A stretch of DNA of 48,002 bases from Methanobacteriota archaeon (GTDB lineage: Archaea; Thermoplasmatota; Poseidoniia; Poseidoniales; Poseidoniaceae): positions 47,316 to 95,317 of the forward strand of contig PAOW01000028.1 of assembly GCA_002710015.1 (NCBI GenBank), read 5' to 3'. Numbering within the stretch: position 1 is the first letter of the stretch; the number at the start of each line of letters is the position of its first letter. Both the position numbers and the translations under genes were made by a program. The notes below the pieces were generated by a model that made no database searches, was not told the DNA's origin, and saw only the letters and a list, made by a program, of their open reading frames with translations. Of this stretch, positions 1 to 48,002 are shown piece after piece.

Positions 1-3000
1 GAGGAAATTGAAGTCATCTCGACATTGGTCAACCCGAATAATAACCACACATACCACTTGCTTTCTGCATCATCGTGGACTGAGGCGGCAAGTGCTGCAA
101 GAGGTCTCGGTGGGTTTTTAGTTACCATCAACGACGAAATAGAAGACAATTGGATATTCAATACATTTGCAGCTCACAATGATACAACCAGACATATTTG
201 GATTGGTCTAAGTGATGCTGACGACGAAGGTGTATACCGATGGCATGATGGGACGCCGTTCATATATCGTAATTGGGGAGATGGTCAACCCGGAGATGGA
301 GAAGACGAAGATTATGTTCACATCGCTGGAACCAACATGGGGTCTATCGAACCTTCAACTTGGAATGATCTCGAAGATGATCCACAGTACTTCCCAGTTT
401 ACGGTGTTGTTGAGGTCGGTGGAGGGGCGGATTATAGCCTCAGATTTGATGGATACGATGATTATGTAATAGTTGATGACGATTATCCTAACTGGAATGG
501 CGAGTTAACTATTGAGGCCTCTGTTAATATCCATGACACCGATGGAATTCAATTCGTTACAATGCTGGGGGATTACGGATGGGGCCTGTATTTGAATAAC
601 GGATATCTAGCTTATTCTAATGAGTATTCGATGTCAAGAAATCCCACTTCTGATGTTGCTATAATTGAGGACCAGTGGACACATATCAAAGTAGAAGTAG
701 ATTCACAATTAGGTGGTATTTTTTACATTGACAACCAATCTGTTGGAAGTTTCGACGTGAATTACTCACAGATACAGTATGGTGATTTTGGCTCTAATGA
801 TTGTTACCAATCCGGAGAAGACTGTGATGAACTCTACATTGGAAGGATGGGAGCGGGATGTGATTGTAATTATCTTCGTGGTATGTTGGATGACCTTAGA
901 ATTGGTAACTCAAGTTATGAGTCAAAATGGACGTTTTCAGAGGGAGAAGGAGAACTAACTGAAGACAGCGACAAGCGAGAGGGTTTCATCAACGGCGCTG
1001 CATGGGTAATGCCAGACGGTACGATACTTGCTCAGGCGATTGAACTTGAAAATGATGAAGATTATACTGCGGAAGCCGATGCAGGCGAGACTCTGTTATT
1101 TTTTATGGAAATACCAGATAATACTCAGTATCTCGTTTTGAATATTTACTCATGGGAATATGAATACGAAGAAGAAATCGATTATGAGGATGTAAATTAC
1201 GAAGCATATATCTCAAAAGAAAGAATACCAACTGAGTGGGATCACGATTATGAGATTGAGATTGAGAATTACTACGGAATTTACGTCTACGAATATTTTG
1301 ATTGGCCAGAAGAGGGGGTATATTGGTTAACTATCACTTCAAATTATCCAATCGATAATATGGAAATCTATGCTTATTGGGAAGAAGCACCTGAGCCACC
1401 TGAGCTCGAAGAAATGACTGAACTAAATGACGGCATAGCAGTTGTAGACCAAGATATCCCAAGAAATAGTGGTGACTCGCTGTATTATTATGTTGACTTG
1501 GAGGACAACTTAGCAGAATTACGTGTAAAAACGTGGGGAGAGAGAGGTAACTGTGATTTGCACATTGCGAAAGATGTCTTACCTTATTATGACGATTGGT
1601 TTTGGATTTCCAACGATTTTGAAAGTGAAGGAAAGGCACAGGGAAGACAAATTGGAGATGACCAATTATCAGATAGTTCTTACAATCCTGGAAACGAGGA
1701 GTCTGTTCAAATCTTCGATGCTGATCCCGGAATATATTACATCATGCTAACATCATATTCAGGTTGCAGAGATGTGTCGATTCAAGCTGACTTTACCTAC
1801 AGCCCGGAAAATGTCGAACCAGAGTCCGCTGTCGAGTTGACAGCTGGAGTGTCATATGGCCCATTAAGTGGATTTGAGGGTTTAGATCAGTATTTCTACA
1901 TTCAAGTATCTGAAGGTGTTGAAAGACTAGAGGTTGACTTGAATAACGGTGATGGTGAAGCAAAAATCATGATGAGGTTAGAGGAATATCCCACTTGGAC
2001 AACTTACGATGTTCATTCCAACACACCTGGTGCGGGAGACAAAATTGGATTCAACGATCCAACCCCAGGGAAATGGTACATTCTATTGGGGAGTGAAGAT
2101 ACGTATAGTCGCATAGATATTACTGCATCATTTACTGATCGATTCGAATGGAATTATGATGGGGAACCAATACAATTGTTCAACCGTGAGGAAATTAATG
2201 GAATGAGCGCACCGGAAGGTGAGGAATTACTATTTTTCATTGAATTAGATAACGACGTAGCTACAAATCTAGAAATTCAAACATGGGGAGGAGAGGGCGA
2301 CTTAGAGCTAATTGCTGTTACTGAGAATACCGAATGGATGTTTGAAGATGGTATGATGGGCAGGCAAATGGACGGTTTCGAATATACATCAGACTATTCA
2401 GGCGCAGAAGAAATGATCGAGATTTGGTTTGCAACGGGTGAGATTGAAATAACAATATACGCTAATACAGACTTGGAGGATATCTCAATTATGGCGTCAT
2501 GGGAAACTATGGAACAACCCACGCCGCGCCCGGAACCAGACCCTGAACCTCAACCCGACCCGATATATGATGAGCTCACATCATGTGAGGATTACATTGA
2601 CTGGTTATTCGATTATTATGATTCAAACAAAGACGGTGATATTTCTAACGAAGAGATTAAACTTGACCCTGAAGGAGAACTTACAGAATTCGATAAAAAT
2701 CGAGATAATGTTGTTGATAGAGGCGAACTAACCGATGAATTCTGTTCTTGTGACAATGAATTAGAATTTGTTCTAATGGAAATTGGTCCTGATGTTGATA
2801 GTTACAAGATAGAATACTTGAATGAAATTGATTGGAAAAACGATTTTGACTTTAGCAATGTGGATTTAAATGATGATTTGATTATTGATGAAGACGAAAT
2901 GGCGTTTCTAAGAGATAACTGTATAACATCCTACAACCCATTCGACAGAGATGGAGATGGTGTTGATGATTCTGATGATGCATTCCCTGACGACCCTACT

Positions 3001-3324
3001 GAAGACAAGGACACCGATGGTGATGGAATTGGAGATAACTCCGATATAATTGCCTCAGTGGACAACGATATTGTTTGGATTTCCGCAAGTGTTATTGGAA
3101 TAATCCTGATTTCTGTTCTTGCCTTTATGCTGGTGCGTATAAGAAATGGTAACGAAGAAAGATGGTCAGAAGACAATCAGAATTATTCTGAGAAAATGTT
3201 AGCTAGATACGAAAAAAGTAACCTGTCTGACGAAAACACAGAAGTTCCACCCGCACTGGATCTAGGGGAAGTTAGCAACGGGAACTTACCTGAAGATATG
3301 ATTATTTCAGATCTCTACAATTGA
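1..3324 (+). CDS. Giant multidomain cell-surface adhesin (5' end cut by window)
   Basis: The reading frame is open from base 1, so the true start and any signal peptide lie outside the window. Domains in order: a C-type lectin-like domain (about 40-415; WIGLSD, NW..GQP and WND motifs), a LamG/concanavalin-like domain (about 425-910) ending in GMLDDLRIG, about four PPC-like beta-sandwich domains (about 1020-2500), a proline-rich PEPDPEPQPDP linker, EF-hand/dockerin-like calcium loops (about 2580-2930; DSNKDGDIS, DLNDDLIID), a thrombospondin type-3 stretch (about 2940-3050), one membrane helix (about 3070-3140) and a 55-60 residue cytoplasmic tail. It is probably a membrane-anchored, calcium-stabilised protein that binds carbohydrate or particles. 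The protein is very acidic. No PGF-CTERM-type sorting signal is visible. Its 3' end overlaps the convergent archaeosortase gene by 10 bp. The ligand is unknown. Confidence 0.85.
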   Translation, partial: EEIEVISTLVNPNNNHTYHLLSASSWTEAASAARGLGGFLVTINDEIEDNWIFNTFAAHNDTTRHIWIGLSDADDEGVYRWHDGTPFIYRNWGDGQPGDGEDEDYVHIAGTNMGSIEPSTWNDLEDDPQYFPVYGVVEVGGGADYSLRFDGYDDYVIVDDDYPNWNGELTIEASVNIHDTDGIQFVTMLGDYGWGLYLNNGYLAYSNEYSMSRNPTSDVAIIEDQWTHIKVEVDSQLGGIFYIDNQSVGSFDVNYSQIQYGDFGSNDCYQSGEDCDELYIGRMGAGCDCNYLRGMLDDLRIGNSSYESKWTFSEGEGELTEDSDKREGFINGAAWVMPDGTILAQAIELENDEDYTAEADAGETLLFFMEIPDNTQYLVLNIYSWEYEYEEEIDYEDVNYEAYISKERIPTEWDHDYEIEIENYYGIYVYEYFDWPEEGVYWLTITSNYPIDNMEIYAYWEEAPEPPELEEMTELNDGIAVVDQDIPRNSGDSLYYYVDLEDNLAELRVKTWGERGNCDLHIAKDVLPYYDDWFWISNDFESEGKAQGRQIGDDQLSDSSYNPGNEESVQIFDADPGIYYIMLTSYSGCRDVSIQADFTYSPENVEPESAVELTAGVSYGPLSGFEGLDQYFYIQVSEGVERLEVDLNNGDGEAKIMMRLEEYPTWTTYDVHSNTPGAGDKIGFNDPTPGKWYILLGSEDTYSRIDITASFTDRFEWNYDGEPIQLFNREEINGMSAPEGEELLFFIELDNDVATNLEIQTWGGEGDLELIAVTENTEWMFEDGMMGRQMDGFEYTSDYSGAEEMIEIWFATGEIEITIYANTDLEDISIMASWETMEQPTPRPEPDPEPQPDPIYDELTSCEDYIDWLFDYYDSNKDGDISNEEIKLDPEGELTEFDKNRDNVVDRGELTDEFCSCDNELEFVLMEIGPDVDSYKIEYLNEIDWKNDFDFSNVDLNDDLIIDEDEMAFLRDNCITSYNPFDRDGDGVDDSDDAFPDDPTEDKDTDGDGIGDNSDIIASVDNDIVWISASVIGIILISVLAFMLVRIRNGNEERWSEDNQNYSEKMLARYEKSNLSDENTEVPPALDLGEVSNGNLPEDMIISDLYN

Positions 3325-4250
3325 GATTTTTTCTTTCTTTCGCTAATACCCAATGGGGTTAAAAGTGACAGAACGTGTCTATGCATTTTGGGAAGCATAT
3401 CAAACAAAACGAGAGCCAAGAGAAACATTGCTGCTAGCGATACGAATCTTGATGCATAAGCATGACCAAACTCGAATATTGTGAGGTTCATCCATCTCCA
3501 ATCAGGATATCCCATCTGCAACCAAATCAAACCCGCATTTCGGAATAGATTGAGTATGTGTATCAAAGACAAGGCGATGAATAGTGCGCGAACTCTTTTT
3601 CTCCAATCAATATCCAAAACTGAAATTGCACCTACAAATATTATCATTGATTGGATTGCAGTACATGCTAATACAAAGTTAATGTAAATTGGCTCCCCGT
3701 TGACTAACAATTCAGTGTGGAATGAATATTCGGACATATCCTCTGTCAAAAACCACTTATTCCCGTCCCATTCTTCCCAGTTAACCTTGCCCCCATTCTC
3801 AGGGTTTGCATAAGTATCACCTAGGGTTACTTTAGCACCTCCAGCAAAAGAAAGTAATGCTGCGGATTGCCACGCAACAAACCAGATGGCTAAGATATTC
3901 AGCATTGGTATGTGAGCGATCATCAAGTATGGAAGACCTGCAACAGATACAGTTCCTCTAAACCATTTCAGTGCCTCGACATACCTAGGCTTTGTAGCCT
4001 TTTTTTCCCAGTATGCAATCCCCAAACTACCAGGTAAACACAAAGCTGACATTGTAGCTAACACATAATCTGGCTGATTATAATAAAATGATGTGTCATT
4101 AAAGAAATATAATCCAGTCATTAGCCAACCCGCAGGAGCGACTTTTTCGAACAAATTTGAACTAGTCTTCCAAGCGATAAACAGTATGATTAACCCCAAC
4201 GCTCCTATTACAGTCGCTATGGATTTGTCAATCAAATAATCGCTTGCCAC
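3315..4250 (-). CDS. Archaeosortase/exosortase-family membrane transpeptidase
   Basis: 311 residues with about seven to eight hydrophobic segments. The archaeosortase catalytic pattern is visible in the C-terminal half: Cys196 in the LACTAIQSM context, Arg237 in NLFRNAG, and His263 with Arg268 in FGHAYASRF. Family members cleave a C-terminal sorting tail (PGF-CTERM or similar) from exported proteins and, in haloarchaea, help attach them to lipid. The start is GTG at 4250, preceded by a GGAGTGAT ribosome-binding site. A large extracytoplasmic loop (about residues 138-185) carries an acidic, tryptophan-rich stretch. The gene converges on and overlaps the adjacent surface-protein gene, which lacks a recognisable sorting tail, so the substrate is unknown. 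Family assignment rests on the three catalytic motifs and topology; the subfamily is not resolved. Confidence 0.72.
   Translation of the reverse strand: MASDYLIDKSIATVIGALGLIILFIAWKTSSNLFEKVAPAGWLMTGLYFFNDTSFYYNQPDYVLATMSALCLPGSLGIAYWEKKATKPRYVEALKWFRGTVSVAGLPYLMIAHIPMLNILAIWFVAWQSAALLSFAGGAKVTLGDTYANPENGGKVNWEEWDGNKWFLTEDMSEYSFHTELLVNGEPIYINFVLACTAIQSMIIFVGAISVLDIDWRKRVRALFIALSLIHILNLFRNAGLIWLQMGYPDWRWMNLTIFEFGHAYASRFVSLAAMFLLALVLFDMLPKMHRHVLSLLTPLGISERKKKSQL
3326..3341 (+). terminator. T-rich tract, putative archaeal terminator
   Basis: A run of T interrupted by single C residues follows directly after the surface-protein stop codon, as expected of archaeal oligo-T termination. It also encodes the lysine-rich tail of the convergent gene, so the composition could simply reflect coding. 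Confidence 0.3.
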
Positions 4251-4325
4251 ACATCACTCCAAACGCAACTCCGTGTTATGGCTTATCCTTAATACAGATA
4301 GAGGTGTATGTTTTGGGGAGTCAAC

Positions 4326-4922
4326 ATGAAAGGGCCGATTCTTGAGATTAATCTGCCCGAAGATGCGGTAAAATGGAGTGGACCGATTGCATATTTAGAC
4401 CGTGATGGAGTCCTAAATTATGGTAGTCCAAATTACATTAATTCACCCGAAGAATTGAGATTAATACCCGGAGCGAAAGAGGCAGTAACAAAGCTCAGAG
4501 AATTAGGATACAAAATTGCTATCACTACTAATCAGTCAGCGATAATGCGTGGCCTTTGGGAGGATGACACGATACATGAAATTCATGCAAAACTGCAGCA
4601 AGAAATCGGACAAATCGATGTCATTGCAACCTGCCCTCACCGAAATCGTGACAAGTGTAATTGTAGGAAACCTATGCCAGGGATGCTAAACGCAGTATCA
4701 GAAACAATCAGAGGTAGGTCACATAGTAGTGTAAATTGGTATGGCCAAAAGCCACTGCCTATCAATCAATTTGACCTAATGGTAGGAGACAGAGACTCGG
4801 ATATGAGTGCAGGGTGGGCTGTTGGAGCAAGGCTATTCCAAGTCGACGAAAAATATGGAATAGCAGAAGTATTACAGAGGATAATCAACAATGATTCTGG
4901 TGACGATTTCAGTCCGGTGTGA
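4326..4922 (+). CDS. HAD-family phosphatase, GmhB/histidinol-phosphatase-like
   Basis: A 198-residue HAD subclass IIIA phosphatase. HAD motif I is YLDRDGVLN, motif II is ITTNQS, and motif IV is MVGDRDSDMSAG. The CPHRNRDKCNCRKP segment matches the zinc-binding loop of D-glycero-D-manno-heptose-1,7-bisphosphate 7-phosphatases and of HisB-N. In archaea this fold may act on heptose or other sugar bisphosphates for glycan synthesis, or on histidinol phosphate; the substrate cannot be fixed from sequence. I chose ATG 4326 because GGGGAG sits 5 nt upstream. An in-frame ATG at 4308 would add six residues and has poorer spacing. TiaS follows 5 bp later, so the two are probably co-transcribed. Confidence 0.8.
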   Translation: MKGPILEINLPEDAVKWSGPIAYLDRDGVLNYGSPNYINSPEELRLIPGAKEAVTKLRELGYKIAITTNQSAIMRGLWEDDTIHEIHAKLQQEIGQIDVIATCPHRNRDKCNCRKPMPGMLNAVSETIRGRSHSSVNWYGQKPLPINQFDLMVGDRDSDMSAGWAVGARLFQVDEKYGIAEVLQRIINNDSGDDFSPV

Positions 4923-4927
4923 TAAGC

Positions 4928-6043
4928 ATGTGGTTAGGTTTAGACGACACTGATTACTTAGATGGCGGTTGCACAACCTTAGTTTTCCATGAGTTATTGA
5001 ATGCCTTGCCTTGCAAATATGGGACACCCAGATTGACGAGACTGTGGCCTTTTGCATCAAGACGCACTAGAGGAAATGCTTCGTTGTCAGTCGAACTGTT
5101 TACAGATGAAGATACAATTTTACCGTGGCTTGAAGAATATTGGAATGAAAAATTAGTTCCACTTGCGGGAAAGGTATCCAATTCTGAACATTCAAACAGA
5201 AAACAATATCCTTCAGATCCAGGTATGACTTTGTTTGCTCAACAGCCCGATGAAGACTACTATTGGAAAGCTGTGAGAGGAGAAGTTACATTCTATCAAG
5301 GCGGCTATCAATGGGGTGGTATTGGCAGAATTGGGGCCGCAGCATCATGTGCGTGGAGAGAACATAGCACCACATGGGAAGGGATTGCTTGGAGAAAGGG
5401 GGAAAGAGGCGTCGACAAAGATGTTTTAGCTCAAGTAGATGGAATTGAAGGAACATTTTTGTGTAGGGACCCCAGAACAAAGCGTGGATTGATTTCTCCT
5501 AGAGGGAATTGTCCAATTATGTTCGGGGTAAGAGCTACATCATTTGATGTGGCATCGCATGCGACTAATTTACTCATTGATGGTAGTAAACCAACTATTG
5601 GTAGCCGTGTGTTTGTTACAAATCAAGCAAGTGGCGATCATATAGAGGGAACGGAAATCGATACAGTTCTGGACAAAGAAGTGATGCCGGGTGGACATGT
5701 TTTGATTAACAAAAAATATCTGGCATTCTCAGAGTCTGGGGAGCTTAACAAAATTTGCCAATGGCTTCTGCCAGGGGATAGGTTCGAATGTATTGGACTA
5801 AGTTATGAAAATAAAATTCATCTTGAAGGATTGCAAATTCTGGATTCTACACAGAAGTCAAGACCAATTTGCTCATGTGGCACAAGGATGAAATCCATGG
5901 GAAGGTCTCAGGGTGCGAGATGTCCTGCTTGTAAAGCAGTAAATACGGAGGGTTGGGAGTTCAAGAAAAGAAAAATCCCAATTCAAGGATGGGTTCAGCC
6001 GGCTCCTGATAAAAGAAGACATCTAGCCAAATTACTACTTTAA
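4928..6043 (+). CDS. tiaS: tRNA(Ile2) 2-agmatinylcytidine synthetase
   Basis: TiaS attaches agmatine to C34 of tRNA-Ile(CAU) using ATP, so that the tRNA reads AUA codons; it is archaeal-specific and essential. The protein (371 residues) begins MWLGLDDTDYLDGGCTT, the family's N-terminal kinase-like signature. It continues through the central TiaS core with a GGYQWGGIGRIGAAASCAWRE segment region, an OB-fold region, and a C-terminal zinc ribbon (CSCGTRM...CPACKA). ATG 4928 fits the family start better than the in-frame GTG at 4919 that overlaps the upstream stop. The gene lies directly behind the HAD phosphatase gene. Confidence 0.93.
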   Translation: MWLGLDDTDYLDGGCTTLVFHELLNALPCKYGTPRLTRLWPFASRRTRGNASLSVELFTDEDTILPWLEEYWNEKLVPLAGKVSNSEHSNRKQYPSDPGMTLFAQQPDEDYYWKAVRGEVTFYQGGYQWGGIGRIGAAASCAWREHSTTWEGIAWRKGERGVDKDVLAQVDGIEGTFLCRDPRTKRGLISPRGNCPIMFGVRATSFDVASHATNLLIDGSKPTIGSRVFVTNQASGDHIEGTEIDTVLDKEVMPGGHVLINKKYLAFSESGELNKICQWLLPGDRFECIGLSYENKIHLEGLQILDSTQKSRPICSCGTRMKSMGRSQGARCPACKAVNTEGWEFKKRKIPIQGWVQPAPDKRRHLAKLLL

Positions 6044-6083
6044 CGCCCTAAATGTTCATAACATAATTGACTTAGGGTCTGTC

Positions 6084-6317
6084 ATGGTTTCTACCACTGA
6101 AGTTATCTATATCGCATTCGGCGTAACCTTTCTAGTAATGTTGTGGTATATCACAAATAAAGGAAGAGAGAATATCGAAAAAGCTCGTGATGATGCAAAA
6201 CCAGCAATAGCTGGCGATGATATTATTGAAGGTGCTGCCAAGAACCCTGAACAATTTGATGAACCGGATGATGATGCTTTAGATGAAATGGCAAAATTAC
6301 TAGGGGAAGAAGAGTGA
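6084..6317 (+). CDS. Small membrane-anchored acidic protein
   Basis: A 77-residue protein with a single N-terminal membrane helix (about residues 7-24, IYIAFGVTFLVMLWYI), followed by a positive-inside stretch (NKGRENIEKARD) and a very acidic tail ending LGEEE. I do not recognise a family. It could be a small accessory subunit of a membrane complex. It sits 40 bp after tiaS and ends one base before the convergent RecA-fold gene. An A/T-rich stretch at about 6053-6064 could be its TATA box. Confidence 0.7.
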   Translation: MVSTTEVIYIAFGVTFLVMLWYITNKGRENIEKARDDAKPAIAGDDIIEGAAKNPEQFDEPDDDALDEMAKLLGEEE

Positions 6318-6887
6318 CTAACAGTGGAATCCAGACTCTTTTAATATCAAATCTACTTTCTCATCTCCAATGAATAGCTTTCTCTTAGAATCGCTATCAG
6401 GCCTAGTTAACAGCCAAATTTGATCCGTCTTAATTTTATTTGCTGCTCTGGCTACTAAGGGCTCCCCGCTCATAGAAACTCCACCCTTAGAAATCAGTAA
6501 TGTTGTCCATGATGCTTGGGACACAAAATCATTTACGGCTACAATTATGTCCTTTGGAATCACACCAATCTTAGGTGCGTAATCGTCAATCACAACAAGT
6601 TCTACATTGGGTAATATTTTTGCTGAGTTGGATAGAGATTTAAACGCCTTATCGACATTACCAACTAAATTTGTTGCATGAAATCTAGAAGATGCAGTGA
6701 GATCTATGCCAGAAAATATCTGAGAGAATCTAGTTGGATTAGGAATTTCAGGAGATGCCCACAGGACTCTGCCTCCGCCCTCAATAACTTGTCTTGCTAA
6801 TTGAATTCCAAGTGACGTTCCACCACAAGAAGACTCTACAGCCAAGTGTATTGAAGACCGATTAAGTTCAGTATTCCACAGACTCAT
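6318..6887 (-). CDS. RadB/KaiC-like RecA-fold protein with degenerate Walker A
   Basis: A 189-residue protein resembling a minimal RecA-fold domain. The N-terminal loop ESSCGGTSLG lies where a P-loop is expected but has no lysine. A Walker B-like strand, VELVVIDDYAP, occurs near residue 100. The size fits RadB-type recombinase paralogues. It probably binds nucleotide weakly or not at all and may act as a scaffold. It lies 8 bp downstream of the CBS-domain gene on the same strand, implying co-expression. Family placement is inferred from fold-level features only and may be wrong. Confidence 0.5.
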   Translation of the reverse strand: MSLWNTELNRSSIHLAVESSCGGTSLGIQLARQVIEGGGRVLWASPEIPNPTRFSQIFSGIDLTASSRFHATNLVGNVDKAFKSLSNSAKILPNVELVVIDDYAPKIGVIPKDIIVAVNDFVSQASWTTLLISKGGVSMSGEPLVARAANKIKTDQIWLLTRPDSDSKRKLFIGDEKVDLILKESGFHC

Positions 6888-6895
6888 TAAACCAC

Positions 6896-7447
6896 TTATT
6901 CCAATGAAATCATCGATGGCACGTCCACTTCGTCGTCATCCTCATCTTCATTGCCGCCCAACAAAAGGTTCAACAAATCGGATTTTGATTCTTCTTTCTC
7001 AATCTTCTCAGTTATGGCTGATTTTGACCTTTTTAGCCTTGCAGCCATCAATTGATATGCCTCCAACTTCCTTGTGGATTCTCGGTAGTCTCTTAGAGAA
7101 AAGTATCCAACAAAATTATCTGATTCATCAACTACTATTATCGCATCTGGATTGGACTCACTGATTTTGTCAAGGCCCTTTGAGAGTGGCGTATCTCCAC
7201 GAATTGCAAGTATTTCTTTACGCATAATTTTGTCCACACGCAACTTAGCAGCATTAGCCCCCTCTGACATAGCTCGAAATATGTCCTTTGCTGTAACGAC
7301 ACCCAGTATTTCTGAACCTTTTTTGACCAAAACAGCATTACCTGGATTTACAGACAAATTATTGCAAATCGAACTAATCCTTGTCTTAGATTCAACAACA
7401 ATATGCTCATCCATTATCGACATATCTGCGATGGTTGGTTCCTGCAT
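6896..7447 (-). CDS. Tandem CBS-domain protein
   Basis: 183 residues carrying a CBS pair. The first domain covers about residues 12-70 (VLVKKGSEILGVVTAKDIFRAM) and the second about 75-135 (MRKEILAIRGDTPLSKGLDKI, AIIVVDESDNFVGYFSLRDY). A helical, acidic C-terminal tail follows. CBS pairs bind adenosine nucleotides and regulate a partner. The close-packed downstream RecA-fold gene suggests the two proteins function together, though this is inference. The ATG at 7447 follows an A/T-rich TATA-like sequence by about 28 bp, suggesting a leaderless transcript. Confidence 0.8.
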   Translation of the reverse strand: MQEPTIADMSIMDEHIVVESKTRISSICNNLSVNPGNAVLVKKGSEILGVVTAKDIFRAMSEGANAAKLRVDKIMRKEILAIRGDTPLSKGLDKISESNPDAIIVVDESDNFVGYFSLRDYRESTRKLEAYQLMAARLKRSKSAITEKIEKEESKSDLLNLLLGGNEDEDDDEVDVPSMISLE

Positions 7448-7535
7448 GTCACTGGCTGTAAGACATTATGACATATTAATTTCCCATCAACAATTCGATA
7501 AAAACTCATATGACCTATCTACATTTACGACAATC
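7448..7535. promoter_or_regulatory. Divergent promoter region (CBS gene / small tail-anchored gene)
   Basis: An 88-bp spacer between divergent genes. A TATA-like AATTAATATG on the minus strand lies about 28 bp before the CBS start, and GATAAAAACTC on the plus strand lies about 30 bp before the ATG at 7536. Both spacings fit leaderless archaeal transcripts. Confidence 0.45.
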
Positions 7536-7751
7536 ATGGCCGGACAACTTCGAAAAGGCGAACGGATACCACGTCGACCCCTACCAGAATTTGAGGAGGC
7601 TGGATCATTAGCTGCTGCAATTTCTCGAGATGGGCTAATCAAATCATCACTTGAAGACACCAACGAATTTGGTCCTCATTCCATGATAATTATGCTAGTC
7701 ATCGTTGCTACATTAACTGGTGGTATCTTACTACTTTTCAAATACATTTGA
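7536..7751 (+). CDS. Small C-terminally anchored membrane protein (possible Sec61-beta-like)
   Basis: 71 residues: a basic N-terminus (MAGQLRKGERIPRRPLPEFEE), a polar middle with SRDGLIKSSLED, and one C-terminal membrane helix (about residues 50-68, MIIMLVIVATLTGGILLLF). The size, the basic N-terminus, the G-L-x-x-S...E-D stretch before the helix and the tail-anchored topology resemble archaeal Sec61-beta/SecG. The resemblance is weak, so it should be treated as an unassigned tail-anchored protein. The same frame stays open upstream to 7152, but that part runs antisense through the CBS gene. ATG 7536 is the sensible start. Confidence 0.6.
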   Translation: MAGQLRKGERIPRRPLPEFEEAGSLAAAISRDGLIKSSLEDTNEFGPHSMIIMLVIVATLTGGILLLFKYI

Positions 7752-7824
7752 TTGACGAAGAAACTTACATTTTGAATAATCATTTAGGGTAATATACAAA
7801 CCCCTTCTAATTGTCCAATGATAC

Positions 7825-8256
7825 ATGAGCGATAGTTCGGTTAATGTTGAAAGCAGAACTTCTTCACAGGATAAACGCTGGACAATAATGGCTGCACTAT
7901 TAGGAACAAACACAGCCATATTGCTATTTCAAGGAATTGAACAAGAAAACAATCCCTCGAAACTCAGGGAGTATGCATTAACAATAATAGCTGCTGCAAT
8001 ACCATTTCAAGGCATTTACTTTCTGATTTACACATTTCTTTTAGAAAATGATGGAAAGTTAAGTGAAGACATGATGTTTAGGTTAAACCTTGCTTCCTCA
8101 TTATGCCATGTAATTGCATACATCTCAATTTGTGGTGTAATCGCCTTGTGGTATAGAATGTCGGACATGGTAGGAATTGCGTTCACACTTTCGGCCATTA
8201 CTGCAATGCTACTGGTAAGATATTCCATGAAGCAGCCGAATCAAATCACGGATTGA
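7825..8256 (+). CDS. Four-helix integral membrane protein, unknown function
   Basis: 143 residues with four predicted membrane helices (about residues 19-38, 48-71, 88-108 and 113-132) and short polar loops. I recognise no family motif. A clear TATA-like element, GGTAATATACAAA (about 7788-7800), lies 25-35 bp upstream of the ATG, so the transcript is probably leaderless. The 3' end overlaps convergent purB by 11 bp. Confidence 0.68.
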   Translation: MSDSSVNVESRTSSQDKRWTIMAALLGTNTAILLFQGIEQENNPSKLREYALTIIAAAIPFQGIYFLIYTFLLENDGKLSEDMMFRLNLASSLCHVIAYISICGVIALWYRMSDMVGIAFTLSAITAMLLVRYSMKQPNQITD

Positions 8257-9598
8257 TTGCAGTCCTTGCTAATGAAACTGCCTCATCAACTATTTCCCCA
8301 GAAACTCCAATGTGATTTGCCGGATCGAACATAGACTCGAGTTCCTCTGCGCTAAACGCCGCAGATATCGCAGGAGTTCTAGAACACACATCAATTAACT
8401 CTTCAGCGTTTGCTATTGCTTCAAATGAAGCTGCTCTCATAATCTCGTGAGCCTCGTCACGCCCTATTCCGTGACTAACCAACTCAATCATTACTTTCTC
8501 GGCCATAACAAGACCTTTCTGATTTGAGATATTTTCTAACATTCTTTGTGAATCAACCCAAAGGTTTGTCAACACATCAGCTGTTTTTTTCATTACATCC
8601 TCGCAAAGTGTAGAGGCGTGTGAAAGTGTAAACCTCTCACTACTAGAATTAGCAAGGTCCCTTTCGTGCCAAAGAAGTGAATTCTCATATGTTGGTATGA
8701 TGAATGATCTAACAATTCTTGCTAATCCTGAGGCATTTTCTGATTTGATAGGATTCTTTTTGTGAGCCATTGTTGAAGATCCTACTTGCTTTTTTACATC
8801 AAAGCCTTCACCAGCCTCAGCTATTTCAGAACGCTGCAAATTACGAACCTCTTGCAGAATTTTTTCGCAAGTACATGCCACATTTGACAGCCATGAAATG
8901 TATTCAACATAGCGATCTCTACCGACAACCTGAGTCGTTGCTAGAGGTACTCCTAGGCCTAGGTGCGTCAATATCAATCGCTGTAGTTCCCTTGCGTTTT
9001 CACCCTGTGCCGCACCAGTTCCGACTGCACCCAGAAATTTTCCTACTGCTATTCTGGGGGTAGCTTCGTCTAACCTTACCAGCTGGCGACGCATTTCATC
9101 AAGCCATACTGCAACCTTCAACCCGAATGTGATTGGAACTGCAGCTTGGCCGTGTGTTCGTCCAAGCATTACAGTATCTCTTTCCCGCTCGGCCAAGTCT
9201 GCTGTAACTGCGATAAGATGGCACAACATACTACGCAAGAGTTTGATTGAATCCCTTAATTGAAGAGCAACCGCGGTATCAACTATGTCATTAGATGTCG
9301 CACCAAGATGAATACACCAACCAGCATCACCAGCAGCTTCTGCCATGGCTTTGGTTAAAGCCATTATATCGTGTCTAGTTTCGGCTTCAATTTCTGACAC
9401 TCTCTCCTTCGTAACGATTTCTGGGTTTGCAATTTTTGCAACAATTTCATAATCTGATTCAGTTACTTTTCCCATTTCCTTGTGCGCCCAGATTAGAGCT
9501 CTTTCAACCTCGAGCTGGCGTTGATGTCGACCTAATTCTGACCATATTTGCTTGAATTCCTGCGAACCATACCTGTAGTCTAGAGGACAGAAGGCCAT
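8246..9598 (-). CDS. purB: Adenylosuccinate lyase
   Basis: PurB cleaves SAICAR and adenylosuccinate, releasing fumarate, in two steps of purine and AMP synthesis. The 450-residue protein carries the fumarase/aspartase superfamily signature GSSTMAHKKNPIKSE, the TSNDIVDTA region, and the H-G-Q-A motif (MLGRTHGQAAVPITFG) that holds a catalytic histidine. The length is typical. The start is ATG 9598. A TATA-like ATATATTTC on the minus strand (about 9640-9650) lies about 45 bp upstream. There are no other purine genes in the window. Confidence 0.95.
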   Translation of the reverse strand: MAFCPLDYRYGSQEFKQIWSELGRHQRQLEVERALIWAHKEMGKVTESDYEIVAKIANPEIVTKERVSEIEAETRHDIMALTKAMAEAAGDAGWCIHLGATSNDIVDTAVALQLRDSIKLLRSMLCHLIAVTADLAERERDTVMLGRTHGQAAVPITFGLKVAVWLDEMRRQLVRLDEATPRIAVGKFLGAVGTGAAQGENARELQRLILTHLGLGVPLATTQVVGRDRYVEYISWLSNVACTCEKILQEVRNLQRSEIAEAGEGFDVKKQVGSSTMAHKKNPIKSENASGLARIVRSFIIPTYENSLLWHERDLANSSSERFTLSHASTLCEDVMKKTADVLTNLWVDSQRMLENISNQKGLVMAEKVMIELVSHGIGRDEAHEIMRAASFEAIANAEELIDVCSRTPAISAAFSAEELESMFDPANHIGVSGEIVDEAVSLARTAINP

Positions 9599-9652
9599 GG
9601 TCGCTGCTGTTGAATTAGGGAAATGAACATTCCGTGTGGGTTAGAAATATAT

Positions 9653-10306
9653 CTAGACCACTTTTATTTCCAAATACCCTCTTTTTCCATCCCAATGTTT
9701 GGTGTAATCTACGTCCAAACGACCACTCATGTGCGGGCCAGCAACAACCAGAGTCTCATATTCACCACCTTCTCCATCGAAATTAAATCTATATTTTTCG
9801 GATAATTCGCCCAATTCTCTCAACTTATCTTTATCCAATATTGTCCCTAGCCACTTATCTGACAACCCTTCACACGACACAGCTGTTATCATTATTTCAA
9901 ATCCATTGGAAACTAAGCCTTCCATGTGCGCTCTAATATTTTGGTGCCACAAGGGGCTAAAAGAGCAAATCCCTATGTTATCACAAGTTCTTTCAATACG
10001 ATTTTTTTGATAGTCTGATCTCAATGCACCAGTAACCACACCGTCGATATCAAGATTTGAAAGCTCAACCTCCAAATCTTTCATTTCTTGTTTCTCCAGC
10101 CCACTGGATAGGACCGGAAGCCATTCGCAATCAACCAATCGCGATTGATATTTCACTAATTTTGTTCCTGGAATCTGAAAAGTAAGAGAATCGTCTCCCG
10201 TAATTATAACTGTAACAAGATGCGTTACCTCCCAACCTTGGCACTGAGCCCACCAAATAGCGGCACTGCTGTCCTTGCCACCACTGGATAATATTGCAAC
10301 TCTCAT
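9653..10306 (-). CDS. dph6: Diphthine--ammonia ligase
   Basis: Dph6 catalyses the last, ATP-dependent amidation of diphthine to diphthamide on elongation factor 2. The 217-residue protein has the PP-loop/adenine alpha-hydrolase motif SSGGKDSSAA at its N-terminus. It also has the family's GVVTGALRSDYQKNRIER and FNFDGEGGEYETLV motifs; the latter is diagnostic of the DUF71/Dph6 group. ATG 10306 is preceded by GGGAGTAAT. The frame continues upstream to 10588, but that section lies antisense over psmA and is not part of the gene. The substrate EF-2, with its modifiable histidine, is encoded 10 kb away at 20561-22768. Confidence 0.9.
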   Translation of the reverse strand: MRVAILSSGGKDSSAAIWWAQCQGWEVTHLVTVIITGDDSLTFQIPGTKLVKYQSRLVDCEWLPVLSSGLEKQEMKDLEVELSNLDIDGVVTGALRSDYQKNRIERTCDNIGICSFSPLWHQNIRAHMEGLVSNGFEIMITAVSCEGLSDKWLGTILDKDKLRELGELSEKYRFNFDGEGGEYETLVVAGPHMSGRLDVDYTKHWDGKRGYLEIKVV

Positions 10307-10360
10307 ATTACTCCCAAGCCGCCAAGGTTGATAAGACCCCGACCTGACCAGAGGTTGTAG

Positions 10361-11092
10361 GTGGGCCAAATGCAGCCAAGCGGAAGAGGATATGACCACG
10401 GTATCACAACGTTCAGTCCAGATGGAAGATTGTTTCAAGTTGAATATGCTCGCGAGAGTGTAAAAAGAGGAACTACAACGGCAGGTTTGAAATTCAGAGA
10501 TGGTGTTGTTTTGGTTTGTGACAAGAGAATTGCGAGCAGATTGATAATACCTGAATCTATTGAAAAGATGTTCAAGATAGACGACCATGTAGGAATAGCA
10601 ACGAGTGGCTTGGTAGCTGATGCTAGGCAGTTAGTAGCACGAGCTAGAGTTGAGGCACAAATAAACCGTATCACATATGCTGCAACAGTTCCAGTCGACA
10701 TTCTAACCAAGAAAATTTGTGACTTTAAGCAATCTTTCACCCAATATGGCGGTTCTCGTCCATTCGGAACAGCCTTGCTCATAGGTGGTGTCGATGAAAA
10801 CGGAATACATCTTTTCGAGACAGATCCCTCAGGTGCTTATCAATCATACCATGCAGGAGCTATTGGTAGCGGAAGAAACACCGTGATTGAATACTTTGAG
10901 AAGAACTGGAAAGATAGTCTAACCCTAAACGCAGCAATGAAACTAGGGCTTGAAGCGCTTAGAAATGCCAACGATCAAGAATTAAATCGTGACGCTGTTG
11001 AAGTTTCAGTAATAGATGCTGAAGGATATCGAGTTTTGGACAGAGCTGAAGTCAACAAGCAAATTGATCGGTTGAAACCCCTTGAGGAGTGA
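10361..11092 (+). CDS. psmA: Proteasome subunit alpha
   Basis: The alpha ring of the 20S proteasome gates entry of unfolded proteins. The 243-residue product has the alpha-subunit N-terminal signature YDHGITTFSPDGRLFQVEYA and the conserved TSGLVADARQLV and QYGGSRPFG motifs. It lacks the N-terminal catalytic threonine of beta subunits, as expected. The start is GTG 10361, or ATG 10370 three codons later; both have plausible upstream purine runs. It heads the exosome/proteasome gene array and overlaps the next reading frame's possible GTG start. Confidence 0.95.
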   Translation: MGQMQPSGRGYDHGITTFSPDGRLFQVEYARESVKRGTTTAGLKFRDGVVLVCDKRIASRLIIPESIEKMFKIDDHVGIATSGLVADARQLVARARVEAQINRITYAATVPVDILTKKICDFKQSFTQYGGSRPFGTALLIGGVDENGIHLFETDPSGAYQSYHAGAIGSGRNTVIEYFEKNWKDSLTLNAAMKLGLEALRNANDQELNRDAVEVSVIDAEGYRVLDRAEVNKQIDRLKPLEE

Positions 11093-11100
11093 ACAGATAT

Positions 11101-11787
11101 ATGGTAAGCCTAGACAGTGCTGTCTTGGCTCGTATGGAACACGGCGGCAAACGGTATGAAATACTCGTTGATCCAGATTTAGTTGAAGCATTCAAGGCGA
11201 ACAAAGATTCAGTATCGATTGACGATTTTCTCGCAACCGACGAAGTATGGCATGATGCACGAGCAGGTGATAGGCCAACAGAGGAAAAAATAATATCAAC
11301 ATTCGGAACAATGGACATAGGAACAATTGCAGCAGAAATTATCTCGAAAGGAAGTATTCAATTAACTACTAATCAGAGGAAAGAAATGGTTGAACAAAAA
11401 CGCCAGCTAATCATCCAAGAAATACATTCTACTGCGATTGACCCAAAAGCAAAAACTCCTCACCCAAAGACAAGAATCGAATTAGCATTGGAAGAAAGTC
11501 GTTTCTTCCCAGACCCTTTCAAGCGAGTCGATGTTCAAGTTAAAGAAGCAATAGAATTACTGAAGCCTCTAATTCCTTTATCTTTTGAGCCTGTAAGAAT
11601 TGCATTTCGAATCAGCGGTTCATGTTATGGAAAGGTTAGCAAATACCTTCGTCAATATCTGGATAAAGAAGAGTGGTTGTCAAACGGAGACTGGGCTTGC
11701 ATAATCCAATGTCCACCCGGAATGGCCCCTAACATTACAGGTAAAGTAAAAGGAATTGACAACAACTCCGAGATAAAGGAATTATGA
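11101..11787 (+). CDS. Ribosome maturation protein SBDS/Sdo1
   Basis: A 228-residue homologue of SBDS, which works with an EF-2-like GTPase to release the anti-association factor from the large ribosomal subunit. Visible landmarks are the N-terminal FYSH domain (ARMEHGGKRYEILVDPDL, DDFLATDEVWHDA), the central helical domain (QRKEMVEQKRQLIIQEIHSTAIDPKAK, split here by normal family spacing) and the C-terminal ferredoxin-like domain. ATG 11101 matches family starts (MVSLDSAV); an in-frame GTG at 11089 would overlap the psmA stop. Its place between psmA and rrp4 is the conserved archaeal order. Confidence 0.93.
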   Translation: MVSLDSAVLARMEHGGKRYEILVDPDLVEAFKANKDSVSIDDFLATDEVWHDARAGDRPTEEKIISTFGTMDIGTIAAEIISKGSIQLTTNQRKEMVEQKRQLIIQEIHSTAIDPKAKTPHPKTRIELALEESRFFPDPFKRVDVQVKEAIELLKPLIPLSFEPVRIAFRISGSCYGKVSKYLRQYLDKEEWLSNGDWACIIQCPPGMAPNITGKVKGIDNNSEIKEL

Positions 11788-12533
11788 ATTTGAATAATCG
11801 GCTATTTTATCATGGGATGGATGGTCGCAGGTTTGGAGAGAAAGATATGTCAGGAGGTCAAAAAGGCGCCGAGCTGCGCCTAGTGACTCCGGGTGAAGCC
11901 ATCGGGGCTTCCTCAGGAGGGCGAGTAGGTTCTGGAGCAATAATCCAGGGGAAAGAAATCATTGCAACCAAACTAGGTTGGGTAAAGCAAAAAAATGGGG
12001 TAACTTCAGTAGACCCGATAAATTCTACTTACATGCCTAGATCAGGGGACTTGGTTATTGGCGTTATCGAAAGCGTGAGAAACAATCTCTGGTTTGCAGA
12101 AGTTAACGGTCCGTTTAATGGTCTGCTACCCATGTCATTGGCGCCTTGGAAAGTTGAATTTGGTGCTGCAAGAGAACACATGGACATAGGTGACATTATG
12201 CTTGCCAGAGTTCAAGAAGTTGATGAGGCGCATAATATTGTCTTGACGATGAAAGGAGTTGGATTAAGGAAACTTAAAGAGGGCATTATGTCACAAATTT
12301 CTGTTAACAACATCCAAACACTCAGAGGTGAAAATAACTCAACTGTGAATATGCTAAAAGATGCATCAGATTGTAGAATAATTGTCGCCGAGAATGGCCG
12401 AGTGTGGGTTGACGGAGACGATGATGGTGTAGAATTAGTGCGATCTGTAATCGAAATGATTCAAGATTCAGGACATAAAGCCACAACAGAAAATGAAATT
12501 CAAGAATTTATTGAGAAAAGGAGGAATGCATAA
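11784..12533 (+). CDS. rrp4: Exosome complex RNA-binding protein Rrp4
   Basis: Rrp4 forms the RNA-binding cap of the archaeal exosome. The 249-residue protein has an N-terminal beta domain (LVTPGEAIG), an S1 domain (about residues 90-155: GDLVIGVIESVRNNLWFAEV, GDIMLARVQEVD) and a C-terminal KH-like domain (about 165-235). ATG 11784 overlaps the SBDS stop as ATGA, with AAGGA just upstream. An ATG at 11850 (MSGGQKG), preceded by GGAGAG, gives a start nearer typical family length and is a real alternative. Confidence 0.92.
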   Translation: MNLNNRLFYHGMDGRRFGEKDMSGGQKGAELRLVTPGEAIGASSGGRVGSGAIIQGKEIIATKLGWVKQKNGVTSVDPINSTYMPRSGDLVIGVIESVRNNLWFAEVNGPFNGLLPMSLAPWKVEFGAAREHMDIGDIMLARVQEVDEAHNIVLTMKGVGLRKLKEGIMSQISVNNIQTLRGENNSTVNMLKDASDCRIIVAENGRVWVDGDDDGVELVRSVIEMIQDSGHKATTENEIQEFIEKRRNA

Positions 12534-13270
12534 TGGGTGGATATGGTGATGTTAAACTACTGAGAGATGACGGTTCGAGATTGGACGGTAGACAAGTTGA
12601 CGAGATGCGAGAAGTAGAAATCGAAGCGGGGATTCTTCCTGCTGCTGATGGTTCTGCATGGGTCAAACACGGCCTGAATGTCGCGGTTTGCGCAATATAC
12701 GGGCCAATGGAAGCTCATCCAAGAAAAATACAACGACAGGACCGAGCTGTGATAGATGTTAGATACAATATGGCTCCGTTTTCAACAAGTGATAGAATAA
12801 GGCCTGGATTTAATCGCAGATCACGAGAAATAAGTAAGGTTACAGCCGAAGCATTGGAAAGCGTTGTTCTAGTTGAGAGGTATCCAAGGTCAAAAATACG
12901 AGTTGAAATTGAAATTCTCGCAGCCGAGGCTGGCACTAGATGTGTAGGAATAACAGCAGCAGCAGTCGCACTTGCAGACGCTGGCATACCAATGCGAGAT
13001 CTGATAGTAGGTGTTGCGAGTGGCAAAATTGAGGACACAGTTGTGTTAGACCTAGACAAAGCAGAAGATAACTATGGTCAGGCTGATTTGCCAATGGGCA
13101 TTTTACCAACAACAGGAGAAATCGCATTCTTACAGATGGATGGTGATCTATCTGTTGACGAATACAATACCTGCGTAGAATACAATATGAAGGCTGCAAA
13201 AGAAATCCATGCGATTATGGTAGATGCATTAAGACGTAGATATCAATCAAGCAATGGAGGTGGAAAGTGA
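12533..13270 (+). CDS. rrp41: Exosome complex exonuclease Rrp41 (catalytic RNase PH subunit)
   Basis: Rrp41 carries the phosphorolytic 3'-5' exoribonuclease and tailing activity of the exosome ring. The 245-residue RNase PH-fold protein has RLDGRQVDEMR at the N-terminus and the active-site block DLDKAEDNYGQADLPMG, matching the D-x-x-E-D-x-x-G-x-A-D-x-P pattern of catalytic subunits. RRSREISKVTAEALESVV is the RNA/phosphate-binding helix region. The start codon overlaps the rrp4 stop (TAATG), indicating translational coupling. Confidence 0.95.
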   Translation: MGGYGDVKLLRDDGSRLDGRQVDEMREVEIEAGILPAADGSAWVKHGLNVAVCAIYGPMEAHPRKIQRQDRAVIDVRYNMAPFSTSDRIRPGFNRRSREISKVTAEALESVVLVERYPRSKIRVEIEILAAEAGTRCVGITAAAVALADAGIPMRDLIVGVASGKIEDTVVLDLDKAEDNYGQADLPMGILPTTGEIAFLQMDGDLSVDEYNTCVEYNMKAAKEIHAIMVDALRRRYQSSNGGGK

Positions 13271-14052
13271 TGGTTGAATTAGTTCCGAATCTTCTAAAGC
13301 AAGAGTTAGAAAAGCTTGCTGAAAATGACAAAAGAATTGATGGAAGAAGCCGCTGGGAGTCAAGAGAAATTACCCTAGAGACTAATTGTTTATACAACGC
13401 AGAAGGAAGTGCAAAGGTTGTTTGGGGTGAAACCGTAATCTATGCTGGCGTGAAATTCGAAGTCAGAACTCCATGGCCTGACCGCCCTACTCAAGGTTCA
13501 CTTATGTGTGGTGCAGAATTACGACCAGTAGCTGGTAGAAAGTATGAACCAGGTCCACCCTCACCAGAGTCTATTGAACTTGGACGAGTTGTTGATCGAG
13601 GTATTAGAGAATCTGGATGTATTGATATGGATTCTCTGTGTATTATTCCCGGAGAGAAAGTTTTGGGAATTATGATTGACATCCATGTTCTTTCAGATAA
13701 AGGAAACATATTCGATGCATGTGCACTAGGCGCAATTGCTGCACTAAGAACAGCAATCGTCCCAGCAGAACGCTTTGACATTGGAGAGGATTACCCCTTA
13801 TCAGTATCGATGACTCCCACAATGTGCTCTTTCACAAGAGTTGGTGGTAGGTATGTTCTTGATGCAAATGAAAAGGAAGAATTAGGTGGCGAAGAAAGAA
13901 TTCACATAACCCTTGGAGACCAAGGTCACTTGCATTCCCTTCAGAAGGGGTTAAAGGGAACTTTCACTCCGGCCGAATTCGACGAGATATTGCAAGTCGC
14001 GCAGAACCGTTGCAAAGAACTAGCAGATTTAGTTAATGCCCAGGAGGAATAA
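13270..14052 (+). CDS. rrp42: Exosome complex component Rrp42 (non-catalytic RNase PH subunit)
   Basis: Rrp42 pairs with Rrp41 to build the hexameric RNase PH ring and contributes to the RNA path, but it lacks its own catalytic aspartate block. The 260-residue protein has KRIDGRSRWESREI at the N-terminus, ESGCIDMDSLCIIPGEKVL in the core and the typical C-terminal helix. ATG 13270 overlaps the rrp41 stop as TGATG and follows a strong GGAGGTGG site. The in-frame GTG one codon earlier is less likely. Confidence 0.93.
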   Translation: MVELVPNLLKQELEKLAENDKRIDGRSRWESREITLETNCLYNAEGSAKVVWGETVIYAGVKFEVRTPWPDRPTQGSLMCGAELRPVAGRKYEPGPPSPESIELGRVVDRGIRESGCIDMDSLCIIPGEKVLGIMIDIHVLSDKGNIFDACALGAIAALRTAIVPAERFDIGEDYPLSVSMTPTMCSFTRVGGRYVLDANEKEELGGEERIHITLGDQGHLHSLQKGLKGTFTPAEFDEILQVAQNRCKELADLVNAQEE

Positions 14053-14054
14053 CA

Positions 14055-14414
14055 TTGGCAAAACGAACACAAAAAGCAGGAGCAACCGGACGATTTGGTG
14101 CTCGATATGGTGTCAGTGTTAGGCGTAATGCTGGCATGGCAATGAAGAAAAAATCCTCAAAATACACCTGCCCTGTCTGTCAATATAGACAAGTCCGAAG
14201 AAAATCGGTAGGTATCTGGCATTGCAGTAAATGTGATTACACGTTTGCTGGAGGTGCTTGGGAACCTTTCACAAGAGCTTCAGACGCAAATAGTAGAATC
14301 ATCAGAAGAAACGTCGACGGAGCAACTACTGCTGACATGGCTTACATCGCACAGCAGGCCGCAATCGAATATGAGCGAGCACTAAATGCTGGTGAATTAG
14401 ACGAAGAGGAGTGA
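14055..14414 (+). CDS. Large ribosomal subunit protein eL43 (L37Ae)
   Basis: A zinc-ribbon ribosomal protein of the archaeal/eukaryotic large subunit. It starts with TTG 14055 behind AGGAGGAA and reads MAKRTQKAGATGRFGARYG. The zinc-binding cysteines are CPVC...CSKC, followed by FAGGAWEP, the family signature. At 119 residues it is about 25-30 residues longer than usual; the excess is an acidic, alanine-rich helical tail (AYIAQQAAIEYERALNAGELDEEE region). It lies directly after rrp42, in the standard archaeal position. Confidence 0.92.
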   Translation: MAKRTQKAGATGRFGARYGVSVRRNAGMAMKKKSSKYTCPVCQYRQVRRKSVGIWHCSKCDYTFAGGAWEPFTRASDANSRIIRRNVDGATTADMAYIAQQAAIEYERALNAGELDEEE

Positions 14415-14419
14415 TAACC

Positions 14420-14647
14420 TTGTGGAGCATCCGCCTTATGGTGGAGTCACCTTATGCCAAATCCTTTGCAGCAAGCTTGGCTAGCGAGGAGATTGTTGAA
14501 TTGAATGGCAATGAAATGTCATTTACTTTGAAAGAAATCAGAGCTAAAGATGCAAGGGCGATGTGGAACACCAGAATGCGCTCACTAATCGTTGCGGATA
14601 ACATGATTCGAGTTATAAATTCGACATCAAACAATAATGGAGAATGA
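14420..14647 (+). CDS. KEOPS complex subunit Pcc1
   Basis: Pcc1 is the small dimerising subunit of KEOPS, the complex that makes t6A37 in ANN-decoding tRNAs. The 75-residue product has the expected compact beta-beta-alpha layout (SIRLMVESPYAKSFAASL, then helix, then FTLKEIRAKDARAMWNTRMRS). The start is probably TTG 14420, with GAGGAG 8 nt upstream. The GTG at 14411 has no spacing to that site, and ATG 14438 would remove the first strand. The identification is helped by its position between L37Ae and prefoldin beta, its usual archaeal location. Confidence 0.78.
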   Translation: MWSIRLMVESPYAKSFAASLASEEIVELNGNEMSFTLKEIRAKDARAMWNTRMRSLIVADNMIRVINSTSNNNGE

Positions 14648-14651
14648 CAAA

Positions 14652-14960
14652 ATGGAAATTGCACAACAATTACAGATAGTTGTCGGTGAAGTTCAAGCCG
14701 TTAGACAGCAAATCGCATCACTCAATGCTCAGGTTAGAGAACTTGAAGGAACAATTGTCGCAGTTAGTAAACAACCAGATGACCTTGCCTTACATAGGCA
14801 AATGGGTAGTATACTAATAGAAGTGGAAGACAGAGAGCAGTTGATGCAGGACCTGAAATTGACACTCAATCAAATGGCTAGTGCTGTTGAGAGCATGTCA
14901 CAGAGAGAGAAAGAACTTGTGGAAACCTACGACAAACTCAAAGAATCTCTAGAGGGATGA
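14652..14960 (+). CDS. pfdB: Prefoldin subunit beta
   Basis: Prefoldin beta is one of the two subunits of the hexameric chaperone that captures unfolded proteins. The 102-residue protein is two long coiled-coil helices (about residues 3-40 and 65-100) joined by a short beta hairpin (LALHRQMGSILIEVEDREQL), the family layout. ATG 14652 has GGAG 9 nt upstream. The in-frame ATG 14637 lies inside pcc1 with no such site. The stop overlaps the next start (ATGA). Confidence 0.9.
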   Translation: MEIAQQLQIVVGEVQAVRQQIASLNAQVRELEGTIVAVSKQPDDLALHRQMGSILIEVEDREQLMQDLKLTLNQMASAVESMSQREKELVETYDKLKESLEG

Positions 14961-15940
14961 TTTTGAAGGATCTCGCTGAGTGGATTAATGCTGCCACAAG
15001 TAGGGGAGCGGTTCCTGTAATCACTGGCAGGAATGGAGACATGGACACTGTTGGTTCTGCAATCGCATTAGCAGCATCTGGAAAAAATATGCTTGCCTGT
15101 GGATTACACCTAAGTCGAGTATCAAAAAAAATCTGTGAAGATCTCTCTGCACCATTCAAAAAAATAGGAGAAAAACCAAACTGGCCAAAGCCATTGGGTG
15201 GAATTATAATTGTTGATGCAGCTTCCGAAGGCCAAACAGGAATAGATATTCCAAGGGATGTTCCAATTTGCGTAATTGACCATCACGACACATCAGACTG
15301 GAAATTCAAACCGAATGATTTGGAGATTAGAACTAATGCAAGGTCTACCACTCAAATAGTGTTTAATTACCTAGATGAGAACTCTAAAGACGTGCTTACC
15401 AATGAAGTAAGGAAACTTCTACTTGCAGGCCTGATAACTGATACTGGAAGATTCAAGCATGCTGATGAAAGTGCTTTGAGATGCGCTGCGGACATTATGT
15501 CTGGTGCAGATTTTGACTATCAAACATTTATCGAGAGAATTCAATCGGAGAATATCACAGCCAGTGATAGGGGAGCAATTGTGAAGGCCTTGTCACGTTG
15601 TGAGATGAAAGATTGCGGTCCTTGGAATTTAGTATCCACATATGCTGGTATACATGAAGGGAAAATTGCCACGATTTTGATGCAAACTGGTGCCGATGTA
15701 TCATTTGTTTCTAGGTTTAGAAATGGAGAAACTCGAATAACTGCAAGAGCACCACGATCTTCAACTAAATCTGGTTTACATTTGGGTGAGATTATGCAAA
15801 AATTGTCTGTTCAACTGGGAGGAGAAGGCGGTGGTCATGACGGTGCAGCCGGCTGGAGTGGAAAGCAAGATCGAATTTCTGCTGAATCAGCTTTTATCAA
15901 CATACTTTCACAAATAAGGAGGGATGATGATGAATCCTGA
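14957..15940 (+). CDS. DHH-family phosphoesterase (NrnA/RecJ-like)
   Basis: A 327-residue DHH-DHHA1 phosphoesterase. Metal-binding motifs are visible: GDMDTVGSAIAL (motif I-like), IIVDAAS (II), VIDHHDTSDW (III, the DHH box), and LITDTGRF (IV). The C-terminal DHHA1 motif is GGEGGGHDGAAG. Relatives cleave short RNA, short ssDNA or cyclic dinucleotides. Its place at the end of the exosome operon suggests degradation of the short oligonucleotides left by exosome digestion, which is inference. It overlaps prefoldin beta by 4 bp. Confidence 0.85.
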   Translation: MILKDLAEWINAATSRGAVPVITGRNGDMDTVGSAIALAASGKNMLACGLHLSRVSKKICEDLSAPFKKIGEKPNWPKPLGGIIIVDAASEGQTGIDIPRDVPICVIDHHDTSDWKFKPNDLEIRTNARSTTQIVFNYLDENSKDVLTNEVRKLLLAGLITDTGRFKHADESALRCAADIMSGADFDYQTFIERIQSENITASDRGAIVKALSRCEMKDCGPWNLVSTYAGIHEGKIATILMQTGADVSFVSRFRNGETRITARAPRSSTKSGLHLGEIMQKLSVQLGGEGGGHDGAAGWSGKQDRISAESAFINILSQIRRDDDES

Positions 15941-16961
15941 AGAAATAGTTGAGGCTTTTGATAATGGTGAAAGGGAATTAGACCATTTACTTGAAAAAAT
16001 GGGCTGGAAATCATGGCTTGGAGTAGCAGAACTAGGGCTTGTTATGGGAAGTGAAATTGTTGAGTTTTTGAGAGTCAAGCTTAGCCCTGCTGAAACAAAG
16101 GTATTGGAACTAGTTGAAATGAGATTATCTGGTGAAATTAATATCGAATCAATAGAGAAAGCTTTGGAGGTTGCAAGAAATCCTGAAACCAGGGACCTTT
16201 CGCTAGAGGGAAGACTGAGAATGGAAAGAGGTCTAGTACATTTTGAGAATGGGGATATTGAACTAGCTAGGGATGATTTAACATGGGCTGAAACAAGGCT
16301 AAAATCAGTCTCTAAAGCGAGTCGCGATCATGACATATCACTTCTGAATAAAGCCGCATTCCATCTTTCTATAGATGAACCTATGATGGCACTACACACG
16401 CATGGGGAAATTTCACGCAAAGCAGGACATGCTCACGAAACAATCGCAATATCGAGGGTTCAAGCTGCCAGGATTCACCTCGCTTTTGGACATATGTTTG
16501 ACGCAGCGAGATGTGCGTTTAACTCACATGCGCATGCAATGATTTCAAATCAAACAGACCTTGCTGTTGAAGCAGGTGCCATTTTTGTTGAAATTGCTAG
16601 CGGATTCATTAATGATGATGCCGAAAAATTTGCAGACCAAATATTGGATGCAGGGCCACTATCTGCGGGAGATGAACCTCCAATTCTGCAAGTGAACTCA
16701 AGTGATGTTAATGGTGTTCTAGATTGGTGCATAGAAAATACACATTCTGGATTTTCAGGACAAGAAAGACCAGATTTACGAGCCTTAGTTATGTTGGCTA
16801 ACAGACTAAAGCGTAATGACTTGTTTACAAATCTTCTCAATTCGCCACAGGAAGTTGATGATGCTATGTTGGCGGCACTGTGTGCCTCAATTAGTGATGG
16901 TGAACTTGCAGATGTATGGTCTAAACGAGTCAGTGATATTATGACCTTAAGTGAAATCTAA
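15930..16961 (+). CDS. Alpha-helical (TPR-like) repeat protein, unknown function
   Basis: A 343-residue, almost entirely helical soluble protein with repeated helix pairs reminiscent of TPR units (LSLEGRLRMERGLVHFENGD; IELARDDLTWAETRL; QAARIHLAFGHMFDAARCAF). I find no catalytic motif. Three consecutive ATGs occur at 15924, 15927 and 15930; the third has the best spacing from AAGGAGGG. It overlaps the end of the DHH gene, so it is the last member of this operon. It converges with another TPR-like gene with a 4-bp overlap. Confidence 0.7.
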   Translation: MNPEEIVEAFDNGERELDHLLEKMGWKSWLGVAELGLVMGSEIVEFLRVKLSPAETKVLELVEMRLSGEINIESIEKALEVARNPETRDLSLEGRLRMERGLVHFENGDIELARDDLTWAETRLKSVSKASRDHDISLLNKAAFHLSIDEPMMALHTHGEISRKAGHAHETIAISRVQAARIHLAFGHMFDAARCAFNSHAHAMISNQTDLAVEAGAIFVEIASGFINDDAEKFADQILDAGPLSAGDEPPILQVNSSDVNGVLDWCIENTHSGFSGQERPDLRALVMLANRLKRNDLFTNLLNSPQEVDDAMLAALCASISDGELADVWSKRVSDIMTLSEI

Positions 16962-17932
16962 AGCATAGATTTTGCCTTCTCCATCCAATCCTCGGCCCAC
17001 AACTCACCCGAGGTTAGTAAAGATCTAGCAAAAAAGAATGCTTCTGCGGCGTCTCCTGATTCCAATAGGGATTCCAATTTCAACAAATCTTTATTCTCGC
17101 TTTCGCTGTCTTTAGGAACCTCTTCATCAAGCGCTAATGCTGAAACTGTTTGTGTAAGATTTTTCATACGCATCAGAAAATCTTGCCGTGTCTTTAATTC
17201 AGGTCCTGACCAAGGAACAGAATCTTCTCCGTCCATCGCACCTTTTAATCGTTCAAGGAACAAATCTCTAACCCTTTCAGTGGGCCTAAGTTGTTGAACG
17301 TGGTCATAACATAACCAAGCATGGTCATTGTCATTTCTTCTTTCATACAAACGACCTAACTCCATCCACAACTCATGATTAGCAGGACGGTGTGCTAGCA
17401 AATATTGGACCAGTTCTATGAAAAGGGACTCATGCCCAGCAGTTCGTAACCTCTCCAACCTTCTACCAAAGATTATATTCGCTCGCTGATCAGTGAAATC
17501 CAATATTGTACATCTTGTTGAAAACTCCTCTAATTTATCATCGCCCAACCCAGAGAACCATTTCTCGGGATCCAGGGAATCTGCTTCAAATGCTGCCTCA
17601 AGCAATTCTAATCCAAATTCAAGATGGTCAATTTCATTTAACTGTGCTAAAAATTCTGGATTGCGCCCTAATACCACAAATAAGTCTTCGAGCACCATGA
17701 ACATACCATCTGAATCACCACGAATTTTTTTGATCTCAGCCAAGCATCTCCAATTTCTTTCGTCTGTAAAATCATACAACACGGCTTGTTGAGCATTTTG
17801 TTCTGCCCATGCAAGATTTTCAGCAGCTCGGTTTGGATCTTTTTTTGATAATTTCACAAATCTATTAGCTTGTGCCCTGTGGCGATTACCTAAATTTCTT
17901 CTAGGGTGTTGTAAAACCGAAGAAGCGCTCAT
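16958..17932 (-). CDS. TPR-like repeat protein
   Basis: 324 residues, helical, with TPR-like units (AENLAWAEQNAQQAVLYD; WMELGRLYERRNDNDHAWLCYDHVQQLRP). It has a basic N-terminus (HPRRNLGNRHRAQANRFVKLSKKDP) and an acidic C-terminal region. It probably mediates protein-protein contacts. It lies 9 bp downstream of the UbiD-family gene on the same strand, so the two are likely co-transcribed. No specific function is assignable. Confidence 0.7.
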   Translation of the reverse strand: MSASSVLQHPRRNLGNRHRAQANRFVKLSKKDPNRAAENLAWAEQNAQQAVLYDFTDERNWRCLAEIKKIRGDSDGMFMVLEDLFVVLGRNPEFLAQLNEIDHLEFGLELLEAAFEADSLDPEKWFSGLGDDKLEEFSTRCTILDFTDQRANIIFGRRLERLRTAGHESLFIELVQYLLAHRPANHELWMELGRLYERRNDNDHAWLCYDHVQQLRPTERVRDLFLERLKGAMDGEDSVPWSGPELKTRQDFLMRMKNLTQTVSALALDEEVPKDSESENKDLLKLESLLESGDAAEAFFFARSLLTSGELWAEDWMEKAKSML

Positions 17933-17941
17933 AAAACCAAC

Positions 17942-19207
17942 TCATTGCACAGACATAAATCCTGACCGATCATAACCCCATGGTATAGTAGCATCAATTC
18001 CTATCTTCGCTGTGTTTCCGTCACTTAACCTTGAAGGATCGAGGCTAGAACCTTTTTGATTCGATAGTATAATTGTATCTCTATCAGGTTGCCATCTCGT
18101 CATCAGAGCCCACTCAACTCTAACAGGGTCTGTAATATCAATATCCTCGTCTACAATCGTAACCATCTTCATAGACTTGTGGCCATCAAGAGCAGCCTCG
18201 ATAGCCTTCATCCCATCGCCCTCATTTTTTACTCGGATTTTTACTACCGCAGATAACCAGCCACCGCCGCCCTCAGTCATATGAACGTCCAGACATTCAC
18301 ATACCTGATTTACAGCAGATTTAATGGTAGGCGCTCTTGGAAGTCCCATCAATGTCTTGTGTTCGGATTCCGCTGGGATAAGTGCATGGAATACTGGATT
18401 TTCTCTATGAGTAATACCTGCGATTTCTATAACGGGCTCATGTCGAATATCATCCACTGTTCCAGTTATGTCGACATAGGGGCCTTCCTCATCGTTTTCG
18501 GTTGTTATCGAACCCCACATAGCGTATTCGGCGTCGGCGGGAACGTGAACACCATTAGGCAACTCGACTAATTCTAGTGGCTTAGCATAGACTTTTTCGT
18601 GAAGGGCTGAAGCAATTGTTAGTTCGTCAATATTTGTGTTAAATGACATCGCTGCTGCCAGTAGCACAACAGGGTCTGGAGCGTTTATTATTGCAATAGT
18701 TACACTTTCACCAGCCTCTCTAGCCAATTTCGTCATTGTGTGAAGATGCCTGGGAACAATTCTAGCTACTAAATGGTTTGAATCTTTCAATAACTGCCTG
18801 TGAAAAGACATATTTCGTATTCCGCCATATTCTGCAATTATTACGCTTGAAGACATGTATCTACCGCCATCCTCACGCCAATGATGTGGAATTGGTAGTT
18901 TTGTCAAATCAACTGGGATTTGAGGACAATCGAACACAGGTCCTGTTTCAACAATTTTTGGTTGCATAGGATTTTCCATTGCCCACCCTAGCAGATCGAT
19001 GAAGTCCTCCGGCTCGATGCCCAAGGCTGCACATAGCCTGGGCCTTGTTAGCAAATTTACAGCCACCCTATGTCCTTGTGCCTCTTTGATGTCATTAAAA
19101 ACCAACAAATCGTGACCGCTTGCCTTTGATTTATCGAAAACACCGTGCAGTACACTTGTTTTCTCGTTTATTTCAGTCGCTGCTGAAAGCAAGTCTCGGA
19201 ATGCCAT
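17942..19207 (-). CDS. UbiD-family decarboxylase (candidate anhydromevalonate phosphate decarboxylase)
   Basis: A 421-residue UbiD-family (prenylated-FMN-dependent) decarboxylase. Family landmarks are the IPHHWREDGGRYMSSSVII region, NMSFHRQLLKDSN, HLHTMTKLAREAGESVTIAI, and PAESEHKTLMGLPRAP. In archaea one UbiD clade decarboxylates trans-anhydromevalonate 5-phosphate to isopentenyl phosphate, which isopentenyl phosphate kinase then converts to IPP. That kinase is encoded at 24973-25746, supporting this role, but other UbiD roles are possible and the specific activity is inference. It starts with ATG 19207 behind AGGAGGCTAAC and is divergent from uS12. Confidence 0.82.
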   Translation of the reverse strand: MAFRDLLSAATEINEKTSVLHGVFDKSKASGHDLLVFNDIKEAQGHRVAVNLLTRPRLCAALGIEPEDFIDLLGWAMENPMQPKIVETGPVFDCPQIPVDLTKLPIPHHWREDGGRYMSSSVIIAEYGGIRNMSFHRQLLKDSNHLVARIVPRHLHTMTKLAREAGESVTIAIINAPDPVVLLAAAMSFNTNIDELTIASALHEKVYAKPLELVELPNGVHVPADAEYAMWGSITTENDEEGPYVDITGTVDDIRHEPVIEIAGITHRENPVFHALIPAESEHKTLMGLPRAPTIKSAVNQVCECLDVHMTEGGGGWLSAVVKIRVKNEGDGMKAIEAALDGHKSMKMVTIVDEDIDITDPVRVEWALMTRWQPDRDTIILSNQKGSSLDPSRLSDGNTAKIGIDATIPWGYDRSGFMSVQ

Positions 19208-19348
19208 TGTTAGCCTCCTGCATGGTTACAGCAATGAATATTTACACTATCAGTCAGACCAGACAAGTGTATTTTGGATTTGTTAGCGAATCGGCACCAT
19301 GAAATAGGGGGGGTAGGTCGGGAAGTTGCTTCTACTAGGTGATGTTGT
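19208..19348. promoter_or_regulatory. Divergent intergenic region, UbiD-family gene / uS12
   Basis: 141 bp between divergent genes, containing promoters for the UbiD-family gene and the translation operon. A G7 run at about 19306-19312 is unusual for this A/T-rich DNA. AGGTGAT (about 19338-19344) is a strong ribosome-binding site for uS12. I cannot place a TATA box with confidence. Confidence 0.4.
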
Positions 19349-19777
19349 ATGGGTCGTGGACTTTTTGCAGGAACAAAAATGGCAAAAGACCGCCAAAAAT
19401 TTAGGTGGTCTGACCGAAGATACAAGAAAAGAATGCTGAAGTCTAGAGCTAAGCATGACCCACTAGCTGGATCTACTCAAGCAAAGGGTATAGTTGTAGA
19501 GAAGGTTGGAATTGAAGCAAAACAGCCTAACTCTGGAATTAGAAAAGCTGTAAAGATTTCGCTGATTAAAAACGGAAATAAACTCACCGCTTTCGCTCCC
19601 GGTGATGGGGCAATCAACTTCATTGATGAACACGATGAAGTTATGGTGGAAGGTATCGGAGGACGTATGGGTAGATCATACGGAGACATTCCTGGTGTTC
19701 GATACAAAGTCATACAAGTAAACGGTGTTTCATTAGATGAGATGGTAAGAGGCCGCAAAGAAAAGCCTGTCCGCTGA
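19349..19777 (+). CDS. rps12: Small ribosomal subunit protein uS12
   Basis: uS12 sits at the decoding centre and controls translational fidelity. The 142-residue archaeal-length protein has the conserved [19 protein letters not shown] core and the [19 protein letters not shown]-terminal block. ATG 19349 has AGGTGAT 4 nt upstream. It is followed by uS7 and EF-2, the str-operon order seen across prokaryotes. Confidence 0.97.
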
Positions 19778-19793
19778 TTTGGAGGTTTTAGAT

Positions 19794-20423
19794 ATGAGTG
19801 AAGAGGAAATTCAGACTGAAACCGAAACAGAACCAGAAGAAGTGAAACCTATCGCTGGTATAGGAACTCTAGTTTTTGGAAAATATGATGCTACTGAAGT
19901 GGTTTGCAGAGATCCAGGTCTAGCACCTTACATCAACCTATCAACTGTCGGAGTCCCGCACACTGGTGGCAGACATGCTAATGCGTGGTTTGGTAAAGCT
20001 CGACTTTCTGTCGTCGAGAGATTCACTAACAAGCTAATGCGAACAGGAAAGTATACTGGTAAGAAGATGGGCGCTCTCAAAGCATTTGAATCTGCATTAG
20101 ACCGAATGGCAGAAAAAAGCGGTGAAAATCCATTACAGGCGTTTGTTGATGCAATTTGCCACGCTGCCCCCATGGAGGAAATTACAAGAATCAAATTCGG
20201 AGCTGTATCACAACCAAAGGCTGTCGACAGTTCGCCCTCTAGAAGGCTTGATGTGGCGTTAGCTAATCTGGCGAAGGGTGCTCAACAAGGAACTTCAAAG
20301 TCTAAGAGAACGCTGACTCAGTGTATAATAAACGAATTAACAAAGGCCAGCAACGGAGACGTTACCTCATTTGCTGTCTCCAAGAAAGAGGAAGTTCAAA
20401 GAATCGCTGCAAGCGCAAGATGA
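19794..20423 (+). CDS. rps7: Small ribosomal subunit protein uS7
   Basis: uS7 nucleates assembly of the small-subunit head. The 209-residue product has an acidic N-terminal extension (SEEEIQTETETEPEEVKP) followed by the archaeal uS7 core (VERFTNKLMRTGKYTGKK, NPLQAFVDAICHAAP, DSSPSRRLDVALANLAKGA). ATG 19794 has GGAGG 8 nt upstream. The in-frame TTG at 19779 is too close to the uS12 stop and upstream of the site. Confidence 0.96.
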   Translation: MSEEEIQTETETEPEEVKPIAGIGTLVFGKYDATEVVCRDPGLAPYINLSTVGVPHTGGRHANAWFGKARLSVVERFTNKLMRTGKYTGKKMGALKAFESALDRMAEKSGENPLQAFVDAICHAAPMEEITRIKFGAVSQPKAVDSSPSRRLDVALANLAKGAQQGTSKSKRTLTQCIINELTKASNGDVTSFAVSKKEEVQRIAASAR

Positions 20424-20560
20424 TACTTTACATACTGAATTTCGAACCTATCTGTATGTTCATATTAGTTCACAGTAAAGCGATTAGATTGTTCTCTCAG
20501 TAGGCGATTTCATAAACCCCATCTAGGTGGATAATAAATGCGAGAGCAAGGTGATTACCC
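20424..20560 (+). promoter_or_regulatory. EF-2 leader/promoter region
   Basis: A 137-bp spacer between uS7 and EF-2, longer than usual here. A TATA-like TTTCATAAACC occurs at about 20509-20519. AGGTGAT ends about 5 nt before the start codon at 20561. An upstream ATG at 20538 is out of frame. EF-2 probably has its own promoter. Confidence 0.45.
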
Positions 20561-22768
20561 ATGGGTCGTAAAGAAGACAACATCAAGAAGGCAACTGAAG
20601 TCATGAATATTCTACCGCAGATTAGGAATTTGTGTATTGCGGCCCACATTGACCACGGAAAGACAACTCTGTCTGACAATTTGATTGCTGGTGCCGGAAT
20701 GATGAGTGAAGATCTGGCCGGAAAAAGTAGGGTTTTAGATTTTGATGAGCAGGAAAGTGCAAGAGGAATTACAATCAATGCTGCATCTGCGTCAATGGTT
20801 CACGCTGTTGATGGAACTGATTATTTGATCAACCTCATCGATACACCAGGTCACGTCGACTTTGGTGGCGACGTTACTCGCGCTATGAGAGCTGTTGATG
20901 GATGTTTTATCTTAGCATGTGCAGTTGAAGGCCCAATGCCACAGACTGAAACTGTTGTTAGACAGGCATTGAAAGAGAAAGTAAAGCCAGTGCTTTTCAT
21001 CAACAAAGTTGACCGGTTGATAAACGAACTCAAAGTAACCCCAGAGGATATGCTAAAGCGATTTGAAGAGACCATCATCAAAGTAAACAAATTAATTCGA
21101 CAATTCGCACCTGAAGAGAAGAAAAAAGACTGGCAAGTGAGTGTTTTGGACGGAACTGTTGCATTTGGTTCTGCATACCACAATTGGGGAATAACAATAC
21201 CATATATGAAAAAATCCGGAGTCTCAATGACAGAGATTTTTGAATATTGTAATAACGAAGACCAAAAAACACTCGCACAAAAAGCACCTGTCCACGAAGT
21301 ATTGCTAGACATGGCAGTTACAAAACTACCCGGGCCTGTTGAAGCGCAGCCATACCGTATTCCTAATATTTGGAACGGAGACCTCGACACACCAATCGGT
21401 AAAGCGATGATTGGGTGTGATCCTGAAGCTGAATTAGCAATGATGATTACAAAAATTTGGATGGACCCACATGCAGGAGAGGTTGCCGTTGGAAGACTTT
21501 ACTCTGGATCAATTAATCAGGGTGAATCTGTATTTGCAATAGGTGCTGCAAAACCTGAAAGGGTTCAGCAAGTCAGTATGATGGTCGGAGGAGATAGAAT
21601 CACTGTTCCTAAAGTTGTAGCAGGAAATATCGCTGCAATAACAGGAATTCGCTCCGCTGCTGCTGGTGTAACTCTATCTAGGGACAAAGACTTCACTCCG
21701 TTTGAGGCAATTCGTCACTACTCCGATCCTGTTGTTACAGTTGCCGTTGAGCCAAAGAGTATGAAGGACCTACCTAAATTCATTGATGCACTAAGGTCAC
21801 TCGCCAAATCTGATGCTTCATTGCAAGTTATGACGAATCAAGAAACCGGGGAAGCTTTGCTAGCTGGAATGGGAGAACTGCACCTTGAAATCACAGTTTA
21901 CCGTCTTGAGGAAGAGCAAAACATCAAAGTTAAGGTCAGCCCACCTATTGTAGTTTACAGAGAATCTGTTGAAGGAGACAACAAAGGGAGATCATTCGAA
22001 GGAAAATCTCCAAACAGACACAACAGATTCATGATTGAATGTGAGCCTCTATCTAGCGAAGTTGTATCAGCATTACGTGAAGGACACTTTGGTTCTGGAA
22101 CCGTTAGATCAGGAGATGCAAAAGAAATAGGAAACAAATTTGGTGAATTTGGAATGGATAAAGATTTGATGAGAAAAATCTATGCTATAAACGCTACAAA
22201 TGTTCTTGTTAATGATACAAAGGGTATCCAAGGACTTCACGAGACTCGTGAATTAATCATCGAAGCTTTCAATGAAGTTTGCAAGAAAGGTCCTGTTGCT
22301 GATGAGCCTGTCATGGGAATGATGGTTAGACTAGTAGATGCAAAGCTCCACGAAGATGCAATACACAGAGGTCCAGCACAAACAATTCCAGCTGTTAGAA
22401 ACGCCATAAAGGGTGCAATGCTGCGTGCGAAAACTGTTCTAATGGAGCCTATGCAACGTTCTCACGTCAGCGTCCCTAATGATTGGCTTGGACAAGTTAC
22501 AAGGGAAATCACAAATCGTAGAGGAATCATAGAAGATATGCCTTCTGAGGGAGAGGCTACAACTGTAATCGGAACTTTACCAGTTGCAGAGACTTTTGGT
22601 TTCTCAAACGATATTCGTGCCGCTTCCCAAGGCAGAGCTGTTTGGAATTCAGAGAATATTGGTTTTGAGATTCTACCTCCCCAGTTGTTCAACAAGGTCG
22701 TAGGCGAAATCAGAACAAGGAAAGGATTGAAGCCAGAACCTAACCCAGAATCTCATTACTCCGATTGA
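20561..22768 (+). CDS. fusA: Translation elongation factor 2 (aEF-2)
   Basis: aEF-2 is the GTPase that translocates tRNA and mRNA on the ribosome. The 735-residue protein carries the G1 P-loop AHIDHGKTT, the G2 region ARGITI, G3 DTPGHVD and G4 NKVD. The diphthamide-bearing histidine is present: the DAIHRGPAQ motif places it at His602 (codon 22364-22366), the position modified by the Dph1/2-Dph5-Dph6 pathway; Dph6 is encoded at 9653-10306. The length matches archaeal homologues. It completes the uS12-uS7-EF-2 block. Confidence 0.98.
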   Translation: MGRKEDNIKKATEVMNILPQIRNLCIAAHIDHGKTTLSDNLIAGAGMMSEDLAGKSRVLDFDEQESARGITINAASASMVHAVDGTDYLINLIDTPGHVDFGGDVTRAMRAVDGCFILACAVEGPMPQTETVVRQALKEKVKPVLFINKVDRLINELKVTPEDMLKRFEETIIKVNKLIRQFAPEEKKKDWQVSVLDGTVAFGSAYHNWGITIPYMKKSGVSMTEIFEYCNNEDQKTLAQKAPVHEVLLDMAVTKLPGPVEAQPYRIPNIWNGDLDTPIGKAMIGCDPEAELAMMITKIWMDPHAGEVAVGRLYSGSINQGESVFAIGAAKPERVQQVSMMVGGDRITVPKVVAGNIAAITGIRSAAAGVTLSRDKDFTPFEAIRHYSDPVVTVAVEPKSMKDLPKFIDALRSLAKSDASLQVMTNQETGEALLAGMGELHLEITVYRLEEEQNIKVKVSPPIVVYRESVEGDNKGRSFEGKSPNRHNRFMIECEPLSSEVVSALREGHFGSGTVRSGDAKEIGNKFGEFGMDKDLMRKIYAINATNVLVNDTKGIQGLHETRELIIEAFNEVCKKGPVADEPVMGMMVRLVDAKLHEDAIHRGPAQTIPAVRNAIKGAMLRAKTVLMEPMQRSHVSVPNDWLGQVTREITNRRGIIEDMPSEGEATTVIGTLPVAETFGFSNDIRAASQGRAVWNSENIGFEILPPQLFNKVVGEIRTRKGLKPEPNPESHYSD

Positions 22769-22791
22769 GTAATACGTGACGGGGTCCTGAA

Positions 22792-23223
22792 ATGGGAGAT
22801 TTGTTAGGCATATTCATTTCAAACGGAGGAGTGCCTAAATTACCCGTAGAAACTGCGCGAATTGAGTATAACGGCGTTGTTGGAGATAGACAAGAAGATA
22901 CCAAACATCATGGTGGATTTTCAAAGGCAGTATGTGTGCTTGAAAATCATGTTTTATTGAAATTACAAGCGGATGGTCATCCGATTAAACGTGGTTCAAC
23001 AGGCGAGAACCTTCTTGTTTCAGGCTATAACTTAGGAATTGGTTCTGTTTTCAAGATACAATCTGTTGAGCTTCAGGTTATGTCTGCTGCTGTTCCTTGC
23101 AAAACAATCGCAGAATCATTTTTGGAAGGGGATTTCTCGAATTTGTCGAACAAAAAATATCCCGGACAAACTCGATGGTATTGCAAAGTAATTACACCAG
23201 GAAAAATCAGTGTATCCTATTGA
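22792..23223 (+). CDS. Stand-alone MOSC-domain protein
   Basis: A 143-residue MOSC domain, the sulfur-carrier fold found at the C-terminus of molybdenum cofactor sulfurases and in YiiM/mARC-type proteins. Visible motifs are GVVGDRQEDTKHHGGFSKAVCV, GSTGENLLVSG and AAVPCKTI, where the cysteine is the likely sulfur or cofactor ligand. It may handle Moco sulfuration or N-hydroxylated substrates, but no other Moco gene is in the window. It follows EF-2 by 23 bp and overlaps the convergent isoprenoid fusion gene by 17 bp. Confidence 0.82.
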   Translation: MGDLLGIFISNGGVPKLPVETARIEYNGVVGDRQEDTKHHGGFSKAVCVLENHVLLKLQADGHPIKRGSTGENLLVSGYNLGIGSVFKIQSVELQVMSAAVPCKTIAESFLEGDFSNLSNKKYPGQTRWYCKVITPGKISVSY

Positions 23224-24937
23224 GTTGGTAGTCTGTCAATTCTCTTAACGCCCTAATAGCAGGACTATCAGGAAGTCTATCTAGGCAGTCATGGGCTTTG
23301 CGATGATATGCCTCTGCTTTGGATTTAGCATAGTCTATGGACCCCAGATCATGAAGTGCCTTGTGGGCTAAAAGAACATGCTCTTTGCTTACGTCCTCTC
23401 CTTTTCCTAAGACTTGCAACAAGTTTTCTTTTGACTTTGATGTAGGTTGGTTTAACGCGTGAATCACCATCATTGTCCTCTTGCCTTGGGCAACATCACT
23501 ACCACATGGCTTACCCAAAGTTTCAGAGTCTGATAGAACATCAATTATGTCATCCATTAACTGGAAACAAAGGCCAAGTGCAAGTCCCCAATCGTGCATG
23601 CATTGTATAATTTCATGATTTGCACCAGCGAGATGAGCTCCAACTTCTGCGCATGTTAGAAACATCGCTGCTGTTTTACCATGTATCATCTCAATGTACT
23701 GGTCTTCAGTAACAACTTCCCTGTCTTCAAATTCGATATCGAGTTGCTGACCTTCACTACATTTACGAACCATTCTTCCAATACGTTTAATCAAAAATGG
23801 TAATTGTTCTGCTTTTATACCCTCAGCGACTACCATCGCCTCAAATGCAATCGCTAACATAGCGTCACCTGCATTGATAGCAGTTGGTAGATCATATGCA
23901 ATGTGAACTGCTGGCCTTCCCCTTCTGATATCATCATCATCCATAATGTCGTCATGAACAAGAGTAAAATTATGGATGATCTCTATTGCCGCTCCCACGT
24001 CCAGTAAACCTGCATGTGTATTGCCAACAGCTTTTGCAACTAACCAAGGAAGTGTTGCCCGCAAACGCTTTCCTCCACCCTCAACTAAATGCATCATTGC
24101 ACCCGATAACCTCTCAAGTGACGTGTGGGTAAGTGCCCGCTCTATTCGATTTTCAACCAGTTCTCTTACCTCGGAAATGCTGGTATTCAAATCAGCACCA
24201 ATCGCATTTGGTAACATGTAAGACACGTCTCCCATGTCGTGTATGACAGAATCTGATTTTGCGCATCCAGGTCTCCACCAATCATCGTCCATTATTCGGG
24301 CTGCTATGCACCTAAACCAAGGAGCAATTACTGCTTCTGATTTGTTACTTCCAAGCATATACGCTAACTCTTTTTGACTAACCCACTTCACCTCACTGAC
24401 TTCGTTTTCGTTTGGGTTTAAGTCAACATCTGCATGGATTATCAAACAATGATCAACCTCTCTCTCAATCCATTCTTCATCTTGTCTAGCTTGATATCGC
24501 ATTTTAGTAATGAATTCAAATTTGTCAATCGGCACTTGACTAGGATGTATTCCTAATTCTTGCTCCAATTTACGCACAGCAGCTCGTTTGACTCCAAGAT
24601 TATTATGAGATTCCATCTCATCTTCACTGTGCAAAGGATGAGAACAACAGGAGTTGGCCCAAACATCTGGAAATGTTATTTTGTGTGACGCTCGTTTTTG
24701 AATTAATAATCGTCCTGATGTGTCAAATAGAAAAACACTGAATGCTCTGTGATATTTACCAATTCCATAATGACTGTCAAGTTTTGATATTGGGCCGATT
24801 ATGTCATCGTTTTCTGTAACTTGAATTACAGCTTCAGACATTAACAGTCCTTGGGTGCTGTCGCTTTTTTCCAGCATGGAAATGGAAGACTCCTCCAACT
24901 TTAGTGTTGGAACGTCGTGAATACCATAACCACTCAT
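23207..24937 (-). CDS. Fused isopentenyl-diphosphate isomerase and geranylgeranyl diphosphate synthase
   Basis: A 576-residue bifunctional enzyme. Residues about 40-225 form a type I IPP isomerase (Nudix): the active-site cysteine lies in NSCCSHP (Cys98), and the catalytic glutamate region is EEWIEREVDH. Residues about 240-576 form a trans-prenyltransferase with the first aspartate-rich motif LVHDDIMDD (Asp329-Asp333), GGGKRLR near 290, and the second motif FQLMDDIID (Asp462-Asp466). It would interconvert IPP and DMAPP and condense them to GGPP, the precursor of archaeal membrane lipids and of the carotenoids made by genes at 33.5-37.1 kb. A bulky Phe lies five residues before the first motif, compatible with a C20 product. 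One continuous frame with no internal stop argues for a true fusion. It lies 35 bp downstream of the isopentenyl phosphate kinase gene. Confidence 0.93.
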   Translation of the reverse strand: MSGYGIHDVPTLKLEESSISMLEKSDSTQGLLMSEAVIQVTENDDIIGPISKLDSHYGIGKYHRAFSVFLFDTSGRLLIQKRASHKITFPDVWANSCCSHPLHSEDEMESHNNLGVKRAAVRKLEQELGIHPSQVPIDKFEFITKMRYQARQDEEWIEREVDHCLIIHADVDLNPNENEVSEVKWVSQKELAYMLGSNKSEAVIAPWFRCIAARIMDDDWWRPGCAKSDSVIHDMGDVSYMLPNAIGADLNTSISEVRELVENRIERALTHTSLERLSGAMMHLVEGGGKRLRATLPWLVAKAVGNTHAGLLDVGAAIEIIHNFTLVHDDIMDDDDIRRGRPAVHIAYDLPTAINAGDAMLAIAFEAMVVAEGIKAEQLPFLIKRIGRMVRKCSEGQQLDIEFEDREVVTEDQYIEMIHGKTAAMFLTCAEVGAHLAGANHEIIQCMHDWGLALGLCFQLMDDIIDVLSDSETLGKPCGSDVAQGKRTMMVIHALNQPTSKSKENLLQVLGKGEDVSKEHVLLAHKALHDLGSIDYAKSKAEAYHRKAHDCLDRLPDSPAIRALRELTDYQLNRIH

Positions 24938-24972
24938 TCGCTCACCGATTGCCTCTCACGCTGTACACTACA

Positions 24973-25746
24973 TCAAGAGTTCCCTGATACAATTCTTGTA
25001 CCCTTTACAGATTGTCCATTAATGGCTGATAATACACGCTCTGGAATTTCCCCGTTTATTATCAAAACATCTACGCCCTTTTCTGCAATCATAGCGCCAC
25101 GAGCAGCTTTCAAGCCAATTCCGCCTGTGACATCGATATCACTTGCATGCTCACCTTCAAATTCCATTTGTGGGCTCCAAACTTCGATCAGATCTTCGGG
25201 TTTAGCGTGTTCGGGAGGCACCCTCAAAATTCCATCTACTCCACCTATTGCAAAGACTGCACGCTCGACATCAAGAAGTTCTGTAGCGTATCTATACATG
25301 AGATCATCACCTGATAATATCCCAAACCCTTTCTCACTATCGTCAACTACATCACCATACACAACAGTAATTCCTTCATGAATAGGCAGTTCCCCACTAA
25401 AATTTGGTCCTGTTCCCGTAGCCCACTTATGAGGTGGGTATGTCATTACAGAAAGTCCATGATTTTGTAATGATTTAACAACGATGGAATTCAACTCGAG
25501 CATATCATTCCTTACTTCTTTGACTCCCGTGTTTTGGTCAATACCGGGTATATTCCCCTCTGCAAGCCTGTATTTTTTTGCCTTTAAATGGCCAAAGGAA
25601 CCTGCGCCGTGAATGATTACAAGATTCTTGTCAAATCTTCTACAGATTTCTGAAAGTGAATCAATAACACCGTAATTGGCTTCACATAAATTTGATTTTC
25701 GGGTAATAAGACCGCCTCCCCATTTCAGAATAACGGTACTCGACAT
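24973..25746 (-). CDS. ipk: Isopentenyl phosphate kinase
   Basis: IPK phosphorylates isopentenyl phosphate to IPP, the last step of archaeal modified mevalonate pathways. The 257-residue amino-acid-kinase-fold protein begins with the KWGGGLITRK phosphate loop and has the IPK signature HGAGSFGH (His46-His53), which contains the substrate-phosphate-binding histidine that separates IPK from carbamate and glutamate kinases. GILSGDDLMYRYA and DVTGGIGLKAARGA are further kinase-family motifs. The start is ATG 25746. It is followed on the same strand by the IPP isomerase-GGPP synthase fusion, so consecutive pathway steps are in one operon. Confidence 0.93.
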   Translation of the reverse strand: MSSTVILKWGGGLITRKSNLCEANYGVIDSLSEICRRFDKNLVIIHGAGSFGHLKAKKYRLAEGNIPGIDQNTGVKEVRNDMLELNSIVVKSLQNHGLSVMTYPPHKWATGTGPNFSGELPIHEGITVVYGDVVDDSEKGFGILSGDDLMYRYATELLDVERAVFAIGGVDGILRVPPEHAKPEDLIEVWSPQMEFEGEHASDIDVTGGIGLKAARGAMIAEKGVDVLIINGEIPERVLSAINGQSVKGTRIVSGNS

Positions 25747-25813
25747 AGTAACCCCATATGTTACACACTAATGTGTGCATTGGATTTACATGCAAGCATA
25801 ATATGGCTCAATC
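25747..25813. promoter_or_regulatory. Divergent promoter with inverted repeat
   Basis: 67 bp between ipk and the divergent zinc-ribbon gene. It contains the inverted repeat CACAC-TAAT-GTGTG (25764-25777), which could be an operator or part of overlapping core promoters. No regulator gene is adjacent. Confidence 0.35.
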
Positions 25814-26152
25814 ATGGCAGACTCACCAAGTATCGATGAGTTCATTCGGCACATGCAGGCCGAGTTTGAATTATGCAACGAAATTGTTGATAAAGTTGAG
25901 AGGCAGAAAAAACAATGGCAAATTGAATCTGCGCTTTTACTAGCTATTGATTTCTCAGAGAAATTCAAAGAGTTATCTAAACTAGGACAAAATCCAATTC
26001 AGATAGTTCAGGCTTTAACCGCACCAGATGCGACCAATGCAAATATTGCCAAGCATGTTGTTGCAATGGCAGGAGGAATATGCCCTAGTTGTGGTGTTCC
26101 AATGGATTCAGATCTTGATTTTTGTTCCAGTTGCGGAAACTACATTGAATGA
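25814..26152 (+). CDS. Helical protein with C-terminal zinc ribbon
   Basis: 112 residues. A helical N-terminal region of about 80 residues (IDEFIRHMQAEFELCNEIVD; VERQKKQWQIESALLLAIDF) is followed by a zinc ribbon CPSCG(V)PMDSDLDFCSSCG. The function is unknown; it may be a nucleic-acid- or protein-binding adaptor. It ends exactly one base before the convergent kptA stop. Confidence 0.68.
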   Translation: MADSPSIDEFIRHMQAEFELCNEIVDKVERQKKQWQIESALLLAIDFSEKFKELSKLGQNPIQIVQALTAPDATNANIAKHVVAMAGGICPSCGVPMDSDLDFCSSCGNYIE

Positions 26153-26857
26153 TTATTCTTCTTCCCAAATCGCTATCATTTCTTGAATCGATGGGTCATC
26201 CGCCTCTACATGATAGAGATAATCTGGTGGCATTTCTTCGCACAAAAACACAGTTTTACCCGCTCTCCATATGGTGTGTCCATCTGCAATCGCTCGAGTT
26301 GTATCAACTTCCAATATTGATGGGCGGCTTATCCTGACGTGACCTGCCTCCATGGCATTTGAGATCGTTCTTGAAAGGTGAACGTGCTTCCTATCACCAG
26401 CAGTAATGCCTAATTCCAAGTGCGTGGCAACTGCCTCAGGGTCGCAAGGCCAATACAGAACATCGGGAATATCATCGGTTGGCAAGTCTAACTCAAGTTC
26501 TATAGAATGTCCATATGTAGCTCTAATCATCTCTCCCTCAACCTGGTATCTACCCTTAGCATCGGAATTTGCAATTGCCTCAAAATGCCATCCACGCAAC
26601 CAGTGAAAATGTCTTCTTTGGTTCTGAATTGCTTCGGATAGTTCCCTAGAATTTACCCAGCCATTTAGATCCATTTCAACACCGAATTTTTCGGGTGCAT
26701 GTCTTAGAACAAGAGCTAGAATCCTTCCTAAACTGTTTGACTCCCTATCCGACATGATGAATTTTCCTTCGTCGTTACATGTCGGACAATTTGTTCCACT
26801 AAAGTGTCCGTTATTCATAGAACAAGAGCGCGTCCTGCATTGTCGTAGCATGACCAT
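26153..26857 (-). CDS. kptA: RNA 2'-phosphotransferase (Tpt1/KptA)
   Basis: KptA transfers the 2'-phosphate of RNA to NAD+, releasing ADP-ribose 1'',2''-cyclic phosphate. The 234-residue protein has an N-terminal zinc-finger-like extension (C-x4-C...H...C-P-T-C) common in archaeal members. The catalytic core follows: LGRILALVLRHAPEKFG, IRATYGHSI (Arg and His residues of the NAD/phosphate pocket) and KHVHLSRTISNAMEAG. Archaea lack the fungal-type tRNA ligase that leaves 2'-phosphates, so its natural substrate here is uncertain. ATG 26857 or ATG 26851 could be the start. Confidence 0.9.
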   Translation of the reverse strand: MVMLRQCRTRSCSMNNGHFSGTNCPTCNDEGKFIMSDRESNSLGRILALVLRHAPEKFGVEMDLNGWVNSRELSEAIQNQRRHFHWLRGWHFEAIANSDAKGRYQVEGEMIRATYGHSIELELDLPTDDIPDVLYWPCDPEAVATHLELGITAGDRKHVHLSRTISNAMEAGHVRISRPSILEVDTTRAIADGHTIWRAGKTVFLCEEMPPDYLYHVEADDPSIQEMIAIWEEE

Positions 26858-26945
26858 GGCTGCTAGGGTCTACTTCATAATCAGTTCGATTTAATGAAGT
26901 TGCACAGATGAAAATGATGATGAGAGTGCAAGTCATGGACATACC

Positions 26946-28088
26946 ATGCGAGCAGTCATTTCTGACTATGTCAGAACCTCATTTCATCGTGCACACAAAG
27001 GACACCTATCAGCAGTGAGACCTGAAAGCATGTTGGAGTGTATAATATCCGAAGTAATCAGCAGAAATGACCTAAACCTAACAGATGTGGAGGACTTAAT
27101 GGTCGGTTGCGCTTACCCAGAAGGTGTTCAAGGATTGAATATTGGTAGGATTGCAACCTATCTTCCTGGACTACCAACATCTATCCCAGGCATGACAACA
27201 AATCGTCTGTGCGGATCATCAATGCAAGTAGCACACGCTGCTGCAGGTTCTATCAAACTTGGATCAGGGGATTTATTCTTAGCAGCGGGTGTAGAAACTA
27301 TGTCCCTTGTAAAAAGGGGAGGTTGGAACCGAGACTTGCATCCAGTAATTGAAGAAAAATATCCTGATGCATATATCTCGATGGGATTAACAGCTGAAAA
27401 TTTAGCAAAAGAATACTCAATTTCTAGAGTAAGTCAAGAGGAGTTCGCATTAAATAGCCATAAAAAAGCGTTGAAAGCAAAAAGTGAGGGTCTACTTACA
27501 AAAGAAATAGTTCCAGTTAAAGCAGAAGAAATGATTATTTCAGAAGATGGTTGTATGCGAGAAACTACAATGGAAAAGATGGCAAGGCTTCCTCCTGCAT
27601 TCTTGGATAATGGAACAGTTACGGCAGCAACATCTTCTCCTTTAACAGATGGTGCGGCGTGTAACTTGATATCATCTGACAGATATGCCAGTGAGAACAG
27701 TTTGGAGTGTTTAGCAGAGATTGTATCTACTGCTGTAACAGGAGTTGATCCTCACATAATGGGTATAGGACCGGTTAAAGCATCAAAGCGGGCTTTAGAA
27801 AGAGCCGAAATTACCCTAGATGATGTTGATGTTATTGAGTTGAATGAGGCTTTTAGCGCACAGTCAATAGCTGTTATGAAAGACCTAGATTTAGAATATG
27901 ATGATTCAAGAATTAACATAGATGGCGGTGCCCTAGCAATTGGGCACCCCCTTGGTGCCAGCGGTGCAAGAATATTGGGTAAGGCTGCCTCATTATTGAA
28001 CAGGACTGGAGGAGATTACGCCCTTGCAACAATGTGTATTGGCGGAGGCATGGGTATAGCAACTGTTTTGCGGAATTTTGAATCATAA
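26946..28088 (+). CDS. Acetyl-CoA C-acyltransferase (thiolase)
   Basis: A 380-residue type II/FadA-like thiolase. The nucleophile is Cys89 in NRLCGSSMQ, and the second active-site pair is His334 in GGALAIGHPLGASGAR and Cys364 in MCIGGGMG. The ELNEAFSAQ motif is also present. It cleaves 3-ketoacyl-CoA with CoA, most likely in fatty-acid beta-oxidation, consistent with the 3-hydroxyacyl-CoA dehydrogenase at 46509-47360. Acetoacetyl-CoA formation for the mevalonate pathway is an alternative role. Start ATG 26946. Confidence 0.93.
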   Translation: MRAVISDYVRTSFHRAHKGHLSAVRPESMLECIISEVISRNDLNLTDVEDLMVGCAYPEGVQGLNIGRIATYLPGLPTSIPGMTTNRLCGSSMQVAHAAAGSIKLGSGDLFLAAGVETMSLVKRGGWNRDLHPVIEEKYPDAYISMGLTAENLAKEYSISRVSQEEFALNSHKKALKAKSEGLLTKEIVPVKAEEMIISEDGCMRETTMEKMARLPPAFLDNGTVTAATSSPLTDGAACNLISSDRYASENSLECLAEIVSTAVTGVDPHIMGIGPVKASKRALERAEITLDDVDVIELNEAFSAQSIAVMKDLDLEYDDSRINIDGGALAIGHPLGASGARILGKAASLLNRTGGDYALATMCIGGGMGIATVLRNFES

Positions 28089-28120
28089 CCTTCATACTAT
28101 ATCGCATCCCTAGAAAGAAC

Positions 28121-29122
28121 ATGGGTATCCGCAAAGGCCGGAAAGAGGCTTATGAAAATCTGAGCATAAGCGAGGAAGGAGATTGTCCAAGATGTGGAGG
28201 TGAAAGCCAGCCGTCATCCCTTCCCGGTTACTTGTCTTGCGCTAGATGTCAATATGAATGGAAAGATCCAAACCACGTCGCAGAAAGAAAAGGTCCGCCT
28301 GCAAATTACAGAAGAGATGCAGAGTTAATCGAGGAATTCAAAACAGAAATGCAAAGAGGAGACCTCAGTCATGTTTTGGGAATTGATAGAGGACTTTCTG
28401 GAGAGCAGGAACAGTCCCTGAAAAGGTTAGAAGACAAGTGGATGACTGGAATGTCTGGTCACTTCAATGCAGCAGCCGAGGAAAGAAAACCACTAATGAT
28501 ATCATTCGATGATGACGATAATTTAGTTGATACTACTATCGGCAGCATCACAATTGTTGCTAACGGTTTTGATGGTGGAGAAGAGATAAGACTTGAATAT
28601 CCAGGATTAGGTACTGAATTCTACGCATATGACGAAGCAAGCGATACAGGCTGGAGAAGAGGTCGCACCTCTGAAGATACCGCAAGATCAATCACAAACG
28701 TGATTAACAGGTTCTCAAATCTTGTATATGCTACTCAAGATAATTCAACCATACTTCTTGAGTTAAGGAATGCTGAACTCTTGGCTGAGTCCTTAGTTAT
28801 CTTCGTAGATGACCCTGGTGGAACGGACATAATTGCTGAAAAATCCGGGGTGTCAATGGATCCTAGAGAAGTAAGAATTGTTGAGGATTACAAGGTAGTT
28901 GTAGGAATTTGTTTAGCTGATGGAATTATCTCCCCATCCGAAGATCAGATGCTTTGGGCAATGCGACAGCAATTAGGAATCGATGATTTCTTACATGTAC
29001 AAATAGTTCAGCAGATATTTGGTGATCATGCTGTGAAAGAATGCACTGTTTGTGGCAGTATGGCGGACCTTTACGCAGACTATGCTGCATGGTATTGCAA
29101 ATCTTGTGAAAACTGGTGTTAG
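28121..29122 (+). CDS. Dual zinc-ribbon protein with TerB-like C-terminal helical domain
   Basis: A 333-residue protein with an N-terminal zinc ribbon (CPRCGG...LSCARCQYEW, about residues 22-46), a long polar region, a beta-rich middle (ITIVANGFDGGEEIRLEYPG; FYAYDEASDTGWRRG), a TerB-like helical stretch (VVVGICLADGIISPSEDQML, about 272-305), and a second C-terminal zinc ribbon (CTVCG...WYCKSCENWC). It is an unknown architecture to me. It sits just upstream of the MamK-like actin gene on the same strand and may act with it, though this is only contextual. Start ATG 28121. Confidence 0.7.
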   Translation: MGIRKGRKEAYENLSISEEGDCPRCGGESQPSSLPGYLSCARCQYEWKDPNHVAERKGPPANYRRDAELIEEFKTEMQRGDLSHVLGIDRGLSGEQEQSLKRLEDKWMTGMSGHFNAAAEERKPLMISFDDDDNLVDTTIGSITIVANGFDGGEEIRLEYPGLGTEFYAYDEASDTGWRRGRTSEDTARSITNVINRFSNLVYATQDNSTILLELRNAELLAESLVIFVDDPGGTDIIAEKSGVSMDPREVRIVEDYKVVVGICLADGIISPSEDQMLWAMRQQLGIDDFLHVQIVQQIFGDHAVKECTVCGSMADLYADYAAWYCKSCENWC

Positions 29123-29220
29123 TAAGCGCTTCTATAGTTATAAGTAAGCAACCGCAACTACCATACTACGTAGGTATTATTCATAAGGTGAGAACCAGTA
29201 GCGGTGAAAGGCGAGTGATT
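29123..29220 (+). promoter_or_regulatory. Promoter/leader of the actin-like gene
   Basis: A 98-bp spacer with a TATA-like TATAGTTATAAGT (about 29132-29144) and an 8-bp palindrome CTACGTAG (29166-29173) between it and the start codon. This suggests separate or regulated transcription of the actin-like gene, and a leader of some 50 nt if that TATA box is used. Confidence 0.35.
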
Positions 29221-30246
29221 ATGGCTAAAGAAGTACTTTACATTGGGATTGACTTGGGTACCTTCCGTTCGGTGATGGTATCCAGCGACAGCCACGAAGA
29301 GGAAGAACTAACTGTTATTGGAACGCCAAAGGACCCAATAGCACGTAATTTTCTCAAAAGGGATGTCTTGTTTGGAGAAGAAGCACTGAAAAATCGATTG
29401 GCATTGAATCTGTTTCGGCCATTAGAATTGGGTGTAATAAAAGACACTCCAGAAGATAGAGAATTTATTGCTCACTTCATAACACACCTAATCGGCCTGT
29501 CAGATCCTGAGGATTACGACAGAGTAGTTGCTGTAATCGGTGCTCCTGCCGAAGCAAGCCACGTTGATAAAACATCAATTTTTGATGCTGCTGCCGGTTC
29601 AGTTAACGCCGCTATGATTATCTCAGAACCTTTCGCAGTTGCATATGCACTTGATATGATTGAGCACACCCTAGTAATCGATATCGGTGCTGGAACAACT
29701 GATCTATGCCGTGTTTATGGAACTATACCGGGACCCGGCGACCAAATGCATACAGGATATGCTGGAGATTATGTAGACAATCAGATAATTCTAGAGGTCC
29801 AGAAAAAGTATAATGGTGCCCAAATCACAAAAGATATGGCAAGACGTTGGAAAGAGCAATACTCCTTTGTATCAACTTCGACACCAAAAGACCCTATTAT
29901 GGTAGATTTTTCAATTGAGGGTAAGGCAATGACACTTGACATAACTGATTGCATTCAAGAGGCTTGTGAATCTATCGTAGACCCAATCGTTGAAAATGCT
30001 AAAGAATTGATAGCAGGATCAAATCCAGAGTTCCACGATGAATTCCGTCGAAACATGGTATTAGCTGGCGGTGGTTCAGGAATTAGAGGATTAGGTGCAC
30101 TAATCGAGAGAAGGCTCTCTGACATGGGAGATGTAAACGTCCATGTTGTAGATGACCCTGTCAGACTAGGTGCCATGGGTGGATTGAGATTAGCAATGGA
30201 AGTTCCAGAAGACATGTGGAAAAACCTAACGCTTGCAAGCCGTTGA
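29221..30246 (+). CDS. MamK/MreB-like bacterial-type actin homologue
   Basis: A 341-residue actin/Hsp70-superfamily ATPase. Phosphate-1 loop: GIDLGTFRSVMV. Phosphate-2 loop: VIDIGAGTTDLCRVYGT. Adenosine motif: VLAGGGSGIRGLG. Several stretches match, from memory, the magnetosome actin MamK more than MreB: the GTIPGPGDQ segment, KEQYSFVSTSTP, the AGDYVDNQI segment, and the C-terminal EVPEDMW. It probably forms filaments for cell shape, division or positioning of a cell component. ATG 29221 gives the family N-terminus (MAKEVLYIGIDLG); the upstream in-frame extension to 29116 lies in the promoter region. No magnetosome genes are nearby. Confidence 0.88.
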   Translation: MAKEVLYIGIDLGTFRSVMVSSDSHEEEELTVIGTPKDPIARNFLKRDVLFGEEALKNRLALNLFRPLELGVIKDTPEDREFIAHFITHLIGLSDPEDYDRVVAVIGAPAEASHVDKTSIFDAAAGSVNAAMIISEPFAVAYALDMIEHTLVIDIGAGTTDLCRVYGTIPGPGDQMHTGYAGDYVDNQIILEVQKKYNGAQITKDMARRWKEQYSFVSTSTPKDPIMVDFSIEGKAMTLDITDCIQEACESIVDPIVENAKELIAGSNPEFHDEFRRNMVLAGGGSGIRGLGALIERRLSDMGDVNVHVVDDPVRLGAMGGLRLAMEVPEDMWKNLTLASR

Positions 30247-30247
30247 T

Positions 30248-30820
30248 TTATTCCTCTTCACCACTCAAAACCAATCTTGAATTGCAGTGTGGACAAATAT
30301 CTGATGGCGATAGCAACATTGGATTTATCGCCAGAACTGCTAAACAAGAAGGGCAAGCAGCGAGCATCTCGCCTTTTGCCAATTTTACACCGTCATTGTA
30401 GAGTGATTCGCCACTGTAACCCATTCTGTAAACTGGGTGAAAGTGTATTCTGATGAATCTTACAGAGGAAAATATTGCATATCCCAAAATCAGAATGAAG
30501 ATCAGAGTAGTTATGTTAAGGGAAACAAGCAATTGATACACATTTAGAACCATTAGCAAGCAAAACCCGACTGTCAGCAAGCCAATAATTAGGGGGACAA
30601 ACCAGTATGCCCATTCTGATTTACTCTTATAGGATGACCAAACAGCCAGGAAGAATACTCCTGGGATAAAAGCAAGCTCGCCAAAAAAAGTATAGAAAAA
30701 GAACGTTAACAATAGAGAATCTACTGCCAACACAAAACATGTTCGGCTGTGAAGTGCATCTATTGGGTTAGAATGTGTTGGCGTCGAGCCAGCCAAAATC
30801 ATCTCATCTGGGTCCGCCAT
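30248..30820 (-). CDS. Membrane protein with C-terminal zinc ribbon
   Basis: 190 residues with about four membrane helices in the first 120 residues (CFVLAVDSLLLTFFFYTFF; FIPGVFFLAVW; YWFVPLIIGLLTVGFCLLMV; TTLIFILILGYAIF). A cytosolic-type zinc ribbon follows (ACPSCLAVLAINP...DICPHCNSRLVL). Function unknown. It is convergent with the actin-like gene, whose stop lies 1 bp away. ATG 30820 is preferred to an in-frame TTG two codons upstream. Confidence 0.7.
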   Translation of the reverse strand: MADPDEMILAGSTPTHSNPIDALHSRTCFVLAVDSLLLTFFFYTFFGELAFIPGVFFLAVWSSYKSKSEWAYWFVPLIIGLLTVGFCLLMVLNVYQLLVSLNITTLIFILILGYAIFSSVRFIRIHFHPVYRMGYSGESLYNDGVKLAKGEMLAACPSCLAVLAINPMLLSPSDICPHCNSRLVLSGEEE

Positions 30821-30894
30821 GCTCAATGCGAGGAGGATTCAATTGTTGAATTGTCCGGCGAAGCCGTCATAGAGCAGTATTTCTTGGACGTTAC

Positions 30895-32076
30895 ATGCGT
30901 GACACCGACGTCGAGCTTCGCGGCTCGTCACTCAAAGGCAAACATGTGCTGTTGGGTGTAACTGGAGGGATTGCAGCAGTAGATACAGTTAGGCTTAGTC
31001 GTGAACTTAGAAGACATGGGGCGAATGTTTCAGTCGTTATGACACCTTCCGCTCAAAAAATCATTACTCCTCTAGCTGTAAGGTGGGCATCTCAAGGCGA
31101 AGTGATAACTGATTGGGATGGAGATTTAGCAGGTCTTAGCAATTTTGACGCAATATTGGTTGCGCCTGCAACTCGTAATCTACTCGCATCATTCGTTCAC
31201 GGAATAATGAATGGACCGCTACTAATGGCGCTTTCAGCTGCAAGAAGCCGAGGAACTCCCATCATGATGGTACCTTCAATGCACGGTGACCTATCGTCAG
31301 ATCAAATTACCAGTGACCTTGTTATTGAATGTCAAAATCTTGGTGCTAATATTCTATGGGGTAATAAAGAAGAGGGTCGCATGAAAACCCCATCTCATGA
31401 GCACATAGTTGCATTGTTAGGAAACATGGTTAACAGAAATAACACATCAGTAGTAATCACGCTCGGTGCTACACAAAGTAACATCGATGACATAAGATTC
31501 GTACAGAACACTTCATCTGGCCGAACAGGATATTCTATCGCAGATGACTTGTTTAGACATGGAATGGATGTTACATGCGTTAGTGGTGTTACAAGTGTGA
31601 ACAAACCAGATTGGATAACTCTAGATATCAAATGTCCAGATCCAAATCAAATGCTTAGTGAACTTAAAGCGCTTGCAAAGGATAAAATCGATGTCTGGAT
31701 TCATACAGCTGCTGTGCTCGACTACATTGTAAGCAAACCCGTCGAAGGAAAAATCGCATCACTACAAGGTGATTTGAGTGTTGGATTGAAAGAAGGAGCA
31801 AAGCATATTGTCGAATTAAAGGATTTGTGCAAGGGTGCAGTTAGAATCGGTTTCAAATTTGAAAGTGGAATCAAACAGAAGGACTTAGTTCACAGAGCGC
31901 ACGCTCAAATACAAACTGCAAACATGACTGCAACAATCGCCAACAGATTGGAAGATTATGGCAAAGAAGATGCTCCAAGAGGTTGGTTAGTTGATTCGCA
32001 TGGAGCACATTTCATTCTCGAAACTGAATCTGAAATGTGCAGTGCTATTCGCTCAATTATTGAAAACAATAGGTGA
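30895..32076 (+). CDS. coaBC: CoaBC: phosphopantothenoylcysteine decarboxylase / phosphopantothenate--cysteine ligase
   Basis: A 393-residue bifunctional coenzyme A biosynthesis enzyme. The N-terminal flavoprotein half (residues about 14-170) has LLGVTGGIAAVDTVRLSREL and LVAPATRNLLASFVHGI. The C-terminal ligase half (about 180-390) has VITLGATQSNIDDIRFVQNTS, followed by SGRTGYSIAD, the CoaB signature. The N-terminal half shows PSMHGD where bacterial enzymes have P-x-M-N, and lacks the bacterial A-C-G loop, which I believe is common in archaeal versions. It overlaps trmY by 4 bp. Start ATG 30895. Confidence 0.92.
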   Translation: MRDTDVELRGSSLKGKHVLLGVTGGIAAVDTVRLSRELRRHGANVSVVMTPSAQKIITPLAVRWASQGEVITDWDGDLAGLSNFDAILVAPATRNLLASFVHGIMNGPLLMALSAARSRGTPIMMVPSMHGDLSSDQITSDLVIECQNLGANILWGNKEEGRMKTPSHEHIVALLGNMVNRNNTSVVITLGATQSNIDDIRFVQNTSSGRTGYSIADDLFRHGMDVTCVSGVTSVNKPDWITLDIKCPDPNQMLSELKALAKDKIDVWIHTAAVLDYIVSKPVEGKIASLQGDLSVGLKEGAKHIVELKDLCKGAVRIGFKFESGIKQKDLVHRAHAQIQTANMTATIANRLEDYGKEDAPRGWLVDSHGAHFILETESEMCSAIRSIIENNR

Positions 32077-32672
32077 TATTTCTGCGCCGATTTGTCATTG
32101 TTGGAAGTAGAGCCATGGCAAAGGGAAAGCTACCATTGAATGATTTAGCAGGCGGTGCTGGTCGAATGGATGTACTAATCAGAGCGTTAATGTCTTCCAT
32201 ACTTACAAGTCATGGAATGAGAGAAAATGTCGAATTTACAATGATTTTACTTGGAGGCCCGGGTCCAGCAAGAAGAATTAGATTTGTTTCAAACGAATTG
32301 AAAGGAATCCACGCTGAGGAGAGAGCAGTCGCAGGCAAAATTGCGGCCGTTATTAGGGAACCAATTCCTCCCAGAGGTCACTGGATTGAAAGAAGTCCTG
32401 GAATATATGATGGAGGTGGTGATCTGGACATGACATTGGATGAGTGGAATTGCCCTATGGTAAACCTGAATGCAGAATCTAAATCTCTATACTCAGGTGT
32501 GATTCCAAACAATTTCAAGATTGATGATATTGGTTTTATCCTAGGAGACGACAGGGAGTTAGTTTGTGAGAGAGGTAATAGAAGGAGTCTCGGTTCTATG
32601 TGGCTGCAAGGGCACACATGCATTGCAATAATACACTTCCTTTTGGATGAAGGAGTCGAACTTCAACTTTGA
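32073..32672 (+). CDS. trmY: tRNA (pseudouridine(54)-N1)-methyltransferase
   Basis: TrmY is a SPOUT-class methyltransferase that converts pseudouridine 54 to m1-psi in the archaeal tRNA T-loop. The 199-residue protein matches the DUF358 pattern: RRFVIVGSRA, LNDLAGGAGRMDVLIRALMS, FTMILLGGPGPARRIRF, and the SPOUT knot region FILGDDRELV...SLGSMWLQGHTCIAIIHFLLDE. It starts with GTG 32073 overlapping the coaBC stop (GTGA), which points to translational coupling. Its 3' end overlaps convergent blh by 10 bp. Confidence 0.9.
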   Translation: MIFLRRFVIVGSRAMAKGKLPLNDLAGGAGRMDVLIRALMSSILTSHGMRENVEFTMILLGGPGPARRIRFVSNELKGIHAEERAVAGKIAAVIREPIPPRGHWIERSPGIYDGGGDLDMTLDEWNCPMVNLNAESKSLYSGVIPNNFKIDDIGFILGDDRELVCERGNRRSLGSMWLQGHTCIAIIHFLLDEGVELQL

Positions 32673-33502
32673 GCATATCTTTCCAAGTATCCGTCAACTA
32701 AAATCATATGAGGAACCGTCAAAGCCGCAAGACCGATGAATACGATTTTGATTATCACTGGTTCGAAATTGGATGTGCTAGACATTTGTAGTATGGCAAA
32801 TATCCCAATTATCCATGTTGCTATGGAAAGGTAAATTGTTAATTTTGATATTTGGAAACCTGATAGAGTATCCTTCAAAATAGGTAGCATATTTTTGACA
32901 TGTCGCAAGGAATGGAACAGACAAAAATAAATTGCAAATCCTAGAAGTGGTGGTGCGAAAAAGAATACTATGGACAACAATACTAATTCTGAAAATATTA
33001 TAATTAAGCGGCGTAATTCGTATATTATCACAACACTAAGAACCATTGCAAGTATAGTCACTACCGCCGCAGCGTCTAAAAAATGCCACACATATGTCGC
33101 ATCTCCGTCGACTAAAAATTCAAAGATCTTATTCGATTCTGACTTATGAAATTGGCTTATTCCTGCAATTACCAAGCCACCTCTAGAGATAGACTCCACT
33201 GCCATTTTGGCAAACGATGAGTCTTCCAAAGTATCTCCTCGGCCGAAATGCCAAATGCTGATTGCAAGAAATAGTATAAGAGATAAAACAGGTAGAACTT
33301 GCCAAATTAATACTATAAGGATTGAAATTGATATGTAAGATAATAAAAATTTCAAAGCATCTGAAATGTTGTTCATCCAACCAAAATGCATCGCCATCGC
33401 CCCATCCATTGCGCCGTGAGGCATTCCTACGAAGACAATAGCTAACAATGCGACAATACTTGCAGCATCGAGTGAACCAATAGCATCAAATCCGAACATC
33501 AT
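32663..33502 (-). CDS. blh: Beta-carotene 15,15'-dioxygenase, Brp/Blh family
   Basis: Blh cleaves beta-carotene into two molecules of retinal, the rhodopsin chromophore. The 279-residue protein has seven or eight membrane helices and the family's conserved histidine motifs: GMPHGAMDG near the N-terminus, SIWHFGRGD, CLFHSLRH, and VPHMILVDGY at the C-terminus; these histidines bind iron. It is the last gene of the crtB-crtY-blh minus-strand operon, overlapping crtY by 4 bp (ATGA). No rhodopsin gene is in this window. Confidence 0.93.
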   Translation of the reverse strand: MMFGFDAIGSLDAASIVALLAIVFVGMPHGAMDGAMAMHFGWMNNISDALKFLLSYISISILIVLIWQVLPVLSLILFLAISIWHFGRGDTLEDSSFAKMAVESISRGGLVIAGISQFHKSESNKIFEFLVDGDATYVWHFLDAAAVVTILAMVLSVVIIYELRRLIIIFSELVLLSIVFFFAPPLLGFAIYFCLFHSLRHVKNMLPILKDTLSGFQISKLTIYLSIATWIIGIFAILQMSSTSNFEPVIIKIVFIGLAALTVPHMILVDGYLERYAQS

Positions 33503-34599
33503 GGAACACCCTTGTTTCTTTTCCGAAATATATGCCTTGTAACTCCTTTTATGAATAGTAACTTTGGCATTGCAAATATCACTTTGAGTCGCAAAGACCA
33601 GTTTATCTCACCGCTCATAAATTTAGCAAACTGATCACCAGAAAGCGATTTTGCCATTTGAAGGAATAATTTAGGGCCCTCTTCGGGATAATTTTGTAAA
33701 ACAGTTAGCAGAACACCATCCATCCAAAGGTCTATTTTTCTGTGAGGTGTTCTGAAATAGAGATCTCCAGTATTTCTACTAAGTTCTATTGCCGCATCAA
33801 TTTGCTTTTGAATAAACACGAATGCATAGCCACTACCCGGTCTTATAGCACCAGCATTACCTCCAATTCCCGGTATGTTTGGGTCGTGAGGTTTCAAACT
33901 CCCCATAGGAATTATGCCTTGCTCCTCGTGCTTAATAGTAAATTGAGTGCAAGAGTAAATTCTGTCTAGATATTCATTTATCGATTGGTTGTAAAATTCT
34001 CCAACATTTGCATCAGTACTAAAAATTGTAGATTCAATTAGTGCATTGGTTGTTGAAAATGGAAGTAAATAGATAAAATGCAAGCCTTTTGACTGGTCGA
34101 CGCGAAAATCCATCAAAACAGCTGTTTCGCTGTCAAAGGTTGGTGTTTTTGTTTCTACCTCGATTCCATAGAAATGTTGTAACATTGCTTTACCTATTGT
34201 TCTTGGAGGACGTGAATCAAAAACTAAATCAGAGTCTTTGGGAAAATCTGAATTATCAATTATATCGACACTTAATCTCTTGGCTTCACTTCGACAATAA
34301 TTAAGCCACTCATTTCTATGAATTGCGTAATATGGATGCTCTTCAGACGACATGATCGATTGTCCGGATTCAGTAATTATAGCCCAGTTATTCCATTTTT
34401 TTCGAGATAAAGAGATTTGCCTTTCCAATCCCTTTGCTCCCCAAAAACCCCACATGTGATCTATTGGAACAGGTGCATTATCCGGCTTAACTAATTGAAT
34501 TAAGTGATTTGGAAGTTTATCTGACATTGCTGCGAGCGTTAGTGCTGCACATCCATCACCAATTATCGTGGTTTTGATGGACAATTTATCAACCCACAA
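33499..34599 (-). CDS. crtY: Lycopene beta-cyclase (CrtY type)
   Basis: CrtY cyclises both ends of lycopene to give beta-carotene. The 366-residue FAD/NAD(P)-binding protein has a nucleotide-binding N-terminus (TTIIGDGCAALTLA), LVFDSRPP, QHFYGIEV, MDFRVDQ, and FIYLLPFSTTNALIESTIFS, the last being the cyclase catalytic-region motif. GGNAGAIRPGSGYAFVFIQ is the conserved C-terminal flavin motif. TTG 34599 overlaps the crtB stop by 11 bp; a second in-frame TTG at 34587 is possible. It is co-transcribed with crtB and blh. Confidence 0.92.
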   Translation of the reverse strand: MWVDKLSIKTTIIGDGCAALTLAAMSDKLPNHLIQLVKPDNAPVPIDHMWGFWGAKGLERQISLSRKKWNNWAIITESGQSIMSSEEHPYYAIHRNEWLNYCRSEAKRLSVDIIDNSDFPKDSDLVFDSRPPRTIGKAMLQHFYGIEVETKTPTFDSETAVLMDFRVDQSKGLHFIYLLPFSTTNALIESTIFSTDANVGEFYNQSINEYLDRIYSCTQFTIKHEEQGIIPMGSLKPHDPNIPGIGGNAGAIRPGSGYAFVFIQKQIDAAIELSRNTGDLYFRTPHRKIDLWMDGVLLTVLQNYPEEGPKLFLQMAKSLSGDQFAKFMSGEINWSLRLKVIFAMPKLLFIKGVTRHIFRKRNKGVP

Positions 34600-35506
34600 A
34601 CGGAAGGCCTTCCAGTTTACTGTGAAGAGATGTATTGTGTGATTTCTTTCTAATGGAAGCGCGTGTAAGTAAGTTGAATGTTGCTTTTATTGTGCAAATT
34701 ATTTTGCTTAACTTCGATGTTGATTGTCTACCATCATACCAGTTTAGTCCTGAATTGTCGATTTGTACACCGATTTGTCGATAAACCTTAGCTGCAACTG
34801 AAATTGATAAATGCGCTCTAAATGGAAGGTATGCTAATCCATGATGGCCGCTTCTATAGAATATCTCTGCCATATCTAATAATCGTTTTATTCCATCTTG
34901 TATGAGAATAGACTCATCAGAATTAGGATTATTTGAGGCTTCAACTATTTCCTCGGGACTCATATTGTTTACCCAGTCACCTGGTATGTATCTTCGACCC
35001 ATCTGCGCATCTTCTAAAACATCTCTAGCTATGTTGGTAAGTTGCATTGCGATTCCCAAATCAATTGCATGCTTTTTCGCTGCGAAATTATTGCATTTCA
35101 GCACACTGCACATCATCAACCCAACGGTTCCTGCCACTTTGTATGCATACCTTAGCAAATCCTGTTCGCTGCTAATTAATACAGGAGTCCTTTGATCATC
35201 GAGCAGACCATCAATTAAAGCAAGCACAACCTCACAATCCAAGTCATAATCTTCGAACAGGGGTGAAAAGTTCTCAAGAACCGGATCTGCTTTGAAATTA
35301 CCTTTGCTTAATTCGTTGTAAATTACCTGCAGTCTTTCAGGGCCGTTTATGATATCGCCATCTGCCATATCATCTAATAATCTGCAAAATGAATACAGTC
35401 TGGCAGCATCATACCCCATCCTTGAACCAAGAAATCTCTTGGCCCAAAAAAAACTCTCTCCATTAGCAGCCAAAACTTGTTCTGGAGTGAGATTTTCATT
35501 TGACAT
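34589..35506 (-). CDS. crtB: Phytoene synthase
   Basis: CrtB condenses two GGPP molecules head-to-head to phytoene. The 305-residue protein has the two aspartate-rich sites of squalene/phytoene synthases: RLLDDMAD (about residues 42-49) and LTNIARDVLEDAQMGRRYIP (about 155-175). Length and order are typical. It heads the crtB-crtY-blh operon and is divergent from crtI. Its GGPP would come from the fused enzyme at 23207-24937. Start ATG 35506. Confidence 0.95.
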   Translation of the reverse strand: MSNENLTPEQVLAANGESFFWAKRFLGSRMGYDAARLYSFCRLLDDMADGDIINGPERLQVIYNELSKGNFKADPVLENFSPLFEDYDLDCEVVLALIDGLLDDQRTPVLISSEQDLLRYAYKVAGTVGLMMCSVLKCNNFAAKKHAIDLGIAMQLTNIARDVLEDAQMGRRYIPGDWVNNMSPEEIVEASNNPNSDESILIQDGIKRLLDMAEIFYRSGHHGLAYLPFRAHLSISVAAKVYRQIGVQIDNSGLNWYDGRQSTSKLSKIICTIKATFNLLTRASIRKKSHNTSLHSKLEGLPFVG

Positions 35507-35624
35507 TGTCTAGCCCTGATAAAATAGCAATGTAATGTTTGTTATAAGTAATTGTTTCAAATCAGCGTTTTTGAGGGTCTTAGATTCGATGCAAATGTTA
35601 TCATGGTAGGACTTTTTCGCTGTC
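35507..35624. promoter_or_regulatory. Divergent crtB / crtI promoter region
   Basis: A 118-bp spacer controlling both arms of the carotenoid cluster. ACTTATAAC on the minus strand (about 35536-35545) lies about 30-35 bp before the crtB ATG and reads GTTATAAGT on the plus strand, so it is nearly symmetric. A second TATA-like ATGTTATCATGG (about 35597-35608) lies about 25 bp before the crtI ATG. Positions suggest short or absent leaders on both transcripts. Confidence 0.45.
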
Positions 35625-37136
35625 ATGAAACATATGTCCAGTAATGATAGAAAAGCGGCGGTTATTGGTAGTGGATTTGGTGGAATCGGTGCTGCGATAA
35701 GATTGCAAAGTGCTGGCATTAAGACTACAATTTACGAAGCCAGAGACCTCCCTGGAGGGAGAGCATATGTTTACCATGATGACGGGTATACCTTCGATGC
35801 AGGTCCAACGGTTGTTACTGCACCGCACACGCTTACTGAATTGTTTGAGCTTTCAGGAAGAAAATTAGAGGATTATATAGAATTGAATGAAGTATCGCCA
35901 ATGTATCGCTTAATATGGAGTGATGGAGACAGATTCGACTATGTTAGAGACGAGGAAACTATGGTCAAACAAATATCAGAAAGAAGTGAAAAGGATGCAA
36001 TAGGCTATCAGAAGTTTTTCAATTATGTTGAAAAGGTCTTTGAAAAAGGCTACACAGAATTAGCCGATAGACCATTCCTCAAATTTTCTGATATGTTGGC
36101 TGTTTCTCCCTCGTTGATAAAATTGAGAGCTGATAGATCAGTATATTCCACGGTATCTAAATACGTTAAGGATGAACATCTGAGGCAAGCATTGAGTTTT
36201 CATTCCCTTTTGGTCGGTGGTAATCCTTTCCAAACTTCGTCAATATACACACTGATTCACTTCCTTGAGAGAGAGTGGGGTGTATTCTTTCCAAAAGGAG
36301 GAACTCATGCAATGGTTCGTAGTTTGATTAAATTATTTGAAGAATTGGGAGGAGAAATACGCCTCAATACGCCGGTGAAATCAATTTCTATCGAAGGAAA
36401 AAACACCTCAACAAAGCATTTAGTTACTGACAATAATGGCAAGACTGAAGAATTTGACATAGTTGTATCTAACGCAGACATACACCATACTTACAACTCA
36501 ATATACGGTGGAGTAAAGTCAGCCAAAAAAAGAGCAAAAAAATTAGAAAAAATGGATTGGTCAATGTCATTATTTGTTCTATATTTTGGAACAGATAAGG
36601 AATACAAGGATGTCGCACATCACACCATATTGTTCGGTCCCAGATACAAGGGATTGCTCGATGAGATTTTCAAAGGTAGTAAAATTCCAGATGATTTCAG
36701 CCTCTACCTACACGTGCCAACTGTAACAGACCCGACACTAGCACCAGAAGGGTGCAGTTCAGCATATGTTCTTGCGCCCGTACCTCACCTAGGAAGAGCG
36801 AATGTGGACTGGGATGAAATCGCAGAAGAATATGGTGACAAAATCATTAAAGCTTTGGAAGTAGAGATGCCTGATTTAAGTAAGCATATAGTTACAAGAA
36901 GACACATCACTCCTAAGACATTTGAAAATGAACTGGTAGCTTTCAACGGTTCAGCATTCTCAGTAGCTCCAAAGTTGACTCAAAGTGCATATTTTAGACC
37001 ACCAAATAAAGATCCGTCGATTCCCGGTCTCTATGTCGTTGGAGCAGGAACACACCCTGGAGCAGGTCTACCCGGTGTTCTAAATTCTGCTAAGGCAACT
37101 GTAAGGTTGATTTTAGAGGACTACCAAATCAATTAG
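35625..37136 (+). CDS. crtI: Phytoene desaturase (CrtI type)
   Basis: CrtI introduces four double bonds into phytoene to give lycopene. The 503-residue FAD-dependent enzyme has the N-terminal dinucleotide-binding motif AVIGSGFGGIGAA, the YEARDLPGGRAYVY follow-on, and FDAGPTVVT. It ends with the CrtI C-terminal signature GLYVVGAGTHPGAGLPGVLNSAK. ATG 35625 or ATG 35634 may be the start. It is transcribed away from crtB and ends six bases before convergent surE. Confidence 0.95.
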   Translation: MKHMSSNDRKAAVIGSGFGGIGAAIRLQSAGIKTTIYEARDLPGGRAYVYHDDGYTFDAGPTVVTAPHTLTELFELSGRKLEDYIELNEVSPMYRLIWSDGDRFDYVRDEETMVKQISERSEKDAIGYQKFFNYVEKVFEKGYTELADRPFLKFSDMLAVSPSLIKLRADRSVYSTVSKYVKDEHLRQALSFHSLLVGGNPFQTSSIYTLIHFLEREWGVFFPKGGTHAMVRSLIKLFEELGGEIRLNTPVKSISIEGKNTSTKHLVTDNNGKTEEFDIVVSNADIHHTYNSIYGGVKSAKKRAKKLEKMDWSMSLFVLYFGTDKEYKDVAHHTILFGPRYKGLLDEIFKGSKIPDDFSLYLHVPTVTDPTLAPEGCSSAYVLAPVPHLGRANVDWDEIAEEYGDKIIKALEVEMPDLSKHIVTRRHITPKTFENELVAFNGSAFSVAPKLTQSAYFRPPNKDPSIPGLYVVGAGTHPGAGLPGVLNSAKATVRLILEDYQIN

Positions 37137-37142
37137 TCACAC

Positions 37143-38069
37143 TTACCTAAGCCAACACGGAATTCCACCCTTGCTATTGGCTAGTGACCATGCCAACAAA
37201 CCCGGATCAACATCCAGAGGGTGTGTTTGAGGCCATGATGGTAATACTGTAACACTTGCAACACCTATCACATCGGAATCAACATCTCCATTCTCGACAG
37301 CATCAACATCTATTCTTGCTGCACCAAGTTTGAATGTTGAAGTCTCATCGACAAATGTAATCGCACTTCTATACCATCGCATTCCGAGTCTAGTTGTCGA
37401 ATAGTTACCATTCCAATCCCTAGGAACATTAAGATTGAGGAATATTTCTCCAGCACAGAACGAATCAACAATCGCTTTGTTCGGATCGTCTTTCCACAAG
37501 TTTCGTGATTCTTCAGGCCAAGATGAAAGATGAGGTGCATTTACATCAACATGAGGTCTGTTGAGATTTCTTGGGACCTCTGGTAATACTGCCAAAGCAG
37601 CTTCAACCAAATGGACGGTTGCATCTATCGAAATTTGCATCCCTTCAGGATCAAATGATGACCAAGAAGATGCAATAGCCGGCATACCATACATCCCTGC
37701 CTCTCGAGCAGCGGCAATTGTTCCACTGTGATAGGCATCTTGAGACAGATTTGGTCCTAAGTTAACACCGCTTACGACTAATTTTGGAACAACTCCTGGG
37801 ACTAATCTCTCAAGCCCTCCATCCAATGCAGCGATAACACAATCACAAGGAGAACCATCTATTGAAAATTGAAACACGTTTTCTCTATTATCATCTCGTC
37901 TAGCGATGGCAAGGCCTTTTCCTAATGTGAGTTTCATGCTGACTGCTGAATTGTTCTCTTTTGGTGCAAATACTACGCATTTATGACCTCGGTTATGCAA
38001 TGCAGTGACTAGGTCCTGCAAACTTTCAGCTTCAATTCCATCATCATTCGTCAGTAATATCCAACTCAA
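37143..38069 (-). CDS. surE: 5'/3'-nucleotidase SurE
   Basis: SurE is a metal-dependent phosphatase of nucleoside monophosphates. The 308-residue protein has the family's N-terminal ILLTNDDGIEAESL, APKENNSAVS, and SGVNLGPNLSQDAYHSGTIAAAREAG motifs, which hold the metal-binding Asp and Asn residues. TTG 38069 (LSWILLTNDDG) is preferred because GGGAGG lies 8 nt upstream and the family starts close to ILLTNDDG. An in-frame GTG at 38078 overlaps that site. The gene overlaps the upstream transporter gene by 26 bp. Confidence 0.93.
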   Translation of the reverse strand: MSWILLTNDDGIEAESLQDLVTALHNRGHKCVVFAPKENNSAVSMKLTLGKGLAIARRDDNRENVFQFSIDGSPCDCVIAALDGGLERLVPGVVPKLVVSGVNLGPNLSQDAYHSGTIAAAREAGMYGMPAIASSWSSFDPEGMQISIDATVHLVEAALAVLPEVPRNLNRPHVDVNAPHLSSWPEESRNLWKDDPNKAIVDSFCAGEIFLNLNVPRDWNGNYSTTRLGMRWYRSAITFVDETSTFKLGAARIDVDAVENGDVDSDVIGVASVTVLPSWPQTHPLDVDPGLLAWSLANSKGGIPCWLR

Positions 38070-38967
38070 TCTCGTCACCTCCCTTTATCACCAGCAGTAT
38101 TCCTAGAATCAGAATCAGGCCACCAATCCATGTCCACCTACCAGGGATGCTTTCATCAAAAAATAGCCACCCAATCAATGTCCCGATTATTGGTTCTAAC
38201 GTCACAGCGAATGATATTGTCAGTGGTGGTAGCCAGCGTAGACAAGCGTTTAGACCTGTGTGTCCAACTATACCTGCTAGAAATGCCAATGTAACAAACC
38301 ATGCAAGTAAATCTGAGGTTAGCCAACCAATAGGCGATGTATTCTCACCTAAGAGTATTGATATTGGAATTAATAATAATGCTCCAATGAGGGTCACAGG
38401 CAATGCGTAGACAAAGACTGGCATCCATTTTCTCAAGATTCTGCCAGCAACAATATAACCTACAACTGTAACAGCACCTGCAAATGCTAATAGATCTCCA
38501 AATAAAGTGACTTCGCCACTATTTTTAGCATCAAGAAGAGTGATGGCTGCTCCTGTTAACCCAACTAATGCACCGCTTGTCTCCAAGATGTGAGGTCTGC
38601 GAATGAGAATTGCTGTCCCAGCAACTATGATTATTGGATGGCTCGTTACGAATAATAATGAATGTGCAATTGAGGTATGATCTAAAGATGTAGTCCATGC
38701 TCCAAAATGCGCACATAATGCTACCCCCGAACCTAGAATTATGTATAGAGTGCGCTTTTCAATAAGCTTATTTTTTGAGATTTCATCCATTTGCCTGTAT
38801 TGATAAATTGCTAGAGGTGCCAACATAATTACTGTTATCTGAAGGCGCCAAGATGCTCTCATGATAGGTGGAATCTCATCTAGATACGATAGGATTGCAC
38901 CGGCTGAAGATACTCCCAGAACCGCAACAATAAGCAAACCCCACACCAATGGTGGAGCTTTAGCCAT
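38044..38967 (-). CDS. EamA-family (DMT superfamily) transporter
   Basis: A 307-residue membrane protein with about ten helices in two repeats of five. It has the EamA pattern of PPIMRASWRLQI after helix 2 and TISFAVTLEPIIGTLIGWLFFDE near helix 9 of the second repeat. Such transporters export amino acids, nucleotides or other metabolites; the substrate cannot be told. It follows the OPT transporter by 4 bp and overlaps surE, so the three are in one operon. Confidence 0.9.
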   Translation of the reverse strand: MAKAPPLVWGLLIVAVLGVSSAGAILSYLDEIPPIMRASWRLQITVIMLAPLAIYQYRQMDEISKNKLIEKRTLYIILGSGVALCAHFGAWTTSLDHTSIAHSLLFVTSHPIIIVAGTAILIRRPHILETSGALVGLTGAAITLLDAKNSGEVTLFGDLLAFAGAVTVVGYIVAGRILRKWMPVFVYALPVTLIGALLLIPISILLGENTSPIGWLTSDLLAWFVTLAFLAGIVGHTGLNACLRWLPPLTISFAVTLEPIIGTLIGWLFFDESIPGRWTWIGGLILILGILLVIKGGDEIELDITDE

Positions 38968-38971
38968 CGAA

Positions 38972-41338
38972 TCATCCCTCGACTAATTCAGCGTCTTGGG
39001 TTTCAGAACCGCCAATTACTCCAGCCCTCTTGAAAAGGAAGTATATCAGATACCCAATTATTACATTCAGGGCAACGAATCCTGCTAACCTCATGACGTG
39101 CCATGCAAAACTCGCTCCGAACTCACCGGGCATTAGAGAATCAATGAACGATAGTATACTGCTCTCTGTTCCAAAGAACGCCTCGCCAGTCAATAGACCA
39201 GCGGCAACCATGAACGTTCCAAGTAATATCAAGGCCCTCTTCTTTTCTGCAACAACAGTTCCTTCTTCTTGTTTGATCGCTTCAATTCTAGGTTGTAACT
39301 TCTTTTCTTCCCATTTGTCCCTAGCTACACCACCAATAAGCATTGGTAGAGTGTGTGGAACGTCTAGATACATACCCAGTCCAAATGATGTCCCCATTCC
39401 CGTAGCCCATTCTACGAAAACACCGAGCAAGAATCCTAGTAGAAGGAGATAGAGATCGCCCTGACCCTCGGCAAATATTACAGAGAATGTAGCAAAAGCA
39501 TTAGCTTGAGGTGCTATTAGATCAATTCGACCTTGCGCCAATTCATTAGCAAGGAAGATTGCTACACCAGCGCCAATTACAGCACCCGGAACAACACCCA
39601 TTATGTTACCTTTAGATATGTGATAAGGACGATTTCCAATGTATAAGCTGTTCTTGTAATCCCCAATTACAGTCCCTGACATTGAAATTGCTGAACCGAA
39701 TACAGTTGTTCCAACTAAACCTAGTAGAACCGCTTCTTGGGTGGTAAGACCTAGTGGCTCTGTAAAATTCAAAAATACTCCAAACAACATTAGTAGGACA
39801 ATAAATGATGTTCCAGAAACGGGCTCAATCCCTGTTTCACCCATAACTCTTACAGCAATAGCTCCAAGCAAGAATGTTGTTGCAAGCAATATTACAGAAA
39901 AGACAATGCTAGCAAGGAAAGGGAAATCTCCTAATTTGAATATGATTATCATAGCGCCAAAAGTTAGCAGCATGAAAATCGGGATGTGAGACAACGGCCA
40001 CTCATACCACCCTTTTCCTTCCATGTATTCCTTACCGCTTTCTCCTTGGAATGCTCTTGCTATGTCTGCGAAGATGTTAGCAAATGTTTTCCACATCTTT
40101 AGCAATCCAAAGATACCACCGCCAACAATTGCTCCAATCGCAATGAATCTTACCGCTTTGCTAAATGCATACATTTGGACTGCTCCCGTTTCATATGGGT
40201 ATACCTCGGGGTTCATTGCATGCAATGCTGCTGGTAAATCTTGGAGAGGTATGTTTGCACCCAACTGACCCTCGTAAACGGGTACGTTGAAGGCGACTGC
40301 TAGTGGTATCAAAAACAACCAGCCAACGATTGTTCCTAAGTTTACAAGGAATGCTACTCTTGTCTTCATAAACCAACCTATTGCGAACATCGAAGGTGTT
40401 AGAGCAACACCCACATATGTATACATGAATGGATTGAATACTGTATCTGGATTATAGTGTGCAGGGCCTACTGCTTTACCACCAATGACTTCTCCGGGTT
40501 GGTGTATTTTGGCACTTGAATAAAACGACGCGAGGCCGAAAGTATCCCCACTCAATAATTCCGCTATGTAGCTAGTTATTGCTTGGCGTTTGCCATCTAA
40601 GTAAACTATTGGATACTCGATAATAAACAAAGCCAACATAGTAATTCCAGTCCAGACACCAATAGTTTTGAGAGAATCCCGTGCATGTTCAACTGCACCC
40701 GTACTCACATCACTAGCAATATCTAGCATCTTCAAAGTTGCTTCAAAACCTGGTAACGGTAGAGGATCTTCAACAAGCCAAACCCGCCGGAATATAATGA
40801 AATACATTACACCCAAAAATCCTGCAAACATTGAAGCGACTATACCAACAAATGCTAATCGCATTGTCTCACCAGCTCCTAGTGTAATCAATGCACCAGT
40901 GGAGATTTCATATTCGGGTTTGGCTGCCAGCAAGAAAATTGCAGGGAATGTGAAAATAAATCCGGTAGAAGCGTGTGTGGCTCCTGTTGTTGCAGAAGTT
41001 GCGATGTTTACCTCTGATGGTGACCACTTTAGCGCCATTCCTAATACATAGGCAATATACCAAGCTGCGGATATTGCCAGGCCAAGTTTTAGACCAATGT
41101 ATGCTGTAACACCAGAGAATATGGCACCAATTCCGATACCAATCATGACTTTTCCTGTATCCCAATGCGATACTTCAAATGCTTCTTCGAGATTTTTTTC
41201 CTCAAGATATTGTTCTAATACACCTGTGTTTAGGTTGTTATACATCTCGTCATCAAGCCAAGTCAGAGTACCCTTCTCGATTGCCTTGAGACCCTCAGGG
41301 GTTACAGGCTGACGATAAACTGACTTCTTAACACCCAT
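38972..41338 (-). CDS. OPT-family oligopeptide/metal-chelate transporter
   Basis: A 788-residue protein with about 14-16 membrane helices. An N-terminal soluble stretch (about 60 residues) precedes the first helix (GKVMIGIGIGAIFSGVTAYIGLKLGLAISAAW region, split by the helix). It has the OPT-typical TSATTGATHASTGFIFTFPA and MGETGIEPVSGTSFIVLLML motifs. It would import small peptides or metal complexes by proton symport, which fits protein-degrading heterotrophy. It lies 20 bp downstream of the aIF5A gene. Start ATG 41338. Confidence 0.9.
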   Translation of the reverse strand: MGVKKSVYRQPVTPEGLKAIEKGTLTWLDDEMYNNLNTGVLEQYLEEKNLEEAFEVSHWDTGKVMIGIGIGAIFSGVTAYIGLKLGLAISAAWYIAYVLGMALKWSPSEVNIATSATTGATHASTGFIFTFPAIFLLAAKPEYEISTGALITLGAGETMRLAFVGIVASMFAGFLGVMYFIIFRRVWLVEDPLPLPGFEATLKMLDIASDVSTGAVEHARDSLKTIGVWTGITMLALFIIEYPIVYLDGKRQAITSYIAELLSGDTFGLASFYSSAKIHQPGEVIGGKAVGPAHYNPDTVFNPFMYTYVGVALTPSMFAIGWFMKTRVAFLVNLGTIVGWLFLIPLAVAFNVPVYEGQLGANIPLQDLPAALHAMNPEVYPYETGAVQMYAFSKAVRFIAIGAIVGGGIFGLLKMWKTFANIFADIARAFQGESGKEYMEGKGWYEWPLSHIPIFMLLTFGAMIIIFKLGDFPFLASIVFSVILLATTFLLGAIAVRVMGETGIEPVSGTSFIVLLMLFGVFLNFTEPLGLTTQEAVLLGLVGTTVFGSAISMSGTVIGDYKNSLYIGNRPYHISKGNIMGVVPGAVIGAGVAIFLANELAQGRIDLIAPQANAFATFSVIFAEGQGDLYLLLLGFLLGVFVEWATGMGTSFGLGMYLDVPHTLPMLIGGVARDKWEEKKLQPRIEAIKQEEGTVVAEKKRALILLGTFMVAAGLLTGEAFFGTESSILSFIDSLMPGEFGASFAWHVMRLAGFVALNVIIGYLIYFLFKRAGVIGGSETQDAELVEG

Positions 41339-41358
41339 ATTGGCACCTCAAACGGAGC

Positions 41359-41745
41359 TCAATGATCTCGAATAATTTTGTATAGGCCTAAGGCTTCCAT
41401 CCACATTATTTCCTTTCCTGCCTCAATCTCAAGCTCATCTTCAAGTGGCAGTATCATCATTGAATGGTCACGCATGTTCATTGCGTGAACCTCAGCACCT
41501 TCTATGTGGGTAACCATCGCTGTCCCCTTTTCTATAAGTGGAACATTAATTGTATCTGTTACACTTCCTACATGTGAGATTTTTTGTCCAGTGAATATGT
41601 CTATCAGTTCCAATCTAGCTTTTGCTGAACCGTGCTTACCTGGTTTTGATTTTGAAATTGAATTTATTTTGTATGCTTTGTCGTCAACGCAGCAATATCT
41701 TCCGACTTTTAGTGTCCTAATCTCGACACGGGTTGTTCCTGGCAT
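41359..41745 (-). CDS. Translation factor aIF5A (hypusine-containing)
   Basis: aIF5A promotes peptide-bond formation at difficult sequences and termination. The 128-residue protein has the hypusination loop SKPGKHGSAKAR, with Lys37 as the residue converted to (deoxy)hypusine, and a C-terminal OB fold. ATG 41745 starts the frame (MPGTTRVEIRTLKVG). It heads a minus-strand run with the OPT transporter, the EamA transporter and surE. Confidence 0.96.
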   Translation of the reverse strand: MPGTTRVEIRTLKVGRYCCVDDKAYKINSISKSKPGKHGSAKARLELIDIFTGQKISHVGSVTDTINVPLIEKGTAMVTHIEGAEVHAMNMRDHSMMILPLEDELEIEAGKEIMWMEALGLYKIIRDH

Positions 41746-41810
41746 GTGTCTCCCTCAAACGTAGGCCACAGTTGTGGCTTATGACAATTCCCATAAAACA
41801 GACTATTTCT

Positions 41811-42551
41811 TTAGAGATTACGTATATCGAGTCTTTGTCCATTTTCTCCAATTTCACCTGTAAAAATTGGTATCAATTTTGCAGCTACTTCATCGGGATT
41901 ACTCAATTCCCCTCCCCTTTTGAATTCGATAAAGTCGTTTAATGCTGGAAATGAATTAATATCTGAATTTCTAATTTCTTCTTGCATTCCAGTATCTACG
42001 ACACCAGGGGCTACAGCAACAGCAGATATGTTGTGATTTATTCCTTCCTCTGCTAAACACATAGTCCACATATCCAGTCCAGCTTTTGAAACGCAATACG
42101 AACTCCACCCATGCACAGCCTTTCTCGAGGCACCACTAGAGATTGTAGTAATTCTAGTTGGCATATTACCACCAATCAGCTTCTGAAGATTACTAGTCAA
42201 ACTCTGAACGCCGCAAAGATTTACTGAAATTGAGCGATTCCATGAATGAAAATCCGACTCGAATATTCCCCTTACTGGGTGTATTGTCCCTGCATTGTGG
42301 ATTATCCCTGATAGATGAGAATAGTTTTCAAGAATTATTTCTGCTGATTTATTTATATCATCCAAATTTCCCATATCGCACGCAATACATGTTGACTTAG
42401 GATTATATTGCTTGATTTCCATATTTAGGCTTTCAAGTTCATCACTATTCCTAGCAAGCCCAATCAGAACAAAACCTTTCTTTGCCATACCTATTGTGAT
42501 TGATCTGCCTATTCCTTTTGAAGCCCCAGTTACTAGAAAAACCCTCTCCAT
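41811..42551 (-). CDS. Short-chain dehydrogenase/reductase
   Basis: A 246-residue classical SDR. The NAD(P)-binding motif is VTGASKGIGRS at the N-terminus. The NAG motif is HNAGTIHP. The active-site serine is in ISSGASRKA and the catalytic pair is Y-x-x-x-K in SSYCVSKAGLD. APGVVDTGMQ follows. The Ala-Arg in LIGLARNS, after the second strand, hints at NADPH preference. The substrate is unknown. ATG 42551 begins MERVFLVTGAS; the frame is open further upstream only inside the neighbouring gene. It lies 31 bp behind the large surface-protein gene. Confidence 0.92.
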   Translation of the reverse strand: MERVFLVTGASKGIGRSITIGMAKKGFVLIGLARNSDELESLNMEIKQYNPKSTCIACDMGNLDDINKSAEIILENYSHLSGIIHNAGTIHPVRGIFESDFHSWNRSISVNLCGVQSLTSNLQKLIGGNMPTRITTISSGASRKAVHGWSSYCVSKAGLDMWTMCLAEEGINHNISAVAVAPGVVDTGMQEEIRNSDINSFPALNDFIEFKRGGELSNPDEVAAKLIPIFTGEIGENGQRLDIRNL

Positions 42552-42582
42552 AGCATACCGAAGTGAGCTAGATAATTTGTAG

Positions 42583-45500
42583 TTACTCATCCCATACTCT
42601 GAAACCATCTGCATCCGAATACCAATGTCTTCCATCATTATCAAGATACCAGTTAACTCCATTTTCATCATTAGGAAGCCATTCACCCTCAGGTAGCTCT
42701 TCCCAGGAAGAGACAAAGTCTGTTCTTATTTGTGACTGAGTTTCCTTCAAAACATCATCTGCCTGATCAATAATCGATTGTTGTTTTTTGGAGCTCTTAA
42801 CAACTTTTGATTTTCTATGTTTTCCTTTTGGCTTCTTTTTGAGAATGACTGCTATAGCTCCGAATAGTATGAAGATTACACCAGTGGCTGCAATTACTAA
42901 AATCAATACCATGTTAGAATCATCATCACTATCCCCTTGACTGGAGGATTTTTGCGCTTCATCCTCAACAATAAGTTGTGTCAGGCAACCTTGATACTGT
43001 GAATAAATGAATTCAGAGTATTGATTCGGACATCTATCAGGCTCAGTGGCCCCCAAGACAAAGCTTCCAATTTGCCTAGTTGAATTCCATTCAGGATTAT
43101 CCCAATTATCACCAAAGCCATCGCCATCCGTGTCATTCCATTGGGTGTTATCTCCATCATTGAAATCGTGAGAGACAGACCAGCCGTCATTGTCTAAATC
43201 AACGCAGCCAACCAAGTCATAAATTGAAGAACCTTTTTGGAAGGGACAATCATCACCTTGAAGTCCGTCTGAGTTATCTCCATAACCATCTCCATCGGTG
43301 TCCGATACTTGGTCTGGATTTTTATCATCCCAATCATTATCCAAGGTAACTAGGTCTCCGTCTTCGTCTATTTCAGAAGGAGCGCATCCCAAATACGGGT
43401 TGAGTTCCGTAGAATTCTCATCTAAATAAGTAGCTGTAAGGACAAGTGAGGTTTGAGTAATTGGTGTATTTATGCACTGATCGATATCATCAGTAAAAGT
43501 ATCATAGTCTGTATCTCGCTCGGAAGGACCGCAACCATTCTCATCAACCATAGCTAACTCCTCAGTTGAGGTTTCTGGACACCAATCGTAGGATCCCATT
43601 GCTGCGTCGTCACCAACGCCGTCACCGTCTGAATCTCTGTATTGTTCAGGATCGTATGGTAAGTCATCGATGCTATCTGCCCATCCATCGCCATCTGAGT
43701 CAATGCATCCGAAGATTCCGTTCTTGTATGATGTTCCGATTTCTTCAGGACAATCATCGCCCTCCAAACCGGATTCGTTGTCACCAAACCCATCTAAATC
43801 AGTATCAAGCCATTGTGTATTTTCATACGGGAACGCATCAATGTTGTTCCCATAATTGTCCATATCAGTATCTTGCCATTCGCTCGAGTCAACAGGGAAT
43901 GCATCGTTATCGTCAGACCAACCATCTCCATCTGAATCTAAGCATCCAATTCGATCTTGTGTTGAATTTCCAAACGAATCAATACAGTCATCGGAATTAT
44001 CTCCATATCCGTCCATATCTGTGTCATTCCACTCGTTAATATCGTCTGGGTGAGTGTCGTTACTGTTACGCCAACCATCTCCATCTGAATCAGGGCATCC
44101 CACATATTCCCACGTTGATGTCCCGAAGTCATCGATACAATCATCAATGTCATTTGTATATCCGTCATTATCATCATCCAGTTGATTTTCAGCACAGCCG
44201 AAATCATCTACTTCTTCTGAAATATCGGAATCTGGACAAAGATCTTCACCGTCCCAAATGCCATCTCCATCCTCGTCAGGAAGTAAGTGCGACATGTCTA
44301 CTCCTAATTTTGCCCATGAATAATATAGAGAAAGAGCATCTAATCCAGTAAAGCCCATCTGTTCCCATTTCAATTGACCTAGATCTGTCAACAGAAATTT
44401 CATGAAATTCAAATTCCTTGAAAGGTGCTCTGTAGATGTTGCGACTCGCATATCGGTTTGCAACGGCCATTCTCCGCTGCGAGACGCATTAAGCGATGCA
44501 TTGACCGCATACCCACCATCTGAAATTGCATCCGCAGCACCATGAGTGTAATTATCAACAAGAGGGATAACATGAATTCCATTCGCATTATCTAAAGTGT
44601 AAACTAATTCAGTAAAACCGATAGAACCTTCGCCTCCAGAGGCGTTAATACCCTGGGTTATATCTGAGCGGAATTCACCAACAATTGCTCTGTATCTTTG
44701 AGACGTTGATGTGTATAGGCTGTCGGTTTGAGCACAGTTTGCGCAAAGGACAGTTTCTTCAAGTATGCTAACATCTGTCATGTTATCCCATCTGTGCGAT
44801 AATACAATTTCAGTATCCTGACAAGAGCTATGCAAATCAATCCACTCAGGTATATTATTTCCATTGTCGTTGGGAACAATCGAGGACCAAACCAAAGCAG
44901 GCATTTCGCCCTCGGTAGTAAGTGTCGATTTTGTTTGACTAGATGTAAGCCATCTAACTTGACCCATAGATAGACCGCCAACTGCTTGTAAACATGCTTC
45001 GGTTTCTCCGCCTGCCTTGACCATCAATACTCCTGCGGTTCTTCCATATGGAATCTCAAGTATAGACTCATTTGTGTTCTTACATTCCCACAAGCCATTC
45101 ACAGAGTGATTAGCATCTTTTTCTGCATACAGTGGACTAACGCCGTTAGTGTATGAGCTCATGTAGTGTTTTGATGAACACATGTCTAAGGTAGTTGAGA
45201 CTCTATCATACTCCCAAGTCCTAGGAGTTAAGTCGCTAGAGACATAAGTAGATCTCCATGGACTTTCCATCAGTGAAGTGTAATGATCACCATGCACCCT
45301 CAAAAACCCATCAGGCACTATGTTCACAGAAAGCCAACCTCTGCGATGGGCAATGGCTAATCGTTCACCGTCAGGACTTAGAGATATCGTATCCACACCA
45401 CGGTTTTGGTTGTTGTTGCCAAATCCTGAGATAACTCCCAAGCTAGACCATGTCACAGTGTCGAATGCCGTAATTCCATTTGAACCAGAGCGGCTTGCTA

Positions 45501-46470
45501 CGATTGCAGTGCCGCCTCCATCAGAGATCTCAATCTCGTAAATATCCGGTCTACTGGATATATTGACTGTGTTAGTCAATATAGGCCTGTCAGTTGTAAG
45601 ATCATGGACAAGTATAACTCCTGCATCGCCACCTGAAAGCATGAATCTTCCATCAGGACTTATTTCCAGAGCCCTGACATACTCGGTATTGTTTTGGTTA
45701 GTCCATGCTTTAGTCCAATTACTGGTCCAGAACCCGTGTATTTGGGAAAGTGTTGAGAATATTAGCATGCTATCATCAGGAGTAGTATCTATACCTCCAA
45801 TCCATGATGATTGGAAATAGGTTGGGAATCCTGTCAACATGGTAACCATTGACCAATTTGTCGTTTCAAAAATTACTAATCCGGACGAACCATTGTGAAC
45901 GAATATGTGGTTTTGGTCATTTGACCACCCAATAGCCCAAATCCACCCTTGAATAGTACCATTACTATTATTCTTCAAATCCGAAATTAAATTACCCGTT
46001 GTTGAATCGATAACAACTGCTCCATCCCCTTTGCTAGTAACTGCTAGCATTGTGCCATCAGGAGATAACTCGATATCTCTAACATCACCGACCATAGTGT
46101 ATAGGTCGGTTATTTTGTTCCCAAGAGAGTCAAAAACAACCACTGTATCTGTTTGGCCACCTCCATAGAATACTGAACCGTTTAAAGCCCATTCAAGAGA
46201 CTCTGGTTCGCCACCAAGAGGGTCGTAATAGTCGATTGTTTCTTGGATTGAATCTCCCCAATTATGCCTAATTTCCTCTTCAAAATCTGCTAGACCGTTT
46301 CCATCAGAATCAGGGCATCCCAGCCCAACAGTTGAAGTTGCATTACCCGCAACAAATTTGCATACATCATCACTGTCTTGGACTCCGTCACCATCTGAGT
46401 CCGTTGCTTGAATGGTTGGAAGGAAAATTATCGAGAACATCAAGAGTGCAATAGCAACCGCTCGTCTCAT
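42583..46470 (-). CDS. Giant secreted membrane-anchored protein: beta-propeller plus thrombospondin type-3 repeats
   Basis: 1295 residues from ATG 46470. N-terminal signal peptide: MRR, then a hydrophobic core, ending near Q-A-T-D. A short calcium-type repeat (DSDGDGVQDSDD) follows. Next is a WD40/YVTN-like beta-propeller of about 300 residues (SPDGTMLAV, SPDGRFMLSGG, SPDGERLAIA). A cysteine-containing globular region of about 330 residues includes GGEGSIGFTELVYTL, faintly resembling phosphate-type solute-binding proteins. Then come about 14 thrombospondin type-3-like Asp-rich repeats, one membrane helix (VLILVIAATGVIFILFGAIAV), a lysine-rich stretch, and a cytoplasmic tail with a tryptophan-rich WW-like segment (NGVNWYLDNDGRHWYSD). 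It is probably a calcium-rigidified surface receptor. TTG 46497 could extend the start by nine codons. Confidence 0.88.
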   Translation of the reverse strand: MRRAVAIALLMFSIIFLPTIQATDSDGDGVQDSDDVCKFVAGNATSTVGLGCPDSDGNGLADFEEEIRHNWGDSIQETIDYYDPLGGEPESLEWALNGSVFYGGGQTDTVVVFDSLGNKITDLYTMVGDVRDIELSPDGTMLAVTSKGDGAVVIDSTTGNLISDLKNNSNGTIQGWIWAIGWSNDQNHIFVHNGSSGLVIFETTNWSMVTMLTGFPTYFQSSWIGGIDTTPDDSMLIFSTLSQIHGFWTSNWTKAWTNQNNTEYVRALEISPDGRFMLSGGDAGVILVHDLTTDRPILTNTVNISSRPDIYEIEISDGGGTAIVASRSGSNGITAFDTVTWSSLGVISGFGNNNQNRGVDTISLSPDGERLAIAHRRGWLSVNIVPDGFLRVHGDHYTSLMESPWRSTYVSSDLTPRTWEYDRVSTTLDMCSSKHYMSSYTNGVSPLYAEKDANHSVNGLWECKNTNESILEIPYGRTAGVLMVKAGGETEACLQAVGGLSMGQVRWLTSSQTKSTLTTEGEMPALVWSSIVPNDNGNNIPEWIDLHSSCQDTEIVLSHRWDNMTDVSILEETVLCANCAQTDSLYTSTSQRYRAIVGEFRSDITQGINASGGEGSIGFTELVYTLDNANGIHVIPLVDNYTHGAADAISDGGYAVNASLNASRSGEWPLQTDMRVATSTEHLSRNLNFMKFLLTDLGQLKWEQMGFTGLDALSLYYSWAKLGVDMSHLLPDEDGDGIWDGEDLCPDSDISEEVDDFGCAENQLDDDNDGYTNDIDDCIDDFGTSTWEYVGCPDSDGDGWRNSNDTHPDDINEWNDTDMDGYGDNSDDCIDSFGNSTQDRIGCLDSDGDGWSDDNDAFPVDSSEWQDTDMDNYGNNIDAFPYENTQWLDTDLDGFGDNESGLEGDDCPEEIGTSYKNGIFGCIDSDGDGWADSIDDLPYDPEQYRDSDGDGVGDDAAMGSYDWCPETSTEELAMVDENGCGPSERDTDYDTFTDDIDQCINTPITQTSLVLTATYLDENSTELNPYLGCAPSEIDEDGDLVTLDNDWDDKNPDQVSDTDGDGYGDNSDGLQGDDCPFQKGSSIYDLVGCVDLDNDGWSVSHDFNDGDNTQWNDTDGDGFGDNWDNPEWNSTRQIGSFVLGATEPDRCPNQYSEFIYSQYQGCLTQLIVEDEAQKSSSQGDSDDDSNMVLILVIAATGVIFILFGAIAVILKKKPKGKHRKSKVVKSSKKQQSIIDQADDVLKETQSQIRTDFVSSWEELPEGEWLPNDENGVNWYLDNDGRHWYSDADGFRVWDE
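43079..44284 (-). repeat. Array of about 14 Asp-rich thrombospondin type-3-like repeats
   Basis: This coding repeat lies within the large surface protein. Units of the D-x-D-x-D-G-x-x-D type (for example DSDGDGWRN, DTDMDGYGD, DTDGDGFGD) recur about every 20-35 residues with cysteines between several of them. They are calcium-binding rods, not DNA-level mobile repeats. The DNA shows many GTCA/ATCTCCATC-like recurrences as a result. Confidence 0.85.
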
Positions 46471-46508
46471 GATTTGGGATATTCTTTCCCATATCAAATG
46501 TTACTGTT

Positions 46509-47360
46509 TCACGAGTAGGAATAGAAGCCTTCACCAGTCTTTCTGCCGAGTTTGCCATCTTTGACCATGTCCAACAATAGTTGGGCAGGTGCATATTTAT
46601 CATCTTTGAAACCATTATGCAGAACGTTCATGATGTGTAAAACTGTATCATTACCAATCAAATCTGAAAGAGCTAGTGGGCCAATTGGGTGGTTCATACC
46701 CAATTTCATTATGCCATCAATCGCTTCAGGCTCGGCAACTCCCTCTTGCAGTGTGAGTATTGCCTCGTTAATCATTGGACAAAGAATTCTATTTGAGACA
46801 AATCCAGGCGAATCGTTGCACATAAGAGGGATTTTGCCCATCCTTTCTGCTGCTTCAAGAACTGCATCTGTTACCTCGGTATTAGTTTCGTTTCCATTGA
46901 TAACTTCAACGAGTTTCATTATGGGCACTGGATTCATGAAATGCATTCCAATCACGTGGTCTGACCTATTAGTAGCAGAAGCTATTTCTGAAATTGAGAT
47001 TGATGATGTGTTTGTAGCCAATATACAGCCGGGTTTGCAAATTTCATCAAGCTCCTTGAATATTGAAATTTTCAATTCTAGTATTTCAGGAACCGCTTCA
47101 ACAACAAGGTCAACATCCTTGCAATCTTTTCTATCGGTTGATGTAGATATAAGTGAACGTGCTTTATCTGCATCTTCTTGTGACATACGATCTTTTTTCA
47201 CTAACTTTGAAAGTGACTTCTTGATAGTCGCTAATCCATTATCTACGAATTTCTGTTCGATATCAATCATAACCACTTCTATTCCAGCACAAGCAGCTAC
47301 CTGAGTTATACCGTTACCCATCTGTCCTGCTCCTAAAACAGCCATCTTTTCTATTCCCAT
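46509..47360 (-). CDS. 3-hydroxyacyl-CoA (3-hydroxybutyryl-CoA) dehydrogenase
   Basis: It oxidises L-3-hydroxyacyl-CoA to 3-ketoacyl-CoA with NAD+. The 283-residue product is the usual length of the single-function enzyme. The N-terminal NAD motif is LGAGQMGNGITQ, followed by NTSSISISEIA, HFMNPVPIMKLVEV (active-site His) and DSPGFVSNRI. ATG 47360 (MGIEKMAVLG) is preferred to upstream in-frame ATGs at 47387 and 47402. With the thiolase at 26946-28088 it supports a beta-oxidation route. It lies 38 bp upstream of the surface-protein gene, on the same strand. Confidence 0.93.
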   Translation of the reverse strand: MGIEKMAVLGAGQMGNGITQVAACAGIEVVMIDIEQKFVDNGLATIKKSLSKLVKKDRMSQEDADKARSLISTSTDRKDCKDVDLVVEAVPEILELKISIFKELDEICKPGCILATNTSSISISEIASATNRSDHVIGMHFMNPVPIMKLVEVINGNETNTEVTDAVLEAAERMGKIPLMCNDSPGFVSNRILCPMINEAILTLQEGVAEPEAIDGIMKLGMNHPIGPLALSDLIGNDTVLHIMNVLHNGFKDDKYAPAQLLLDMVKDGKLGRKTGEGFYSYS

Positions 47361-47455
47361 AGAACAACCTAAGAACACCACGTTCATGATAATTGGCTTC
47401 AAATCTTTACATTACTAATCACTAAATTTCTAACTTAACGACAATTGGACATTCC

Positions 47456-47905
47456 ATGCGAGAATGGATGAGACTGAAACAGATACCTAGAACCGGTTGG
47501 GTCAGATCTGGCATTAAAGCACCGGAAAGTGTAGCCGCCCATAGTTGGGGCATGGCTGTGCTAGCCATGGAATTATGTCCACCTGAACTCGATAAAACCA
47601 AGATTCTTGAATTGTGTTTAGTGCACGACTTACCCGAGATAATAGTGGGAGATTTAACGCCCATGGATGACACCACAAATAAGGTAAAAGATGAGATTGA
47701 AGCTATGAAGATTTTAGCACCAAAATGGCTAGAATTATTTCTCGAATATGAGTCCCAAGAAACTCCAGAGTCTAAATTTGTCAAATATGTGGACAAACTG
47801 GATATGGCATTGATGGCTAGTCTCTATGAAGAGGAGCATGGCCTTGATTTGAGTGAATTTATATCCTCTGCTCGTGAAGTAATAGGCGAAACTAACTTGA
47901 AGTGA
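47456..47905 (+). CDS. HD-domain 5'-nucleotidase, YfbR/HDDC2-like
   Basis: A 149-residue HD-domain phosphohydrolase. The metal-binding residues are in ESVAAHSWGMA (first His), LVHDLPEIIVGDLTP (the HD pair and following Glu), and KYVDKLDMAL (final Asp). Relatives are 5'-deoxynucleotidases acting on deoxyribonucleoside monophosphates. Length is slightly short for the group. ATG 47456; the 5' spacer to the divergent dehydrogenase gene is about 95 bp. Confidence 0.87.
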   Translation: MREWMRLKQIPRTGWVRSGIKAPESVAAHSWGMAVLAMELCPPELDKTKILELCLVHDLPEIIVGDLTPMDDTTNKVKDEIEAMKILAPKWLELFLEYESQETPESKFVKYVDKLDMALMASLYEEEHGLDLSEFISSAREVIGETNLK

Positions 47906-47927
47906 ATCCTCCACGGCGACCCACCAC

Positions 47928-48000
47928 AGTCCTGTAGTGTAGTGGTCCATCATCTCGGGTTTTGGTCCCGGGGACGTCGGTTCGACTCCGACCAGGACTA
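47928..48000 (+). tRNA. tRNA-Gln (anticodon TTG)
   Basis: A cloverleaf is visible. Acceptor stem AGTCCTG (47928-47934) pairs with CAGGACT (47993-47999), with discriminator A at 48000. The anticodon stem TCGGG/CCCGG encloses the loop TTTTGGT (47960-47966), giving anticodon TTG (47962-47964). The T arm is GTCGG-TTCGACT-CCGAC. No intron is seen. CCA is not encoded, since the next bases are TC. Confidence 0.93.
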
Positions 48001-48002
48001 TC

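Follow-up and report, generated by a model that had tools for sequence, protein, structure and literature searches.

An actin of the MamK clade and its conserved gene neighbours in Poseidoniales archaea

Actin A, encoded by a marine archaeon, raises the question of whether it is a true relative of the magnetosome filament protein MamK and of what such a protein would do in a host in which no magnetosome genes were found. The host belongs to Candidatus Poseidoniales within Thermoplasmatota, an order with two families that were searched as f1, presumably Poseidoniaceae, and f2, presumably Thalassarchaeaceae. Poseidoniales (Marine Group II) are among the most abundant planktonic archaea. The analysis was done on the window, which is the whole 48,002-nucleotide stretch of DNA, and on its source assembly, which is 1.7 Mb long and 82% complete. 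A literature search that covered mostly titles and abstracts, the latter by their openings, found no actin cytoskeleton of Poseidoniales or Marine Group II, and a passage of each of PMC7203096 and PMC9834061 makes no mention of the actin A protein. The results extend an earlier sequence-only reading by a second paralogue, a partner protein encoded directly upstream of actin A, and the absence of the resulting modules as units from relatives.

Family, fold and nucleotide site of actin A

The open reading frame of actin A spans 29116-30246 (+), and the natural ATG start is located at 29221, after GGCGAGTGATT. Profile searches with NCBIfam models gave 355 bits for MamK (E 3e-106), 212 for BeeR, 91 for MreB and 61 for salactin. 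The MamK score lies below the curated cut-off of 400 bits for this model (NF040964), and the BeeR cut-off of 530 bits and the MreB cut-offs (90.8 of 293 and 79.8 of 365.75 bits) were not reached either. Among the Pfam models, MreB_Mbl scored 91 bits, Salactin 54 and Actin 30; the MreB_Mbl score exceeds a cut-off of 27 bits that is broader than the NCBIfam MreB cut-offs. A phmmer search against the PDB found MamK 5ljw as the best match (E 3.8e-74), followed by BeeR 8r2n (4.9e-43) and MreB 1jce (2.8e-14). The sequence-only reading had called for a structure prediction, and the AlphaFold2 model built from 20 sequences (pLDDT 90, pTM 0.87) has the MamK chains 5ljw and 5ljv as its top Foldseek matches (E ~4e-38, 38–39% identity), with TM-scores of up to 0.89 by query length. 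Hydropathy analysis revealed no transmembrane stretch in actin A.

Across 20 aligned A and B proteins the nucleotide-site motifs vary little or not at all, and the alignments show that the MamK nucleotide-site residues, including the catalytic Glu and Asp, are present in actin A. Glu136 aligns with the catalytic Glu of MamK, presumably E143, and the MamK catalytic residues are taken here to be E143 and D161 in both numbering and role. The actin phosphate and adenosine motifs reported in the sequence-only reading are thus borne out as DLGT, DIGAGTTD and GGGS, and the stretches it had likened to MamK are all present and align with their MamK counterparts (GTIPGPGDQ with GTVPGPEDQ, KEQYSFVSTSTP with KEQFSFVGTPTE, AGDYVDNQI with AGNYVDERL, and EVPEDMW with ELPPQYW). 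The coordinates of these features and of the partner protein are collected in Table 1.

Table 1. Features of actin A and its partner in the window
Feature	Position	Strand	Basis
Partner of actin A, soluble 333-aa protein	28121..29122	+	Directly upstream in 11/11 A loci
Partner N-terminal zinc ribbon, C22, C25, C40, C43	28184..28249	+	Kept in 10/11 rows, absent from L049
Partner TerB-like helical stretch, residues 251-300	28871..29020	+	Pfam TerB below cut-off and hhalign
Partner C-terminal zinc ribbon, C308, C311, C326, C329	29042..29107	+	Four Cys invariant, 11/11 rows
Actin A, MamK-clade actin-like ATPase, 341 aa (predicted)	29221..30246	+	HMM, PDB match, AF2 model, tree
Phosphate-1 motif DLGT, residues 11-14	29251..29262	+	Invariant, 20/20 rows in both of two alignments
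Glu136	29626..29628	+	Invariant in 20-row A/B and 9-row MamK/BeeR/A/B alignments; nearly so in second 20-row alignment
Phosphate-2 motif DIGAGTTD, residues 154-161	29680..29703	+	Invariant in one 20-row alignment; in the A/B alignment I155 and T160 nearly, rest invariant
Adenosine motif GGGS, residues 283-286	30067..30078	+	Invariant in 20-row A/B alignment; G284 nearly so in the other 20-row alignment

Placement of the protein was determined with a corrected tree of 56 rows that features MamK, BeeR, MreB and DnaK rows together with actin A and a paralogue, actin B. The MreB-type rows were drawn from 60 loci (L088-L147) typed by low identity, with 17 rows in the first tree, 16 in the corrected tree and 5 in an extended tree, and the long-branch row L134 was dropped after the first tree. 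In the 56-row tree the A clade (100/100) and the B clade (100/100) are sisters (90/80) that are joined to bacterial MamK (89/96) and then to BeeR (91/89), while MreB forms its own clade (98/99) and, with DnaK, lies outside the group of A, B, MamK and BeeR. Among the named relatives, those from Euryarchaeota archaeon NP116 and a Poseidonia sp. bin lie closest to actin A. The affinity to MamK over MreB or DnaK, which by the sequence-only reading a tree could have refuted, was upheld. When a row from genome G230 was added and the MreB rows were thinned, the grouping of A with B persisted (89/89) and the order among the MamK lineages dissolved. The AU test rejected neither a grouping of actin A and bacterial MamK that leaves out B (p 0.328, 56-row tree) nor a single clade of bacterial MamK (p 0.224, tree with G230). 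Membership of actin A in the MamK clade is therefore firm as judged from sequence, and its nearest MamK lineage is not.

The HMM, PDB sequence and fold searches all point to MamK (5ljv, 5ljw) as the closest family, and it shares the clade, the motifs and the named stretches with actin A. The two differ in that actin A is 39% identical to the solved MamK and has an archaeal host in which no magnetosome genes were found. By its sequence, actin A is a real and well-conserved actin of the MamK clade, and it is not MamK proper, since its score stays below the 400 bits set by NCBI and its surroundings revealed no magnetosome gene. The description of the protein as MamK-like holds in the sense of the clade, as determined by HMM, PDB search and tree, and does not extend to the MamK family as NCBI delimits it. 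BeeR is described as a tubular actin of Verrucomicrobiota and as a MamK relative in non-magnetotactic hosts (PMC11929497). It forms the next clade out from MamK, A and B, and the fold search found 30% identity between BeeR 8r2n and actin A; unlike BeeR, actin A lacks a disordered N-terminal extension of 30–50 aa, as DLGT starts at residue 11. Salactin, a haloarchaeal actin whose closest subfamily is reported as MamK (PMC10746226), is like actin A an archaeal actin; actin A passes the Pfam Salactin cut-off (53.9 vs 27.1 bits) but reaches only 61 of the 400 bits of the NCBIfam salactin cut-off.

Actin B and the neighbours of both actins

The source genome encodes a second MamK-type actin, actin B, that is 44% identical to actin A and scores 333 bits with the NCBIfam MamK model, which is also below the cut-off. 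Each actin has its own conserved neighbours. The partner of actin A lies on the same strand with a spacing of 98 bases and lacks a transmembrane stretch by hydropathy. The N-terminal zinc ribbon was matched by a Pfam zinc-ribbon model with 21.3 bits, below its cut-off of 25.4, and one of the two ribbons weakly resembles a transposase zinc ribbon. The below-cut-off Pfam TerB match has an E value of 0.016 for the partner and 0.003 for an orthologue, and hhalign aligned the TerB-like stretch with that of a 165-aa archaellum-cluster protein at E 7e-8. The latter protein is encoded near archaellins on contig C29 of the source genome (L158:14481-14975, minus strand). The AlphaFold model of the partner, with a pLDDT of 54, is too poor for interpretation.

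The B loci feature the order subtilase, actin B and coiled-coil protein in 10 of 10 cases, with an extra 127-aa ORF in L039. Both subtilases tested scored with Pfam Peptidase_S8, and by hydropathy most subtilase frames have a hydrophobic stretch at the N-terminus and a transmembrane stretch at the C-terminus. No transmembrane stretch was found by hydropathy in the coiled-coil protein.

Distribution in the order and comparison with magnetosome loci

An actin match was found in 41 of 61 genomes, the source genome included, and both A and B are present in 31 of 37 first-family genomes when the rows are read by eye and fragments are counted. With NF040964 at E 1e-20, 42 of 243 genomes of the phylum were matched, which are 41 of the order and G230; the same model also matches 4 of 14 control genomes, below the cut-off. 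All presence surveys used one set of 145 genomes of the order, 72 from f1 and 73 from f2. Family f1 carries the actins nearly throughout, while actins above the DnaK range occur in 13 of the 73 f2 genomes, among the matches listed. The PF06723 matches listed for the order comprise only A, B and frames of ~600 aa or more, and the two long frames that were read, from the actin-bearing genomes G045 and G025, both start as DnaK. The remaining frames of more than 600 aa in actin-less relatives are probably DnaK as well, which rests on these two readings from actin-bearing genomes. Another MreB-type actin in the actin-less relatives was considered and rejected, as the PF06723 matches listed there are all frames of more than 600 aa. 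G134 was scored as actin-less despite two weak PF06723 matches in the DnaK range (best E 3.3e-18), and G136 has no PF06723 match among those listed.

The neighbours follow the actins. Strong matches to the partner of actin A were found in 13 of 13 actin-bearing f2 genomes and in none of the other 60, two of which have weak TerB-like matches, and in 70 of 72 f1 genomes (all except G033 and G139). Strong matches to the coiled-coil protein were found in 12 of the 13 actin-bearing f2 genomes (three with stop codons, one in fragments), in 0 of 60 actin-less ones, and in 68 of 72 f1 genomes with fragments counted. A short coiled-coil match that covers the N-terminal part only is present in 22 of the 60 actin-less f2 genomes at E 1e-10, and the other 38 have no coiled-coil match at this threshold. 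None of 11 aligned short proteins extends past ~residue 175 of the full form, so that residues 226-300, where conservation of the full form is highest (0.82–0.93), are missing from all 11; a twelfth row of less than 300 aa, L081, is cut by the contig end. The 13 B-regions of actin-less genomes that were fetched had been picked for a short coiled-coil match, and ORF clustering found the subtilase and the actin in 0 of 13, one region (L061) being only 3.2 kb long; their flanking genes are mostly retained.

At the A locus, 10 of 13 regions from actin-less genomes keep the neighbours in the order of the window, which is isoprenoid genes, kptA, thiolase and then dfp, and lack both the partner and actin A. 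In five of the ten, the gene for a 192-aa membrane protein that precedes dfp was recognised, and in the other five it was not. Of the other three regions, L153 is rearranged, L169 has the thiolase in a different setting, and the contig of L171 ends early. Because the modules have matching neighbourhoods in f1 and f2, their loss in f2 lineages would be simpler than repeated gain. Within f2, the actin-bearing genomes exceed the actin-less ones in size (median 2.24 vs 1.68 Mb, p 1.5e-6 with kinship ignored, from rounded sizes divided by completeness), and since actin presence tracks larger genomes, the joint absence may in part reflect general genome streamlining.

The comparison with magnetosome loci was done with five bacterial MamK reference loci (L068, L069, L073, L076 and L084) and four stretches of the source genome. 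Apart from the five actins, none of the 78 ORFs in these loci matches the window, and two further ORFs have weak matches (E 2e-4 and 5e-4) in the B locus of the source genome. The nature of the reference loci as magnetosome clusters was checked for L084 and L073, two of the five: the mamK gene of L084 has MamB/MamM- and MamN-family neighbours and that of L073 has a weaker MamM-family neighbour, all below the NCBI cut-offs. A MamB model found no match across the 82%-complete assembly at E 0.001, while this model gave a below-cut-off match in 13 of 14 control genomes. The observation in the sequence-only reading that no magnetosome genes are nearby is upheld by both the ORF comparison and the MamB search. 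MamK-type actins from a planctomycete bin (L071) and another bacterial bin (L070, on a contig of 4.2 kb) pass the NCBI MamK cut-off, and ORF clustering found no gene common to their flanks and the five reference loci. The MamK-type family is therefore not magnetosome-specific.

Possible roles of the two modules

The reading preferred here, to which we give about an even chance, is that A and B form two ATP-driven filaments with dedicated adaptors, similar to the magnetoskeleton but with another cargo. It builds on the family, the predicted fold, the conservation of the nucleotide site, the synteny, the joint presence and absence, and the short coiled-coil form in some actin-less genomes. Several points count against it and have lowered the chance given: the B-regions were selected by their short match, 38 actin-less f2 genomes have no coiled-coil match at E 1e-10, half of the ten gapped A-regions also showed no 192-aa gene, some strong coiled-coil matches carry stop codons or are fragmented, and actins go with larger genomes. 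Desulfovibrio magneticus RS-1 is described as organising its magnetosomes with two actin-like proteins, MamK and Mad28, and coiled-coil Mad proteins (PMC12748827). From the resemblance of two actins with coiled-coil and soluble adaptors to the magnetoskeleton, above all to RS-1 as presented there, we infer positioning filaments. The likeness is a parallel of layout, and it differs from RS-1 in that both actins here belong to the MamK clade and no magnetosome genes were found. It differs from MamK systems in that A and B are two paralogues with conserved partners, to which no magnetosome-locus ORF was matched. A function as in MamK is plausible for actin A.

In the proposed mechanism, A and B would polymerise with ATP into cytoplasmic filaments that serve as positioning scaffolds like those of the magnetoskeleton, without magnetosomes. 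Filament A would use the zinc-ribbon/TerB-like protein encoded just upstream as its adaptor, and the adaptor of filament B would be the coiled-coil protein from the downstream gene. The C-terminal half of the latter would hold on to B, and its N-terminal half would bind a target shared with some actin-less relatives. The membrane subtilase beside B may anchor this filament at the cell surface. That the actins polymerise, bind their adaptors and position a cargo is predicted, as is the membrane topology. Chemoreceptors were rejected as cargo because PF00015 was found in 0 of 145 genomes.

Other functions have to be weighed against these positioning filaments. A and B could be cell-shape actins that replace MreB, with the subtilase and the coiled-coil protein as envelope links, and this agrees with the C-terminal transmembrane stretch of the B-locus protease and with the PF06723 matches listed for the order, which leave only A, B and long frames, two of them read as starting like DnaK. 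It is nevertheless unlikely, since 60 f2 genomes apparently do without either actin (G134 with its two DnaK-range matches among them), a transmembrane stretch is absent from actin A and the two soluble partners, and the tree sets A and B away from MreB. A role in DNA segregation, in which A would be a ParM-like motor and the zinc-ribbon partner its DNA adaptor, is very unlikely: the layout of an actin with a small soluble adaptor and the two zinc ribbons of the partner, one weakly transposase-ribbon-like, would suit it, but the neighbourhood is fixed across two families, no direct repeats were found in 27900-30900, and the NCBIfam ParM model matches actin A at only E 0.027. Only six weak matches, five of them annotated as rod shape-determining proteins, were found in 72,556 plasmid records, which also argues against segregation, and a plasmid origin was rejected on the same matches.

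The most improbable of these alternatives is that the actins place the archaellum or serve in pole positioning. The TerB-like stretch of the partner recurs in the 165-aa archaellum-cluster protein, and archaellin was found in 69 of 72 genomes of f1, the family in which nearly all genomes carry actins. In f2, however, archaellin is present in 7 of 13 actin-bearing and 16 of 60 actin-less genomes, an association that is not significant (p 0.10). The four g17 genomes have actins and are all archaellin-negative, and genomes of g14 and g21 have archaellin without actin. The archaellum as sole cargo was rejected on the f2 result.

A tentative and rather doubtful extension of the positioning-filament reading is that this two-filament cytoskeleton of the MamK clade, with its own adaptors, organises an unrecognised intracellular or envelope structure of Poseidoniales, and that the MamK family is an older positioning cytoskeleton that was recruited by magnetosomes. 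The family also raises the question of whether filaments of the MamK type served for positioning in general before magnetosomes came to use them. Should the modules form filaments, archaea would have a positioning system of the MamK type that is accessible in vitro with two actins and two partners. The actin-less relatives, with their short coiled-coil proteins, provide a deletion experiment made by nature, from which the half that would bind the actin can be predicted.

Several further loci were recorded. Actin A of G036, a single-contig genome, is split into two frames (contig 1, 1175435-1176456; L042) and was excluded from the alignments and trees. G230, a 5 Mb bin of the same phylum with 7% contamination, encodes a MamK-type actin that scores 435 bits, above the NCBI cut-off (contig 140, L162:9128-10225). 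Its neighbour genes look archaeal by eye, and its companions have a match in only 2 of 36 genomes, both of the source genome's own family; for these reasons and because of the contamination, no inference was drawn from G230. Elsewhere in the window, a carotenoid/retinal cluster at 32663-37136 encodes a beta-carotene dioxygenase, a lycopene cyclase, a phytoene synthase and an amine-oxidase-family protein that is CrtI-like by position, and the protein encoded at 42583-46497, 1304 aa in length, has WD40-propeller matches and a pair of predicted transmembrane stretches.
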